64,000 nt of DNA from Pyramidobacter porci (GTDB lineage: Bacteria > Synergistota > Synergistia > Synergistales > Dethiosulfovibrionaceae), in the NCBI RefSeq assembly GCF_009695745.1, contig NZ_VUNH01000001.1, forward strand, positions 248,001 through 312,000. The letters run 5' to 3'. Under the pieces are notes generated by a model. The model saw only the letters and a program-made list of their open reading frames with translations. It was not told the DNA's origin and searched no databases. The position numbers were made by a program, and so were the translations under genes. Below are positions 1-64,000 of this stretch, piece by piece (positions within the stretch are counted from its first letter, which is position 1; every line of letters starts with the position of its first letter).

Positions 1-1
1 G

Positions 2-679
2 ACCCGCGTGCCGCAGGTCGCGTATCGCGAAACGATCCGCAAGTCGGCCAAGGCGCAGGGCAAGCACAAAAAGCAGACCGGCGGCCACGGCCAGTACGGC
101 GACGTTTATATCGAGTTCAGCCCCCTCGAGCGGGGAGAGGGGTTCGTCTTCGAAGACAAGATCACCGGCGGCACCGTGCCGAGACAGTACATCCCCGCCG
201 TCGAAAAAGGGCTGCGCGAGTGCCTGAACAAGGGCGTGCTGGCGGCGTTCCCGACGGTGGACTTCAAAGCGTCGCTGTATTTCGGCTCGTATCACGACGT
301 CGATTCTTCGGAAATGGCCTTCAAGACGGCGGCGCATCTGGCCTTCAAGAAGGGGATGGCCGAAGCTTCACCGATCCTGCTCGAGCCGATCATGGACGTG
401 AAAGTCATCGTTCCCGATCAGTATCTCGGCGAGATCATGGGCGATTTCAACACCCGTCGCGGCCGTATCATGGGCGTCGACACGCTGGGGCACCTCCAGG
501 TCGTCAACGCGCAGGTGCCTCAGGCGGAGATGTTCCAGTACGCCATCAATCTGCGTTCCATGACTTCCGGGCGCGGAACTTACGAAATGGCTTTCTCGCA
601 TTACGATCCCGTTCCCGAAGAGATCACGAAGAAGATCGTCTCCGAGCGCCAGGGTCTGCTGACCGAGGAAGAGGAATAG
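2..679 (+). CDS. EF-G-like translation factor, C-terminal part (cut by window edge)
   Basis: This is the 3' end of a translational GTPase; the reading frame is open from base 2 and the start lies outside the window. The 225 visible residues cover EF-G domains IV and V. Near the start are the motifs KKQTGGHGQYGDV and GGTVPRQYIPAVEKG, followed by LLEPIMDVKVIVPDQYLGEI and GDFNTRRGRIMGVD and the C-terminal LRSMTSGRGTYEMAFSHYDPVP. The HKKQTGGHGQ form is typical of the EF-G-like paralogue group (FusA2 type) rather than canonical EF-G, so this is probably the second EF-G-like gene. The GTPase domain is not visible, so canonical FusA cannot be fully excluded. A strong terminator hairpin follows 16 bases after the stop codon. 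Confidence 0.9.
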   Translation, partial: TRVPQVAYRETIRKSAKAQGKHKKQTGGHGQYGDVYIEFSPLERGEGFVFEDKITGGTVPRQYIPAVEKGLRECLNKGVLAAFPTVDFKASLYFGSYHDVDSSEMAFKTAAHLAFKKGMAEASPILLEPIMDVKVIVPDQYLGEIMGDFNTRRGRIMGVDTLGHLQVVNAQVPQAEMFQYAINLRSMTSGRGTYEMAFSHYDPVPEEITKKIVSERQGLLTEEEE

Positions 680-694
680 TTTTCGATTTGACAG

Positions 695-738
695 AAGCCT
701 GCTTTCCGCATTGCATTCACTCGAAAAGCAGGCTTTTT
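695..738 (+). terminator. Intrinsic terminator after EF-G-like gene
   Basis: An 11-bp perfect stem pairs AAGCCTGCTTT (695-705) with AAAGCAGGCTT (725-735), and the T-run extends to 738. It lies 16 bases after the EF-G-like stop codon and before tpiA, so tpiA probably has its own transcription start or depends on read-through. Confidence 0.85.
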
Positions 739-772
739 GACACTCATCAGCGCAGACAAAGCGAGGTCAGGC

Positions 773-1528
773 ATGAAAAAAATCTTCTTGTTCGGCAATT
801 GGAAAATGAATCAGAGTCTTCGCGCCACAGAGAATTTTGCCGCTGAGAGCGCCGCGTTCTTTTCAGAACGGCCGGGCTTGAAAGCCGAAACGGAGATTTG
901 CATTTTTCCGCCCTTTGTCCTGATCCCCGAAGCGGTGAAAAACTTCACGAATCTCGGCGTCACCGTGGGGGCGCAAAACGCCAGCGATCATGGCGAAGGC
1001 GCTTATACCGGCGAGGTCGCGCCGTCGATGCTGAAGGAAGCCGGCTGTCGGTATGTGATCGTCGGGCACAGCGAGCGACGCCATATCTACGGCGAATCCT
1101 CGGAGCTGGTCAACAAAAAAGCGTTGAATTGCCTGACGTCCGGTCTGATCCCGGTGCTGTGCGTCGGTGAAACGCTCGAAGAGCGCGACGCCGGACGAAC
1201 GACCGACGTCATTTCCGATCAGCTTCGAAAAGGCGTGAAAGACTTTCCCGCCGGCGCGGCGTATGTCGTCGCTTACGAACCCGTCTGGGCCATCGGCACC
1301 GGCCGCGCGGCCAGCGCCGAGGACGCCGAGAAAGTTTGCCGCCTCATCAAAGATTCGGTTCGCGTTCCGGTTCTGTACGGCGGCTCGGTCAAACCGTCGA
1401 ACGCGGCGGAACTCTTCAGCCGGCCGTCGATCGACGGCGGCCTGATCGGCGGCGCTTCATTGAAAGCGCGGGATTTTTTCGCGATCCTGAAGAATTTCCG
1501 CGCCGCGGAGCTGGAGGCTGTACTTTAG
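773..1528 (+). CDS. tpiA: Triosephosphate isomerase
   Basis: A glycolytic enzyme that interconverts dihydroxyacetone phosphate and glyceraldehyde 3-phosphate in the cytoplasm. The 251-residue length is normal for the family. Catalytic residues are visible: Lys11 in FGNWKMN, His99 in VGHSERR, and Glu169 in AYEPVWAIGTG. The phosphate-binding region LYGGSVKP and the C-terminal GGLIGGASL are present. The ATG at 773 is chosen because it starts at the conserved N-terminus (MKKIFLFGNWKMN) and has GAGG about 7 bases upstream; an upstream TTG at 737 would add 12 residues with no family match. It is preceded by a terminator and followed by about 100 bases before a small membrane-protein gene. Confidence 0.97.
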   Translation: MKKIFLFGNWKMNQSLRATENFAAESAAFFSERPGLKAETEICIFPPFVLIPEAVKNFTNLGVTVGAQNASDHGEGAYTGEVAPSMLKEAGCRYVIVGHSERRHIYGESSELVNKKALNCLTSGLIPVLCVGETLEERDAGRTTDVISDQLRKGVKDFPAGAAYVVAYEPVWAIGTGRAASAEDAEKVCRLIKDSVRVPVLYGGSVKPSNAAELFSRPSIDGGLIGGASLKARDFFAILKNFRAAELEAVL

Positions 1529-1629
1529 TCGAAAACCGACACAAGCTCTTCTATAAGCAACATAAGATACATTATAGGACACGATGAAAAATGAAATGAC
1601 TGGAACAAAATTTCAAGGAGGCATATATA

Positions 1630-1980
1630 ATGGAAGAAAAAACGAAGATCGCCGAATACATCAAAAGTTTGGGTGTAAAGAAAATTGTTCTGATCGTTCT
1701 TGGCGTTGTTCTGCTCCTGAACATTTTGGCTACGGTGACGAACAGCCGTTTCGACTCTCTGAAGGCCGAGCTGGATCAGATCAAGACGTCAGCCGTCGGA
1801 CAGATGCCGAGCGACGAGATCGCCCAGGTCAAAAAAGACCTGGCGTCGATGCAGAAATCCGTCGACGAGCTCAAAGCCTTCACCCAAAATCTTGCCCGCG
1901 CCGAATACGACGCCTTCAAAGCCCAGCTTGAGCAGATGAACAAGCATCTTGACGAAATGGGCAAAGTGATCGGCAAATAA
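1630..1980 (+). CDS. Small membrane-anchored coiled-coil protein of unknown function
   Basis: A 116-residue protein that I do not recognise. It starts at an ATG with an excellent ribosome-binding site (AAGGAGG at 1615-1621, 8 bases away). A charged N-terminus of 18 residues is followed by one hydrophobic helix (about residues 19-36, IVLIVLGVVLLLNIL). The remainder is polar and heptad-like (LKAELDQIKT, QVKKDLASMQKSVDELK, KAQLEQMNKHLDEMGK), predicting a coiled coil outside the membrane. Cysteine is absent. Orientation suggests the coiled coil faces the periplasm, but this is inference. Similar architectures occur in envelope spacer proteins and phage-shock-like proteins, without enough similarity to name one. 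The non-coding structured segment begins one base after its stop codon. Confidence 0.8.
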   Translation: MEEKTKIAEYIKSLGVKKIVLIVLGVVLLLNILATVTNSRFDSLKAELDQIKTSAVGQMPSDEIAQVKKDLASMQKSVDELKAFTQNLARAEYDAFKAQLEQMNKHLDEMGKVIGK

Positions 1981-1981
1981 C

Positions 1982-2106
1982 ACTATTTCTCAATTAAAAT
2001 GCCGAACACGGAGGCACTGCGGGGAGATTCACACAGCGAGCTGCGCAGACTGCGCAGCGGTCGAGGCAGTCCTGAACGACATTAGTGCTTTCTATCGAGA
2101 AATAGT
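1982..2106 (+). promoter_or_regulatory. Candidate structured RNA domain (aptamer-like) before D-2-hydroxyacid dehydrogenase
   Basis: A 125-base non-coding segment is closed by a perfect 10-bp inverted repeat: ACTATTTCTC at 1982-1991 and GAGAAATAGT at 2097-2106. Inside it are an 8-bp hairpin with a 3-base loop (GCTGCGCA / TGCGCAGC, 2040-2058) and a pairing of ACTGC (about 2016) with GCAGT (about 2066). The segment is followed 22 bases later by a terminator hairpin and then the dehydrogenase gene, an order typical of transcriptional riboswitches. It matches no riboswitch consensus that I know. It could equally be the 3' untranslated region of the gene before it, or a free small RNA. Confidence 0.4.
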
Positions 2107-2128
2107 ATAAGGTATCTGGCTCAAAGAC

Positions 2129-2171
2129 GAATCCCCGGAAAAGAGACGCTTCTCTTCTGGGGATTCTCTTT
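2129..2171 (+). terminator. Terminator or attenuator hairpin before D-2-hydroxyacid dehydrogenase
   Basis: The stem GAATCCCC (2129-2136) pairs with GGGGATTC (2159-2166), and AAGAGA/TCTCTT extends it inside. A short U-rich run (TCTTT) follows. The 5' arm can instead pair with GGGGAGATTC at 2021-2030 (two-base bulge), inside the structured segment upstream, which would form an antiterminator. A TATAAT directly after the hairpin (2171-2176) could be a -10 box of a promoter for the dehydrogenase, though no convincing -35 is seen. Confidence 0.6.
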
Positions 2172-2202
2172 ATAATGAGCAGGCGAAAGGAATTTTTCAG
2201 AC

Positions 2203-3186
2203 ATGAAGCCACGTGTGACAGTCATCGAGCCGGAAGGACCCGAAGCATGGTTCGCCGCTTTGAGCGAGATCGCCGAGGTCGAATTTTTCAATCCCCGCGG
2301 CCCCGTGCAGCCGGCGGAAATCGACGGTATCCTCGCCCATTCCGCGGCGGTCGTGATTACCTCCGCGACGGCGATATCCAACGATCAGCTGCTGGCGGCG
2401 AGCGGACTCAAACTCATCGCCAAGTGCGGCGGGGCCCCCTCCAATATCGACGTCAAATATGCCGCCCGCTGCGGCGTTGCCGTCTCGTGCGTTCCCGGCG
2501 CTAACACGACGACGATCGCCGAATATACCGTCATGCTGATTATCGCCGCGCTGCGGCGTTTCGACCTGCAGCTGCCGGTCATCCGCCAGGGCGGCTGGCG
2601 CAGCCCTGACTTTCTGCTGGGGCATGACCTGCGCGGCGCGACGATCGGGATCGTCGGGCTGGGAGCCATCGGACGAGAAGTCCTCGACCGACTCGTCCCC
2701 TTCGGCTGCCGCCTGCTCGTCTACTCCCCTCATGCCCGGAAGAGCTGCGCGGACGACGCCAGGTTCTCCTTCGTCGAGACTTTGGAAGAGATGCTGCCTC
2801 GATGTGACGCCGTGACGCTTCACTGCCGGGTGGACGAAGCCACGCGGGGATTTTTCGACGAGCGCCTTTTCAAAATGATGAAGCCCGGTTCCGTCTTCGT
2901 CAACACGGCCCGCGGCGCGCTCGTCGACGAACCGGCGCTCGCCCGGGCGCTCGAAAACGGCCCCTTGTCCGCCGCGGCGGTTGACGTCTTTCAGGTCGAG
3001 CCGCCGCAGTCCGGAAATCCGCTTCTTCGCTGCGGCAACGCCCTGCTTGCGCCCCATTCCGCCGGCTGGACCGGCGAAGCGCTGCGGCGCGAGTGCCGCG
3101 GAGCCGTTCGCTCTGTTCTCGCCTATTTCCGGCACGAACGAATTCCCGGTTTGCTGAACGAAGAATATATTCGACATCTCCGCTGA
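2203..3186 (+). CDS. D-2-hydroxyacid dehydrogenase (phosphoglycerate dehydrogenase-like)
   Basis: An NAD-dependent 2-hydroxyacid dehydrogenase of 327 residues. The Rossmann nucleotide-binding motif VGLGAIG is at residues 151-157. The family catalytic residues are visible: Arg in NTARGALVD, Glu in FQVEPP and His in LAPHSAG. The length matches the single-lobe SerA/GyaR/Ddh-type enzymes without the ACT domain of full-length SerA. The substrate (3-phosphoglycerate, glyoxylate, hydroxypyruvate or D-lactate type) cannot be read from the sequence. The ATG at 2203 has AAAGGA about 10 bases upstream. The upstream region contains a structured element and a terminator hairpin, so expression may be attenuated. 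A bidirectional terminator separates it from the convergent radical-SAM gene. Confidence 0.9.
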   Translation: MKPRVTVIEPEGPEAWFAALSEIAEVEFFNPRGPVQPAEIDGILAHSAAVVITSATAISNDQLLAASGLKLIAKCGGAPSNIDVKYAARCGVAVSCVPGANTTTIAEYTVMLIIAALRRFDLQLPVIRQGGWRSPDFLLGHDLRGATIGIVGLGAIGREVLDRLVPFGCRLLVYSPHARKSCADDARFSFVETLEEMLPRCDAVTLHCRVDEATRGFFDERLFKMMKPGSVFVNTARGALVDEPALARALENGPLSAAAVDVFQVEPPQSGNPLLRCGNALLAPHSAGWTGEALRRECRGAVRSVLAYFRHERIPGLLNEEYIRHLR

Positions 3187-3245
3187 AAGGACAACTCTCC
3201 ACGCCGGCTCCTCCGAGCCTGGGTGTAGAGTGTTGTCCTTTTTGT
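3187..3245. terminator. Terminator between convergent genes
   Basis: AAGGACAAC (3187-3195) pairs with GTTGTCCTT (3232-3240). Interior partial pairing of CTCCAC with GTGTAGAG extends the stem, and a T-run follows on the plus side. It starts at the dehydrogenase stop and ends 13 bases before the end of the minus-strand radical-SAM gene. Confidence 0.75.
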
Positions 3246-3257
3246 CTTATAATTATT

Positions 3258-4172
3258 TTACAAGGCCGGCACGTCGCGTCGAGCCGACAGGAATCGAGCG
3301 GCAATGGCGCGTTCCAGCGGTTCTTTCTCCAGAATCCAGGCGGGCGCGACGAGCCGAGAGGGGCGCACTCCCGCCGTCAATCTCTGCAGAACGACGCCGT
3401 CGGGCAAACGGCAAAGGGCGTCGACGAGCCGGTCGACGTATTCTTCCCTGCTCAGCGGCGCGAATCGTCCCGACCGATACAGTTCTTCCAGCGCGGTCCC
3501 CCGCAGGACGCATAACGGATGGAATTTGAGCGCCTGCACTCCCCTGTCTGTAAGCCACAACGCCGAGCGTGCCAGTTGGTCTTCGAATTCTCCGGGGATG
3601 CCCGCGATCAGGTGCGCGCAGACCTGCACGCGCGTTTTGCCGAGGCGGGCAAGAGCCCGCTCCACGACGTCCAGCCCATGCCCGCGGCGCAGCCACTGCA
3701 AACCACGCGGATCCGCCGTCTGCACGCCGAGCTCCAGCCAGACTTGACACAGCTCCGTCAGCTCCTGCAGATAATCCAGAACCGGCTCGGGCAGCAGGTC
3801 GGGGCGCGTGCTCACGGAAATGGCGCGTACGTTCGCGCCCAAAGCGGCCGCGGCGTCGAGCGCTTCATTGAGCGCCGCGGCGAAGCGTTCCAGCGGCAGA
3901 TTGGTGGCCGAATAGCTCTGAAAGTACAGAATGATGGAACGAGTGCCGTAATGTTTCCAGGCTCCGGCGATTCCCTTTCTGACCTGTTCCCGCAGAGATA
4001 TGCCCCGAATGAAGGCGCCGCTGCCGCCTCCCCTTTCGTCGCAGAAAATGCATCCGCCGCCGTGGAGCCCCTGTCGATGGGGGCAGCCGGCTCCGATATC
4101 CAGAGAAACTTTCTGGACCCGTTCGCCGAATTGCCGGCGCAAAACGGCCGACCATCGTAACAGCTGTTTCAT
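3258..4172 (-). CDS. Radical SAM protein, YhcC / TIGR01212 family
   Basis: A 304-residue protein of the uncharacterised YhcC-type radical SAM family. Near the N-terminus is SLDIGAGCPHR followed by GGGCIFC, giving the spaced cysteines (C-x11-12-C-x2-C) that this family uses for its 4Fe-4S cluster instead of the usual CxxxCxxC. Other family features are YFQSYSATNLP, ISVSTRPDLLP, ELGVQTA and HLIAGIPGE. The enzyme should bind SAM in the cytoplasm, but its substrate is not established; related Elp3-like enzymes suggest RNA modification, which is only a hint. It is monocistronic, convergent with the dehydrogenase gene and divergent from the efflux operon. Confidence 0.88.
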   Translation of the reverse strand: MKQLLRWSAVLRRQFGERVQKVSLDIGAGCPHRQGLHGGGCIFCDERGGGSGAFIRGISLREQVRKGIAGAWKHYGTRSIILYFQSYSATNLPLERFAAALNEALDAAAALGANVRAISVSTRPDLLPEPVLDYLQELTELCQVWLELGVQTADPRGLQWLRRGHGLDVVERALARLGKTRVQVCAHLIAGIPGEFEDQLARSALWLTDRGVQALKFHPLCVLRGTALEELYRSGRFAPLSREEYVDRLVDALCRLPDGVVLQRLTAGVRPSRLVAPAWILEKEPLERAIAARFLSARRDVPAL

Positions 4173-4289
4173 GAATTTTGCGCTCCTCTGCCGCGCGGAA
4201 AAATCGTTTTTTTTCCGGATTCGGCCGCTCTGATCGCATGATCGTCGCGGATTTTGCCGAACGTTAAGCTCTAATTGTCATAATCTACA

Positions 4290-4319
4290 TTGTGTGCGCG
4301 TTCAAAATAGAGATATAAT
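4290..4319 (+). promoter_or_regulatory. Putative sigma-70 promoter of efflux operon
   Basis: TTGTGT (4290-4295), an 18-base spacer and a perfect TATAAT (4314-4319) lie in the AT-rich divergent region between the radical-SAM gene and the RND pump. Transcription would start near 4326, about 80 bases before the pump ATG. A regulator gene is not present next to the operon. Confidence 0.45.
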
Positions 4320-4408
4320 TCAAAATCGGAGCCATTATAACTCAAGCAGGGCGAAATTTGCGCGTCTTCGGTCGGGGCGCCGTTCGATGGCGGGAAAGGA
4401 CGGATAAG

Positions 4409-7400
4409 ATGAAAATTGTCGAAGGTTCGATGCGCCGGCCTGTCGGCGTGATCATCGGCACGCTGGCGCTGATCGTCTTCGGACTGTACGGGCTGTATCA
4501 GATCGGCATCGAGCGGATGCCCAACGTCGATATCCCCGTCGTCATGGTGCGCACGACGCTCGAGGGCGCCAGTCCCGCCATCGTCGACAACGACGTGACC
4601 GACGTCCTGGAAGCGCGCATCAACACCATCGAAGGCATCAAAAACATCTCGTCGAGCAGCTACGAGGGCCGCTCTTTCATTATCGTCGAGTTCGTCCTCG
4701 AGCGCGACATCGACAACGCTGCCGCCGACGTCCGCGGCAAAGCGAGCATGGTGCAGAGCAGCCTTCCCGACGACGCCGAAAGCCCGCAGATCGACAAATT
4801 CAACATGGACGACCGCCCCGTCATGTTCATTGCCGTCGAAAATCGAGGACAGACCAACAAACGCGACCTTTCCCGATTCGTCGACAAAGTCGCCCTCGAA
4901 CGTCTGCAAACGGTTCAGGGGGTCGGCGGCGCCGAAAGCGGCGGTTTTCAGGAACGGCAGATCCGCGTCTGGGTCGATCCGGACAAACTGGAATCGCGCA
5001 ACCTCACGGCTCTCGAAGTGAAAAACGCGATCCAGAACAAGCATGTGGAGCTGCCCGCCGGTCGGGTCGAGACCGGCGCGCAGGAGTACGGAATCCGTCT
5101 TAACGGCGAATATGCCAGCGTCGATGAACTGGCCAATCTGCCGATCAAAAACGTCAACGGCGCCATCATTCGCCTTCGCGACATCGCCCGCATCGAAGAC
5201 GGCTTTGAAGACGTCAGGAACGTCGCGATCTACAACGGCAAAGACACAATCCTGATTTCCATCCGCAAACAGCGCGGCGCCAACGAGGTCGATCTCGCCG
5301 CAGGCGTGAAAAAGCGCCTCGAAGAGCTGAACGCCATCGCGCCGCCGGGCGTGACGCTGAAAGTCGTTCAGGACAACTCCGTCTACATCCTCAACTCCAT
5401 GCACGGCGTGCGCGACGACATCATCATGGGAATCCTGCTGACCTCCCTGATCATGTTCCTGTTCCTGCGCACCTTCAGGGCGACCGTGGTCACGGTCATC
5501 ACGATCCCCGTCTGCCTTTTGGGAAGCGTCATCGTCCTTTGGGGCATGGGGCTGACGCTGAACAACATGAGCGCCATGGGATTGTCGCTGGCCGTCGGCA
5601 TGGTCGTCGACGCGACCACCGTCGTGATCGAAAACGTGCAGCGCCACCGTGAGATGGGCAAGACGGCCCTGCGGGCGGCGCTCGACGGCACCGGCGAAGT
5701 AGGCGCTTCGGTCATTGCCGGCGCGGCGACGACGATCGCCGTGTTCCTGCCCGTCGCGCTGATGCCCGGCATGATCGGTCGTTTCTTCAGCTCCTTCGGC
5801 ACCACGGTGACGGTGACAATCGCCATCTCGCTGCTCCTTTCGGTGACCCTGACGCCGTTTCTGTGCGCCAATCTGTTGGGGCGCATGAAAAAGCCGGCTC
5901 GCTGGCAGAACTGGATGGAGAAACCGCTGATCTGGCTCGAGCGCGGCTACGGGCGCGTCCTGAAAGCGGCAGTCCGCCATCGTCTCGTTACGCTGACAAT
6001 CGCCGTCGGCGCTTTCAGCGCAGGCATTTTCATCGCCGGGAAGCTGGGCAGCGAATTTTTCCCCAACGAAGATCAGGGCCGCTTCAATATCAGCATCGAA
6101 ATGGCGGCCGACGCTTCGATCGAGAGCACGCTCGCCTTCATGAAGGAGCTTTCCGAAACGGTCCAACAGGACCCGCGGGTTCTGTACACCTACGGCAACG
6201 CCGGCGGCGGCGCCGGTTCGGCCGTGTACAAAGGGACGCTGCATGTCCATCTCGTCGACCGCAAGCTCAGGCCCTCGTCCGGCGCGATCATGCGCGAATG
6301 GCGCGAAAAGCTCGCCGCTTACAAGGACGTGGACATCAAGCTCGGCAACTGGGGCGGCAGCGATCTGACGCTGGTCATCCAAGGGCCGACCACGGAAGAT
6401 CTGGCCAAGCTCGGCGACGAGATCAAAGCCGATCTGCAGCGCGAAAAACGCGGTCTCACGGATATCGTCACCGACCTGCAGATGAACAAGCCGCGCATCA
6501 ACCTTGAACTCAACCGCGCCCTGGCGGACGACCTCGGCGTCAACGTGAGGACGCTTTCGTCCGAGCTCGACGCCTGGTTCGGCGGCACGACTGCCGGCAC
6601 GTTCAACGACGAAGGGTATCGCTACGACATCCGCATCCGCGCCGACGAACCCGGACGCAACACGCCGGACAAAGTTCTCAACACGCTCGTGCGCACGAAC
6701 GGCGGCGAGCTGATCCGCGCCGACGGGCTGGTTTCGCCCGTCATGGACATGGCCCCGAACGTCATCAAGCGCTACAACCGGCAGCGTTCCATCCAGATCC
6801 AGGCTAATACCGAAGGGATCTCGCCCGGCGAAGGCATTCGGATCATGGAAGAGGTCTTCCATCGCCACGCCCCGCAGAACGGGCTCTTCACGATGACGCC
6901 GGCCGGAGATTCGGAAAACATGCGGGAGAGCTTCGGCTACATCCTCACGGGCATCGTTTTCGCCATCGTGCTGGTATACATGGTCATGGCCGTACAGTTC
7001 GAATCGTTCCTGCACCCCCTGACGGTGATGTTCTCCCTGCCGCTCATGACCAGCGGCGCGTTCGGCTTCCTCTACCTGATGGGACTGCGCTTAAGCGTCA
7101 TGAGCCTGATGGGGATCATCCTCCTGATCGGCATCGTCGTCAACAACGCCATCATGCTCGTCGACTTTGCCAACAAGGAACGCGCCAAGGGGCTGGACAA
7201 AGTCACGGCGATGTTGAACGCCGGGCCGCTGCGCCTGCGGGCCATCCTGATGACGACGGTCTCGACGATGATCAGCACGCTGCCGATCGCCCTCGGCCTC
7301 AGCCTTGGCGGCGAAGTGCGCCAGCCCATGTCGGCGGCCGTGATCGGCGGCCTTTTCACTTCCACGCTTTTAACGCTGCTCGTCATCCCCGTCGTGTATC

Positions 7401-7513
7401 TGCTGATGGACGATTTCGCCGATTACGTCAAAGGCACAGTGCGCCACGCAAGGGCCGTGCGCCGCGGGCGCGAGATGAAAAAAGCGGCGCTTTCCCAGAC
7501 GAAAGGAGCGTAA
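4409..7513 (+). CDS. RND-family efflux pump, inner-membrane transporter (AcrB-like)
   Basis: A proton-driven tripartite efflux transporter of 1,034 residues, the usual HAE1/AcrB length. It has an N-terminal helix (about 10-30), a large periplasmic domain, a first block of helices (about 335-535), a second periplasmic domain, and a final block of helices (about 860-1010). The TM4 signature reads GMVVDATTVVIENV; the first aspartate (residue 401) is kept but the second of the AcrB DD pair is alanine. The TM10 motif is VVNNAIMLVDFAN, with asparagine where AcrB has its key lysine. The ATG at 4409 is preferred (GGAAAGGA 9 bases upstream; the family starts at MKIVEGSMRRPV). The stop lies one base before the TolC gene. 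Confidence 0.95.
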   Translation: MKIVEGSMRRPVGVIIGTLALIVFGLYGLYQIGIERMPNVDIPVVMVRTTLEGASPAIVDNDVTDVLEARINTIEGIKNISSSSYEGRSFIIVEFVLERDIDNAAADVRGKASMVQSSLPDDAESPQIDKFNMDDRPVMFIAVENRGQTNKRDLSRFVDKVALERLQTVQGVGGAESGGFQERQIRVWVDPDKLESRNLTALEVKNAIQNKHVELPAGRVETGAQEYGIRLNGEYASVDELANLPIKNVNGAIIRLRDIARIEDGFEDVRNVAIYNGKDTILISIRKQRGANEVDLAAGVKKRLEELNAIAPPGVTLKVVQDNSVYILNSMHGVRDDIIMGILLTSLIMFLFLRTFRATVVTVITIPVCLLGSVIVLWGMGLTLNNMSAMGLSLAVGMVVDATTVVIENVQRHREMGKTALRAALDGTGEVGASVIAGAATTIAVFLPVALMPGMIGRFFSSFGTTVTVTIAISLLLSVTLTPFLCANLLGRMKKPARWQNWMEKPLIWLERGYGRVLKAAVRHRLVTLTIAVGAFSAGIFIAGKLGSEFFPNEDQGRFNISIEMAADASIESTLAFMKELSETVQQDPRVLYTYGNAGGGAGSAVYKGTLHVHLVDRKLRPSSGAIMREWREKLAAYKDVDIKLGNWGGSDLTLVIQGPTTEDLAKLGDEIKADLQREKRGLTDIVTDLQMNKPRINLELNRALADDLGVNVRTLSSELDAWFGGTTAGTFNDEGYRYDIRIRADEPGRNTPDKVLNTLVRTNGGELIRADGLVSPVMDMAPNVIKRYNRQRSIQIQANTEGISPGEGIRIMEEVFHRHAPQNGLFTMTPAGDSENMRESFGYILTGIVFAIVLVYMVMAVQFESFLHPLTVMFSLPLMTSGAFGFLYLMGLRLSVMSLMGIILLIGIVVNNAIMLVDFANKERAKGLDKVTAMLNAGPLRLRAILMTTVSTMISTLPIALGLSLGGEVRQPMSAAVIGGLFTSTLLTLLVIPVVYLLMDDFADYVKGTVRHARAVRRGREMKKAALSQTKGA

Positions 7514-7514
7514 C

Positions 7515-8807
7515 ATGAAACGGATTGTGCGGGCGGTTCTTCTTGCGGGCGCTCTCTTCTGTCCCGCCGGGCTGCGCGCCCAGGATCTTTCCATCGAAGA
7601 AGCGATCGCCACGGCCTTGAAACAGAGCCCGACGCTCAACGCCCGGCGGCAGGAGCTCAACAAGGCCAAAGGCAGCATCGTGCAGGCCCAGGGAAATTTT
7701 CTGCCGCGGCTGAGCCTGACCGGCCAGTACAGCGACAACCGCTCCCCCACCGTCAGCGGCGGTTCGCGAACCGACAGCGTCAGCGGCGGCATCGCGCTGA
7801 CGCAGAGTCTTTACGCCGGCGGCAGATACACAGCCCAGCAGCGTCAGGCGCAGGCGACGCTGTCGCAGGCGGAGCTCGGCGTGCGGGAGGCGGAAGAGGC
7901 GCTGGCCGTAAACGTTTACGACGCCTTTTACGGCGTCATCCTCGCGCGCGAGAAAGTGGCCGCGGCGCAGGACGCCGTGGAAACGTCCCGCACTCACCTG
8001 CGGGAAGTCCGGCAGATGCTCGGGGTCGGCCTGGCCAATCAGCTCGAAGTGATCCGCGCCGAGCAGCAGCTCAGCGCCAACGAGGCGGCGCTGGCTTCCA
8101 GCCGCGGCGCCTTCGACGCCGAGCGCATCACGCTGCTGAACTTGATGGGGCTGGCGCCTTCCAGCGCGCTGCTCCCCAAGGGCCCCCTCGAACTCGCCGC
8201 CCCCCGGGGCACGGCGCAGCAGTCCGTCGCGCTGGCGCAAAAACAGCGCGCCGATGTCGCCATGCTGGAAAAACAGATCGCGATCCAATCGGAACAGATC
8301 AAAATCGTCCGCAGCGCCGCCAAGCCCTCTTTCGACCTCAGCGCGACCGCCGACTACTCCGACCCATATCATAACCGGGACGCCGGCGACGACTCCTGGA
8401 AAGCGACGCTGACCCTCGAAATCCCGCTCTACGACCGCGGCCAGACCCGCGGTGAGGTCATGAAGGCGAAGGCCGTTCAGGAGCAGAACAAACAGGCGCT
8501 GCGGCAGAAAGAGCTGGACGTCCTTTCGGAGATCGAGCTGGCCTGGGTCGAGATCGGCGACAGCGCCGTCCAGGTCGAAGCGCACCGCAAATCGCTGGCA
8601 TTGGCCCGGGAGACGCTGCGCCTCTCTCAGGTCGGTTTTCGCGAGGGGGTGACGCCGCAGCTCGACCTGCTGGAAGCCCAGTCGAACCTGACGGCGGCGC
8701 GCAAGGATTACAGCCAGTCGCTCTTCGACCATCTGATGAAAGTCGTCGCGTTGAAACGCGCCGAGGGAGCCTTGATTGCCTGGACGCTGGAAGGGGAAAA
8801 AAGATGA
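7515..8807 (+). CDS. TolC-family outer-membrane efflux protein
   Basis: The outer-membrane channel of the tripartite pump, 430 residues. A Sec signal peptide is visible (MKRIVRAVLLAGALFC followed by AGLRAQD, likely cleavage after about residue 22), without a lipobox cysteine at the cleavage site. Two internally similar halves rich in long alpha-helical segments (EEAIATALKQSPTLNARRQE and SLALARETLRLSQVGFREGV) are characteristic of the OEP domain. It starts one base after the pump stop codon and its stop overlaps the adaptor start (ATGA), so the three genes are translationally coupled. Confidence 0.93.
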   Translation: MKRIVRAVLLAGALFCPAGLRAQDLSIEEAIATALKQSPTLNARRQELNKAKGSIVQAQGNFLPRLSLTGQYSDNRSPTVSGGSRTDSVSGGIALTQSLYAGGRYTAQQRQAQATLSQAELGVREAEEALAVNVYDAFYGVILAREKVAAAQDAVETSRTHLREVRQMLGVGLANQLEVIRAEQQLSANEAALASSRGAFDAERITLLNLMGLAPSSALLPKGPLELAAPRGTAQQSVALAQKQRADVAMLEKQIAIQSEQIKIVRSAAKPSFDLSATADYSDPYHNRDAGDDSWKATLTLEIPLYDRGQTRGEVMKAKAVQEQNKQALRQKELDVLSEIELAWVEIGDSAVQVEAHRKSLALARETLRLSQVGFREGVTPQLDLLEAQSNLTAARKDYSQSLFDHLMKVVALKRAEGALIAWTLEGEKR

Positions 8808-9892
8808 AAAAGCGTTTCTGTCTGATACCGCTGCTGACGCTGGCAATGCCTCTTTTTCGGCCGGCCCCGCTTGCGGCCGCCCCCGCCGGGCCGGCTTATG
8901 TGCGGACCAAAGTGCTGCACGCCGACGCGACGATCCGCGAGGGCTTCACGCAAAACACCTCGCTCGAGGCGCTTCAGCGCGTCGTCCTCTATCCGCGCGT
9001 CACGGGACGGCTGGAAAAACTGACCGTCGCCAAGGGCGCCGTCGTCGAAAAAGGCCAGCAGATCGCCGTCCTCGCCCACGCCGAGCAGGACGCCCAGATC
9101 GCCGCGGCCCGGGCCGCGGTCGCCCGCACTCGCGCCGAGTGGGCCAACGCGCAGATCGAGCTGCAGCGGTACCAACGTCTGAAAAAGGAAGGCTTCAGCA
9201 CGCAGCAGCTGCTCGACAGCAAAGACACGGCCTACCGAAGTGCCCGCGCGCAGTACGATGCCGCTAAATCCGATCTGGACCGCCTCACGGTCACCCGCGA
9301 CGAATACATCATCACCGCCTCGATCGCCGGCACCGTGCTGAACGATTACGCCCTCGCCCCCGGCGCCATGCTCTCCCCCAACACGCCCGTGGCGGAACTG
9401 GCCGACCTGAACGTTATCAAGGCGACCTTCCGCGTGCCGGAAAAGCGCTTTTATTCCGTCCGTCCGGGCATGTCCGTGCTTCTCTCTCTCGACGCCCTCC
9501 CCAGGGAAGAGTTCAGGGCGCAGATCGTTAAAGTCGACGATTACATCGATCCGCAGTCCCGCACCGCTGCCGTGGAAGCGCAGTTGGAGAACGCCGCGGC
9601 GGGCGACAAACTCCGCCCCGGCATGTTCGGCCGCGCCTTCGTCGTCGAACGGGAAGCCGCCGGCGCGTTCGTCGTGCCGACGAGCGCGCTGCGCCTCGAC
9701 CGCGCCGCCGATCCGGAAAACAACGAACTGGTGCTGCACGACCATGGCGCGGCGAAAGTCGTCAAGGTCAAAACCGGCATCTCGCAGGGAGTCGACGTGC
9801 AGATCCTGGCGGGCCTGAAAGACGGCGACGAAGTGATCGTCTTCGGCGGCAACGCCCTCAAAGACGGCGATCCCGTCAGGCTGATGCAATAG
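8804..9892 (+). CDS. Periplasmic adaptor (membrane fusion) protein of RND pump
   Basis: A 362-residue HlyD/AcrA-type adaptor joining the inner-membrane pump to the TolC channel. It has a hydrophobic signal sequence (about residues 5-26, ending LAAAPA) with no lipobox cysteine, so it is probably a soluble or signal-anchored adaptor rather than a lipoprotein. The lipoyl half-motifs are VLYPRVTGRLEKLTVAKGA and ASIAGTVLNDYALAPGAML, separated by an alpha-hairpin (about 90-165). The beta-barrel and membrane-proximal domains follow (VRPGMSVLLSL, LRPGMFGRAFVV, GLKDGDEVIVFG). The start overlaps the TolC stop by four bases. The adaptor is last in the operon, whereas most RND operons place it first. Confidence 0.93.
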   Translation: MKKRFCLIPLLTLAMPLFRPAPLAAAPAGPAYVRTKVLHADATIREGFTQNTSLEALQRVVLYPRVTGRLEKLTVAKGAVVEKGQQIAVLAHAEQDAQIAAARAAVARTRAEWANAQIELQRYQRLKKEGFSTQQLLDSKDTAYRSARAQYDAAKSDLDRLTVTRDEYIITASIAGTVLNDYALAPGAMLSPNTPVAELADLNVIKATFRVPEKRFYSVRPGMSVLLSLDALPREEFRAQIVKVDDYIDPQSRTAAVEAQLENAAAGDKLRPGMFGRAFVVEREAAGAFVVPTSALRLDRAADPENNELVLHDHGAAKVVKVKTGISQGVDVQILAGLKDGDEVIVFGGNALKDGDPVRLMQ

Positions 9893-9935
9893 CGAAAGAG
9901 GAAGGAACCGGCACGGTTCCTTCCTCTTTCGCTAT
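9889..9935. terminator. Bidirectional 21-bp hairpin between efflux operon and aminopeptidase
   Basis: A perfect 21-bp stem (9889-9909 pairing with 9915-9935, core GCGAAAGAGGAAGGAACC) with a 5-base loop. It includes the stop codon of the adaptor gene and ends 14 bases from the end of the convergent aminopeptidase gene. There is no clear U-run on either side, so it may act by blocking 3' exonucleases as much as by terminating. Confidence 0.7.
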
Positions 9936-9949
9936 CGTTACAACCTCGT

Positions 9950-11266
9950 TCATTCCAGCTCGATTCGTCCGTCGGCGCCGTGGCGGAAGCTTTTGCCGTA
10001 GAACGCGCGCGCGGCTTCGATCAGGTATTCGGCGTCCTTGACGCCGCCCACTTCGCAGCAGCTGTGCATGGCCAGCTGCGGCAGGCCGATGTCGACCGTC
10101 GGCACCGACAGGTGCGAACCGCTGATGTTGCCCAGCGTCGAACCGCCCGGCAGGTCGGCGCGGTTGCTGTAGCGCTGCACCGGCACGCCGGCCAGTTCGC
10201 ACAGCCGCGTGAAGACCGCACCGGAAAGGCCGTCGGTCGTGTACTTCTGCGCGGCGTTGTACTTGATGACGACGCCGCCGTTCAGCACCGGGGACTCGTT
10301 GCCGTCGGCGTATTCGGAATGGGCGGGATGGATCGCGTGGGCGTTGTCGGCGGAAATCATGAAGCTGTCGGCGACGGCCGCGCCGCGCTCGTCGGCGCTC
10401 ATGCCCAGACTTTCGCAGATGCGGCCGACGGTGTCCTCCAAAAAGGTGGAATTGGCACCCTGGCGGCTGCCGCTGCCCACCTCTTCGTTGTTGAAGACGC
10501 AGAACAACGGCGCCGAGGCGGACGGTTCGCTTTCGCTCTCGACAAAGCCGGTGTAGCAGCAGAACACGCACTCGAGGTCGTCGAGCCGCGGCGAGGCGAT
10601 GAACTCTTCGTTCAGTCCCACCAGCGTGCCGGGCGTACGCGGATAAAGGAACAGCTCCGTCGAAACCACGTCGTCCGCGCCGACGCCCGCGGCCTCGGCG
10701 ACCAGACGGCGGAACGCGCCCTCCTCGCCCGCCGCGGCAAACAGCGGCAGCATGTCGACGTTGGCTTTCAGCTCCACGCCCTTGTTCATTTCCCGGTTCA
10801 TGTGGATGGCCAGGCTGGGGATGACGAGCAGGTCGCGGTCGATGTCGATCAGTTTGGAGGCAATCCCCGCGCCCTCTTTGACGAAGACGCGCCCGGCCAC
10901 GGACAGCGGCTTGTCGAGCCAGGAGCGCATGATGGCCCCGCCGTAGCCCTCGACGCTGAGGCGTACCGTATTGCCCGCGGAAGGCACTTCGGCGTTCTGG
11001 CGCAGCTTGAACGTCGGCGAGTCGCTGTGCGAGGCCGTCAGCATGAAGCCGCGCAGCTCGCCCGCGGGGAGCCGGAACGCGATCAGCGACGACTCGCCGC
11101 GCGTTACGAAATATTTGCCGCCGCGCTCGAGCGTCCATCGTTCGGACTCGCGAAGCGGCGCGTAGCCTTTTTTCCGCAGTTGCGAAGAAAGATTTTCGAT
11201 CGCCTGGTAACACGTGGGACTGTTGTCGAGAAAGTCGATCAGCCGCCGCGAAACGTCGTTTTTCAT
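9950..11266 (-). CDS. apeB: M18 family aminopeptidase (ApeB / aspartyl aminopeptidase-like)
   Basis: A cytoplasmic zinc aminopeptidase of 438 residues, normal for M18. Metal-binding and catalytic regions are visible: TASHSDSPTFK (His80), LDDLECVF, VFNNEEVGSGSRQGA, SADNAHAIHPAHSEYAD, and the C-terminal GSTLGNISGSHL with LPQLAMHSCCEVGG. The family removes N-terminal residues, often acidic ones, from peptides. The ATG at 11266 is chosen because of a GGAGGG six bases upstream and agreement with the family N-terminus; an upstream ATG at 11308 would add 14 unrelated residues. It is monocistronic, divergent from clpB, and convergent with the efflux operon. Confidence 0.94.
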   Translation of the reverse strand: MKNDVSRRLIDFLDNSPTCYQAIENLSSQLRKKGYAPLRESERWTLERGGKYFVTRGESSLIAFRLPAGELRGFMLTASHSDSPTFKLRQNAEVPSAGNTVRLSVEGYGGAIMRSWLDKPLSVAGRVFVKEGAGIASKLIDIDRDLLVIPSLAIHMNREMNKGVELKANVDMLPLFAAAGEEGAFRRLVAEAAGVGADDVVSTELFLYPRTPGTLVGLNEEFIASPRLDDLECVFCCYTGFVESESEPSASAPLFCVFNNEEVGSGSRQGANSTFLEDTVGRICESLGMSADERGAAVADSFMISADNAHAIHPAHSEYADGNESPVLNGGVVIKYNAAQKYTTDGLSGAVFTRLCELAGVPVQRYSNRADLPGGSTLGNISGSHLSVPTVDIGLPQLAMHSCCEVGGVKDAEYLIEAARAFYGKSFRHGADGRIELE

Positions 11267-11406
11267 GGGGATCCCTCCGCCGTCATCGCAAAATTTTTTT
11301 TCGATCACACAAGATCATTGCCGCCGCACGCATCATAGCACGATCGCTTGGAATTGCCAAATCGCCGCAAAAGGTCAATAAAAAGCAAAAAATTTCTCGA
11401 AAACTC

Positions 11407-11435
11407 TTGACTGACCAATGTTGACCATATATAAT
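11407..11435 (+). promoter_or_regulatory. Sigma-70 promoter of clpB
   Basis: TTGACT (11407-11412), a 17-base spacer and a perfect TATAAT (11430-11435) lie 43 bases before the clpB ATG. No CIRCE-type inverted repeat (GAGTGCTAA) is seen here; instead the spacer carries a tandem TGACC-type repeat annotated separately. Confidence 0.75.
11410..11426 (+). promoter_or_regulatory. CtsR-like tandem repeat operator in clpB promoter (candidate)
   Basis: Two heptads, ACTGACC (11410-11416) and GTTGACC (11420-11426), are separated by three bases. The layout is that of the reverse complement of the CtsR operator (two GGTCAAA heptads three bases apart), with two mismatches in one heptad and one in the other. 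They overlap the -35 box and spacer, where a repressor would block RNA polymerase. CtsR is best known from Firmicutes, and its gene is not in this window. Confidence 0.35.
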
Positions 11436-11477
11436 GCAGCTGTGAAAAAGAAGCGCACCCCGAAAGGAGGGTTCTCC

Positions 11478-14087
<2,610 letters not shown>

Positions 14088-14093
14088 CGGTAT

Positions 14094-14140
14094 CAAAAAC
14101 AAAAAGGTCACGGCATTTTGCCGTGACCTTTTTGTTTTTG
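14094..14140. terminator. Bidirectional terminator between clpB and the giant adhesin gene
   Basis: A 21-bp stem (14094-14114 with 14120-14140): the core AAGGTCACGGC pairs with GCCGTGACCTT, flanked by A-rich and T-rich arms that provide a U-run in both directions. It lies 7 bases after the clpB stop codon and about 70 bases from the end of the minus-strand adhesin gene. Confidence 0.88.
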
Positions 14141-14211
14141 TTTTGCGAAACGAGCGCCGGAGTGCGGGATGATACGTTTTTCCCGATCCGCGCGTCCTGG
14201 CCGCGTCTGTC

Positions 14212-17200
14212 CTATCGCCGCGAAGCGCGAAGCAGACGCCTCATTTCCTCCATGTTCGCCCTCAATTCCGCCTGCATCGCCTTCAGTTCGGCGATCTCCT
14301 GGCTCTGCAGCGCGTTCGTTTCGGCCTGCTGGACGTTTGTCCGTTTCAGCGAGGCCACCTGCGCCTGCAATTCGGCGTTCTCCTTCTGCATCACGTAGAC
14401 GCTGTTCATGGGACCGGAACGATAACGCGCGGGGATCTTTTCCTTGTCCTCCTTGCGCCCGATCTTCCACGTCAGTCCGGCGTTGGCCATCGACTCGCCG
14501 TGGTGCGAGACCGACACGCCGGCGTGCACCATGAAGTCTTCCTTCACGTAATGCGCAAAGCCGAGCGCCAAGGCGTACTCGCCCTTGTAGGCTCCGAATC
14601 CGGCCATCAGCTGGCTGGGTTCGACGGGGTCGTAGTGCATCGGTTTCAGGGCGCTCAAAGCCGAGCCGAGCGCGCCGGTGGTCTTGATGCTGCCTCTCAG
14701 TTCGCCCATCTGGTTGTAGACGTTGCCGAAGTTGTTGTAGACGTTGGTGAACTGCTTGTCCACCGCGCTGAGGGCATCGCCGACGTTGTGGTACGTGCCG
14801 CCGCGGATGTTGTAGGTGGGAGCGGAGACGGAACCGTCGACGTTGATCGTGGAGCCGCCGCCGAAGTGATTGGAGACGCTTGACGAGACGCCCCACAGCT
14901 GCGAGCCGTTGACGGCGTCGGCGCTGGTCTGGCTGACTTCGCCCTTGGCGACGTTGACGACTTTGTTGCCGGTGGCGTCGAAGCCTTTGGCGGTGACTTT
15001 GCCGGTGAAGGTGGGGGCGTCGACGACGCCGATCTTGAGGGCTCCGGAGTCGTTGCTCAGCTTGATGTTGCTGCCCGTCTTGAAGTTGAGGACGTTGTCG
15101 TTCTTGCTGACGGTCTTCACTTTCACGCCGTCGATCTGGGCGTCCCAACTCTTCAACGTGTCGGCGGAGACAGCGGCAATTTTGTCGTCCACGGCTTTAA
15201 GCTGATCTTCGGTAGCCGCCTGGCCGGAGGTGATAGTGAGAGGGTTCCAGGTTGTATTGGTCAGGCCGTTGATCGTGCCTTTGCCGTCCTTGTTGATCGT
15301 GAGCTTGTTTGTCGTCCCCGTGACGTCGAATTTCAGCTCGTTCTTGAGGGCGACGACGAGTTTCTTCTCGCCGGAGGTCTCGGTAACGACTTTGGTCTCG
15401 GTGTTGACTCCGTCGCCGGCGACATGCACGGATTCGCCCAGTTTTCTGCTGACGGTGCCGCTGTCGTCGGCCGAGAGGGCGAAGCCCTTGTCCGTCAGAT
15501 TGGAACTGGCGTTCTCGATCGCTTTCTTCACGTCGCCGATGTTGGCCGCATTGGTGTCGACATCTCCGCCGCTTCTCACGTTGGTGATCTGCAGACCGCC
15601 CATGTTCACTTCTGTCTTGGTGATCTTGGGGCCGCCGGTGATCGTCAGGCCGCTGCTGTTAAGCAGAGTATCGCCGATGGTCAGACTGCCGGCGTTTGTC
15701 AGGTTCAGGTTCTGCGCCAGCTGGATCTTCAGCTTGCCGTCGTCGTTGTTCACGCCGATGTTGGCGTCCGTCAGTTTGGTCGCGTCCGCGCCGCCGACGA
15801 TGTCGAGCGTGCTGTTCAGTTTCTTCTTGATGACTTTGCTCGCGTCGCTCTGGCCGTCGTCGCCGGCGTACTTCATGCCGTCGTCCAGCGTCGCCACGTC
15901 GTGCGTGTTGCCATCCTTATCTTCGTACACGATACGGGTCAGCGTCGTCCCCGGCGCGCCGTCCACTCCCGGAGCTCCTTCGTGCACATGGATATCCGCA
16001 GACGCCCCGTCTTTCCCGTTCAGCCCGATATGCCCGTCCACGCCGTTCTGTCCGGCGGGGCCTTCGCTCCAGATCGTCACGCCGTCCTTGCCGTTGGCTC
16101 CGGCGACGCCGATTTTGCCGTCTTTGCCGTCCTTGCCCACCGTGATACTTTCCGCTTTCAGGTTCTTGTTCAGCAGGATGTCGATGGTGGTGTTGCCGTC
16201 AGAGTCCTGAGCGATCTTGGTCTTGAGGTTCTCGCCGGAGTACTTGTCGTCGTCCTCGGCGCCTGCACCCTGGATCTTCACCGTGCTGCCCAGTTTGTTC
16301 GTCACATCTGCGCCGCTGTTGGCGCCAAATATTAGGCCTTTAGCCGTAATACCGGTAGTTGCCTTGTACAGCTGGCTGCCGTTAACTGCATCCGTAGAAC
16401 TGGAATCTACCGCGCCGTCAGCTACGTTGACAATCTTCTGGCTGTTGGCGTTCAGGCCATCTTTATTGGCATAGGTCTTGCCGTTGATGGTCAGACTGCC
16501 TTCTGCACCCAGATTCAGATCTTTTGCCAGACGGACTTTCAGGTTGTTGGAACCGTCCGACACCACGCCGATGTTGTCGTCATCCGTCAGCTTGGATGCG
16601 TCGGCGATTCCGCCGATCACATTCACCTGTTCGTTCAGATGTTTCTTGATCACCGCCCCCGTGTCTCCGCCGTACTTCATGCCGTCGTCCAGCGTCGCCA
16701 CGTCGTGCGTGTTGCCATCCTTATCTTCGTACACGATACGGGTCAGCGTCGTCCCCGGCGCGCCGTCCACTCCCGGAGCTCCTTCATGCACATGGATATC
16801 CGCAGACGCCCCGTCTTTCCCGTTCAGCCCGATATGCCCGTCCGCGCCATCCTGCCCCGCAGGGCCTTCGCTCCAGATCGTCACGCCGTCCTTGCCATTG
16901 GCTCCGGCGACTCCGATCTTGCCGTCTTTGCCGTCCTTGCCGACCGTAATGGTTTCCGACTTCAGGTTCTTGTCCAACCCTACAAGCAGATTGCCATTGC
17001 TGTCCACGATCGTTCTGACATTGGACGTATCGTATTCAGTGTCTGCCTTCGCACCGGTCCCCTTAATGGTCATGATGCCATTCAGCTTCTTCGTGACTTC
17101 TCCCGTGTTACCCGCGAATTTCAGACCGTCGTCCATTGTCGCGACCTGATGGTCGCCCTTCTCATCCGTGTAGTAGATGCGGGTCATCTCGGTGGCGCTC

Positions 17201-20200
17201 AGGTTCTTCGCCGGATCGAGGCTGGCGGGGCCGGCATTGATGCCGATGTCAGCATGAGCGTTCTTGCCGTCGGAACCCTTCGGGCCGGTCAGGCCGATCT
17301 TGCCTTCCGTTCCATCTGCGCCGTCCTTGGCATAGATGGTGACGCCGTCTTTGCCGTCTTCACCCTTGATGCTGATCCCGTCCTTGCCATGGATCACAAC
17401 GGATTGACCGTCTTTGCCGTTGATACCGATGGAACCGTCTTTGCCGTCGGCCCCAGCCTTGCCCAGTACGAGATCGTCCTTGACGTTGACCTTGTACGGA
17501 TTGGCAGCCGTGCCTTCGCCTTCGACAGTCGTATTATGGCCGTCTTTCAGGATCGTCTTGCTGTTGGCAATCTGTGCAGTCAACTGGCCATAGTTGACGG
17601 CATCGGTCGGATCCGAGCCGTTAGCCACGTTGGCGATCTTCTGGTCGTTGGCGTTCAGTCCGGCGTTCGTCACGTAGGTCTTGCCGTTGATGGTCAGGCC
17701 GCCGTTGTTGATCACGGTCGCGCCCGTGGTTACGCTGCCGGTCGCGCCAAGATCGATGTCTTTCTTCAGTTTTACGTTCAGCTGCGTTCCATCCGAAGCC
17801 ACGCCGATATTGTTTTCGGTCAGATCGGCGGTTGCGCCGCCTTTGATGTTCAACTGCTCGCCCAGCTTCTTGTTGATCTTCGCGCCGGAGTCGCCACCGA
17901 AATCAAGGCCTTTGTCGATCGTGTTGTTGATGTTCGTAATCGACGAATTATTGCTGATGTCGATGGTCTCGCCCAACTTCGGGTCGGCTTTCACGGTTAC
18001 AACGGGGATGGAATCGGTTCCGGCCACTTCGACGGCGATTTTGTCCGTCTCGCCCTTGAACTGGATCTCGGGCACGCCGCTCTTGCCGATGGTAAGGGTC
18101 TTGGTATTGGCGGACGTGCCGTCGCTCACCTTGAACTTGCCGTCGATGTTGGTCACCGGATTGCTGGTGGTGTTGTTGATCTGGTTGATGACGTCGCCGG
18201 TGATGTTCTGCACGAGTTTGGTCTTGTCGATGCCGTAGGTGACTTTCGTGCCCGCCAGGCCGACGGTCATCGTGTCGTCGGCCGTCGCGAACTCGACGGT
18301 CGGGGCCGTAGCTCCGCCCAGCGCCACGTTGTTCGTGGTGCCGCCAGCTTTGAGGTCGAAACCGGCTTTCAGCGCGTTCACCGTCGTGTTGTTGCTGATG
18401 TCGATGGTCTCGCCCAGCTTCGGGTCGGCTTTCACGGTTACGGTCGCTCCGTCGGCGGCGTTGGCTACCTCGACGGCGATCTTGTCCGTCTCGCCTTTGA
18501 ACTGGATGTTCTGTTTGGCCGTGCCGCCGAGGGTGATGTCCTGTTTCGTGCCCGCCTCGTTGCTGACGGTGAAGCCGCCCTTGAGGTTGCTGATGTCGGT
18601 GGTGTGATTGTTCACCGTGGTGGTCAGGGTGCTGATGTCGGTCTTGTTCTGCTGGACGGTGGCGTTGTTGGTGATGGCGGTGTTCAGCTCTGTGGCGTTG
18701 ACTTTGTACTTCACGCCGTTGCTGCCCACTTCCGACTCGATCAGGCTGCCGTCGCCCTCGAACTTGATGGTCTGCGTTCCCGTTTTGTCCGCAGTGATCG
18801 TCTGCGTGCCGGTTCCGGCGTCGGCGATCTTGAATTTCGCTTCGACGTTGTTGATCACGGTGGAGCTGTTGTTGATGGTATTTCCCAGCGCCGCACCATC
18901 AAGGCCGATGGTCAGACCGCCGGCGGTTACCTTCGTGGTGACGCCGTCAGCGCCGGTCACGACCAGCGGGGTGACGGAATCGATCACTTTCGTGCCCGGC
19001 GTGCTCTCCGCGTCCTGGATCGTCCATTTGGCGGCGGCGCCGATGGTGGTGGAAATGTTGTCGATCTTCGTCTTGGTGGCGTCGTCCAGGCCGATGGTCA
19101 TCTTCTTGGCGGCGCTGTCGTACTCCGTTTCCACGTAGTTCTTCCCGGCGAATTCCAGCGTATTTCCCGCCTGGATCGCGCCTTGATTCGCACCCGCCTT
19201 AACATTGAAGCCTGCTTGCAGGTTGGTAATATCCGTCTTATTCTGGTTTACTGTCGTGTTGTTGGTGATGGCGTTGTTCAGCGCCGTCGTGTCGAGATTG
19301 TACTTCACGCCGTCGGCGGTCATCGCAGACTTGATGTAAGTTCCGTCGCCTTCGAACTTGACGGTCGGTTCGGTGTCTTTGGCGAGCGTCACGGTTTTCT
19401 GAGCGCCGCTTTCCGCGGTCACGCCGAACTTGGCGCTGATGTTGATGACCGGGTTGGTCGTGGTGTTGTTGATCTGGTTGATCACGTCGCCGGTGATGTT
19501 CTGCACGAGTTTGGTCTTGTCGATGCCGTAGGTGACTTTCGTGCCCGCCAGGCCGACGGTCATCGTGTCGTCGGTCGTCGCGAACTCGACGGTCGGCTTC
19601 GTGCCGCCCAGGGCGACGTTCGACGTCGTAGTCCCGGCTTTGAGGTCGAAACCTCCCTGCAGTTTGGTGATGTTGGTGGCATTGTTGGTGATGTTGCCGG
19701 CGTTGGCGGTCACGCGATTATCCAGGTTGGTGATCGCGCTGTTGTTGCTGATGTCGATGTTGGTCCCGAGGTTCGGATTGGCCGATACGGTCACTTTCGC
19801 GCCGTCGGCCGCGTTGACCACCGTCACGTCGATCTTGTTGGCTTCGCCCACGAACTGGATGTTCTGTTTGGTCGTTCCGCCGAGGGTGATGGTCTGTTTC
19901 GCGCCTGTCGCGCCGCTGACGGTGAAGCCGCCCTGCAACGCAGTGATGTCCGTGGAGTTCTGCTCGACTTTGTTGTTCACGGCTTTTAGCTGAGCCACGT
20001 TGACAGCGTCGCTGTCTTCTTTTCCGGCCGCGACGTTGACGATCTGGCGGGTACCCGCAGCACTACCGATGGAGAGCGCGCCGAGGTCGCCCTTCACGGT
20101 CGCTTGCACATTGGCGTCGTCGTTGAGATAGACATCGTTAGGAGCCGCCGTGCCACGGTCGGCTGTGCTGGAGGAACCGATTGCAACGCTGTTGCCGACA

Positions 20201-23200
20201 CTTGCATTAGCACCGTTTCCAAGAGCCACAACACCGCGAACGTACGCCTTCGCGCCGTTACCCAAAGCAACGGATTCACTTCCGCTCTGCGAGTTGGCGC
20301 CGATCGCGACGCCGCTGTTGCCGCTTTGTGATTTAAGGCCAATGGCGACGCCGTTGTTCGTCTCGACCTGTGACTCGGAACCGATGGCAATGGAGTCGCT
20401 TCCTTTTGCTTTACTCGATACGCCGATCGCAATGGCCTTTGCTCCTGTAGCCCCGTCGTTGTTCCAGTTGGTGCTGGCAGGGGAGGCGCTGTCATCTGCG
20501 TTGACGGAAAAATAGTGCACGCCGGCCGCCGTCTCTACCATTGCGGCCACGGCCTTGAGCTGAGCCACGTTGACGGCGTCGGTGTTCTCCGTGCCGGCCG
20601 CGACGCCGGTGATCTGGCGGTTAAACGGGGAGGCCCAAGATTCGTTGCCGCCTGTCGTCCGCCCGACGGCAACGGCGCTTCTTGTGTATGCAGCGGTATC
20701 CTGCACTGCTGTATCGCTGCCCATATAGACCGAGGTTTTGTCGGCCACGGGATCGCGGTCGGCGACGCTGTAGCTGCCCAGGGCCACAGCATCCGTTTTG
20801 TTGCTCACGGCCCGTATGCCTAGCGCGACAGAGGCAATTACCTCTCCGGGATGATCCTTGACTCCGGCAATAGCATCTGTTCCAATAGCAATGGAATCGT
20901 TTCCCAAAGCGCCCTGATACCGGTAATCCTGCCCTTCAGTCATGCGGCCGATCGAAATGCCTCCCATTCCGGCCGCGTGCGAATCGAGTCCAAAGGCCAC
21001 CGAAGAAGCGCCTATGGCACGGCTCTTCCGGCCGACGGCTATAGCCGAGTCTCCCGTAGCGCCGTCGTTGTTCCAGTTGGTGCCGTCGGGAGAAGCGCTG
21101 TCGTTAGCGCTGACGGAGAAATAGTGCACACCGCCGCCAGACGCCGTGCCAATGGCCGCTTTCAGCTGGGCCACGTTGACAGCGTCCGTATCCGAGGAAC
21201 CGGCCGCCACGTTGATGATCTGCCGGCGGACGGAGGAACTGCCCACGCTGACCGCGCCGTCCGTGGCCTTGGTGGCGTTGATGGCGTTCTGCTGCGCGGT
21301 ACCTGCGGTAGAAGGGATATATACCGAAATCCCTGACGGGTCCCAGTTGTTACGGTCCGCCTTGCTGCCCGCGCCCAAGGCCACGCCGCCCTCCGCCGTT
21401 GCCGAGGCTTGATACCCCAACGCGGACGCTTTTTGCACGTTGGCATTGGCCTCCGCGCCGATCACCGTAGCGTATTGGCTGGAGCCGGTAGCTTCCGCTT
21501 GGGCGCCGACGACGACCACTTTCTGTTGGCTTCCCTCGGTCTTGGCCTGATATCCCAGCGCCATGCTCTGAACACCCGTCACGCTGGCTTCCTGCCCGAT
21601 GGCAATCGGAGCTCCGTCATTACCGGAAGAATTGGTCGCCGTCGCGTTTTTGCCGATGGCAATGCCGCCTTCTTGGGCGTCAACTTTGGCGGAATTACCG
21701 ATGGCGATGCCGCCGCCTCCTTCTGTAGAACTCGATGTCACGCTGGCGGAGGGGCCGATGGCCAGACCGTCGCCGCCGACATTGCTGCCTGTGCCGATAG
21801 CAATCGCATTGGCATGGGCAGAGCTAGCGATGGTCGCCCCCTTGCCGAAAGCGATCATGCCGCCGGTCTGGTTGGATTCGACCTTCGCGCCGCTGCCGAT
21901 GGCGATGCTGTCAGCTCCGCGGGTCACAGTGCCGGAAGCGCCGATAGCGATGTTGTTTCCCAGCGCCGACAGATCCGTGGAGGCTTGATAGCCGATCACG
22001 ACGTCCCCTGTTCCCCGGGCCTGGGCGCTGACACCGGCAGCCAGCGCATTGCCGCCGGTAGCTCCGCTGTTGTCATAGTTGGTATCGGAAGCCGGAGTAG
22101 TGGAATTAACGCTGTAATCATGGACTCCTGTAATTCTGTAATTCTGCCCGTTGATCTTCAAATCCGTCAGTTCCGCGTCTGCGGTATAAGCGGCGCCATT
22201 GTTGGCGATAACCGAAGCTCCCACCGGAATGTCAAATTGCCCCTCCGTAACCACGTCTCGGAATTTCAATTTACCGTCCGTATCAATATATTGTTCCTTT
22301 ACGACCGCTCTGTTGGCAAAGCGGATTTTACGGTCTTCCCCGTTCGTGCCGCCGACACCTGTGACATTAACGGTCCCGGGCACATCTGCGCCGCCGTTCG
22401 TATCCAGAGCGATCGTCCCGCCTCCGGCAATCGGAGCTACGTCGATTTTTTTCAGGTCGTCTTCATGAAGCTTCAAATCGTTTTCTTTCAGCTCATTGAT
22501 GATATTGTTGAACTGATGCATGGTCATGCTGCTCAAAGGCGCGTTGGGATCTACGACCTCCGTCGCCCAATAGCTGTAATATTTTTTGCTGACAGGGTCC
22601 TGCGCGGTCATCAGCACTTCGTTGTTGAAACCGAAAACCTTACCGCGGTAGATATCATTCCCTGCGGTGTCATTCGTAAACACTCCGAGAAGAACTTCCC
22701 AGGCATTTGTCCCCTTATTCCAATGCCTGATCGCATACAATGCATCATTGGGCACCACCTTGCCATTCAAGCGGTAGGTATTGGTGTCCCCTATGTCTTT
22801 GGTTACTTCTTTAAAGTGATTATTGAACAAATCGGGGTTGATTTTTCCGGTGACGGGATTTCTTGTATCCCCCACCCATTTCCCGTCAATCTCCATAACA
22901 TAGCCGGAATCAGTAAGCGGCCTGTACGCACTGCTGTTTACGCCGCCCGCATAGGCCCCCGCCTCGCCTTTATTCAGACTCTTCTCATTCAAGGTCGTTA
23001 CCCCGGCGTAAGAAATAAGAACCTGGGTATCGGAAAGCAAGCCGCCGTCGTCTGCGTTCGCGTCGATCTTATAGGTGCGGATCAGATTCGGAGTCGTCGA
23101 GAGAGAATGCCGGTAATCCTGCTCGACGAAAATGGTATAGCCGTCGCGGACGTAGTACCATTCCTGCAATCCTCCAGAGACCTGCATGGCCGTATAGTTA

Positions 23201-23520
23201 TGTACGGCTCCGCTGGGATCGGCAAATTGCTTTGTCATCTCCCCCGGCACCGGTTGGTTCGGACCTATATAAAGAGCAACATACTGCCCCTGCATGGTAA
23301 TTTCATTATCACCCGCGCCGCCCTGTACGTAGGCTCCAGCCGGCATAATCCCCGCTTTTCCGGTCGTCAGCATAAGCGCCAGAAGCAGAGCCGTCCCCGT
23401 CTTCACAACCCCGCCAGGTATATTGCCGCTCGTCGTTTTGCCGCCTCGTTTCACCAACTCGGAAACAACCACATGGCAATTCCTTACCTTGCTCCAGATG
23501 ACCTTGTAAATCTTATTCAT
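14212..23520 (-). CDS. Giant trimeric autotransporter adhesin (YadA-like)
   Basis: A surface adhesin of about 3,102 residues. It begins with an ESPR-type extended signal ([20 protein letters not shown]) and a hydrophobic core (about 40-60). A non-repetitive beta-rich N-terminal region follows to about 480. YadA head repeats (SIAIGS-, GVALG- and VVIGY-type) occupy about 480-1155 in three blocks, each ending in a stalk motif such as [19 protein letters not shown] (near 775, 975 and 1170). A long coiled stalk runs to about 2,945 with Gly-rich collagen-like G-K-D-G inserts near 2,020-2,080, 2,190-2,280 and 2,460-2,550. The C-terminal YadA anchor is about 2,950-3,025 ([18 protein letters not shown] to GLTWKIGR). 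Unusually, about 75 more residues follow the anchor, ending in a coiled coil. The ATG at 23520 has AAGGAGA upstream; an ATG at 23547 would precede the signal. Confidence 0.95.
15867..16140 (-). repeat. Internal near-identical repeat of adhesin, copy 2 (274 bp)
   Basis: This segment of the adhesin gene is nearly identical to 16671-16944 at a constant offset of 804 bases, without insertions or deletions. It encodes a module of collagen-like glycine triplets followed by [20 protein letters not shown]. It suggests recent duplication or gene conversion and could recombine to shorten or lengthen the stalk. Confidence 0.85.
16671..16944 (-). repeat. Internal near-identical repeat of adhesin, copy 1 (274 bp)
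   Basis: Partner of the 15867-16140 repeat. Differences are scattered single bases only (for example the codons around 16845-16865, where the sister copy reads differently). It encodes the same collagen-like stalk module. Confidence 0.85.
18168..18303 (-). repeat. Internal near-identical stalk repeat of adhesin, copy 2 (136 bp)
   Basis: Matches 19461-19596 at an offset of 1,293 bases with few substitutions. It encodes the stalk segment [20 protein letters not shown] and the following [20 protein letters not shown]. Confidence 0.8.
19461..19596 (-). repeat. Internal near-identical stalk repeat of adhesin, copy 1 (136 bp)
   Basis: Partner of 18168-18303. The protein differs at only one or two residues across the segment, for example EFATTDDTM here against EFATADDTM in the sister copy. 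Confidence 0.8.
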
Positions 23521-23554
23521 AAATGCACTCTCCTTAGGCAATATCATAAAATAA

Positions 23555-23585
23555 GCCGAAGAATCACGTTCTTCGGCCGTTTTTT
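23555..23585. terminator. Terminator-like hairpin in the adhesin leader
   Basis: A perfect 9-bp stem, GCCGAAGAA (23555-23563) with TTCTTCGGC (23569-23577), and a 5-base loop. On the adhesin (minus) strand it is followed by TTATTTTAT, a credible U-run, 35 bases before the adhesin ATG. On the plus strand it is followed by CGTTTTTT. In adhesin transcription it would act as an intrinsic attenuator. Confidence 0.65.
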
Positions 23586-23605
23586 CCGCAAGGTTTCGTT
23601 CGCAT
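23564..23605 (-). CDS. Possible 13-residue leader peptide of the adhesin gene
   Basis: A short ORF ([13 protein letters not shown]) within the adhesin 5' leader. It has a purine-rich GGGAGAGGAG directly upstream of its ATG. Its TGA stop codon occupies the loop of the terminator-like hairpin at 23555-23577, so a ribosome reaching the stop would melt the hairpin's 5' arm. That geometry resembles translation-coupled attenuators. The ORF is very short, and chance cannot be excluded; the coding claim rests on position and ribosome-binding site only. Confidence 0.35.
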
Positions 23606-23632
23606 GGCTCCTCTCCCGTCGCAAATTTTTCC

Positions 23633-23671
23633 GCTGCTTTCTCAGGACTCTCCTGATGCAGCCCTTTGGGC
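23633..23671 (-). promoter_or_regulatory. Nested hairpins in the adhesin 5' leader
   Basis: In the adhesin leader, CAGGA/TCCTG (23643-23655, 3-base loop) sits inside GCTGC/GCAGC (23633-23637 with 23658-23662). A small GCCC/GGGC hairpin (23661-23671) adjoins it. Together they form a compact structure 30 to 70 bases upstream of the leader ORF. Confidence 0.45.
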
Positions 23672-23775
23672 TTGTTTCAAATTTCTTCGAAGAATGGGAG
23701 CCGTCGTTCATAATTTCGTTGAATGCAAACTGATAACTCTCGTATATTCAAATTGTAATTAAATTGTAGACGGAT

Positions 23776-23804
23776 ATCATATCATCCCTCTCTCCGCGCG
23801 TAAA
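23776..23804 (-). promoter_or_regulatory. Putative promoter of the adhesin gene
   Basis: Read on the minus strand: TTTACG (-35, 23804-23799), a 17-base spacer and TATGAT (-10, 23781-23776). Transcription would start near 23769, giving a leader of about 250 bases before the adhesin ATG at 23520, which is unusually long for this window. Confidence 0.45.
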
Positions 23805-23905
23805 GATATCTCACTGTTTATTCTTTCCCTTCCGCGCTCGGCCGTGCAGACTGGAACGACTCTGCATAGCGGCGGATGTCCGAAGGGAACCTGCCGAGCT
23901 CGAAA

Positions 23906-23952
23906 AAGAAGGCGCCGGACGTTTTCGAAATGAAAATGTCCGGCGCCTTCTT
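23906..23952. terminator. Strong hairpin upstream of the divergent promoters
   Basis: A 15-bp stem, AAGAAGGCGCCGGAC (23906-23920) with GTCCGGCGCCTTCTT (23938-23952), extended by GTTTTC/GAAAAT pairing. On the minus strand a TTCTTTTTC run follows. It sits between two divergent genes, where no gene end calls for a terminator. Confidence 0.6.
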
Positions 23953-24137
23953 CATTGTAGCCTCAGTGGATTTATTCCGCTTTTTCCTCTTCGTCTGGCG
24001 GCGGGTGCTTCAGGCGCGGAACGACGAGCGAAGAGCATCGCTGGCTTTTGATCCGCTTTTAGTTTATACTGAAGGCACTCAAGCCGGGAGACGGCATACC
24101 TATCGGCGCGACCGGCGCGCCGCGACAGGAGAGAATC

Positions 24138-25127
24138 ATGACGACGAGAGACGAAGTGCTGGGGATCCTTATGCGTTCGCAGGGGCGATACGTTTCGGGC
24201 GAAGAGCTGGCCCGCCGCCTTTCGCTCAGCCGCAACGCGGTCTGGCGGGCGGTGAAGTCGCTGCGGGACGAAGGCTGCTCTATCGACGCCGCGACGCGGC
24301 GCGGCTACTGCCTGACGGGCACGCCCGACCTGCTGTCGCCGCAGGCGGTCGAAAAGCATTTTTCGCGCCGGGCCCCTTGCTGGGACGTCGAAATCCGCAA
24401 AACCGTGACCAGCACCAACACGGTGCTCAAGGAAATGGCCGAAGGCGGCGCGCCGGAGGGGAAGATCCTCGTCGCCGTGGAGCAGACGGCCGGAAAAGGG
24501 CGCATGAACCGCCGCTTTTATTCCCCCGCCGGCAGCGGCGTTTACATGAGCCTGCTGCTGCGCCCGTCGTGCGGGCCTGCGGAATCGCTGTACATCACCA
24601 CGGCGGCCGCGGTCGCCGTGGCGGAGGCTGTCGAGAGCGTCGCGGGGGGGGAAGTACGGATCAAATGGGTCAACGACGTCTATCTGCGCGGCAAAAAAGC
24701 GTGCGGCATCCTCACCGAAGCGGCTTTCGACATGGAGACGAAACGCCTCGCCTACGCGGTGCTCGGCATCGGCGTCAACATGCGCCCGCCCGCGGGGGGC
24801 TTCCCCGACGAGTTGGAGCCGATCGTGACCAGCGTCTTCGGCGAAGCGGATTACGATCCCGAGAAGCGCAACCGGATCGTGGCCGAAATCGTCGAACGCT
24901 TCTGGCGCTTCTACGAAAATCTGGGCGAAAAACCGTTCCTGAAAGGCTATCGGGACCGTTCGTTCCTGACGGGCAAGGACGTTTACGTCGTCAGCGGGGC
25001 GGAGCGCCGCCCGGCGCGCGCGCTGGACATCGACGACGAGTTCCGGCTGCACGTGCGCTACGAGGACAGCGCCGACGAATATCTGCAGTCCGGCGAGGTT
25101 TCCGTGAAGCCCCGCGGCACAGCATAA
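24138..25127 (+). CDS. birA: Bifunctional biotin-protein ligase / biotin operon repressor
   Basis: It activates biotin to biotinyl-AMP and attaches it to biotin carrier proteins, and represses biotin genes through an N-terminal DNA-binding domain. It is 329 residues, the bifunctional (class II) length. A winged helix-turn-helix covers about 1-60 (EELARRLSLSRNAVWRAVKS). The catalytic domain has TSTNTVLKE, the nucleotide-binding loop EQTAGKGRMNRRFYSP (the usual GRGRRGRxW is altered to GKGRMNRRF) and IKWVNDVYL with the conserved lysine. The C-terminal SH3-like domain is SFLTGKDVYVVSG. A run of eight G (24644-24651) lies inside the gene. The ATG follows AGGAGAG. The likely client in this window is a carrier partner for the carboxyltransferase at 54017-55528. 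Confidence 0.95.
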   Translation: MTTRDEVLGILMRSQGRYVSGEELARRLSLSRNAVWRAVKSLRDEGCSIDAATRRGYCLTGTPDLLSPQAVEKHFSRRAPCWDVEIRKTVTSTNTVLKEMAEGGAPEGKILVAVEQTAGKGRMNRRFYSPAGSGVYMSLLLRPSCGPAESLYITTAAAVAVAEAVESVAGGEVRIKWVNDVYLRGKKACGILTEAAFDMETKRLAYAVLGIGVNMRPPAGGFPDELEPIVTSVFGEADYDPEKRNRIVAEIVERFWRFYENLGEKPFLKGYRDRSFLTGKDVYVVSGAERRPARALDIDDEFRLHVRYEDSADEYLQSGEVSVKPRGTA

Positions 25128-25129
25128 AA

Positions 25130-25172
25130 AAACGGCGGGACGGGGAGCTTTTTTCCCGGTCTCGCCGTTTCC
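25130..25172. terminator. Bidirectional terminator between birA and the pgs operon
   Basis: AACGGCG...GAC pairs with GTC...CGCCGTT, flanked by A-rich and T-rich stretches, with a loop of T residues. It occupies the space between the birA stop codon and the end of the minus-strand gene at 25175. Confidence 0.75.
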
Positions 25173-25174
25173 TT

Positions 25175-26215
25175 TTAAAAACTCCATCTTTTGTAAACCG
25201 CCATGACGGCGACGAACGCCGCGAGGCAGGCCAGCGAAGCCCAGAGGCTGCGCGCGCCGTGAAAAACCGCGCCGGGCGGCGCGTCGAACGGCACGCCGTT
25301 GGCGGCGGCCAGCCCCTTGACGTTCAGCAGGTGCACGACCGGATAACCGGCCTGCAGCGCCCGGCCGATCACGCCGCTGCCGGCGCTGCCGGAGCGGTGC
25401 AGGCCGGGGCGCAGGCGCAAAATGTCGTTGCCGGGGCCGAGGTTGCTCTCCGAGCCGCCGATGCTGACGAGCGCTTTCGCATGATGCTGCGCGAGCAGAT
25501 CCACTTTCCATTGGATCACCTCTTCGAGGGAATCCTTGACGACCAGCGGCACGCGGTTTTCGTCGGCCGCGGCCCGCAAGAGTTCCAGCGCCTCCGGCGG
25601 GAGGCCGCCGCCGACGTCACGGCCGCCGCCGGGCGTGTAGGCGTACGCCTGCGTGCGCAGGAAACCGGCCGCGCGCAGTTCCTTCTCGAGCGTCGGCCAG
25701 GGAAAGCGCGGATCGTTGGCGCCCCAAGTCGACGAGCCCAGCGAGACCACGAGCAGCGGCCGCGCGCCGAGCGATTCCAGAGCTTTCAAAACGTTGAAGG
25801 CCATGCCCGGGAACGACGACGACGAATAGACGGCCACGCAGTCGCCGGGCTGCACGTTAAGCGATTCCATCCAGCGGCGCACCACTACCGACCAGCGCGG
25901 GTCGCAGGCCGTGCGTTTCGCTTCGAGCGCGCCGAGCGTCGTGCTGAGGGGGCTCCATTCCAGGCCGATGAACCCTGTCCGGTAGGGATCGTCCTCTTTT
26001 TCGAACTCGCTGCCGCGACTGACGCGCAGATCGTACAAAAAATTCTGCGCCTCGCGCACGGAGCTCATCAGCTTCCGCTCCTGAACCGACGATCCGCCGC
26101 CGGCCCAGAACCAGAGCGCGGCCGAAACGGCGGCCAGCGCCAGCAGAAGCAGCCGGTTGCGCCGGACGGCGGCGCGCTGGCGCTTTTTGTATTCTTCAAG
26201 CTCGGCCAGCTTCAT
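25175..26215 (-). CDS. pgsW: Poly-gamma-glutamate system protein (PgsW-like)
   Basis: A 346-residue protein of the TIGR04332-type poly-gamma-glutamate system family, by context and overall architecture. It has an N-terminal cytoplasmic stretch (MKLAELEEYKKRQRAAVRRN), a transmembrane helix (about 21-40), a large extracytoplasmic domain with GDCVAVYSSSSFPGMAFN and ALVSIGGSESNLGPGND, and a C-terminal transmembrane helix (about 320-340, LWASLACLAAFVAVMAVY). Its start overlaps the pgsC stop (ATGA), so it is the last gene of a coupled pgsB-pgsC-pgsW operon. Its biochemical role is not known. It may handle or anchor the polymer at the membrane; that is inference. Confidence 0.75.
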   Translation of the reverse strand: MKLAELEEYKKRQRAAVRRNRLLLLALAAVSAALWFWAGGGSSVQERKLMSSVREAQNFLYDLRVSRGSEFEKEDDPYRTGFIGLEWSPLSTTLGALEAKRTACDPRWSVVVRRWMESLNVQPGDCVAVYSSSSFPGMAFNVLKALESLGARPLLVVSLGSSTWGANDPRFPWPTLEKELRAAGFLRTQAYAYTPGGGRDVGGGLPPEALELLRAAADENRVPLVVKDSLEEVIQWKVDLLAQHHAKALVSIGGSESNLGPGNDILRLRPGLHRSGSAGSGVIGRALQAGYPVVHLLNVKGLAAANGVPFDAPPGAVFHGARSLWASLACLAAFVAVMAVYKRWSF

Positions 26216-26649
26216 GACAGCGCGCCTCCCAGCCGGAACAGCCACTGCGACGCGAACGCCGTCAGCACGGAAACGGCCGTCAGCGCCGAAAGCGTCTCCA
26301 CGACGCCCTGGCGCTGGATGTCGGCGGCGATCAGGCCGGGGATGACCCAGCCCAGCCACGGCAGCGGTTGCACGAAGTTCCCGGCGGCCAGGCGAAACGC
26401 CAGAGCCATCAGCATGGCCCAGCCGACGCGGGCGCGGCCGTGCAGGCCCCAGCGCCTGACGGCGAATTCGAGAAGCGGCCAGATCAGCAGCGCGGCGAGC
26501 AGGCTGACGCCGACGCGGAGCGGGCTGTACAGCGTCAGCGCGATCGTTCCCGCGGAAACGAGCCCGCCGCTGCCGTATCCGGTGCGCCAATCGCAGATCA
26601 TGGAGACGGCGATGCCGATGCCAATCGTGAGAATGCCGAGATCGTTCAC
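26212..26649 (-). CDS. pgsC: Poly-gamma-glutamate biosynthesis protein PgsC/CapC
   Basis: A 145-residue integral membrane protein with about four to five hydrophobic helices (GILTIGIGIAVSMIC, LVSAGTIALTLY, VGVSLLAALLIWPLLEF, PWLGWVIPGLIAADI, VLTAFASQWLFRLG). The pattern, including GLVSAGTIAL near the N-terminus and PGLIAADIQRQG near the C-terminus, matches PgsC/CapC. PgsC partners the ligase PgsB in polymerising glutamate at the membrane. The GTG start overlaps the pgsB stop (GTGA), and its own stop overlaps pgsW (ATGA). Confidence 0.85.
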   Translation of the reverse strand: MNDLGILTIGIGIAVSMICDWRTGYGSGGLVSAGTIALTLYSPLRVGVSLLAALLIWPLLEFAVRRWGLHGRARVGWAMLMALAFRLAAGNFVQPLPWLGWVIPGLIAADIQRQGVVETLSALTAVSVLTAFASQWLFRLGGALS

Positions 26650-27641
26650 AGGTGAAGCCCTCCTTCTTCGGCGGTCAGTTTGAGCGTCAGCGGCAAGCCG
26701 TAGACCGTGTTGCCGCAGCCCATCCAGCGCGCGCCGTCAAGGCGGCGGGCCAGTGCGTTCACGTCGCCGCCGCGCCAGAAATCGCAGCGCAGCCGCGCGC
26801 GCGGCGGCCGGTCGCCGATGATCAGCACTTCGCGCCAGGGATGTTCGCGCATCCAGCCCTCGAAGCAGCGGAAGCGGTCGACGCGGTCGGAACGGTGGTT
26901 GAAGAGGACGCCCGTCTCTTCCCGCCGCCAGCCCGTGGAGCGAAACAATTCTTCCGTCGTGACGACGTCGTTGGCCGAAAACGCGAAAGCCAGCTCTCCC
27001 CCTCCGACGCCGAGCACGCGGAAATCCGCGAGATCGGGCGGCAGGTTTTTCATGGCTTCGAGACAGAGTCCTTCGTCGAGGCCGCAGAAACGGCACGCCG
27101 CCAGCGCCAGCCCCATGTTGGCGCTGAGGTGCGGCGGCAGGCCGGGGAGCTTTTGCGCCGGCAGGACGGTGAGATTTTTTTCTTCCGCGAGGAGCCGCAT
27201 AGCGGGATTTTCCGCCAGTTCCGCCGGGACCGCGACGACGCTGCCGCGCGGCAGCGCGCGCGACAACGCCCGCAGCACGTTGGGCTCCCCCGGCCCCCAA
27301 AAGGCTTCGTGGTCGGGGCGGACATTGGTCAGCACGGTGACGGCGGGTTTCAGCCACAGCGCGCACAGGCCCTGCAGCTCCGGCGAGACGGCGCTGTTTT
27401 CCAAAACGACGGCTTCGGCGTCGGCGGGAAGCGAGCGCAGCCACCATTTCATCTCGGAGATGTTGGCGCCGCTGGGGCGCAGGATCGAGCGCTCCGAATC
27501 GGGGCCCAGTTCGCGCGGCACGACGCCGGTGATGCGTCCGTAAGCGCGCCGGCCGCAGCCGCGCAGCGCCGCGTGAATCAGGCGGACGACGCCGCTTTTG
27601 CCGCGGCTGCCCGTGACGGCGACGCGAATGGCAGCGGGCAT
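26646..27641 (-). CDS. pgsB: Poly-gamma-glutamate synthase PgsB/CapB (Mur-ligase fold)
   Basis: An ATP-dependent amide ligase of 331 residues that polymerises glutamate. The P-loop GSRGKSGVVR is at residues 11-20, near the N-terminus as in PgsB. Further Mur-ligase-type motifs are VLENSAVSPELQ, VLTNVRPDHEAFWG and FNHRSDRVDRF. The protein is somewhat shorter than Bacillus PgsB (about 390 residues). The ATG follows AGGAGGAG. It is first in the pgsB-pgsC-pgsW operon. No pgsA/capA (metallophosphatase-like) or capD gene is adjacent, so export or anchoring must use other components or differ from the Bacillus system. Confidence 0.88.
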   Translation of the reverse strand: MPAAIRVAVTGSRGKSGVVRLIHAALRGCGRRAYGRITGVVPRELGPDSERSILRPSGANISEMKWWLRSLPADAEAVVLENSAVSPELQGLCALWLKPAVTVLTNVRPDHEAFWGPGEPNVLRALSRALPRGSVVAVPAELAENPAMRLLAEEKNLTVLPAQKLPGLPPHLSANMGLALAACRFCGLDEGLCLEAMKNLPPDLADFRVLGVGGGELAFAFSANDVVTTEELFRSTGWRREETGVLFNHRSDRVDRFRCFEGWMREHPWREVLIIGDRPPRARLRCDFWRGGDVNALARRLDGARWMGCGNTVYGLPLTLKLTAEEGGLHL

Positions 27642-27672
27642 GTTTCACTCCTCCTTACGGTACAAGCGACCG

Positions 27673-27692
27673 AAAATTCCCAAAAATTCCCA
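27673..27692 (-). repeat. Tandem 10-bp repeat upstream of pgsB (possible operator)
   Basis: Two exact, adjacent copies of AAAATTCCCA (27673-27682 and 27683-27692; TGGGAATTTT on the coding strand), 32 to 51 bases upstream of the pgsB start. The period of one helical turn would place two protein subunits on the same face of the DNA. No partner regulator is known. Confidence 0.45.
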
Positions 27693-27695
27693 ATG

Positions 27696-27735
27696 AAAAA
27701 CTGCCGCCGAGCCGGAAGATCTCGCGGCAGTTTTT
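27696..27735 (-). terminator. Terminator after rsfS
   Basis: On the minus strand AAAACTGCCGCGAG pairs with CTCGGCGGCAGTTTTT, followed by a U-run. It lies 8 bases after the rsfS stop and separates the upstream gene cluster from the pgs operon. Confidence 0.85.
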
Positions 27736-27742
27736 TCGTTTT

Positions 27743-28096
27743 CTAGTCGCGGCTCTCGTAACGCTGGATCGGCACGTCGCCCCACAGGCGCTCCACCTTG
27801 TAAAACTCGCGGGCTTTGACGCTGAAAATATGGATCACGAGGTCGCCCGCGTCGATCAGCGTCCACTGGGAGCTCATCGCGCCTTCGACGCGGTAATCCG
27901 CGCGCAGCCTGTCGAGGCAATCGGTGACGGCGTTGACGAGCGCGCTCATGTGAACGTCCGAGTTGCCCGAGGCGACGATGAACCCGTCGGCCAGCGGCGT
28001 GACCGCGCCGACTTCCATCGAGACCACGTCCAGCGCTTTTTTGTCGAGGAGCGCGCCGACGATCTCCTCCTGGATCTTGCCAATGTTTTCGTTCAT
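27743..28096 (-). CDS. rsfS: Ribosome silencing factor RsfS
   Basis: A 117-residue protein that binds ribosomal protein L14 and blocks subunit joining when nutrients are scarce. Family motifs are visible: DVVSMEVGAVTPLADGFIVA, GNSDVHMSALVNAV, and WTLIDAGDLVIHIFSVKARE followed by the YKVERLWGD end. The ATG at 28096 is preceded by AAAGGAGT and starts in the family register (MNENIGKIQEE). It lies 17 bases after the LCP gene, in the order obgE, nadD, LCP, rsfS. Confidence 0.95.
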   Translation of the reverse strand: MNENIGKIQEEIVGALLDKKALDVVSMEVGAVTPLADGFIVASGNSDVHMSALVNAVTDCLDRLRADYRVEGAMSSQWTLIDAGDLVIHIFSVKAREFYKVERLWGDVPIQRYESRD

Positions 28097-28113
28097 GAAA
28101 TGACTCCTTTGAT

Positions 28114-29421
28114 TCACTGCCGCTTCGCCAGCAGAGCTTCGATCCGCGCCATCACGTCTTTGCTGTTGTTCTTGCCGAGGACCAGCGCCGCGGGATAGGT
28201 GATGTTCGCTTTGCGGACGAGCCCTTCGGAAATGCCGCACAGTCTGGCCAGATCTTTGGCCAGGTCGGGATCGCCTTTTTCCGGGTACTGGACTAGGCAG
28301 TAGCGGAAATCCGCGTGTTTGGCGTTGCCGGTAAAGGCGACTGCGATGCCGGCCCTTTCGAATAAGGTCGTGACCTGTTTCCCCAGTCCCGGCGTGCCCG
28401 TGCCGTTGAGGATGGCGATCGGCTCTCTGAAACGGGAGACGATCCCGCTCAAGTCGCCGGGCAAGCCGCCGGCGGGGGCGTCCGCCTTGGGCGCCGGCGG
28501 TTTGTCCGTGTCTTTCGGATCCGCACGGTCCTTGGCGTCCTTGTCCGCGCTCAGAACGGAGTTGGGATCCATTTCCTGCGACGCCCGCTGCAGGTCCGCC
28601 ACAAAGTAGCTCAGACCGTCGATGTAGGCGGTCGAACCCGGCATCGTAAAGAAACGCACGTTGCTTAGCTTCATGTCTTTCAGCTGCCCGGCGAGCTGCA
28701 ACGCCGTCTTGACGGGGATATCGGTCTTTATTTCCGCAAGGACGAGTTCGATCAGCTCGGGGATCCGCGGCAGGATCGCCGGCGATCTCACCTTGTCGAG
28801 AAAGGCCTTGGCGAATTCCTGCTGGCGCTTCATGCGGCCGATGTCCCCGAGGCTGTCGTGCCGGAAGCGCACGTATTTGAGCCCGTCGGCGCCGTTCATG
28901 TGACGCCTGCCCGGCGCGAAATCGATGTGGAGATTCTGGGCGCGGTCGGTGTACTGCATCCGCCGCGGCACGTCGATATCCACGCCGCCGATCGCGTCGA
29001 CGATCTTCGGGAAGGAGGCGTAGTTCAAAACCAGATAATAGTTGACGGGCACTCCCGTCAGGTTGATCACCGTGTCGCGCAGCAGCTCGATGCCGCCGAA
29101 AGCGTAGGCGTGATTGAGTTTCTGCGGCTGCTTGCGTCCCTTGATCGAAACTCTCGTGTCTCGCGGGATCGACATGATCGAGGCCGTTTTGCGGTCGATG
29201 TCGATTCTGGCCAGGATGATCGTGTCGGAGCGGTGCACGGCTTCGACCTCGTCGACGCCGAGGACCAGGACATTCACCGTGCCGTGCCGTTCGTCGAAAT
29301 TGATGGTCTTTTTGATCTCCCCCACGTCCGCGGTGACGAGCGAATACAAACGGTAAGTGGCGCCGACCGCGAACGCGGCAAGCGCGATGAGCACGGTGAG
29401 GATTATGCTTCCGCGTCTCAT
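28114..29421 (-). CDS. LCP (LytR-CpsA-Psr) family protein with LytR C-terminal domain
   Basis: A 435-residue membrane-anchored phosphotransferase-type protein. One N-terminal helix (about 5-25) is followed by the LCP domain: NVLVLGVDEVEAVHRSDTII, IMSIPRDTRVSI, LNHAYAFGG, IVDAIGGVDIDVPRRM, HMNGADGLKYVRFRHD and DIGRMKRQQEF. A Pro/Asp/Lys-rich linker (about 290-330) precedes a LytR_C domain (about 335-432, IAILNGTGTPGLGKQVTTLF). In Gram-positive bacteria LCP enzymes attach polymers to peptidoglycan. In a diderm the substrate is unclear. The start overlaps the nadD stop by four bases. Confidence 0.93.
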   Translation of the reverse strand: MRRGSIILTVLIALAAFAVGATYRLYSLVTADVGEIKKTINFDERHGTVNVLVLGVDEVEAVHRSDTIILARIDIDRKTASIMSIPRDTRVSIKGRKQPQKLNHAYAFGGIELLRDTVINLTGVPVNYYLVLNYASFPKIVDAIGGVDIDVPRRMQYTDRAQNLHIDFAPGRRHMNGADGLKYVRFRHDSLGDIGRMKRQQEFAKAFLDKVRSPAILPRIPELIELVLAEIKTDIPVKTALQLAGQLKDMKLSNVRFFTMPGSTAYIDGLSYFVADLQRASQEMDPNSVLSADKDAKDRADPKDTDKPPAPKADAPAGGLPGDLSGIVSRFREPIAILNGTGTPGLGKQVTTLFERAGIAVAFTGNAKHADFRYCLVQYPEKGDPDLAKDLARLCGISEGLVRKANITYPAALVLGKNNSKDVMARIEALLAKRQ

Positions 29422-30056
29422 TTTTTCAGGACCACATCCCTTCCAGGGTCTTCGTCTTTGTACAGGCCGCGCTTGTAAATGTACTGCTCGACTGGATGCG
29501 GCAGCAAATACCTGAGGTTTTCTCCGGCGGCGACGCGGTGGCGGATCTCCGTGCTGGAAATGGACAGCAGCGGGATCTCGAGGCGCAGGACGCGCGAGCG
29601 CACCTTTTCCGGAAGGTTGCCGAGATTGTAATGCTCGTAATCGTAGCCGGGGCGGTTCGCGGCCACGATCGTGCAGAGTTCGGGGATCTTCTCGTATTCC
29701 GTCCAGGTGTCCATGCTCATCAGCGCGTCGATGCCGGTGATGAAGAAGAACTCGACCGCCTGGTCCGCGTACCAGTAGCGCATTTCGCGCAGCGTGTCCA
29801 CGGTATGGCTGGGATCCTCGCGGTCGATCTCGAGGCGCGAAACGGAGAATTTGGGATTGTCGAGCGTGGCCAAAAACGTCATCATATAGCGCTCTTCGGC
29901 GGGGGTGACGGAACGGTAGGACTTCTGATAGGAATTCCCGGTGGGGACGAAAATGACTTCGCGGAGAGAAAGCCTCACGAGCGCCTCCTGCGCCGCCAGC
30001 AAGTGGCCGAAATGGATGGGGTCGAATGTCCCGCCCATGATGCCGATACGCAGCAC
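29418..30056 (-). CDS. nadD: Nicotinate-nucleotide adenylyltransferase
   Basis: It makes deamido-NAD from nicotinate mononucleotide and ATP. It is about 212 residues. The nucleotidyltransferase motif GIMGGTFDPIHFGHLLAA is at the N-terminus, and the second signature LSISSTEIRHRV is near the C-terminus. The GTG at 30056 is preferred because GAGGAG lies six bases upstream and it puts the start at the usual family position; a GTG at 30083, overlapping the obgE stop, would add nine residues and is the alternative. The 3' end overlaps the LCP start. Confidence 0.95.
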   Translation of the reverse strand: MLRIGIMGGTFDPIHFGHLLAAQEALVRLSLREVIFVPTGNSYQKSYRSVTPAEERYMMTFLATLDNPKFSVSRLEIDREDPSHTVDTLREMRYWYADQAVEFFFITGIDALMSMDTWTEYEKIPELCTIVAANRPGYDYEHYNLGNLPEKVRSRVLRLEIPLLSISSTEIRHRVAAGENLRYLLPHPVEQYIYKRGLYKDEDPGRDVVLKK

Positions 30057-30079
30057 CGACGCCTCCTCAGCCGGCATGG

Positions 30080-31390
<1,311 letters not shown>

Positions 31391-31414
31391 TCAATAAACG
31401 CCACGGGGTCGGTT

Positions 31415-31447
31415 ATAAAAAAAGGACCCCTGTCGATACAAGGGTCC
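31415..31447 (-). terminator. Terminator after rpmA
   Basis: On the minus strand GGACCC pairs with GGGTCC and a T7 run follows. It sits between rpmA and obgE and would partly separate the ribosomal-protein genes from the obgE cluster. Confidence 0.8.
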
Positions 31448-31483
31448 ACGAGAAATCGGAGTGCCGCAGAGCGGCAAAGGGAT

Positions 31484-31759
31484 TTACTCGACTCCAACGA
31501 CTTTTCGAGCACCCTTTGTAGTAAACTTGACGACGCCGTCCTTGAGGGCAAAAAGCGTGTAATCTTTGCCGAGTCCGACGTTCGCGCCGGGATGGAACTT
31601 CGTCCCGCACTGTCTGACCAGGATGTTGCCGGCCTTGACGACGCATCCCCCCGACTTTTTCACGCCCCGGTACTGGGGATTGGAATCGCGGCCGTTGGTG
31701 CTGTTTCCCTGGCCTTTTTTATGAGCGAAAAACTGCAGATTCATTCTTTCAAAAAGCAT
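31484..31759 (-). CDS. rpmA: 50S ribosomal protein L27 with cleavable N-terminus
   Basis: A 91-residue large-subunit protein near the peptidyl-transferase centre. The N-terminal extension reads [18 protein letters not shown]; the family extension ending in LQFF is removed after the two phenylalanines (residues 10-11) by the Prp protease. Conserved L27 motifs follow ([28 protein letters not shown]). The ATG at 31759 is chosen because GGAGG lies 10 bases upstream and the extension matches Firmicutes-type L27; an internal ATG five codons later has a weaker site. It overlaps the end of prp (TAATG). Confidence 0.96.
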
Positions 31760-32082
31760 TACAAAGACACCTCCACATATTTGACGTAGCTTCCGTACGA
31801 CCGCGCCGTTTCATAGAGGGCGCGGGCGATCGTCTCGGACAGAACGCGCACGTTCTCAGCGTCCGCGTCGTCCCAACGCAGCTCGATCGACGCTTTTTTT
31901 TCGTCGATTTCACTTTTCGGGTTCTGCCCGAGGACGTCCGCCAGCCCGATATGCAGCGTTTGCACAAGGACGCTGACGGCGGCGCACACCACGTCGGTCC
32001 CCGACTCCGCGCGGCCGCTGTGGCCGTAAACGCGCAGGCCGGTCGGGACGCCGCCGCGGCGATAAACCTCGATAACCGTCAC
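31759..32082 (-). CDS. prp: Ribosomal-processing cysteine protease Prp
   Basis: A 107-residue cysteine protease that cleaves the N-terminal extension of L27. The catalytic pair is visible as His21 (YGHSG) and Cys33 ([13 protein letters not shown]), which match the positions in characterised Prp proteins. It lies between rplU and rpmA, the standard order. The GTG start overlaps the rplU stop (GTGA), and its stop overlaps the rpmA start, so all three are coupled. Confidence 0.93.
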
Positions 32083-32393
32083 TCAGCGTTGACGCTGTCG
32101 ATCGTCACAACCGTGAACGGCTGGCGATGGCCGCGGAAGCGGCGCTGGTTGGTCTTGTTCTTGTACTTGAAGACGATGACTTTCTTAGCCTTGCCCTCCG
32201 CTTCCACGGTGCCCGTCACGGTCGCGCCGGACACGAAGGGAGCGCCGACGGACACGCCGTCGTCCTTGCCGACCAGAAGCACCTTGTCGAAGGTCACGGG
32301 GGAACCGGCTTCAAGGCCCAGTTTCTCGACCGTGATTTTCTCGCCGGGAGCCACTCTGTACTGTTTGCCGCCTGTTTCGATGATCGCGTACAT
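32079..32393 (-). CDS. rplU: 50S ribosomal protein L21
   Basis: A 104-residue large-subunit protein. It starts with [20 protein letters not shown] and has the [20 protein letters not shown] segment near the C-terminus that identifies L21. It is first in the rplU-prp-rpmA operon and has AGAGGAGG upstream. The preceding leader is about 65 bases and holds a small CTCGTTCGAG hairpin. Confidence 0.97.
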
Positions 32394-32464
32394 ATTTTTC
32401 CTCCTCTCGCTGGCGCAGGTACTCGAACGAGTTTACAACCTCTGCCATGCGGAATAACTATGTC

Positions 32465-32493
32465 ATTTTATCCGCTGGCGGCAATTTCGTCAA
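32465..32493 (-). promoter_or_regulatory. Sigma-70 promoter of rplU-prp-rpmA
   Basis: On the minus strand: TTGACG (32493-32488), a 17-base spacer and TAAAAT (32470-32465). Transcription would start near 32458, about 65 bases before the rplU ATG. Confidence 0.65.
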
Positions 32494-32522
32494 CAAAGAA
32501 CTCGTCATGAAATATCTTTTCC

Positions 32523-32550
32523 GAAAAAAAAGGAGGGCCTGAGGCCCTCC
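32523..32550 (-). terminator. Terminator after hpf
   Basis: On the minus strand GGAGGGCC pairs with GGCCCTCC around a 3-base loop, followed by eight T residues. It lies about 40 bases after the hpf stop and upstream of the rplU promoter. Confidence 0.9.
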
Positions 32551-32590
32551 CTTTGGTGCTTATCTGAATATTTATCGGCGATCCGGCGTT

Positions 32591-33121
32591 TCAATTCGGG
32601 ATCAGGACTCCGTATCCGCCGGCCTCGCGTTTGTAAACGACGTTGACCTTGCCGCTTTCGGCGTTGAGGAACATGTAGAAGGAATGTTCGAGAAGATCCA
32701 TCTGCATCACGGCTTCATCGGGCGTCATCGGATAGAGATCGAAGTGTTTTTCCTTGACGATCGTCCCGACGGGGAGCTCGTCAAGCTCCGGCTGATCGTC
32801 GAAGGAGAATTCCCGGTCGTGCGTCTTCAAATGGGCGCGATCCACCAGATATTCCTTGTGTCGGCGAATGCGGCGCTCGAGGTTCTTGAGCCCCAGATCG
32901 AAAGACTTGCGCAGGTCCACGTCCTTCTCTTCACCGCGCATGATCACGCCGTTGACGTTGGCCGTCACTTCCGTGATATACGTGTTCTTGATCATCTTCA
33001 CGAGGATCTGGCTGTCGGTGATGCGCGGGAAAAACTTTTCCATCTTGGAAAGTTTCTTCTCCATATACTCCTTGAGGTCAGCAGGAACTTCAACATTTTT
33101 CATCAAAAAACGAATCTCCAT
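32591..33121 (-). CDS. hpf: Ribosome hibernation-promoting factor, long form
   Basis: A 176-residue protein that dimerises 70S ribosomes to 100S in stationary phase. The N-terminal domain (about 1-100) has the S30AE pattern (FLMKNVEVPADLKEYMEKKL, EVTANVNGVIMRGEEKDVD). The C-terminal dimerisation domain (about 120-176) reads VKEKHFDLYPMTPDEAVMQM, LLEHSFYMFLNAESGKVNVV and YKREAGGYGVLIP. Two domains identify the long form, the type common in Firmicutes and many other phyla. AAGGAGGA lies upstream of the ATG. Confidence 0.96.
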   Translation of the reverse strand: MEIRFLMKNVEVPADLKEYMEKKLSKMEKFFPRITDSQILVKMIKNTYITEVTANVNGVIMRGEEKDVDLRKSFDLGLKNLERRIRRHKEYLVDRAHLKTHDREFSFDDQPELDELPVGTIVKEKHFDLYPMTPDEAVMQMDLLEHSFYMFLNAESGKVNVVYKREAGGYGVLIPN

Positions 33122-33171
33122 GCATACTTCCTCCTTCCAGTGTGCGATCCGTCACTCTCTGTTGCAAACTT

Positions 33172-33200
33172 ATCATACCACTCAAATTATATTCCGGCAA
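33172..33200 (-). promoter_or_regulatory. Putative promoter of hpf
   Basis: On the minus strand: TTGCCG (33200-33195), a 17-base spacer and TATGAT (33177-33172), about 45 bases upstream of the hpf start. A second possible promoter further upstream has a perfect TTGACA (33235-33230 on the minus strand) with TATATC 18 bases downstream. Confidence 0.5.
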
Positions 33201-33315
33201 GTCCCGATATAGAAATATTAAAAAGTTATTGTCAACTGGATTTTCATGGCGTTTTCTGCTACATTGGATCCGTTTCAGTTTATTTTTACCAAAACAAAAC
33301 AAGGAGTGGTACACC

Positions 33316-34515
33316 ATGTCACTGTCTCTGTCGAAGAAAGCCATGAACCTGAAGCCTTCCGCCACGCTCGCCGTGGGGGCCCTCGCCAAGGAAATGAAGC
33401 GCGAAGGAAAGCCGGTTATTTCCTTCAGCCAGGGAGAGCCCGATTTCACGTCGCCCCGTGCCGTGCTCGAAGCGGGGCATGACGCCATCAACAAAGGCTA
33501 TACGCATTATACCCCCAGCAACGGCATTGCCGAGCTGCGCGAAGCCGTGTGCGCCTACTATAAAAAGCATTTTGGGCTCGAATACGCGGCCAATGATGTG
33601 CTCGTCGGCGCCGGCGCCAAGCCGGTGCTTTACTGCGCGCTGGCGGCGATCCTCGACGACGGCGACGAAGTCGTCGTTCCCGCTCCCGCCTGGGTCAGCT
33701 ATGTCGAGCAAATCCGCCTCTGCGGCGGCAAAGAGGTTCTCGTCGAGTGCGGCGACACCGGCAACGTGCCGACGCTGGAACGTCTGAAGGCCGCGATCAC
33801 GCCGAAGACGAAGTGCATCCTCCTCAACAGCCCCAACAATCCCACCGGCGCCGTTTACAACGCGGAGACGATGAAGGGCATCGCCCAGCTGGCGCTCGAT
33901 CACGACCTGATCATCATCAACGACGAAATTTACGAGCGTCTCGTCTACGGCGACGCCAAGTTCAGCGAGATCGTCGCGCTGTGCCCGGCCGTCAAGGACA
34001 GGACGATCATCGTCAACGGCGTCAGCAAGGCGTTCGCCATGACAGGATGGAGAATCGGCTACGCGCTCGGCCCTTCGAAATACATCAAGGCCATGGGGAG
34101 CATCCAGGGACATCTGACCTCCAACGCCTGCTCCATCGCCCAGTACGCCGCGCTCGGCGGCCTGAAGGACGCCGACGACGTGGACGTCGAGGTGATGAGA
34201 AAGGCTTTCAGCGCCCGGCGCGAGCTGGTCTTTTCGCTGCTCGACAAGATCCCCGGCATCTCGTACACGCGTCCCGACGGAGCGTTTTACGTGCTGATCG
34301 ATCTCAAAGGGCTTCTCGGCAAAACTCATAACGGCGTGGCGCTGGCCGACGACGCCGCGTTCTGCTCCGACCTGCTCAAGAGCAAATACGTGGCGGTGAC
34401 GCCGGGCAGCGCCTTCTTCGCCGACGGCACGATGCGCATCGCTTACGCCAACTCGGAGGACGATATCCGCGAAGGTCTGCGCCGCTTCGCCGAGTACGTG
34501 GCCGAGATCAAATAG
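33316..34515 (+). CDS. Aspartate-type aminotransferase (class I, PLP-dependent)
   Basis: A cytoplasmic PLP enzyme of 399 residues in aminotransferase subgroup I-gamma (AspC/AspB-like). The N-terminal part has SFSQGEPDFTSP and YTHYTPSNGIAELREAV. The core has NSPNNPTGAVYN, INDEIYERLVYG and the PLP lysine at residue 238 (NGVSKAFAMTGWRIGYA). Near the C-terminus is MRIAYANSEDDI with the carboxylate-binding arginine. Aspartate/2-oxoglutarate transfer is likely, but aromatic or other specificity cannot be excluded. The ATG at 33316 follows AAGGAG. A hairpin lies after the stop. Confidence 0.92.
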   Translation: MSLSLSKKAMNLKPSATLAVGALAKEMKREGKPVISFSQGEPDFTSPRAVLEAGHDAINKGYTHYTPSNGIAELREAVCAYYKKHFGLEYAANDVLVGAGAKPVLYCALAAILDDGDEVVVPAPAWVSYVEQIRLCGGKEVLVECGDTGNVPTLERLKAAITPKTKCILLNSPNNPTGAVYNAETMKGIAQLALDHDLIIINDEIYERLVYGDAKFSEIVALCPAVKDRTIIVNGVSKAFAMTGWRIGYALGPSKYIKAMGSIQGHLTSNACSIAQYAALGGLKDADDVDVEVMRKAFSARRELVFSLLDKIPGISYTRPDGAFYVLIDLKGLLGKTHNGVALADDAAFCSDLLKSKYVAVTPGSAFFADGTMRIAYANSEDDIREGLRRFAEYVAEIK

Positions 34516-34533
34516 GTTCGTCCCGTTTCCGGA

Positions 34534-34565
34534 GGGGAGTATTTCATGCAGCGGAAATACTCCCC
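34534..34565 (+). terminator. Hairpin after the aminotransferase gene
   Basis: A perfect 12-bp stem, GGGGAGTATTTC (34534-34545) with GAAATACTCCCC (34554-34565). It lacks a clear U-run, so it may be a weak terminator or an mRNA 3' end. Confidence 0.6.
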
Positions 34566-34635
34566 TGCTCCATTTCGGACGCCGCTGTCCGACGGGCGCG
34601 GCGGCGCCGGCAATGGCGGCAGGTCGTGCGGGAAC

Positions 34636-34664
34636 TTGCGGAGTTGCGGCAAATAGTGTATTCT
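34636..34664 (+). promoter_or_regulatory. Putative promoter of purine permease
   Basis: TTGCGG (34636-34641), a 17-base spacer and TATTCT (34659-34664), about 58 bases upstream of the permease ATG. The remaining leader is too short for a purine riboswitch, and no such consensus is seen. Confidence 0.45.
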
Positions 34665-34722
34665 CATCCCGTGATTTTCGTTCCGAAAGCTCCATAATAT
34701 CAGCGATCAGGAGGAATTTTGC

Positions 34723-36045
34723 ATGTTCGAGAAGTTGTTCAAGATCAAAGCGGCGGGCAGCTCCGTCCATACGGAGATCATGGCCGGGATCACGACGTTC
34801 ATGACGATGGGGTACATCATTTTCGTCAATCCCAACATCATGGCGAACGCCGGCATGCCGTTCGACGCCGTGATGGTGGCCACGTGTCTGGCCAGCGCTT
34901 TCGCCACGGCGCTGATGGCGTTTCTGGCCAATTATCCGATCGGCCTGTCCACGGGGATGGGGCTGAACGCCTTTTTCGCTTTCTCCGTCGTCCTCTCGAT
35001 GAAGGTTTCCTGGCAGGTCGCGCTGGCGGCGATCTTCGTCGAGGGCGTCATCTTCATCCTGCTGACGCTGACGAAGATCCGCGAGGCCGTCATCAACAGC
35101 ATCCCCAAAACTCTCAAGGTGGGCATCGCGGCCGGCATTGGTTTTTTCATCGCTCTGATCGGACTGATCGGCTGCGGCATCGTCGTCGATAACCCGGCGA
35201 CGCTCGTTTCCGTCGGCGACCTTACTTCAAAGCCCGCCCTGGTCGCCATTTTCGGCTTCCTCGTGATCGTCTGTCTCGAGTGCCACCGCGTCAGGGGCGC
35301 CGTGCTGTGGGGGATCCTCGCCTCCACGCTGGCCGCGATCCCCGCCGGGCTCACGAAAGTGCCGGCTTCTTTCGTGTCCATGCCGCCTTCCATCGCGCCG
35401 CTGTTCTGCAAGATGGACTTTTCCATGATCGGCACGGCGACGTTCTGGGGCATTGTCTTCACGTTTTTCTTCGTCGATTTCTTCGACACCGTCGGCACTC
35501 TGGTCGGCGTCACCACGCGCGCCGGCATGCTGGACGGAAAGGGCAACCTGCCCCGCGCCAGCCAGGCGTTGATGGCCGACGCCATCGGCACGGTGGCCGG
35601 CTCGGTCCTCGGCGTTTCCACCGTTACCTCCTTCGTCGAGAGCGCTTCCGGCGTCGAGCAGGGCGGCCGCACCGGGCTCACCGCGCTGACGACGGCGGTC
35701 CTCTTCCTGCTGGCCGTTTTCTTCAGCCCGCTCGTGGCCATGGTCCCCAGCGCCGCAACTTCCCCCGCCCTGGTCATGGTCGGCATTTACATGATGATGA
35801 GCCTTCGCGACCTGGATTTCAGCGATTTCTCCAACACGATCCCCGCGGCCGTCGCCATCTTCACGATGCCTTTCACGTACAGCATCGGCAACGGCATCGA
35901 GTTCAGCACGCTCACTTTCGTCGTCACCAAGGTTTTGGGCGGCAAGATCAAGGAGATCAGCCCGATCCTCTGGCTGCTGGCGCTGCTGTTTCTGGCCAAG
36001 GAAAGCAGCTCGTGGTGGCTGCCGGCCGTCGCGGCGATATTTTAA
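34723..36045 (+). CDS. NCS2-family purine permease (AzgA/PbuG-like)
   Basis: A 440-residue inner-membrane nucleobase transporter of the AzgA-like group. The N-terminus MFEKLFKIKAAGSSVHTEIMAGITTFMTMGYII contains the group signature, followed by VNPNIMANAGMP and STGMGLNAFFAF. Later motifs are GIAAGIGFFIALIG and VDFFDTVGTLVGVTTRAGM. About 12 to 14 hydrophobic segments are present. The group transports adenine, guanine or hypoxanthine with protons. The adenine deaminase gene immediately downstream makes adenine the likely substrate. AGGAGGAA lies upstream of the ATG. Confidence 0.93.
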   Translation: MFEKLFKIKAAGSSVHTEIMAGITTFMTMGYIIFVNPNIMANAGMPFDAVMVATCLASAFATALMAFLANYPIGLSTGMGLNAFFAFSVVLSMKVSWQVALAAIFVEGVIFILLTLTKIREAVINSIPKTLKVGIAAGIGFFIALIGLIGCGIVVDNPATLVSVGDLTSKPALVAIFGFLVIVCLECHRVRGAVLWGILASTLAAIPAGLTKVPASFVSMPPSIAPLFCKMDFSMIGTATFWGIVFTFFFVDFFDTVGTLVGVTTRAGMLDGKGNLPRASQALMADAIGTVAGSVLGVSTVTSFVESASGVEQGGRTGLTALTTAVLFLLAVFFSPLVAMVPSAATSPALVMVGIYMMMSLRDLDFSDFSNTIPAAVAIFTMPFTYSIGNGIEFSTLTFVVTKVLGGKIKEISPILWLLALLFLAKESSSWWLPAVAAIF

Positions 36046-36069
36046 GCGCTCGTTTTATGATAGTATTGA

Positions 36070-36096
36070 GGAGGTCTTTGACAGACCTCCTTTTTT
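36070..36096 (+). terminator. Terminator between permease and adenine deaminase
   Basis: An 8-bp stem, GGAGGTCT (36070-36077) with AGACCTCC (36083-36090), followed by T6. It lies 24 bases after the permease stop. The deaminase would be transcribed by read-through or from a separate promoter. Confidence 0.85.
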
Positions 36097-36132
36097 GTAT
36101 TGCCAGACTTATTTTCGTAAGGGGGAACGCAG

Positions 36133-37833
36133 GTGGATTATCGGAAGTTGACGTCACAGGCCCGCGGCGCAAGCCCCGCCGACTGTGTCATCAAAAACGC
36201 GAAGGTGCCCAATCTCTTCTCCGGCGAGATCGAAGAAGCGGACGTCGCCGTGAGCGACGGACTCGTCGTCGGCGTCGGAACGGGATACCGCGGACGGGAG
36301 GAATTCGACGCCGCGGGGAAATTCCTCGTGCCCGGCTTTATCGAAGCGCACTGCCATATCGAAAGCACGATGCTGACGCCGCGCGGGTTCGCCGAGCTGG
36401 TGCTGCCTCACGGCACGACGACAGTGTTCGCCGATCCGCACGAGATCGCCAACACCTCTTCTTTCGAAGGGCTCCGCTTCATGCGCGAAGCGAGCGACGG
36501 GCTTCCAGTGGACATCTATTTGAACGCGCCCTCGTGCGTTCCCGCCTCGCCGTTTGAAACGCCGCACGAGATCCTCGAAGCCGGCGCGATCGCGCGGATG
36601 TTCGCCGAGGGGCTGTGCCGCGGGCTGGGCGAGATGATGAACTATCCCGGCGTCGTCGGCGGCGACCGGGGCACGTGGGAAAAGATTCTCGCCTCGCGGG
36701 GACAGGCCCGCAACGGACACGCGCCCTGCCTGACGGGAAAAGATCTCAACGCTTACCTGCTGTCGCGCTGCAACTCCGACCACGAATGCAGCTCTTACGA
36801 GGAAGCGCTCGACAAGCTTCGCCGCGGCTGCTGGGTGATGCTGCGCCAGGGAGCGACGGAGCACAATCTGGCGGCTTTGGCGCCGCTGGTCGCCGAGGAC
36901 GAACGGCGGGCCAGCCGCTGCATGCTGGTCAGCGACGACTTGAGCGCCGCCGTGCTTCACGACGAAGGGGACTTGGATCGGATCCTGCGCCTGGCCGTGA
37001 AAAACGGAATCTCCCCCGTCAGCGCCCTGCGCATGGTGACGCTGAACCCGGCGGAGTTCAACCGCATTTACGACCTCGGGGCCATTGCGCCCGGTTACCG
37101 CGCCGATATGGCGCTGTTGGACAATCTCGAGGATTTCAACGTCCTTCATGTCTGGAAAAACGGCAGGACCGCGGCGTTCCCCCGCCGAAAACCGCTCCGC
37201 AGCGCGAGTTTCCCCGGCGTCAGCGGCAACGGCTGCACGTTGACGGCCGACGATCTGAAGATCCCGGCGCGGGGCAGGCTTCGCGTCATCGCAGTCGTTC
37301 CCGGGGAAGTCATCACCCGCGAACGGATCGTCGACGGCGCGGTAGTGAACGGGGAATTCACGGCGTGCCCGTCCCGCGACCTCGCGAAGATGGCCGTCGT
37401 GAACCGAAACACCGCGCAGAGAAGGATCGGCCGCGGATTCGTCGCCGGGCTGGGACTGCGGCGCGGCGCTCTGGGCTCGTCCGTGGCGCACGACGCGCAC
37501 AACTTCAGCGTCGCCGGCATGGACGACCGCTCGATGCTGACGGCGTTCGAAGCCATCCGGGAAAAGGGCGGACTGGTCGCAGCCGACGGAAGCGAGGTCC
37601 TGTTCCATCTGCCGCTGCCGATCGCCGGGCTGATGAGCGACCTTCCGCCCGAAGCGCTGCTGAGGGATTTCAGTCGGCTGCTGGACGCCGCGAAAAAACT
37701 CGGCACGCCGCTCCCCAATCCGTTCATGGTGCTCAGTTTCCTCTCGCTGTCCGTGATCCCTTCGCTGAAGCTGACCGATCATGGCTACGTCGACCTCGCC
37801 CAGGGCGGCCTGGTGCCGCTCAGCGTTCAATAA
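36133..37833 (+). CDS. ade: Adenine deaminase
   Basis: It hydrolyses adenine to hypoxanthine and ammonia. At 566 residues it is normal for the bacterial Ade family of amidohydrolases. Metal-binding motifs are visible: GFIEAHCHIES (His73, His75), HGTTTVFADPHEIAN, HGHAPCLTG and LVSDDLSAAVLHDEGDLDR. The C-terminal beta-rich domain contains VAHDAHNFSVAGMDD. The GTG at 36133 has AAGGGGG upstream. Together with the permease it forms an adenine salvage pair. A perfect 50-base palindrome follows. Confidence 0.94.
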   Translation: MDYRKLTSQARGASPADCVIKNAKVPNLFSGEIEEADVAVSDGLVVGVGTGYRGREEFDAAGKFLVPGFIEAHCHIESTMLTPRGFAELVLPHGTTTVFADPHEIANTSSFEGLRFMREASDGLPVDIYLNAPSCVPASPFETPHEILEAGAIARMFAEGLCRGLGEMMNYPGVVGGDRGTWEKILASRGQARNGHAPCLTGKDLNAYLLSRCNSDHECSSYEEALDKLRRGCWVMLRQGATEHNLAALAPLVAEDERRASRCMLVSDDLSAAVLHDEGDLDRILRLAVKNGISPVSALRMVTLNPAEFNRIYDLGAIAPGYRADMALLDNLEDFNVLHVWKNGRTAAFPRRKPLRSASFPGVSGNGCTLTADDLKIPARGRLRVIAVVPGEVITRERIVDGAVVNGEFTACPSRDLAKMAVVNRNTAQRRIGRGFVAGLGLRRGALGSSVAHDAHNFSVAGMDDRSMLTAFEAIREKGGLVAADGSEVLFHLPLPIAGLMSDLPPEALLRDFSRLLDAAKKLGTPLPNPFMVLSFLSLSVIPSLKLTDHGYVDLAQGGLVPLSVQ

Positions 37834-37849
37834 AAGCTTCTTCGATACA

Positions 37850-37899
37850 GACAAAGCGAAAGCAGGCGTTCCGCGCGGAACGCCTGCTTTCGCTTTGTC
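37850..37899. terminator. Perfect 50-base palindrome, bidirectional terminator
   Basis: The sequence from 37850 to 37899 is completely self-complementary (25-bp arms, from GACAAAGCG to the mirror CGCTTTGTC) without an unpaired loop. It separates the convergent ade and frr genes and ends 5 bases before the frr stop. Confidence 0.88.
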
Positions 37900-37904
37900 C
37901 GTAT

Positions 37905-38453
37905 TTATTTGTCGAGAATCTCTTTTTCCTTTTTCTTGAACTCGTCGTCGACCTGGGCGATGAATTTATCGGTGGTCTTCTGCGCGTCGTCGAGCATCTT
38001 TTTGAGATCGTCCTCGGTGATCTCCGAAGCTTTCTCCTGCTTCTTGTAGGCGTCGTTGGCGTCGCGGCGGATGTTCCTCAGGGCGATTTTCGCTTCTTCG
38101 GCCGCTTTCGAAGCCATTTTGACGAATTCCTTGCGCCGCTCGCCGGTCAGTTCCGGAACGACAAGGCGGATGTTGTTCCCGTCCACGTTGGGCGTCAGGC
38201 CGATGTTGGCGGCCAGGATCGCTTTTTCGATGAGCTTGATCGCCCCCTTGTCGAACGGCGCGATGATCAGCATCCGCGCTTCGGGCACGGTGATGTTCGC
38301 CAGCTGCTTTAACGGCGTGGGCGACCCGTAATAATCGACTTTGACGCCCTCGACAAGCCCGGGATGGGCGCGCCCGGTGCGAATGCCCTGAAACTCGGAA
38401 TCAAGGTGATCGAGCACTTTTGCCATTTTTTCGTCGAGATTGAAATCCGCCAT
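37905..38453 (-). CDS. frr: Ribosome recycling factor
   Basis: It splits post-termination ribosomes together with EF-G. At 182 residues it is normal. Conserved motifs are GIRTGRAHPGLVEGVKVDYY, TPLKQLANITVPEAR, NPNVDGNNIRLVVPELT-like sequence (here LTPNVDGNNIRLVVPELTGE) and NIRRDANDAYKK. It lies 20 bases downstream of pyrH, in the standard rpsB-tsf-pyrH-frr order. Confidence 0.98.
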   Translation of the reverse strand: MADFNLDEKMAKVLDHLDSEFQGIRTGRAHPGLVEGVKVDYYGSPTPLKQLANITVPEARMLIIAPFDKGAIKLIEKAILAANIGLTPNVDGNNIRLVVPELTGERRKEFVKMASKAAEEAKIALRNIRRDANDAYKKQEKASEITEDDLKKMLDDAQKTTDKFIAQVDDEFKKKEKEILDK

Positions 38454-38473
38454 ACTGAATCCGCTCCTTTGTC

Positions 38474-39187
38474 TTATTTGGATACGATGGTGCCGATATT
38501 TTTGCCCTCGATCAGGAACGCGCGCAGGCTCCCCTCCTCGAGAACGTTGAGAACGGCGATGGGAATGCCGTTTTCCATGCAGAGGGAAAACGACGCGGCG
38601 TCCATGACCTCGATGCGGCGCTGCAGCGCGCTCATATATGAGAGTTTCTCGAACTTGACCGCGTCGGAATATTTGAAAGGATCTTTATCGTAGATGCCGT
38701 CGACCTTCGTCGCCTTGACAAGGCATTCGGCGCCGATCTCCGCCGCGCGGAGGGCGGCCGTCGTGTCGGTCGAAAAATAGGGAGAGCCCGTCCCGGCCGC
38801 GAAAATCACCACGCGGCCTTTCTCGATGTGGCGCAAAGCCCGGCGGCGGATGTAGGGCTCCGCCACCTGACGCATCTCGATCGCCGTCAGCACACGCGTC
38901 GGGATGTCGTTTTTCCGTTCCAGGACGTCCTGCAGGGCCAGGGCGTTGATGACGGTCCCCAGCATCCCCATGTAGTCGGCCTGAGAACGTTCGACCCCCT
39001 CGTCCACGGCCTGTCGGCCGCGGAAAAAATTGCCGCCGCCGACGACGAGCCCGATCTGAATGCCGTCTGCCGCCACCTGGGCGATCTGGCGGCACATCCG
39101 ATCGATAGCGCGAAAATCGAGACCAAATCCCTGGGGCCCGGCGAGGACTTCTCCTGACAGTTTCAGCAGCACACGTTTGAACTTCAT
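38474..39187 (-). CDS. pyrH: UMP kinase
   Basis: It phosphorylates UMP to UDP, and is a hexameric member of the amino-acid kinase fold. It has 237 residues. Motifs: KRVLLKLSGEVLAG at the start, IGLVVGGGNFFRG, DYMGMLGTVINALALQD, VVIFAAGTGSPYFSTDTTAA and KATKVDGIYDKDPFK. GAGGAACC lies before the ATG. It is followed by frr and separated from tsf by a terminator. Confidence 0.98.
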   Translation of the reverse strand: MKFKRVLLKLSGEVLAGPQGFGLDFRAIDRMCRQIAQVAADGIQIGLVVGGGNFFRGRQAVDEGVERSQADYMGMLGTVINALALQDVLERKNDIPTRVLTAIEMRQVAEPYIRRRALRHIEKGRVVIFAAGTGSPYFSTDTTAALRAAEIGAECLVKATKVDGIYDKDPFKYSDAVKFEKLSYMSALQRRIEVMDAASFSLCMENGIPIAVLNVLEEGSLRAFLIEGKNIGTIVSK

Positions 39188-39300
39188 GACGGTTCCTCCT
39201 CATCGCTTCGCAATCCACGCTCACATCCACCGCATCCCACGCAGCTTGATTTTAACATAAATCATCAAAAGAGCGAAACTTTCACAATAAAACCGCACAT

Positions 39301-39334
39301 AAAAAGGCACAGAGCTCATCAGGAACTCTGTGCC
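39301..39334 (-). terminator. Terminator after rpsB-tsf
   Basis: On the minus strand GGCACAGAG pairs with CTCTGTGCC, followed by T5. It lies 12 bases after the tsf stop, so pyrH-frr probably has its own promoter. Confidence 0.88.
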
Positions 39335-39346
39335 CCCCAATACATA

Positions 39347-39940
39347 CTATTCCCCGATGGAGAAGCGGGAAAAACGGCGCACCTTCATGTTTTCGCCCAT
39401 TTTGGCGATCAGGGCGACGATGAGGTCGTTGATCTTCTTGTCTCCGTCGCGGATCCACGCCTGCTCGAGCAGACAGGTCTGCTCGTAGTACTTGCGGACC
39501 TTGCCTTCGAGAATCTTGTCGAGGCGATCGGCGGGTTTGCCTTCGGCGATCAGCTGCTCGCGGTAGATGTTCTTCTCGCGTTCGAGAACGTCGGCAGGCA
39601 CGTCCTCCGGAGTCACATAGACGGGATTGGCCGCGGCGATCTGCATGGCGATGTCGTGCCCCAGCTGCTGAAACTCCTCGGTCTTGGCGACGAAGTCGGT
39701 CTCGCAGTCGAGCTCCACCATCACGCCGACCTTGCCGGTGTTGTGAATGTAGGAGAAAATGCGGCCGTCCTTGGCGTTGCGGTCGGCCTTCTTGGCTGCC
39801 TTGGCAAGCCCCTTCTCGCGAAGAAAGTCGATCGCTTTCTCGGCGTCGCCGTTGCACTCGACCAAAGCTTTTTTGCAGTCCATCATCCCGCAGCCGGTAC
39901 GATCACGAAGTTCTTTAACAGCAGCAGCAGTAATTTCCAT
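39347..39940 (-). CDS. tsf: Elongation factor Ts (short form)
   Basis: The guanine-nucleotide exchange factor of EF-Tu. At 197 residues it is the short form (E. coli has 283), as in Thermus and many anaerobes, and lacks the second core subdomain. Conserved motifs: VKELRDRTGCGMMDCKKAL, AIDFLREKGLAKA, NTGKVGVMVELDCETDFVAK and DIAMQIAAANPVYV. GGAGG lies 9 bases before the ATG. It is the second gene of the rpsB-tsf operon, 20 bases after rpsB. Confidence 0.97.
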   Translation of the reverse strand: MEITAAAVKELRDRTGCGMMDCKKALVECNGDAEKAIDFLREKGLAKAAKKADRNAKDGRIFSYIHNTGKVGVMVELDCETDFVAKTEEFQQLGHDIAMQIAAANPVYVTPEDVPADVLEREKNIYREQLIAEGKPADRLDKILEGKVRKYYEQTCLLEQAWIRDGDKKINDLIVALIAKMGENMKVRRFSRFSIGE

Positions 39941-39960
39941 TATGGCGACCTCCTTCGGAA

Positions 39961-40776
39961 CTATTCGTCGTTGCCTTCGGCGGTAACTTCGCCGTAGGCC
40001 TCCGTCAGCTTCTCCTTCATATCGAGGATGGAAGCGTCGCTGGCGGCGGTCTCGTCGGCATCCGGAAGCTGAACGTCAGACACCGCGCCGTCTTCTCCGC
40101 CGCGGCCTTCGATCACGGCATTCGCCATCAGGCCGCAGATCAGTTTGATGGCGCGAATAGCGTCGTCGTTGCCGGGAATGGGATAATCGATCATTTCCGG
40201 ATCGCAGTTCGTATCGACGATGGAAATGACCGGGACGTGAAGTTTGCGCGCTTCCATGACGGCGATGTCCTCGCGGCGGGGATCAATGACGAAGAGCGCG
40301 TCGGGAAGAGCGCGCATCTCCCTGATGCCGAGCAGATATTTCTCGAGCTTGGCCAGTTCCTTGCGGAACAGGGAAATCTCCTTCTTGGTATAGTCGCCCC
40401 AATCGTTGTCGGCTTCGTGTTTCTCAAGCTCGATCATGCGCTGCACGCGCTTGCGGATCGTGGCGAAGTTGGTCATCAGGCCGCCCAGCCAGCGCTGATT
40501 GATATAGAACTGGCCGCAGCGCTGCGCCTCTTCGCGGATCGTGTCCTGCGCCTGGCGCTTCGTGCCGACGAAGAGCACCGAACCGCCGTCCTTGGCCACG
40601 GAACGGACGAAATCATACGCCTTCTCGAGGCCTTTGACGGTCTTCTGCAGGTCGATGATGTACACGCCGTTGCGCTCCGTGAAGATGTAAGGCTTCATCT
40701 TCGGATTCCAGCGGCGCGTCTGATGTCCGAAGTGGACACCGCACTCAAGAAGCTGCTTCATGCTGACAACTGACAT
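39961..40776 (-). CDS. rpsB: 30S ribosomal protein S2
   Basis: A 271-residue small-subunit protein. Motifs: [61 protein letters not shown] and [12 protein letters not shown]. The acidic C-terminal tail (after about residue 225) is longer than in many species. First in the rpsB-tsf operon, with GAGGAGGAA upstream. Confidence 0.98.
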
Positions 40777-40880
40777 TCCAAAATTCCTCCTCGGTTATCC
40801 TCCACCGTATTCCAGCAGGCTTGGGACCCTCTCGCGAAGGCACCGCCCTCAGCCCTCGTACGGTGTGCGTTTTTAAAAAC
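40777..40880 (-). promoter_or_regulatory. rpsB leader, possible autoregulatory structure
   Basis: Transcription from the promoter at 40887-40914 gives a leader of about 100 bases before rpsB. It is GC-rich, with GCAC...GGTGC and GGG...CCC pairings around 40805-40870. S2 is known to repress its own operon in other bacteria, so this may be the binding site. I cannot match it to a specific rpsB-leader consensus. Confidence 0.35.
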
Positions 40881-40886
40881 CGATTC

Positions 40887-40914
40887 ATTATACCATACCG
40901 TTCCGCCATTGCAA
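40887..40914 (-). promoter_or_regulatory. Sigma-70 promoter of rpsB-tsf
   Basis: On the minus strand: TTGCAA (40914-40909), a 16-base spacer and a perfect TATAAT (40892-40887). Confidence 0.65.
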
Positions 40915-40962
40915 GAGCTCATGCTTCCGCGTCAGCGATCGCGCCGGGATGAATTTTTCCAC

Positions 40963-41015
40963 TTGACGTGCGGCTCCCTTCATGTGATACATTGAAGTCG
41001 CGAGATCATATCACA
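40963..41015 (+). promoter_or_regulatory. Weak promoter and inverted repeat before the aldo/keto reductase
   Basis: TTGACG (40963-40968), 17 bases and GATACA (40986-40991) form a possible promoter. An inverted repeat TGTGATA (40983-40989) / TATCACA (41009-41015) overlaps the -10 and the expected transcription start. It could be an operator or a hairpin at the mRNA 5' end. Confidence 0.3.
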
Positions 41016-41042
41016 CGTCAGAGTCTACATGGGGAGTTCGCC

Positions 41043-42191
41043 ATGGAATACAGACCTCTCGGACGCACCGGGCTTTCCGTCAGCGCGATCGCGTTGGGAT
41101 GCGAAGGCTTCACGGACAAAAGTCCGGAAGCCGTAAGGAAAGATTTTGACTACGCGCAGGATTTGGGAATCAACTTTTTCGACTGCTATTCTTCCGATCC
41201 GCAGCTCCGCTCCGCTTTTGGGGAGGCGCTGCGAGGGCGCCGGGAAAAATTCATCGTCCAGGGGCACGTTTGCTCTGTCTGGGAAAACGGTCAATACCTG
41301 CGCACGCGTGATCCCGTCAGAACGGAGAGCGCTTTTCGGGATTTGCTGAGGCGCCTGGGGACGGATTATATCGACGTCGGCATGATCCATTATGTCGACG
41401 CGGAAGACGACTTTCGCGCGGTGTTCGACGGCGAGATCATTCAATACGCTCGGCGATTGAAGGAGAGGGGGCAGATCCGCTTCCTCGGACTGAGCAGCCA
41501 CAATCCGCACGTCGCGTCGCTGGCCGTTGGAACGGGGCTGATCGACGTCCTGCTGTTTGCCGTCAATCCCTGCTACGACATGCAGCCTGCCGGCGAAAGC
41601 GTAGAGGATCTCTGGGCCGATGAAAGCTATGGGAAAGATCTGCACAACGTGGATCCGGAACGTGAAAGTCTTTATGAACTGTGCGCGCGCCGCGGCGTGG
41701 GGATCGACGTCATGAAAACCTACGGCGGCGGCGACCTGCTCAGCGAGCGGAATTCGCCTTTCGGGCGCGCCTTCACGCCAGTGCAGTGCATCGAATACGT
41801 TTTGACTCGTCCTGCCGTGGCCGCCGTCATGATCGGCTGCAGGACGCAGGCGGAGATCCGCGCCGCCGTCGACTGGTGCGCGGCGACGCCGCAGCAGCGG
41901 GATTACGTGTCTGTCATGCAGGGGCTGACGCGTTTTTCCTGGCAGGGGCACTGTATGTATTGCGGCCACTGTGCTCCGTGCCCCAAAGGCATCAGCGTCG
42001 CTGCCGTCAATAAATTCCTCAACCTTGCCAAAGCGCAGAAGCAGATTCCGGAAACGGTGCGCGAGCACTATGCTCTGCTGCCTCACCACGCCTGCGAATG
42101 CATTGCCTGCGGCCGCTGCGAGAAACGCTGTCCCTTCGGAGTTCCGATCATCGATGCCATGAAGGAAGCTTTTTCGCTGTTCGGCTGCTAG
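41043..42191 (+). CDS. Aldo/keto reductase with C-terminal 2x[4Fe-4S] ferredoxin domain
   Basis: A 382-residue protein: an AKR-fold TIM barrel (about 1-290) followed by a ferredoxin-like tail. The tail has CMYCGHCAPCP (Cys304, 307, 310, 313) and CIACGRCEKRCP (Cys353, 356, 359, 363), enough for two 4Fe-4S clusters. The AKR start (YRPLGRTGLSVSAIALG) and LRRLGTDYIDVGMIHYVD are family-like. The segment where AKRs carry the catalytic lysine reads KFIVQGHV instead of xxIATKV, so normal NADPH-dependent carbonyl reduction is doubtful. Ferredoxin-linked electron transfer is a reasonable inference; the substrate is unknown. The ATG at 41043 follows GGGGAG. Confidence 0.88.
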   Translation: MEYRPLGRTGLSVSAIALGCEGFTDKSPEAVRKDFDYAQDLGINFFDCYSSDPQLRSAFGEALRGRREKFIVQGHVCSVWENGQYLRTRDPVRTESAFRDLLRRLGTDYIDVGMIHYVDAEDDFRAVFDGEIIQYARRLKERGQIRFLGLSSHNPHVASLAVGTGLIDVLLFAVNPCYDMQPAGESVEDLWADESYGKDLHNVDPERESLYELCARRGVGIDVMKTYGGGDLLSERNSPFGRAFTPVQCIEYVLTRPAVAAVMIGCRTQAEIRAAVDWCAATPQQRDYVSVMQGLTRFSWQGHCMYCGHCAPCPKGISVAAVNKFLNLAKAQKQIPETVREHYALLPHHACECIACGRCEKRCPFGVPIIDAMKEAFSLFGC

Positions 42192-42217
42192 ACCGCGCGG
42201 CATGGGGATCCCCGGCG

Positions 42218-42283
42218 TTCAAAGAGCGCAAAAAAACAGGCGGCTGAGAGATTCAGCCGCCTGTTTTTTTTGCGCTCTTTGAA
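42218..42283. terminator. Long bidirectional terminator hairpin
   Basis: Thirty-base arms (42218-42247 with 42253-42283) pair almost perfectly: TTCAAAGAGCGC, an A7/T8 tract and CAGGCGGCTGA around a 5-base loop, with one bulged base. It separates the convergent aldo/keto reductase and PpsR-like genes and ends 4 bases from the end of the latter. Confidence 0.9.
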
Positions 42284-42286
42284 AAT

Positions 42287-43093
42287 TTACAGCATCTTCA
42301 AATCTTCGAGGATATTGCGCGCCAGCTCTTCATAGGAATGATCCGTACTGTCGTAAATGCGGCACTGGAGCTTTTCCATCAAAGAACGGGCGTCGTCCAG
42401 TTCCGCCCTGATCTTGTCGATATCGGCATATGCCGCTTTCTGCGGATCGAGGCCCATGGCGACGATCCGTTCGCAGCGGAGCTCTCTTAAGCGCTCAGCC
42501 GAGATCAGGAGCCCGACCCTCTTTTCCACGCTCACATTCCAGATGCGGGAATCGGGAGCGATGCCGGGCAGCAAGGGAACGTTCGAGACGGCGTACCCTT
42601 TCAGGGCAAGCCAGATCGAGAGGGGCGTTTTTCCGGCACGGGACACGCCGAACAAAACGATGTCAGCGGCGGTCATCAGCTCGGGGGATTGTCCATCGTC
42701 GCACCGGAGCGTAAATTCGATGGCCTTGACACGACGCAGGTAATCGCCGTCGACGCGGCGGTTCACTCCCGGGCGCTGCATGGGCTGCCGCCCCGTGAGG
42801 CGGCAGATCTCTTCGACCAGGGGGCCCATCATGGACACATAGCCCAAGTTGTACTTTTTCGCGTCGGCAATCAACGCCGCCAACACGTCGGTTTTGACCA
42901 GAGTGCTGACGATCAGGTGGCCGCCGCGCCGATAAAAATCGCCGGCGATCCCGTGAACCTGAGCGACTTCGCGAACCGAACGATGGCGCTCGATCGTCAC
43001 GTCAAGGTCATCGAATTGAGCCAGCGCCGCGTGGAGCATGCTTTCGGCAGTCTCTCCTGTTGAATCGGAAACGATGGAAACACGTAATGTCAT
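42287..43093 (-). CDS. Pyruvate,phosphate dikinase (or PEP synthase) regulatory kinase-phosphorylase
   Basis: A 268-residue DUF299 family protein, a bifunctional serine/threonine kinase and pyrophosphorylase that switches PPDK or PEP synthetase off and on. The N-terminus is VSIVSDSTGETAESML. The P-loop GVSRAGKTPLSIWLA is near residue 150. Other motifs are GPLVEEICRLTGR and MGLDPQKAAYADIDKI. Whether the target is PPDK or PEP synthase cannot be told from the sequence, and neither is in the window. It follows glyS closely in the same direction. Confidence 0.92.
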   Translation of the reverse strand: MTLRVSIVSDSTGETAESMLHAALAQFDDLDVTIERHRSVREVAQVHGIAGDFYRRGGHLIVSTLVKTDVLAALIADAKKYNLGYVSMMGPLVEEICRLTGRQPMQRPGVNRRVDGDYLRRVKAIEFTLRCDDGQSPELMTAADIVLFGVSRAGKTPLSIWLALKGYAVSNVPLLPGIAPDSRIWNVSVEKRVGLLISAERLRELRCERIVAMGLDPQKAAYADIDKIRAELDDARSLMEKLQCRIYDSTDHSYEELARNILEDLKML

Positions 43094-43109
43094 AAAAATG
43101 CCTTTCAGT

Positions 43110-45167
43110 CTATTTGACTTTGCTGAGATCCCCGACGCGCATAAAGAGATTCTGACAATGGGACAACAGCGCGAGACGGTTGGCGCGAACGGCCACGTCC
43201 TCGTCCATGACCATCACGTCGTCGAAGAAGGCCGAAACGGCCGGGGAAAGCTGGGCCAGGACGTTCATCAGCCCGTTCCAGTCGCTTTTCCGCAGAGCGG
43301 CTTCCACTGGTTTTTCCGCCTCGTTCACGGCCGCATAAAGATCCTTTTCGGCATCCTTGACAAAAAGCGAAGGATTCACGGAACTCGAGACGCCCTCTGC
43401 CTTCGTCAGGATGTTCTTCACCCGCACCGCGGAATTGACCAGCTTCGTGAACCAGTCTTCCTGTTTCACCTCCGTGAACGCGCCCAGCAAATAAAGCGTC
43501 TGCAGGGGACGGGAGCCTGTCACGGAGAGCGCCAGTTCGATCAGTTCGTGGCCGTATTCTTTTTCCTTGAGCTGAATGAGCGTACGCTGCCTTACGAACT
43601 CCAGCAGCGAGCCCAAAGCCTCGCCGCCAACTTCGAGGTCCTGGGCGATGAAAGCGAGCAGCGCCTCCAGATCGAGGTCGAGGCGAAGCCCCCAGAGGAT
43701 CTCGTTGATGCAGCGGATGGCGCGGCGAAGGCCGTAAGGATCCTGCGACCCCGTCGGCTGGAACCCCAGCTTGTAGGCTCCGAGCATGTTGAAGGCCCGT
43801 TCGGCAATCCCCACGACGGCGCCGATCACGTCGGAAGGAAGTTCGTTTCCCGCCGCGGTCGGCATGTACTGCTCGGCGATGGCCTTGGCAACCCGCGGAT
43901 CCTCTCCGTTTTTCAGGGCGTATTCGCGGCCCATGATCCCCTGGAGTTCGGAAAATTCGCCGACCATGCCGGTGACAAGATCCGTTTTCGAGAGGTAGGC
44001 CGCGCGTTCGACCAGCTTTGCGTCGTCCTTGTTGCCGAGGAGGTCGCAAATCTTCCGGGAGATCTTGACCATTTTCATGGTCTTGTCGTAAACGGAACCC
44101 AGCTTCTCCTGATAGATGACGTTTTTAAGGTCTTCGACCCGCGCCGAGAGGGGGCGTTTCAGATCTTCCTTCCAGAAGAAAACGGCGTCTTCCAAACGGG
44201 CGCGCAGAACCCGTTCATTTCCTTCCCGAACCAGCTCCATATTGGGAATCAGATTGTTGCTGACGCCGACAAAGCAGGGCATCAATTTGCCGCTGTGGTC
44301 GTGAACGGCAAAATATTTCTGGTTGTCTTTCATCGAGGTCGTCAGGACTTCTTCGGGGATCTCCAGATACTTGCGGTCAAACGAGCCGTAAAAGGGCACG
44401 GGATACTCGACGAGATAAAGATTTTCCTGAACCAGTGAGGGATCGAGCTCGACGACGCCGTCAAGCTCTTTTTCGATGCCGGCGATGGCGGCGCGCATTT
44501 TCTCCTCGCGCTTCTTCTGATCGACGATGACCCAGTTGTCGTACATGACGGTCAGATAGTCGTCGCTCGACTCGATCTCCACGGAAGGCGCTCCCATGAA
44601 ACGATGTCCGCAACTGGTCCGGCCGCTTTTCATGCCGTTCAGCTCGAACTCGACGACTTTCGCTCCGATCAGGCAGAGCAGCCAGCGGATCGGGCGGGCA
44701 AAGCGGACGGTCGAGTCGTACCAGTACATGTTTTTGGGAAAAACGATACGGGAGATGATGTGCTTCATCATGTCCGGAAGCAGGGCGTCCGCGGCGCCGC
44801 CCCTGTGATTGATGACGGCGAACGCATAATCCACGCCGTTGACGTTGCGGCTTTCAAGCTGTTCGACGGCAATGCCTTTGCTTTTGGCAAAACCTTCTGC
44901 CGCACGAGTCGGCGTTCCCGTGCCGTCGAAGGCGGATTTCCACGCCGGCCCTTTGTGCTCTTCGGAAAGGTCCTCCTGACGTTCCGCAACGGAACGAACC
45001 AGCAGCACGAGGCGGCGGGGAGTGCCCATCACCTCTATGCGCCCATGCCCGAGACGCTGCGCGGCAAACTCTTCCTCGGCGTATTGAGCAATGTCGCGCA
45101 AGGCGCTTGGCATAAAACGGGACGGTATCTCTTCCGTTCCAATCTCCAGAATCAGATCTCTTTCCAT
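43110..45167 (-). CDS. glyS: Glycyl-tRNA synthetase beta subunit
   Basis: The 685-residue tRNA-binding subunit of the alpha2beta2 glycyl-tRNA synthetase. It starts with MERDLILEIGTEEIPSRFM, the family N-terminus, and has HRFMGAPSVEIES, EYPVPFYGSFD, SMKDNQKYFAVHD, GVSNNL and SQDPYGLRRAIRC (HD-like domain region). The C-terminus resembles the arginyl-tRNA anticodon-binding fold (FFDDVMVMDEDVAVRANRL). The ATG at 45167 is preferred with GGGGGA upstream. It lies 14 bases after glyQ. Confidence 0.97.
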   Translation of the reverse strand: MERDLILEIGTEEIPSRFMPSALRDIAQYAEEEFAAQRLGHGRIEVMGTPRRLVLLVRSVAERQEDLSEEHKGPAWKSAFDGTGTPTRAAEGFAKSKGIAVEQLESRNVNGVDYAFAVINHRGGAADALLPDMMKHIISRIVFPKNMYWYDSTVRFARPIRWLLCLIGAKVVEFELNGMKSGRTSCGHRFMGAPSVEIESSDDYLTVMYDNWVIVDQKKREEKMRAAIAGIEKELDGVVELDPSLVQENLYLVEYPVPFYGSFDRKYLEIPEEVLTTSMKDNQKYFAVHDHSGKLMPCFVGVSNNLIPNMELVREGNERVLRARLEDAVFFWKEDLKRPLSARVEDLKNVIYQEKLGSVYDKTMKMVKISRKICDLLGNKDDAKLVERAAYLSKTDLVTGMVGEFSELQGIMGREYALKNGEDPRVAKAIAEQYMPTAAGNELPSDVIGAVVGIAERAFNMLGAYKLGFQPTGSQDPYGLRRAIRCINEILWGLRLDLDLEALLAFIAQDLEVGGEALGSLLEFVRQRTLIQLKEKEYGHELIELALSVTGSRPLQTLYLLGAFTEVKQEDWFTKLVNSAVRVKNILTKAEGVSSSVNPSLFVKDAEKDLYAAVNEAEKPVEAALRKSDWNGLMNVLAQLSPAVSAFFDDVMVMDEDVAVRANRLALLSHCQNLFMRVGDLSKVK

Positions 45168-45181
45168 CGGTCCGTCCCCCT

Positions 45182-46054
45182 TTAAAATTTTTTCATGAGC
45201 GGATAGCCCATGTCTTTCCGTTGCTGGGCATAGGCTGAGCAGCACTTCGACGCAATGGCGCGGATGCGCGACACATACCCCGTGCGCTGCGTGACGCTGA
45301 TCGCGCCGCGGGCGTCGAGAAGATTGAAAATCTGCGAGCACTTCAGCACGCAGTCCCAGGCGGGCAGAACCAACGCCTGATCGGCAAGGCGCAGGCTTTC
45401 CTTCTCATACAGGGAAAATATTTCCGCAAGCATGGCGACGTCGGCCACCTCGAAGTTATATATGGAGTTCTCGACTTCTCCCTGATGATGGACATCGCCA
45501 TAGGTCACTTTGTCGTTCCACTTCAAATCGTAAACGTTGTCGGCCTTTTGGACGAACATGGCGATGCGTTCAAGGCCGTACGTTATTTCTGCGGGCACCG
45601 CTTCCATATCGACGCCGCCGACCTGCTGGAAATAGGTGAACTGAGTCACTTCCATGCCGTCGAGCCAGACTTCCCAGCCGAGTCCCCAGGCGCCGATCGC
45701 CGCAGACTCCCAATCGTCCTCGACAAAACGGATATCATGCTCGCGGGGGTCGATCCCCAGCGCGGCAAGGCTGTTGATGTAAAGCGCCTGGATGTTCTCC
45801 GGCGCCGGCTTCATGATCACCTGGAACTGGTAATAATGCTGCAGGCGGTTGGGGTTGTCGCCGTAACGCCCATCCGCCGGACGGCGGGACGGCTGCACAT
45901 AAGCGACGTTCCAGGGTTCGGGACCGATGACCCGAAGCGACGTAGCCGGATGCATCGTACCGGCCCCGACCTCGATGTCGTAGGGCTGCTGAACGATGCA
46001 TCCCTGATCCGCCCAATAGCGTTGCAATCTCAGCATGATATCCTGAAAATTCAT
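45182..46054 (-). CDS. glyQ: Glycyl-tRNA synthetase alpha subunit
   Basis: The 290-residue catalytic subunit of tetrameric glycyl-tRNA synthetase. Conserved motifs are [62 protein letters not shown] and [18 protein letters not shown]. The ATG at 46054 follows GGAGG at a proper distance and begins at [11 protein letters not shown]; the more upstream in-frame start adds six residues. The heterotetrameric enzyme is typical of most bacteria other than Actinobacteria, many Firmicutes and Thermus. Confidence 0.97.
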
Positions 46055-46078
46055 TCCACACGCGACCTCCAATTCAAA

Positions 46079-46822
46079 CTATCGATTATCATCAAGGTTT
46101 TTCACAAAGAGTTGCTGGACGTTTCGAGCCTGTTCCAACAATTTCGATGTGCTGTTCTCCGGTACAAAGCTTTTCGAAAGGGCGTAAGCCGCGAATTCAT
46201 CGATGTCCAGCGGGTTCTGTCCGTGGGCGCAGTCCGCACAGACAAAGGTCCCCTCCCGCCAGACGGCGCGTCCGCCCAAAGGCTTTCCACAAATGCTGCA
46301 GGAGTGCAGATCAGGCGCGATCCCCCAGCTGAGGAGCCAGCGCCATAAAAAACGCGCATCGAGCAGTTCCGACGCGGCTCCTTCGCTCAGCGCCTTCAAC
46401 GCCCAATAGAAGAGAGCCAGCAAATCGTCGTAGGGATACCCGGGAATCAAGTGCCGTTCGAACATCTTCGCCCAGCGGACAGCCTGGATCACGGCCCGCG
46501 GATAGCGTCGCAGCGCCCAGAAGTCCTCGGTGACCTCGATTTCCTTCAGATATGTTTTTCTTTTTGACTGATAAAGCTGGTAATGTCCCCAGACAAAAGG
46601 CTCCAAGGCGCCGCCGAAACGCATCGAGCCTTTCGAGGCTCCGGGAACGTACACCCAGTTCGTGCCGGCGCTTTTTAAAAACAACAATACGGCGACGTCT
46701 CCCTCCATGTAGTTTCCGCGCCGCAGCACGACGCCCGTCCGCTTGATGAGACGCTGAGACGTCTCCTCCGGGAGGTCTATTCGTATCCCAGTCTTTTCAA
46801 TTCCTTTTCCGAGTCTCTCCAT
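46079..46822 (-). CDS. recO: DNA repair protein RecO
   Basis: A recombination mediator that loads RecA in the RecFOR pathway, 247 residues. An N-terminal OB fold is followed by a helical domain with a C4 zinc-finger-like motif, CSICGKPLGGRA and FVCADCAHG. The ATG at 46822 overlaps the end of era by 46 bases; it is 20 residues upstream of the usual RecO start (KRTGVVLRRGNYMEGDVAV). A downstream start is possible but has only unusual initiation codons. Assignment rests on length, zinc motif and the era-recO linkage, which is common. Confidence 0.85.
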   Translation of the reverse strand: MERLGKGIEKTGIRIDLPEETSQRLIKRTGVVLRRGNYMEGDVAVLLFLKSAGTNWVYVPGASKGSMRFGGALEPFVWGHYQLYQSKRKTYLKEIEVTEDFWALRRYPRAVIQAVRWAKMFERHLIPGYPYDDLLALFYWALKALSEGAASELLDARFLWRWLLSWGIAPDLHSCSICGKPLGGRAVWREGTFVCADCAHGQNPLDIDEFAAYALSKSFVPENSTSKLLEQARNVQQLFVKNLDDNR

Positions 46823-47688
46823 CCTTTGTCAACCTTAACCCAAAGTTCAAGATACGTTTTATGTCCCGTCATCTCTTCCAGCGCTTTCCGGGCGGCCGTG
46901 CCGATGGTCTTGATTTTTTCCCCTTTTCTGCCGAGAATGATGGCCCGTTGGCCTTCCCGCTCCACGTAGACCGTGGCGCGGACGAACAAGTCCCTGCGCT
47001 CCGGATATTCATCGGGCGACTTGAACTCTTCGATCTCCACGGCGACACTGTGCGGCACTTCCTCGTCGGTGAACGCGATGACCTTTTCGCGGATCAGTTC
47101 CTGCGCGATGAAACGCTCCGTTCTGTCCGTGATCATATCGTCCGGATAGAGCGGCGCCGCGACAGGAAGCAGACTCTCGAGGGTTTTGACAAGAACTTCA
47201 GTGTTGGTGCCGTCCTTCGCCGAAACGGGAACGACGTCTCTGAGTTTTATTTTTTTCGTGAAACGGTCGATCACAGGAAGGATCTTGTTTTTGGAGCCAG
47301 GCAAGTCCACCTTGTTGACGGCCATCACAACCGGAACGTCCGAATGCTCCCGGAGAACTTCCGCAATGCGGGCGTTCTCACGCTGTTCCGGGCGATCGTC
47401 AATAGTCACCACGTAAAGGATGACATTCGCGTCTTCAAGTCCCGATACGGCCCGCTCGACCAGACGTTCGCCGAGCTTGTTCAAAGGCGCGTGAATGCCG
47501 GGCGTATCGACAAAAAGGATCTGACTTGACGCTCCATTGTAAAGCCCCAGAATGTTGTCGCGGGTCGTCTGAGGTTTCGCGGAAACGATCGACAGCTTGT
47601 ACTTGAGGATTCTATTGAGAAGCGACGATTTGCCCACGTTGGGGCGGCCGATGACGGCGACGACTCCTGCACGAAAATCTGTCTGCAC
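46777..47688 (-). CDS. era: GTPase Era, ribosome assembly
   Basis: An essential GTPase that binds the 16S rRNA 3' end during 30S assembly. It has 303 residues. G motifs: G1 IGRPNVGKSSLLNRIL, G3 FVDTPGIHAPLNKLGERLV and G4 NKVDLPGSKNKI. The C-terminal KH domain (about 205-295) includes VEREGQRAIILGRKGEKIKTIG. It lies between a CorC-type gene and recO in the same direction. Confidence 0.97.
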   Translation of the reverse strand: MQTDFRAGVVAVIGRPNVGKSSLLNRILKYKLSIVSAKPQTTRDNILGLYNGASSQILFVDTPGIHAPLNKLGERLVERAVSGLEDANVILYVVTIDDRPEQRENARIAEVLREHSDVPVVMAVNKVDLPGSKNKILPVIDRFTKKIKLRDVVPVSAKDGTNTEVLVKTLESLLPVAAPLYPDDMITDRTERFIAQELIREKVIAFTDEEVPHSVAVEIEEFKSPDEYPERRDLFVRATVYVEREGQRAIILGRKGEKIKTIGTAARKALEEMTGHKTYLELWVKVDKGWRDSEKELKRLGYE

Positions 47689-47694
47689 TTTGAT

Positions 47695-48960
47695 CTATTC
47701 TCCTGCCTCCGAGGTGTCCCTGCGGATCATAACGTCGTTGATCCGATGGCCATCCATGCTGAGGATCTCGAAAAGCCAGCCGTCCAACGCGACCGTATCC
47801 CCTTCGTGAGGAAAATTGCCGAACTGATCCAGTAAAAATCCTCCCACCGTGTCGACGTCGTCGCAGACGAAATGGCTGTTCAGAACGTCATTGAGCTCTT
47901 CAAGGGAAATACTGGCCTTCGCTCTGTAAGAATCATCGGAGAGACGTGTCACCGTTTGTTCCTCTTTATCGTATTCATCCTGAATTTCGCCGACGATCTC
48001 CTCCAGAAGATCTTCGAGAGTGATCAGTCCCGCCGTGCCGCCGTACTCGTCGACGACGACCGCCATGTGCATACGGACGTTTTGCATGATTCTGAAGAGC
48101 CTGGGCACGTACATCGTCTCGGGCACGAACAGCGGCGTCCTCATGAACTTGGTGACCGGCTCGTTCTTTTGCCCTTTCATCAAAGCTGTGAGCAGATCTT
48201 TGACGAGAACGATCCCGTCGATGTGATCCGGAGTGTCCGTAAAAACAGGGACTCGGGAATCCCCCATCTTTTCAATAAACTGAAGCGCGTCGTCCACCGT
48301 CCGCGCCGATTCGATCATGTGCATCCGAGTGCGGGGAATCATGATCTCGGAGACACGGATCTCGTCAAATGAAATGACGCCGTCGATCATCTGGCGTTCG
48401 GATTCTTCGATCGCGCCGGAGGCTTCGCCGATCTTCACGACTTGCCCTATTTCCTCTTTGGTAACGAAAGAATCTTTCAGAGAAAGATCCAAACCTGTGA
48501 TGCAACTGGCTATTCTCGCAAACTGCTCCATTCCCCAGATCAACGGCGTCACAAGCCAGCTGAAAAAACGCACAAGCGGGAGAACCACGATAAGCAGACG
48601 TTCGCCCTTCGCCATCGCCACGCACTTGGGAATCACTTCGCCGAAAATGATGATCAAAATGCTCATCACGACGACGGCGGAAGCGACGCCGTGTTCGTCA
48701 ATCAATGACGTTGCCAGCGCCGTGGCGGCAACGCTCGCCGCCACGTTGACGAGATTGTTGCCGATGAGAATCGCTGAAATCGCCTGATACCGGTCTTCAT
48801 TGACCCAGTCTACGAAGCGTTCCAGAAAGGGATATTCCTCGGCCAGCAATTTCATTCTCGTGCTGCTGGCGGCCGTCAGCGCCATCTCGGACGCACTGAA
48901 AAAAGCCGAAAGGAACAACAGAATAACTATCGCCGTACATAATTGAGGCAAAGCGTCCAA
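47695..48960 (-). CDS. CBS-domain transporter-associated membrane protein (CorC/HlyC, CNNM family), paralogue 1
   Basis: A 421-residue protein with an N-terminal DUF21 membrane domain (about 1-185, four hydrophobic segments beginning FLSAFFSASEMALTAASSTRMKLL), two CBS domains (about 205-325, IMIPRTRMHMIES and VDEYGGTAGLITLEDLLEEIVG) and a C-terminal CorC_HlyC domain (about 340-415). Proteins of this family export magnesium or cobalt; haemolysin is a historic name. It lies six bases before era and is the second of two adjacent paralogues. Confidence 0.92.
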   Translation of the reverse strand: MDALPQLCTAIVILLFLSAFFSASEMALTAASSTRMKLLAEEYPFLERFVDWVNEDRYQAISAILIGNNLVNVAASVAATALATSLIDEHGVASAVVVMSILIIIFGEVIPKCVAMAKGERLLIVVLPLVRFFSWLVTPLIWGMEQFARIASCITGLDLSLKDSFVTKEEIGQVVKIGEASGAIEESERQMIDGVISFDEIRVSEIMIPRTRMHMIESARTVDDALQFIEKMGDSRVPVFTDTPDHIDGIVLVKDLLTALMKGQKNEPVTKFMRTPLFVPETMYVPRLFRIMQNVRMHMAVVVDEYGGTAGLITLEDLLEEIVGEIQDEYDKEEQTVTRLSDDSYRAKASISLEELNDVLNSHFVCDDVDTVGGFLLDQFGNFPHEGDTVALDGWLFEILSMDGHRINDVMIRRDTSEAGE

Positions 48961-48963
48961 AGA

Positions 48964-50256
48964 TCATTCCTCCTGCGCTTTGGTGTGACGTTCCTTCTGA
49001 ACTTCATGTGCGGAGCGCGTAAAGATGACTTCATTCACGCGGTGTTCCCCTACGTCGGTGACCCTTATCGTCCAGTCATCATCGCGGTAAATATCGCCTT
49101 TCTCGGGGAATCCCATGAACTTATCGAGAACATAGCCGCCGACGGAGTCAACATCGCTGCAATCGAAGTCGTATCCCACGACGGCCCCGAGATCCTCGAG
49201 CGACTCCGTGCATTTCACCCGGTACGAGTTCTCGTTCAACTGCACGATAGGGGCTGATTCCTCGTCATATTCGTCGCGTATATCGCCGACGATCTCTTCA
49301 AGCAGGTCTTCAAGAGTGACGATTCCCGCCGTGCCGCCGTATTCATCCACGACTACCGCAAAGTGAACGTGCTTGCCGCGCATCATGCCGAAAAGATCGT
49401 TGACTTTCATCGTTTCCGGGACGAAGAGCGCCCTCCGCATAAAAGCGCTGAGAGGGGTATCCATCTTGCCGGCTCGCAGATAGGGAATCATGTCCTTGAG
49501 GTAAACGACGCCGACAATGTCATCCGGCGTTTCACGAAAAACGGGAATTCTCGAATGTTCCCAATTTTGCATGAGAGAAGCGACATCGGCAATGGTCGCA
49601 TTCACCTCCAATGCGTCCATGGACACGCGAGGGACCATGATCTCCGAGACTCTGGTCTCATCGAAGGCGATAACGCCGTCGATCATTCTGCGTTCCGAAG
49701 CTTCGATAGCCCCGGATTCTTCGCCGTTTTTCACCAATTGCTCTATTTCATCCCGCGTGACGACCGCGCTTTCCAACGTCATGTCGACGTGAAACAAGCC
49801 GCTGAAAAAGGCTACGATCTTCTCCAAAATCCAAATAAGGGGGCTGAAGACGACGGAGACCGCGCGCAAGCCGGGCAGGATGACATTGAAATTCCTTTCA
49901 CCGAGGGCCATGCCGATACATTTAGGCAGGAAGTCGGCAAAAAGGACCATCAGGATCGTCATGATGACCGTCGCCCAAAAAACGCCTCTTTCACCCCAGA
50001 AGTTCGTCGTCAAGACCGTCGCGAATGAACTGGCAGCGACGGAAAAGAGATTATGCGCCACCAAGATGGCGATAATGACTTTTTGTCTTTCAGCAAGCTC
50101 CCAATCAACCAGCGGAGCCAGTTTGGCGTTGTCTTCGCCGAATGCCTGAGCCTTGGCTGCACTGACCGAAGAAATTGCCGCCTCGCCCACGCTCAGATAG
50201 CCGCTCAGCATCACGAGAAAGACGACGGTCAAAAGGAGGACGACAAAAGACGTCAT
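48964..50256 (-). CDS. CBS-domain membrane protein (CorC/HlyC, CNNM family), paralogue 2
   Basis: A 430-residue paralogue of the next gene with the same order: DUF21 (about 1-190, VMLSGYLSVGEAAISSVSAAKAQAF), two CBS domains (IMVPRVSMDALEV, VDEYGGTAGIVTLEDLLEEIVG) and CorC_HlyC. The DUF21 signature in paralogue 1 is SASEMALTAASST, but here it is SVGEAAISSVSAA, so the two have diverged. The stop lies 3 bases before the paralogue 1 start, and its start overlaps the ybeY stop (ATGA). Confidence 0.92.
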   Translation of the reverse strand: MTSFVVLLLTVVFLVMLSGYLSVGEAAISSVSAAKAQAFGEDNAKLAPLVDWELAERQKVIIAILVAHNLFSVAASSFATVLTTNFWGERGVFWATVIMTILMVLFADFLPKCIGMALGERNFNVILPGLRAVSVVFSPLIWILEKIVAFFSGLFHVDMTLESAVVTRDEIEQLVKNGEESGAIEASERRMIDGVIAFDETRVSEIMVPRVSMDALEVNATIADVASLMQNWEHSRIPVFRETPDDIVGVVYLKDMIPYLRAGKMDTPLSAFMRRALFVPETMKVNDLFGMMRGKHVHFAVVVDEYGGTAGIVTLEDLLEEIVGDIRDEYDEESAPIVQLNENSYRVKCTESLEDLGAVVGYDFDCSDVDSVGGYVLDKFMGFPEKGDIYRDDDWTIRVTDVGEHRVNEVIFTRSAHEVQKERHTKAQEE

Positions 50257-50846
50257 TTTTTCTCGGGCCCCGCGTTACCGGCAACCGGAACGGACAGTCC
50301 TTTCAGAAAAAGATCTCGGAAATGTTCCTGCACGCTCCACATTCTCTTTTGTTTCTCCGGCGTGTCGTGATCCCACGCCAGAAGGTGCAGCATGCCGTGA
50401 AAAACAACGAGCGCCAGTTCCGATTCTTCCGATACGTGATGTTCGAAAGAATTCTTTCTGATGACTGCGGGACACACCACAATATCGCCGAGGAGAAGAG
50501 GCGCCCGCTGAGCGTCGGGGACAAACCTGCCTTCTTTTTCAAAAAGGGGGAAACTCAACACGTCCGTTGGAGCGTGGATCTGACGGTATTCATCGTTCAC
50601 CTCGGACATTCGCGTCTCATCCAGGAACTGCAGAGAAATGAGCAGTCCCCCATGTGCGCGCCATGCCGGCCAATGGACGTCATATAAGTCTGCCGCCAGC
50701 CTTTCGAAAGTGGCGATATTCGTTTTTGCCAGCGTCAGCAGGGGATCCTGTTCGACGTCACTGGCGATGAGAATGCGGACTTCAGGATTCTTTCGCCGCC
50801 GCTGTTTTATTTTGAACCGCGACCATGTTCGAGGAGCCATGCGCAT
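50253..50846 (-). CDS. ybeY: Endoribonuclease YbeY, rRNA maturation factor
   Basis: A metallo-endoribonuclease that processes the 16S rRNA 3' end. It is up to 197 residues, longer than usual because of a poorly supported N-terminal extension. The zinc motif reads HGMLHLLAWDHDT (family HGxLHLxGYDH; Ala for Gly and Trp for Tyr). SEVNDEYRQIHAPTDVLSFP and LLGDIVVCP are also typical. The only standard start codons (ATG at 50846 or 50840) lie inside the upstream gene, so the overlap is about 60 bases. The usual start would be near VRILIASDV, for which only a rare codon such as ATT is available. Confidence 0.9.
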   Translation of the reverse strand: MRMAPRTWSRFKIKQRRRKNPEVRILIASDVEQDPLLTLAKTNIATFERLAADLYDVHWPAWRAHGGLLISLQFLDETRMSEVNDEYRQIHAPTDVLSFPLFEKEGRFVPDAQRAPLLLGDIVVCPAVIRKNSFEHHVSEESELALVVFHGMLHLLAWDHDTPEKQKRMWSVQEHFRDLFLKGLSVPVAGNAGPEKK

Positions 50847-52890
50847 CCTGAGCCTCCTTTCCTTGCTCTTCAGGCAACGATTTCAGCGGTTTGATGTCGC
50901 GCGTATGATACATCGAACGCAACGTACTGACCAGCGCCGCTTTGATATCCGAGAGGTCTTTCAGAGTGAAGGGAACTTCGTCCAGCTGGCCAGTGCTTAT
51001 CTTGGACTGCACCACGTTGTCGGCAAGACGGGTGAGGTCGAGAATGCCCTTGATGTTGGCGCTCTCCGCCCGCGCCGCGGCCTCCGTCGAATCGGCAATC
51101 ATCAGAACTCCGGTTTCCTTGCTTCGCGGCCTCGGTCCAGGATAGCAGAATTGACTCTCGTCAGCTTTCAGCCCCGCCTGCAGCGCTTTTCGATAAAAAT
51201 ACGTCAAGCAGGTTGTGCCATGATGTTCCGCAATAAACGCTTTTATCTGCGACGGCAGACGATATTCGTCGGCAAGTTCCAGTCCGTCTTTCACATGCGA
51301 CAGAATCACGAGCGCGGATAAAGCCGGCGACATCTCATCATGAGCGTTTCTTCCCGAAATTTGGTTCTCGATAAACGATTGCGGCCGTTTCAACTTGCCA
51401 ATGTCATGGAAACAAGCGCCCGCCCGGAGCAGCATCGGATTCAGACCGATTTTCTCGGCTGCCGCCTCGGCCAGATTCCCCACCATTTGGCTATGATGAT
51501 AAGTGCCGGGAGCCTCGACCTGCATTCTCTTCAGCAGCGGATGGGAAGGCTGCGTCAGCTCTACAAGCTGCAAAGGAGAAACGATATCGAAGAGGATCTC
51601 CAGCAGCGGCAGCAAGACGATAACCATAAAGCTCAACAGCAGGCACGCCGTAAACATAATAGCCACCTGACGAACGCTCATCAGATTGGTCAACCCCCAT
51701 TGGAGCACCGAGGCGACCCCAAGCATCGCGATGCCGAGAACGAACACATGGATCCAGACGGCAGAGCGCGAATAATTTCTTTTGAAAAGAGAGATTCCCA
51801 AAATGGCTCCGGCGCACCCCGAAATTGCATTGATGGCAAACGCGGTGACATCGTATCCTGAGGTGATGATCGAGGCGCTCAACGTCACGGCGACAGCGCA
51901 ATTCAACGCGCCGATGTCGGGAAGCGTGAGGTAGATCATGGCAATCACTGGGAAAACGCCGACGCCGTTGACGCCCCAATAGATCACGCCGATCTGAAAG
52001 AGCCAACCCAACAACAACAGAAAGAACGAATAAGTCCAGTCTCCATGATACGTCGTGCTTATAAAAACGTGGGTCATGGTCTTGCGGATCCACAGAACGC
52101 TTATGCAGGCCACGATGACGGCGAAGACAAGGGACGTCATCGGGAAACGCCCCTCGGGATACCCTTGGAGTTTCAGGATCCTCGCAAGCTGCGGCGTCAC
52201 GATTTCCCCTTTGTTGACGATCCGGTCGCCGGCATAAAATATGTGCTTGGTCTGTTCGATATCGGAGGCCGCCAGCGATTTTATACGCTCCGTCAGATCG
52301 GGATCGACTTTCTGATCACCTTCGGACAGTCCGACGAGAATCTGATAAATGATGTTTGCGGAAGAAGGGTTCGTCTCCACCAGACCGATGCGCTGCCATA
52401 TGAACTCATCCTTTTCGTCCGCAGACAAATTCATGTTGCGCTGAAGATCGTCATGGATCGAGCGCACGGTAGCGACAATCTGCTCCCGTGTGTCCAGAGA
52501 CGCAGCATCCAAGAGCTCACGGAGTTCTTTGGGCAAAATTCTGTCGTCGAGCGGCCGATTCAAGAGGATCTCGCATTCATCGTCGAAACCGACTTCGCTT
52601 TTCATATGCCCCTTGACGACGACCCCGATGATTCCGTCGGCGACTTCCGCGCGCAGCCTTTCCGTCGCTTCGTTGTCGTCGTAGTTCATGTCGCGAACGG
52701 CGTAATACGTTCGCTGAGCGGTCGCACCGGAAATAAAGTAAGAGTCGGAATCAACCGTGTACCATCGTACCTGTACGACGACCATCGCCACAAAAGCCGC
52801 AATCGCGTAAGGCAGGAGCTTCACGATGTACTTGCAGGAGCTTTGGAAGAGCTTCCTCCATTGAGTCCGGTCCAGCTGATCAATATTCAT
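50782..52890 (-). CDS. 7TM-HD phosphodiesterase (PgpH-type, cyclic-di-AMP)
   Basis: A 702-residue membrane enzyme that hydrolyses cyclic-di-AMP in characterised relatives. The order is: an N-terminal helix (about 25-45), an extracytoplasmic 7TMR-HDED domain (about 45-265), seven hydrophobic segments (about 275-460), and a cytoplasmic HD domain (about 475-640) with APGTYHHSQMVGNLAEAAAE, ACFHDIGKLKRPQSF and VLMIADSTEAAAR. It lies between phoH and ybeY, the classical phoH-pgpH-ybeY order. A cyclase would be needed elsewhere. Confidence 0.92.
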   Translation of the reverse strand: MNIDQLDRTQWRKLFQSSCKYIVKLLPYAIAAFVAMVVVQVRWYTVDSDSYFISGATAQRTYYAVRDMNYDDNEATERLRAEVADGIIGVVVKGHMKSEVGFDDECEILLNRPLDDRILPKELRELLDAASLDTREQIVATVRSIHDDLQRNMNLSADEKDEFIWQRIGLVETNPSSANIIYQILVGLSEGDQKVDPDLTERIKSLAASDIEQTKHIFYAGDRIVNKGEIVTPQLARILKLQGYPEGRFPMTSLVFAVIVACISVLWIRKTMTHVFISTTYHGDWTYSFFLLLLGWLFQIGVIYWGVNGVGVFPVIAMIYLTLPDIGALNCAVAVTLSASIITSGYDVTAFAINAISGCAGAILGISLFKRNYSRSAVWIHVFVLGIAMLGVASVLQWGLTNLMSVRQVAIMFTACLLLSFMVIVLLPLLEILFDIVSPLQLVELTQPSHPLLKRMQVEAPGTYHHSQMVGNLAEAAAEKIGLNPMLLRAGACFHDIGKLKRPQSFIENQISGRNAHDEMSPALSALVILSHVKDGLELADEYRLPSQIKAFIAEHHGTTCLTYFYRKALQAGLKADESQFCYPGPRPRSKETGVLMIADSTEAAARAESANIKGILDLTRLADNVVQSKISTGQLDEVPFTLKDLSDIKAALVSTLRSMYHTRDIKPLKSLPEEQGKEAQDAHGSSNMVAVQNKTAAAKES

Positions 52891-52907
52891 CGTCCGTTTC
52901 CTCGCCG

Positions 52908-53864
52908 TTATCTCTTCTGTGATGCCTCATATTGATCATAGGCAGCAACAATTTTTTGGACAATTTCGTGCCGCACCACGTCTTCATTTTGCAGGTGAAT
53001 AAAAGAAATCCCTTCGATATCTTTGAGGATCCCCTGAACGAGCCTCAGTCCCGACTGCTTGCCGTTGGGCAGGTCAACCTGAGTGAGATCGCCGGTGATG
53101 ACCGCCTTGGAACCGAAGCCGATGCGAGTCAGAAACATCTTCATCTGTTCAGGCGTTGTATTTTGAGCCTCGTCGAGGATGACAAAACTGTCGTTGAGGG
53201 TCCGCCCCCGCATGTAAGCAAGAGGGGCGATTTCAATGATTCCTTTGTCGGCGTAACGGGCGAATTTTTCGGGGGAAAGAAGTTCAAAAAAAGCGTCATA
53301 TAACGGGCGGAGGTACGGTTCCACCTTTTCACGAAGATCGCCGGGCAAAAAGCCCAGACTTTCGCCCGCCTCGACTGCCGGCCGCACGAGAATGACGCGG
53401 TTGACGCTTCCGGTTTTAAGCTGATTTACGGCCTGACAGACCGCAAGGTAGGTTTTCCCCGTTCCTGCCGGTCCAATGCCGAAAATCACCGTGTTCTTCT
53501 CCATCGCCTTGACATATTCAAGCTGCCGGGCGGTACGCGGCCTGATAGGCTTGCCCCGGTAAGTGATGCAAAGCAGTTCCGAATAGAGCGAAGCGACATC
53601 GACGTGACCGTTCTTGTGCAGAGTTTCAAGCATATAGCGAAAATCTTGCAGGCGGAACTGATGGCCATTTTGTGCCGCATCGCGTATCTGCGACAAAAAG
53701 GCATGGGCCTGGCGTACGTTTTTTTCTTCGTCCCCGGCGACGGTGATCAATTCTCCCCGCCTGAAAATGCGGACCTTTCGCTTTGACTCGAGAAATTCGA
53801 GGTTTTCATCGTCCTGCCCGCAGATTCTCATCAACAGCGCGGGGTCAGAACATTCCAACTGCAT
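52908..53864 (-). CDS. phoH: PhoH-like ATPase
   Basis: A PhoH family ATPase (NTPase/RNA-binding) of about 318 residues. The P-loop is GIGPAGTGKTYLAVCQAV, and Walker B-like VILDEAQNTTPEQMKMFL follows. The C-terminus has SFIHLQNEDVVRHEIVQKIV. The ATG at 53864 begins at MQLECSDPALL. A much stronger ribosome-binding site (GGGGGAGG, about 53890-53897) is seven bases upstream of an in-frame ATA at 53882, so initiation at that rare codon is possible. It is the first gene of the phoH-pgpH-ybeY group; its cellular role is not settled. Confidence 0.93.
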   Translation of the reverse strand: MQLECSDPALLMRICGQDDENLEFLESKRKVRIFRRGELITVAGDEEKNVRQAHAFLSQIRDAAQNGHQFRLQDFRYMLETLHKNGHVDVASLYSELLCITYRGKPIRPRTARQLEYVKAMEKNTVIFGIGPAGTGKTYLAVCQAVNQLKTGSVNRVILVRPAVEAGESLGFLPGDLREKVEPYLRPLYDAFFELLSPEKFARYADKGIIEIAPLAYMRGRTLNDSFVILDEAQNTTPEQMKMFLTRIGFGSKAVITGDLTQVDLPNGKQSGLRLVQGILKDIEGISFIHLQNEDVVRHEIVQKIVAAYDQYEASQKR

Positions 53865-53936
53865 TGTATAGACTCGGTCTATGGTAATACCTCCCCCGCT
53901 TCCCCGCGTGAAAGTTTCATACAACAAACACAGCAT

Positions 53937-53967
53937 GGAGGGACGGAAAAGCCGCCCCTCCTTTTTT
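53937..53967 (+). terminator. Hairpin with U-tract on the plus strand, between oadA and phoH
   Basis: GGAGGGACGG pairs with CCGCCCCTCC (one mismatch), with T6 on the plus side. Both flanking genes run on the minus strand, and on that strand no U-run follows. It would therefore terminate antisense transcription, or be a hairpin with the A-tract at its 5' side. Confidence 0.5.
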
Positions 53968-54016
53968 ATAGAGTTTTTCCGATTTCCGAATGCAAATACC
54001 GCGAACTCCTCGGCTC

Positions 54017-55528
54017 TTACACGGGATACGCGGAACCATCCACGAACTCGTTCAGGCCGATATCGGTCATCGTTTCACGGGCGTACTTCTTCACCAGAAA
54101 ATCCTTGGCAACCGCCGGGAAAAGCACATAGGTCAGCACGTCCTCGGGCTGGGTGATCCACGACGCAACTTCTTTTCGGGCCTTTTCCAGCTCCGGCTCG
54201 ATAAGATCGGCAGGACGGCAGGTAATAGGCTTGTCTCCGCCAAGAACTTTTTTCTGGATTTCCGGGTCCATCGGCGCGGGCGTCTGACCATACATTCCCT
54301 TGAAGAGATTATACACTTCCTTGGGAATGATTTTCCACCGTTCCCCGGAAAGCACGTTAAGCGTCGCCTGCGTGCCGACAATCTGGCTGCTTGGCGTCAC
54401 CAGAGGCGGATACCCCATGGCCGCGCGGACATAAGGGACTTCCTCCAGGACTTGCGGCAGTTTATCCTGCTGCCCGGCTTCTTTCAGCTGATTGACGAGA
54501 TTCGAATACATGCCGCCGGGAATCTGCGCAAGCAGAATATCCGTATTCGCGCCCTGAACCTTTACGAAGATTTTGTCGTATTTCGCGCGTATCTTCTTGA
54601 AATGATTGGAAATCGGCGTCACTTGGCGAATATCGAGCCCCGTGTCCCACTGGCTGCCGGCAAGAGCGGCCACAAAGGTCTCGGTGCACGGCTGACTGGT
54701 CCCCATCGAGAAGGGAGACAGAGCGCAATCGATGACGTCGGCGCCGGCTTCGATCGCGGCGTAATAAGCCAATCCTGCGAGGCCACACGTATAATGCGAA
54801 TGCACTTGGATCGGCAGCGCCGTCGCCCGTTTGATGCCATGGACCAGTTCCTTGGCAGCCGTCGGCGTCAACAATCCGGCCATGTCCTTGATGCAAATCG
54901 AATCGGCGCCAAGGTCTTTCATCTGCGAAGCCAGTTTCACAAAGGCCTCTACCGTATGCACCGGAGACGTAGTATAGGCGATGCAGAGCTGAAGGTGCGC
55001 TCCTTCCGCCTTAGTCTGGGCAGCCGTCACTTCGAGGTTGCGGAGGTCGTTCAGCGCGTCGAAAATCCTGATGATGTCAATGCCATTGCCGACCGCCCGC
55101 TTCACAAATTCTTTGGCGGTATCGTCAGCGTAATGGCGGTATCCCACGAGATTCTGCCCTCTCAAAAGCATTTGCAGCTTGGTCTTCTTGAAATGCTTCT
55201 TCAGCGTGCGCAGCCTTTCCCAGGGATCTTCGTTGAGGAAACGCATGCAGGCGTCGAAGGTCGCTCCCCCCCAAACTTCTAAAGAGTGATAGCCGATCTC
55301 GTCCATCTGATCCAGTACCGGCAGCATGTCATCAAGGGACATGCGCGTAGCCATCAGCGACTGATGAGCATCGCGGAGCACCGTTTCAGTGATCTCCACC
55401 CTGCGCGTTTCGGAAATCTCGCGGGTGATTTCCCGTGCGGCAGACTCTTCGGCCGGCGGCATTTTCTTTTGGATGTCCGCCTTTTCATCCCCGACGGCGG
55501 CTGAAGAATGCGCTTTCTTTGAAACCAT
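54017..55528 (-). CDS. Biotin-dependent carboxyltransferase subunit (oxaloacetate decarboxylase alpha / PycB-like)
   Basis: A 503-residue enzyme of the HMGL-like carboxyltransferase family. It starts with a charged Ala/Glu-rich stretch (about 1-40) before VEITETVLRDAHQSLMATRM, the family signature. HSHYTCGLAGLAYYAAIEAG has the metal-binding histidines, and SICIKDMAGLLTPTAAKEL contains the lysine and aspartate of the active site. The PYC_OADA domain (about 315-495) follows. It ends at 503 residues with no C-terminal biotinyl domain (no MKM motif), so it needs a separate biotin carrier protein and biotin carboxylase or membrane beta subunit, none of which is adjacent. GTAGGAGG lies upstream of the ATG. 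Confidence 0.9.
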   Translation of the reverse strand: MVSKKAHSSAAVGDEKADIQKKMPPAEESAAREITREISETRRVEITETVLRDAHQSLMATRMSLDDMLPVLDQMDEIGYHSLEVWGGATFDACMRFLNEDPWERLRTLKKHFKKTKLQMLLRGQNLVGYRHYADDTAKEFVKRAVGNGIDIIRIFDALNDLRNLEVTAAQTKAEGAHLQLCIAYTTSPVHTVEAFVKLASQMKDLGADSICIKDMAGLLTPTAAKELVHGIKRATALPIQVHSHYTCGLAGLAYYAAIEAGADVIDCALSPFSMGTSQPCTETFVAALAGSQWDTGLDIRQVTPISNHFKKIRAKYDKIFVKVQGANTDILLAQIPGGMYSNLVNQLKEAGQQDKLPQVLEEVPYVRAAMGYPPLVTPSSQIVGTQATLNVLSGERWKIIPKEVYNLFKGMYGQTPAPMDPEIQKKVLGGDKPITCRPADLIEPELEKARKEVASWITQPEDVLTYVLFPAVAKDFLVKKYARETMTDIGLNEFVDGSAYPV

Positions 55529-55600
55529 GTAAATTCCCTCCTACGGATATATTTCAATTTTTGCTTTTGTTCGAGAATATTTGCCAATGCGACTACTATA

Positions 55601-56413
55601 TCACAAGGAAGCTTTCTTCGCTTGATTCCATAAATATATTAAATCGTTCAATGAAAGATCGTACCATTTTTTGTCATGCTGCTCGATTTGCGTCTCGATA
55701 TAACGGAACCGACGTTCGAATTTTGCATTCGTCCTTGACAAAGCCAAGTCCGGGTCAACGCCGCAGCGCCGTGAAAGGTTCACGACCGCGAACAGAAGAT
55801 CGCCGATTTCCCCGGCGAGCTCCTGTTTTTTATCGGCGTCGAGGACTTCGCAGACTTCGGCAAGCTCTTCCCTGATCTTCTCCACGACCGGCGTCTGTTC
55901 TCCCTGAGGCCAATCGAATCCTACGCCGGCGGCTTTCTCTTGAATCCTGTAAGCCTTCGCCAGAGCGGGCAGACGGCGCGGCACTCCCGTCAGAACGGAA
56001 ACGTCCCGTGTCTGTTCCGCCTGGCGCTCCTGACGTTTTATTTCCTCCCAGCCGGTCGGGGCGCTCTGGTGTGCCTCGGCCGACGCTCCGCCAAAAATGT
56101 GAGGATGACGGCGAATGAGCTTCTCGGTTATGATCCTCGGAATGTCGTCGATTGAAAAATCGCCTTTTTCCTCTGCTATGGTGCCGATAAAAATCACCTG
56201 AAGCAGCAAATCCCCGCATTCTTCAAGGACATGTTTCATGTTCCCCTCGGCCTCGCGGCGCTCAATGGCGTCTACCAACTCGTAGGCTTCTTCGATGATA
56301 TGCGGACGGAGGGACTCGTAATCCTGTTTGCGATCCCAGGGACAGCCGCCCGGAGAGCGCAGTTTTTTCATGGTCTCTATGAGTTCGGAAAAACGACCGG
56401 GCTCCTTGTCCAT
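55601..56413 (-). CDS. mazG: Nucleoside triphosphate pyrophosphohydrolase MazG
   Basis: A house-cleaning enzyme that hydrolyses NTPs to NMP and PPi, 270 residues. There are two MazG repeats. The N-terminal one has CPWDRKQDYESLRPHIIEEA and EECGDLLLQVIF. The C-terminal one has KIREELAEVCEVLDADKKQE and EIGDLLFAVVNLSRRCGVDP, with the EExxE and ExxD metal-binding residues. The ATG at 56413 is preceded by GAGGAGG. It follows mfd in the same direction, 26 bases away. Confidence 0.96.
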   Translation of the reverse strand: MDKEPGRFSELIETMKKLRSPGGCPWDRKQDYESLRPHIIEEAYELVDAIERREAEGNMKHVLEECGDLLLQVIFIGTIAEEKGDFSIDDIPRIITEKLIRRHPHIFGGASAEAHQSAPTGWEEIKRQERQAEQTRDVSVLTGVPRRLPALAKAYRIQEKAAGVGFDWPQGEQTPVVEKIREELAEVCEVLDADKKQELAGEIGDLLFAVVNLSRRCGVDPDLALSRTNAKFERRFRYIETQIEQHDKKWYDLSLNDLIYLWNQAKKASL

Positions 56414-56439
56414 TTTTTGCCTCCTCAAATTAAGAAATA

Positions 56440-59400
56440 TCACGCCCGGGGAACGACTTTTTTCATCAACTCCCCGGCAACGGCATGCAGTCCGTTGACG
56501 CCGCCAATGCCGAGGCGCGCGCCGCTTTTTACGATCCAGCGCGGAGGCAGGAAGGCACCTTCCCTCAAGGGACCCTCAAGAGCGACGAGCGCCTTCGAGA
56601 CCCGGAGCTTCTCGATCCCGAGAGCCCCGCCTTCGCCGCGGACCAGAGCCGCGTCAAGTAGCCCTTGAACCTGCTCGGGCAGAGGCCCATACCGATCAAG
56701 AAGTTCCGCCCGCATTTCCTCGTATTCCTGAGCGCTCAAGGGGGATAACAAACGCCTGTACAACCCGATGCGCAGATCCATCTGCGGGACATATTCCACA
56801 GGAATCACCAGCGGCATGCCCACATCGACCAGCGCGGGCTTTATTCCGATCCCTCGCAGCTGGTCGACGCGCTCCTTCAATTTTTTCAAGTAAAGGGTAT
56901 AGCCGATGCGCTCCTTAAAGCCATGCTGTTCCGTTCCGAGGATCTCGCCCGCCCCGCGGATCTCGAGGTCACGCTGCGCCAGTTGATAGCCGCCATTCTG
57001 CGAGCCGACGGCGCCCAGGGCTTCAAGGCGTTCGCGGGTCTGGCCGCCGCTTTCTTCGGATTCATAAAAAAACAGGGCGTAAGCGTTCTCGCTGCGTCGC
57101 CCGATGCGGCCGCGTATCTGATGCATCTGCGCCAGGCCAAGGCGTCTGACGTCGTCGACGATCAGCGTGTTGGCCCGCGGCACGTCAAGCCCGCTTTCGA
57201 TGATCGTCGTGCACACCAAGATTTCAATTCTGCCGTCATAGAACTCGTTCATCGTCTTCTCGAGCTCGCGCTCTCCCATTTGCCCGTGAGCAACGGCCGT
57301 GCGGTGTCCGGGGAAAAGGTTGGCAAGACGCGCCGCGATCTGTTCTATGTCGTCGATGCGATTATGCAGATAGTATACCTGTCCGCCTCGCATGAGCTCG
57401 CGGAGAACCGCGTCATGCGCCAGACTGGGATCCCATCGGGAGGTCACGGTAAAGACTTCGCCGCGCCCTCGCGGCGAAGTGGCGATCACGGAAATGTCCC
57501 GGATGCCGCGCAGAGCCATGGAAAGGCTTCTGGGAATCGGCGTCGCCGAAAGAGAAAGCACGTCCAGCCCGGGATGCGCCACTTTCAGCCGCTCTTTGTG
57601 TTTGACGCCAAAACGGTGTTCTTCGTCGATTATCAGCAGTCCCAAGTCTTTGAATTGAATGTCGTCCTGAAAAAGGCGATGGGTGCCGATCAGGATGTCG
57701 ACGCGTCCTTTTGCCGTTTCGTCGAGAATTTCCTTCTGCTTTTTCTTGGGGATCATTCGCGAAAGCAGCTCGACGCGGATCGGAAGTTCGCCCACTCTGG
57801 CGACGCAGGTGCGATAATGCTGGAGGGCCAAAACCGTTGTCGGCGCAATAATCGCCGCCTGCGCGCCATTTTCGACGGCTTTGACCGCCGCGCGCAGCAC
57901 AACCTCGGTTTTGCCGTAACCGACGTCTCCGACAATGAGGCGGTCCATAGGCCAGCGGCGTTCCATGTCGTGCTTGACGTCGCGGATCGCCCGGAGCTGA
58001 TCGACGGTTTCTTTGTAGGGAAAGCTCTCTTCGAAGCGTTTCAGCAGGTCGCCGTCGCGTCCAAAAGCTCGCCCCTCGGCCAGTTCGCGCTGGGCGTAGA
58101 GATTCAGGAGCCCTTGCGCTTCCGCTTCGATCTGCGCTTCCGCTTTTTTCCACGCCGAACGCCAGCGCTTCGACTTGAGGCTGTCGAGCTCGGGGACGCC
58201 GTTACCATTCCATGGGGTGAGGCGGAAAAGCTCAGCGGTAGGGATAATCAGTCTTTCGTTGTCGGCGAACCGCAGAACGATGGTTTCGTAATTCTGGCCG
58301 CCAAAATTCTCGACCGATGTCCCCTCAAGCTGGCAGACGCCATATTTTTCGTGGATGACCCACTGGTCCTTCTTCAAGCTCGCCTCAAGGTCCAAAGGCA
58401 TGCCGTGGTTGACCTCTTCTTCGGCAACTTCGTTGATGCCGAAAAGTTCCGCGTCGGAAATCCAGATCTCGTTCCGGTCTTTCACCACGACACCGCCGCT
58501 TAAACTGCTGCCCTGCTGGAAAGAGACCTGCTCGGGAAATGAACTTCCGGTCAAGTTGCGGCTGGTGATATGGATCTTGAATCCCGCCTGCAGATGGCTG
58601 TCGACGTACGCGCGGGCCGCTCTCAGATCGCCCCGGAAATAAGGAACGACGCCGAAATCAAGGGCGTCCTGGTGAACGCCCTCCCCGGGAGCCGATACTC
58701 TCAACCGCGGCAGACGCCCCGTGTCCAGCAAAAACCTTTCGAACGCGTCGGGCGCAAGCCGCTGCTTTTCGTCGACAAGCGCGTTGTAGAGCTCGCAAAA
58801 AGCCGCAAAGCCGTCCTCGAGCCTGCGGGGCTGGACCAGCAGCGTTCCGTAACTGCCCCAGGCTCTTTCGCGCTGTTCGTCTTCGCTGTGATTGACGCTG
58901 CGCACAATGAAATGCGGCAGATTTTGAAAGCTCCTCTGCGAGCGGGGTTGAAAAAAGCGGATCGATTCCACGTCCTCGTCAAAAAACTCGACGCGCAGCG
59001 GCGCCTTTTCGGAGGGATCGAAAAAATCGACGATACCGCCGCGAACCGCAAACTCGCCGGGCTGCCATACCAACTCCGCCCGCCGATAGCCGTTTTCGGC
59101 AAGCCAAGACGTGAGTGTATCCCGTCCCAAACGTTTGCCGGCCGCCAAAGTCAATCCCACTTTGCCGAAGCGAAACGGCGTGAGCAACGCTCCCGGAGTG
59201 GCCACCAACATCCCGCTCCTTGCATTGAGCCATCCCGAAAGCGTATGGCCGCGCCGCAGAAACGAATCCCCGTTCCGCAGCTTCTCGCGGTCCAAAGGGG
59301 GCTCTTCGAGCAGACGGCTTTCGACCCCCAGCACTTTCAAATCAGAGTCCAGAGTCAGCGCCTCCTGGCGCGTCGGCACAAGAACAAGAACCTTTTCACA

Positions 59401-59502
59401 TCCGCGCAGGGAACACGCCAGCCCGGCGCCTTCCAGAGGAATGCCGACCGACGCTCCGCGCGCCCAAAGCCGAGAATCGACGTCACTTAAGCGAGAAGTC
59501 AG
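56440..59502 (-). CDS. mfd: Transcription-repair coupling factor Mfd, probable CTG start
   Basis: A DNA translocase that removes stalled RNA polymerase and recruits UvrA, about 1,020 residues (E. coli 1,148). A UvrB-like N-terminal region (FAVRGGIVDFFDPSEKAPLR) is followed by the RNA-polymerase interaction domain (YGVCQLEGT, about 350-430). The helicase core has IVGDVGYGKTEVVLRAA, LIGTHRLFQ, LLIIDEEHRFGVKHKER, LSATPIPRSL and QIRGRIGR. A TRCF domain ends the protein. The start is set at CTG (59502-59500) because GGGAGG lies exactly 9 bases upstream; between it and the first ATG/GTG-type codon (GTG at 59379) lies family-like coding (GCEKVLVLVPTRQ). The GTG alone would remove 41 residues and has no good ribosome-binding site. 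Confidence 0.94.
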   Translation of the reverse strand: MTSRLSDVDSRLWARGASVGIPLEGAGLACSLRGCEKVLVLVPTRQEALTLDSDLKVLGVESRLLEEPPLDREKLRNGDSFLRRGHTLSGWLNARSGMLVATPGALLTPFRFGKVGLTLAAGKRLGRDTLTSWLAENGYRRAELVWQPGEFAVRGGIVDFFDPSEKAPLRVEFFDEDVESIRFFQPRSQRSFQNLPHFIVRSVNHSEDEQRERAWGSYGTLLVQPRRLEDGFAAFCELYNALVDEKQRLAPDAFERFLLDTGRLPRLRVSAPGEGVHQDALDFGVVPYFRGDLRAARAYVDSHLQAGFKIHITSRNLTGSSFPEQVSFQQGSSLSGGVVVKDRNEIWISDAELFGINEVAEEEVNHGMPLDLEASLKKDQWVIHEKYGVCQLEGTSVENFGGQNYETIVLRFADNERLIIPTAELFRLTPWNGNGVPELDSLKSKRWRSAWKKAEAQIEAEAQGLLNLYAQRELAEGRAFGRDGDLLKRFEESFPYKETVDQLRAIRDVKHDMERRWPMDRLIVGDVGYGKTEVVLRAAVKAVENGAQAAIIAPTTVLALQHYRTCVARVGELPIRVELLSRMIPKKKQKEILDETAKGRVDILIGTHRLFQDDIQFKDLGLLIIDEEHRFGVKHKERLKVAHPGLDVLSLSATPIPRSLSMALRGIRDISVIATSPRGRGEVFTVTSRWDPSLAHDAVLRELMRGGQVYYLHNRIDDIEQIAARLANLFPGHRTAVAHGQMGERELEKTMNEFYDGRIEILVCTTIIESGLDVPRANTLIVDDVRRLGLAQMHQIRGRIGRRSENAYALFFYESEESGGQTRERLEALGAVGSQNGGYQLAQRDLEIRGAGEILGTEQHGFKERIGYTLYLKKLKERVDQLRGIGIKPALVDVGMPLVIPVEYVPQMDLRIGLYRRLLSPLSAQEYEEMRAELLDRYGPLPEQVQGLLDAALVRGEGGALGIEKLRVSKALVALEGPLREGAFLPPRWIVKSGARLGIGGVNGLHAVAGELMKKVVPRA

Positions 59503-59540
59503 AGTTCGTCACCTCCCTTTCGCTTATAGCGATCATAAAC

Positions 59541-59573
59541 AAAAAACGGCGAAAGCGTCATGCTTCGCCGTTT
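59541..59573 (-). terminator. Terminator overlapping the end of pth
   Basis: On the minus strand AAACGGCGAA (59573-59564, part of the last pth codons) pairs with TTCGCCGTTT (59553-59544), followed by TTT. It would separate the upstream glmU-prs-rplY-pth group from mfd. Confidence 0.85.
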
Positions 59574-60151
59574 ACAGAACGTACATCACAACTGTTCACG
59601 CGGTTCATAAGTTTTTCTGCGTCAGACGAACACCACTCCAGACAAAAAGCTGAAGCTTTTTCGATTGACCTGTCAATGACGCGGCGATCGTCAGCGGAAA
59701 AACGCCCCGTCACCCAAGCGGCCATATCGTAGCGCGGCGGGCAGGGATCGACGCCGAGGCGCAGACGCGGAAAATCCCCGCTGTTAAGATGGGCGATGAC
59801 GGATTTCAACCCGTTATGCCCCCCGGCGGAGCCTTTCGAACGAATCCTCATACGTCCCAGCGGCAGGTTGATATCGTCCACGACCACGAGGATATTCCTC
59901 GGCTCGATCTTGTAGAAACGGGCGATCTCCCCCACGGCTACGCCGCTGTTGTTCATGTACGTATAGGGTTTGAGAAACACGACCCGTTCGCCGCCGACAT
60001 TCAACGGCCCCCAACAGGCGCCGCCGAACTTTGTCGACGGCTCGCCGGCCCGCAGGCGATTTACGAGACAGTCGATCACATCCCAGCCGACATTATGCCG
60101 CGTCAAAGCGTAATCCGTGCCGGGATTGCCAAGCCCTGCAATGAGGCGCAA
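59558..60151 (-). CDS. pth: Peptidyl-tRNA hydrolase
   Basis: It recycles peptidyl-tRNA released during translation. At 197 residues it is normal. Motifs: IAGLGNPGTDYALTRHNVGW with the catalytic His and Asn, LKPYTYMNNSGVAV, ILVVVDDINLPLGRMRIR and GSAGGHNGLKSVIAHL. The last codons form part of the terminator stem. It starts 5 bases after rplY ends and is last in the glmU-prs-rplY-pth group. Confidence 0.97.
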   Translation of the reverse strand: MRLIAGLGNPGTDYALTRHNVGWDVIDCLVNRLRAGEPSTKFGGACWGPLNVGGERVVFLKPYTYMNNSGVAVGEIARFYKIEPRNILVVVDDINLPLGRMRIRSKGSAGGHNGLKSVIAHLNSGDFPRLRLGVDPCPPRYDMAAWVTGRFSADDRRVIDRSIEKASAFCLEWCSSDAEKLMNRVNSCDVRSVNGEA

Positions 60152-60155
60152 GTGC

Positions 60156-60461
60156 TTATTCGTTCGCGCAGTAAAAGTCGATGTGCAGCAGCCGGTCCGT
60201 GGCGTAATTCTTCGTGGCGGACTTGATCACGCAGTTTTTCACTTCCCCGTTGGGAAGTTTTGCGGCAAAGACGGTCTTCTTCACATCGTCGGACATAAGG
60301 TAGGGCAGCATCGTTTTGGTCTCCACCTTAACGGAGTAGGTCTGGTCAAGGGCCGGTCCGTAGACGACGGCGGGGAGAAAGCCTTCCTTGCGCAAACGGC
60401 CGCAATACGCCGAACCTGAATCCTCGCGATTCTCAAGAACAATCTGAACTGCTTCTGACAT
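60156..60461 (-). CDS. rplY: 50S ribosomal protein L25, short form
   Basis: A 101-residue 5S rRNA-binding protein. The N-terminal part (RLRKEGFLPAVVYGP) contains the L25 signature with the conserved GxxPAVVYG, and the C-terminus LLHIDFYCANE lies at the usual L25 domain end. It lacks the C-terminal TL5/CTC domain of many Gram-positive relatives. The ATG at 60461 follows GAGGAGG at 11 bases; upstream residues in the longer frame have no family match. It sits between prs and pth, a common order. Confidence 0.92.
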   Translation of the reverse strand: MSEAVQIVLENREDSGSAYCGRLRKEGFLPAVVYGPALDQTYSVKVETKTMLPYLMSDDVKKTVFAAKLPNGEVKNCVIKSATKNYATDRLLHIDFYCANE

Positions 60462-60510
60462 AATACAAAGAGCCTCCTCAAAAAAATTATTTACAATGGC
60501 GGGTCCGAAA

Positions 60511-61482
60511 TCACTCAAAAAGATCGCTCACCGACCCATCAGTGTGAATCCTTCGAATAGCCTCGGCAAAAACCGGGGCCATGGACACTTGCACTATTTT
60601 ATCCAATTTCCTTTCCGCTGGCAATGGGATCGTGTCGGTCACAACGACTTTTGTGACGGCGTCGTCGCTGAGACGGTCGATGGCGGGGCCGGAGAGCAGG
60701 CCATGAGTCGCCGAACAGTAGACTTCCTTGGCGCCCAGGCTTTCCAACGCTTTGGCCGCGTTGACGATGGTGCCGGCCGTATCGATCATATCGTCGATGA
60801 TAATGCACGTTTTGTCGGCCACGTCGGTGCCGATGATTTCCATGACCTCGCAAATATTGGCCATGTCGTGACGGCGGCGTTTATCGACGATGGAAATCTC
60901 CGCTTTCAGAAGCGTCGCCAGTTTCCGGGCGCGGACGACCCCGCCGGCGTCGGGCGATACGACGACGAATTGACTGGTGTCTTGATCGCCGATAAGGTGC
61001 TCTTTGAACCAGCCGGCCAGAAGCGGCACGCCCAAAAGATGATCCACGGGAATGTCAAAGAAACCCTGGATCTGCCGCGCGTGCAGGTCCGCCGTAACGA
61101 CGCGGTCGGTGCCGGCGTGCTCGATCATATTCGCGACCAGCTTTGCCGAGATCGGCTCCCGCCCTTTGGCCTGACGATCCTGACGGGCATAACCGAAATA
61201 GGGCATGACAAGGTTGATCCTTCCCGCGGAGGCTCTCTTCAGCGCGTCGACCATGATCAGCAGTTCCATCAGGTTGTCGTTGACGGGCTTGCACGTTGGC
61301 TGGATCACATACACGTCTGCGCCGCGGACGCTCTCTTCGATGCGGAAGCCCACCTCTCCGTCGGCGAAGTTGTAGTGGGTAACGTTCGCCAGCCTGATTC
61401 CCAGCTCCTGGCTCACTTTCTCCGCGAACTCGGGATGAGCGGTACCGGAAATAACCATGATCTGCCTCTCGCTCGACATCAT
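60511..61482 (-). CDS. prs: Ribose-phosphate pyrophosphokinase
   Basis: It makes PRPP from ribose 5-phosphate and ATP. At 323 residues it is normal. Motifs: [92 protein letters not shown] and the PRPP loop [18 protein letters not shown]. The start is ATG ATG at 61482/61479, three bases after glmU, with GGAGGCTTG upstream. Confidence 0.98.
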
Positions 61483-61485
61483 CTT

Positions 61486-62880
61486 TCAAGCCTCCATATT
61501 TTTTTCGCGCTCAGCCTTTTTTCTTTGTGCCCATCCCTCGCGCACGACCTGACGATTTCTCGCCACGGCGAGCGCGCCCGCGGGGACGTCCCGAGTGATG
61601 ACCGACCCGGCGCCGATCACGGCGCCGTCGCCGATGTTCACCGGGGCGACGAACATCGTGTCGCTGCCGATAAAACAGCGATCCCCGATCCGCGTTTTGT
61701 TTTTATTGACACCGTCGTAGTTGCATGTGACGGATGCCGCGCCGATATTGGTTTCCGCGCCGATCACGGCGTCCCCCATATAGCTCAGGTGAGGAACTTT
61801 CGTCCCTGCGCCGATCTCGCTGTTTTTGATCTCGACGAATTTTCCGGCAAAAGAATCCCGCAGAAGATGCGTGCCGTCCCGCAAGAAACAGAAAGGCCCC
61901 ATCTTCACGTTTTCTTCCGCAACGATATCTTCGGCGACCACATAGCCGAGACACTGCACGTTGTCCTTCAGTATGCAGCGGCGGAGGATCGTTCCCGAGC
62001 CGAGGCGGCAGCCCGCGCCGATCTCGCTGCATCCCCAGATCTGAACGTTCGGGGAAAGGAACGCCTCGCCGTGAAACACGACCCGCGGCGAGACCCACGC
62101 CGTGCTCGGGTCAACGCATTTTACCCCTTTGAGCATCCACGCCGCGAGAAGGCGGTCCCGCATTTTCAGCGAAAGCGCGGCAAGCTCGAGCGGATTGTTC
62201 ACGCCGGCGAGATTCTCGGCACCGAGTTTCACCGGAACGACGTTCAGGCCGCGACGGCAGGCCCAGGAAATGAGATCGACAATGTAATATTCTCGTTGAC
62301 TGTTGTTCTGCGTCAAGCCGGAAAGCCCCTCAAGAAGCGTGGGAACAGCGAACACGTAGACGCCGGCGTTTATTTCGGATATGCGCAGCTGCTCAGGCGA
62401 CGCGTCCTTTGCCTCCACGATGCGGACGCCGCTCCCGCTCCTGACGACGCGCCCGTAGGAAGCCGGCTCGTCCAGATCGCAGGTCATGAACGCCGCGTCC
62501 GCCGCGTCCGCATGATCAAGAAAAGATCCGATCTCTTGTTCGGTGATCATCGGCATATCGCCGTTCACGACCAAAATGCGGTCCCGCTCTCTAATCCAAT
62601 CGACAGCAGTCATGACCGCATGCCCCGTGCCAAGCTGCTCTTTCTGCCAGATCACTTTGGCGTCGGGGGCATTCTGTGCGAGCCACGCCTCGACGTGTTG
62701 CCCTCCGTGTCCGGCCACAACGGCGATGTCGTCGATGCCGGCGGCTCGCAGCGCTCGTAAAACATAGTAAAGCATCGGCTCTTCGAGGAGAGGCTGCATC
62801 ACCTTGGGAACCGCGCTCTGCATTCTCGTTCCCTTGCCGGCAGCCAATATCAACGCGCTGCATTTCTCCGGCCGCGTCAT
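61486..62880 (-). CDS. glmU: Bifunctional N-acetylglucosamine-1-phosphate uridyltransferase / glucosamine-1-phosphate acetyltransferase
   Basis: It makes UDP-GlcNAc for peptidoglycan and lipopolysaccharide, 464 residues. The N-terminal uridyltransferase has ALILAAGKGTRMQS, VVNGDMPMITEQE and YYIVDLISWACRRG. The C-terminal left-handed beta-helix acetyltransferase (about 255-455) has hexapeptide repeats, KNSEIGAGTKVPHLSYMGDA and GAASVTCNYDGVNKNKTRIG. First of the glmU-prs-rplY-pth group. AAAGGATGATAAA lies before the ATG. Confidence 0.97.
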   Translation of the reverse strand: MTRPEKCSALILAAGKGTRMQSAVPKVMQPLLEEPMLYYVLRALRAAGIDDIAVVAGHGGQHVEAWLAQNAPDAKVIWQKEQLGTGHAVMTAVDWIRERDRILVVNGDMPMITEQEIGSFLDHADAADAAFMTCDLDEPASYGRVVRSGSGVRIVEAKDASPEQLRISEINAGVYVFAVPTLLEGLSGLTQNNSQREYYIVDLISWACRRGLNVVPVKLGAENLAGVNNPLELAALSLKMRDRLLAAWMLKGVKCVDPSTAWVSPRVVFHGEAFLSPNVQIWGCSEIGAGCRLGSGTILRRCILKDNVQCLGYVVAEDIVAEENVKMGPFCFLRDGTHLLRDSFAGKFVEIKNSEIGAGTKVPHLSYMGDAVIGAETNIGAASVTCNYDGVNKNKTRIGDRCFIGSDTMFVAPVNIGDGAVIGAGSVITRDVPAGALAVARNRQVVREGWAQRKKAEREKNMEA

Positions 62881-63043
62881 TTTATCATCCTTTCAGAAAG
62901 TCGTCGGATGATGAACCCGATAACTTCCTCGTTTCATATTTTCATGGTAAGATTTGGAAAAGAGCAAAAGAACGAGTCTATACTATCATGGTCTCGAAGC
63001 CTGTCAAGGCAAAGAATGTAGAAAATCCCGGAGGCATCTGCTC

Positions 63044-63310
63044 ATGAATATTTCAGCGGCCAAACCCTATGCGATGATCGTTCTCTTCGTCATGCTGATC
63101 GTTTTCTCGATTCTCGGCTTCATGGCCATGAAACCGCAAAGTACGCAGAAGAATATCGATGCGTTCTGGATTTCAGTGATTGCGTTTCTGTTTTTGCTTG
63201 CCGCCTACATTTTCTTTTTTGTCTCCCCTCTGCTGTCGATCGCGCCTCTTTTCCCGGTTTGCATCTTCATAAAATTGTTTCTGGCGACACGAAAGCCCTC
63301 CAAGAAATAG
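63044..63310 (+). CDS. Small membrane protein of unknown function
   Basis: An 88-residue protein that I do not recognise. It has three hydrophobic segments: about 13-29 (VLFVMLIVFSILGFMAM), about 43-61 (SVIAFLFLLAAYIFFFV) and about 64-81. The N-terminus is MNISAAKPYA and the C-terminus is basic (TRKPSKK). The ATG at 63044 follows GGAGG at a suitable distance. Base use is less GC-rich than in the neighbours. It is divergent from glmU, and a perfect 18-bp terminator follows it immediately, which supports it as a real, single-gene transcript. Confidence 0.7.
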   Translation: MNISAAKPYAMIVLFVMLIVFSILGFMAMKPQSTQKNIDAFWISVIAFLFLLAAYIFFFVSPLLSIAPLFPVCIFIKLFLATRKPSKK

Positions 63311-63357
63311 CGAATCTCCCGTTTCGCGCGCATCTCGCGAAACGGGAGATTCGTTTT
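63311..63357 (+). terminator. Terminator after the small membrane protein gene
   Basis: A perfect 18-bp stem, CGAATCTCCCGTTTCGCG (63311-63328) with its mirror (63336-63353), followed by TTTT. The loop is seven bases. Confidence 0.92.
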
Positions 63358-63365
63358 AATGCTGG

Positions 63366-63436
63366 TTCTTGATAGAAAATATTAACATACCACAATGTAT
63401 AGTATTTATACTATTTCTTGATAAAAAGCACTAACA
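63366..63436. repeat. Imperfect direct repeats flanking a small palindrome
   Basis: TTCTTGATAGAAAATATTAA (63366-63385, continuing to CA) and TTCTTGATAAAAAGCACTAA (63415-63434, continuing to CA) match at 18 of 22 positions at a 49-base spacing. Between them is the palindrome ATAGTA-TTTA-TACTAT (63399-63414). The AT-rich stretch lies between the convergent ends of the small membrane protein and the S9 peptidase. Confidence 0.45.
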
Positions 63437-63471
63437 GAGTTTGCAGGGCGCTGCGAGCAATCCGGCGCGTC

Positions 63472-64000
63472 CTATTTTTTCAGGAAACGGTCCATCCAGT
63501 CGGTGATCTCGCGCAGACGGGCCAGACGGCTGCGCGGTTTGCCCGAGCGGCTCAGTTCGTGATTCTCGCCGAGGAAATAGCACAGCCGAACCTCCACGCC
63601 GAGGACCTGCAAGGCCGTGTAGAACTGGAACGCCTGCTCGTCCGGGCAGCGGCGATCCTCCGCGGAATGAATGAACAGCGTCGGCGTCTTCACGTTCCCC
63701 ACGTACTTGAGCGGCGACGCCTTCCACGCGCCTTCGAGATCGGTCAGCGGACCGCTGCCGCCCTGCTGGTCGACGCCGAAATACCAGCCGATGTCGCTGA
63801 CGCCGTCAAAGGAGATCCAGTTGCAGATGCCGCGCTGCGAGGCCGCGCATTTGAAGCGGTCGCTGTGCGAGATCATCCAGTTGGTCATGTAGCCGCCGTA
63901 CGATCCGCCGGTCACGCCCAGGCGCTCCGCATCGATAAAGTCGAAATGCGTGACCGCCCAGTCGAGCATGGCGTTGAAGTCCTGATAGTCTTTGACGCCG
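63472..64000 (-). CDS. S9 family peptidase (prolyl oligopeptidase / acylaminoacyl peptidase type), C-terminal part
   Basis: The gene runs off the right edge; the last 176 residues or so are visible. They cover the second half of an alpha/beta-hydrolase domain. The nucleophile elbow is GVTGGSYGGYMTNWM, the acid is in IHSAEDRRCPDEQAFQFY, and the histidine is in FLGENHELSRSGKP. These are typical of S9 peptidases that cleave dipeptides or oligopeptides. The N-terminal beta-propeller would be outside the window. Confidence 0.9.
   Translation of the reverse strand, partial: GVKDYQDFNAMLDWAVTHFDFIDAERLGVTGGSYGGYMTNWMISHSDRFKCAASQRGICNWISFDGVSDIGWYFGVDQQGGSGPLTDLEGAWKASPLKYVGNVKTPTLFIHSAEDRRCPDEQAFQFYTALQVLGVEVRLCYFLGENHELSRSGKPRSRLARLREITDWMDRFLKK

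Follow-up and report, generated by a model that had tools for sequence, protein, structure and literature searches.

Background

Leader-peptide attenuators of the trp and his type have a short open reading frame (ORF) ahead of a terminator hairpin. The product of the uspA1 gene is a trimeric autotransporter; that of icsA is not. A few mucosal pathogens are known to have slippery tracts in the promoters of adhesin genes. In Neisseria, the promoters of porA, fetA and opc contain a homopolymer between the -35 and -10 elements (PMC2791445). In Moraxella catarrhalis, the mRNA level of uspA1 varies with how long a G(n) tract upstream of the gene is (PMC7302503), and the Shigella autotransporter gene icsA is attenuated by RnaG (PMC5394118).

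Here, we analysed a stretch of 64,000 nucleotides from Pyramidobacter porci (the window), in which a translation-coupled attenuator had been proposed ahead of an adhesin gene (the original prediction). For phase variation or trimeric autotransporter adhesins (TAAs) in this lineage, we found nothing relevant in the literature searched, most of it outside subscription journals. We think it likely that the promoter of this gene belongs to a family of TAA promoters of the phase-variation type and that the hairpin in its leader acts as a partial-termination brake, the ORF in the leader being incidental.

The adhesin gene and its leader

The adhesin gene lies on the minus strand (14212..23520) and encodes a TAA with an ESPR signal peptide, a YadA head, a stalk and a C-terminal YadA anchor, all of which score above the Pfam cut-offs. 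Its start is most likely the ATG at 23520, where the ESPR begins and which is preceded by a conserved TAAGGAG ribosome-binding site (within TAAGGAGAG, 23529..23536, minus strand). The in-frame ATG at 23547 is an unlikely start, since both the TAAGGAG site and the beginning of the ESPR fit 23520.

The promoter and the leader of about 250 bases that had been predicted are both present. The promoter has the form TC-TTTACG / CGCGGAGAGAGGGATGA / TATGAT (23776..23806, minus strand), in other words TTTACG-17-TATGAT at 23804-23776 with a TG before the -10, making it an extended -10. The transcription start inferred from the -10 lies at about 23769, which gives a transcribed leader of about 249 bases up to the ATG at 23520 (23521..23769, minus strand). 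The 17 bases between the two boxes (23782..23798, minus strand) are a degenerate G tract, the interrupted counterpart of the poly-G tract of the homologs.

The leader carries a 13-codon ORF (23564..23605, minus strand), which is preceded by GGGAGAGGAG. Its stop codon TGA falls in the loop of an intrinsic-terminator-like hairpin, GCCGAAGAA-CGTGA-TTCTTCGGC, at 23577-23555 on the same strand (9 pairs, -12.2 kcal/mol). Behind the hairpin follows the U-rich tail TTATTTTAT, so that hairpin and tail together span 23577-23546, and from the end of the stem to the adhesin ATG there are 34 bases. In the region that separates the adhesin promoter from the divergent gene at 24138 we also see a hairpin of 20 pairs (23908-23950), which is present at the orthologous loci too and is probably a terminator or boundary.

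Homologs of the leader

The leader was found at five loci: in the window and at two loci (a and b) in each of the genomes G010 and G011, which come from two further species of this genus. At each of the five, the gene immediately downstream codes for a TAA whose signal peptide is of the ESPR type. As the G010a and G011a leaders are alike, four distinct sequences were compared. All four share the promoter boxes and the segment TAATTACAATTTGAAT. A hairpin stem of at least 7 pairs, the U-rich tail behind it and the ribosome-binding site are likewise conserved in each.

In our set of 188 phylum genomes, genes with an ESPR are confined to this genus, and one further ESPR gene (L020/L060) does not have this leader. 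We were not able to find convincing leader homologs outside the genus in the same 188 genomes, using blastn and a covariance model of the hairpin module, nor any in plasmids or phages. A scan of genome contigs with the leader pattern gave 12 matches in unrelated genomes, which we took as chance, and a scan of viral contigs gave none. Two leaders of non-ESPR TAA genes (L129 and L132) share (AT)TACAATT(T/C)GAAT with the window leader but lack the hairpin.

A hairpin of this quality is not expected by chance. On a terminator score of the d'Aubenton-Carafa type (our own implementation) it reaches 13.8, a value attained by 0 of 150 dinucleotide shuffles of the leader (best shuffle 5.4). All four distinct leaders score as terminators (13.8, 23.9, 14.5 and 8.9). 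Read on the plus strand, the hairpin is followed by T-runs too, yet its score is below zero. The predicted hairpin with its U-rich tail is not confined to the window but recurs at each of the five loci. The covariance model scores these five at 100-109 bits, and no other match exceeds 28.3 bits. The module is absent from the other TAA leaders tested with this model. By sequence and score, the element qualifies as an intrinsic terminator ahead of the adhesin gene, and premature termination at it is plausible, the chances being about even.

A family of poly-G promoters

At the four other leader loci the spacer contains a pure G tract (G9, G8, G9 and G13, with spacer lengths of 16, 15, 13 and 18, respectively), whereas the longest G run in the window spacer is 3, so that the window copy itself has no homopolymer. 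This poly-G spacer of the homologs, overlooked in the original prediction, is the feature with the best support from sequence comparison.

To define the family we listed the G runs of at least 8 in the genus and read their surroundings; tract counts come from pattern searches. A common box, TCTTTAC(A/G)C(G)n followed by TATGnT or similar, lies ahead of many TAA genes. In a pattern search of the 188 phylum genomes, the G-tract form of the box was found in this genus only, with isolated matches elsewhere that carry no G tract. The genes behind the copies that we read are TAAs, as judged by translated head repeats or anchor ends together with the positions of YadA anchors, of which there are 17 places in G011, 11 in G010 and 5 in the genome of the window. 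A homopolymer of G5 to G13 stands between the -35 and -10 in 14 copies of the relatives and in one other gene of the window genome, a TAA gene on contig 10 (G10, spacer 16). Taking TGnTATGnT or its nearest match as the -10, we measured spacers of 11 (two copies), 13, 14 (two), 15 (three), 16 (five), 17 and 18 bases in 15 copies; the -35 and -10 elements are consensus matches, two members have weak -10s (TAAGCT and TAAACT) and one has only G5.

In G011, nine of the 12 G or C tracts of at least 8 bases mark the 5' end of a TAA gene. Seven of them belong to the standard box, another is a C10 upstream of a TAA gene (L135), and the last is a G8 within a coding start. If tracts were placed uniformly, about 0.04 would be expected there (binomial probability about 5e-21, which is overstated since related promoters are not independent). 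A putatively phase-variable promoter family is well supported by sequence. The copies of the box include six further TAA promoters of G011 and the one on contig 10 of the window genome (L129-L136). Two of the TAA genes in G011 (L131 and L134, at G011:C1:779345 and 2326130) have near-identical G8 promoters and broken frames of 1074 and 370 codons, with the anchor further on in another frame. In the window genome, tracts of G10 and G9 on contigs 4 and 11 (L093 and L098) do not belong to TAA promoters and may be part of other control regions.

As assembled, the tract length in this promoter family varies between closely related genomes. Around one locus, G010 and G011 are 99.77% identical over 11.7 kb, and the three indels in this stretch are all in homopolymers: G9/G8 in the TAA promoter of this locus, G9/G7 at a distance of 7.7 kb, and T8/T7. 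Between the two genomes the promoter tract is G9/G8 at one locus, G9/G13 at another and equal at three others; assembly error may contribute, as homopolymer lengths are the most error-prone part of an assembly and single-G differences could be artefacts. At L058:10519, a G9 in G010 corresponds to a G7 in G011 within an otherwise near-identical stretch.

One TAA gene has a G tract not in its promoter but in its coding start (L182, G011:C1 at about 1686829; L183, G010:C120 at about 8440). In G011 the tract is G8 and out of frame, with a stop after 17 codons, whereas in the G010 ortholog it is G11 and in frame, leaving more than 2,200 codons open. This is probably a second, translational form of phase variation. 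In the window genome, interrupted G-rich stretches are found at the window adhesin and at the TAA genes in L172 and L174, and the stretch in L174 coincides in position with the coding tract that G010 and G011 have. It looks as if switching had been lost in these three genes and they had been fixed in the on state. For the window copy, we do not claim phase variation: since its tract is interrupted by point changes and its spacer is 17 bases long, it is probably locked on.

Alternative explanations for the leader

According to the original prediction, a ribosome that finishes the leader ORF keeps the hairpin from forming, so that transcription continues into the adhesin gene. The geometry of the window suits this idea, with a ribosome-binding motif, a 13-codon ORF, a stop in the loop and a terminator-like hairpin. 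The ORF and the TGA in the loop do exist, and the nested hairpin proposed at 23633-23671 can be drawn, but all three fail to be conserved in the homologs. In G010a and G011a the ORF has 23 codons and runs through the hairpin, its stop overlapping the ribosome-binding site of the adhesin gene; in G011b it encodes MRTKT and ends after 5 codons, and in G010b there is no such ORF. Among the five leader loci, only the window has the stop in the loop. The suggested comparison of the leader across relatives has thus upheld the hairpin, while the ORF turned out to be lost or altered, and we did not find a conserved leader ORF with a conserved stop relative to the terminator. Since 26% of shuffled leaders hold an ATG ORF of 4-40 codons behind a Shine-Dalgarno-like motif, the ORF is not beyond chance, and it has no regulatory codon run; the original prediction, too, saw no obvious run of one amino acid in it. 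We rejected the leader-peptide attenuator on grounds of conservation: the ORF is probably incidental, a coupling of termination to it is unlikely, and the mechanism as a whole, its logic being unsupported, seems to us highly improbable.

Another possibility is control independent of the ORF: the leader might be a conserved attenuator or a translational switch, with the state of the hairpin or of the ribosome-binding site set by alternative base pairing or by the action of a protein, a ligand or an antisense RNA. The conservation of the hairpin, the tail and the ribosome-binding site agrees with this. In a common fold proposed by RNAalifold, 4 of the 51 pairs are compensatory and two of these lie near the ribosome-binding site, which is suggestive only, as the fold was derived from the same four sequences in which the pairs were counted. 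The window and G011a leaders fold better than their shuffles (z of -2.2 and -3.5), but the G011b and G010b leaders do not. For leaders truncated at the U tract, the computed probability of the terminator hairpin is about 1 in three of the four, while in G010b a longer pairing beats it. Sequestration of the ribosome-binding site, hinted at by the two compensatory pairs, is not favoured by most single-sequence folds, the site being open in two of the four leaders in single-sequence ensembles. A candidate antiterminator pairing of 6-7 bases can be found in all four leaders; it is not favoured and, by our own estimate for the search space, no more frequent than chance expects. A comparison with Rfam found no family at gathering score anywhere in the window, and no hit over the leader proper that was better than chance. 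Taken together, such a switch appears unlikely, though a good deal less so than the ORF-coupled one. Potentially, the hairpin could also be only a stabiliser of the mRNA 5' end or a relic, with the conservation of the leader simply reflecting the recent kinship of the loci. The window and G011 share about 91% identity in the DNA beside the adhesin gene, which makes the 88% identity in the leader of the ortholog unremarkable, and we do not accept it as proof of selection. Moreover, the hairpins that precede the start in other TAA leaders are different ones and have no U tail. On the other hand, at the second-copy loci of G010 and G011 the divergence is about 17% in the bin with the promoter and leader and about 3% in the 500 bases of the gene that follow (L059:13500-14000 vs L057), and still the boxes, the hairpin, the tail and the ribosome-binding site persist. 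Because of this difference between control region and adjoining coding start, the former would have been exchanged or be fast-diverging, suggesting an exchange of control regions between TAA loci. A mere stabiliser or relic is possible, but we have some doubts about it.

Proposed mechanism

We return to the reading that we prefer, a phase-variation promoter family with a hairpin brake at some of its members. The G tract sits between a -35-like TTTAC(A/G) and an extended -10 (about TGnTATGnT). Replication slippage would change the length of the tract and with it the spacer (11-18 bases in the copies seen), and the spacer would set the strength of the promoter; as a result, each cell would express a random subset of the adhesins. 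The promoter family and the differences in tract length can be read directly from the genomes, and from them we infer slippage in living cells and its effect on transcription. In the window copy, point changes broke the tract at a spacer of 17, which would have fixed the gene in the on state.

Transcription would then cross the leader of about 249 bases, which ends in the terminator-like hairpin found only at ESPR-type members. Here, the conservation of the hairpin and the loss of the ORF are again comparisons of sequence, and termination at the hairpin is what we infer from them. The hairpin may cause partial premature termination, as a brake that is either constant or cued in some other way, so a passive or otherwise cued attenuator is possible. 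More speculatively, the genes of a whole TAA repertoire in one genus could be switched individually by the poly-G box that they have in common, with a coding G tract taking this role in at least one of them and the ESPR-type members carrying a conserved leader attenuator in addition. Random switching and regulated termination would then act in series on one and the same set of surface proteins, which we put forward as a tentative idea.

If a common promoter box does serve a TAA repertoire, the slippery-tract device would have arisen or spread independently in another group. Tract length would then predict which adhesins each cell displays, and one genome sequence would be a mere snapshot of adhesin expression.

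Comparison with known systems

The trp and his attenuators resemble the window in having a short ORF before a terminator hairpin; they differ in that here neither the ORF nor the position of its stop is conserved and there is no regulatory codon run. Like icsA with RnaG, the window has an autotransporter gene in whose leader transcription may end prematurely, but the attenuation of icsA needs an antisense RNA, whereas in the window we see a predicted hairpin alone.

The promoters come closer to described cases. As in porA, fetA and opc, a G or C tract sets the distance between the -35 and -10 of a gene for an outer-membrane protein. Unlike in those genes, one tract-bearing box is common to many genes of a single protein family, it is known here from sequence, and the window copy is without the tract. 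With uspA1 the family shares a TAA gene with an upstream G tract; there, however, a single gene is concerned, the box and the sequence differ, and the phylum is, we assume, unrelated. In summary, the TAA promoter family looks like a phase-variable repertoire of the kind known from porA, opc and uspA1.
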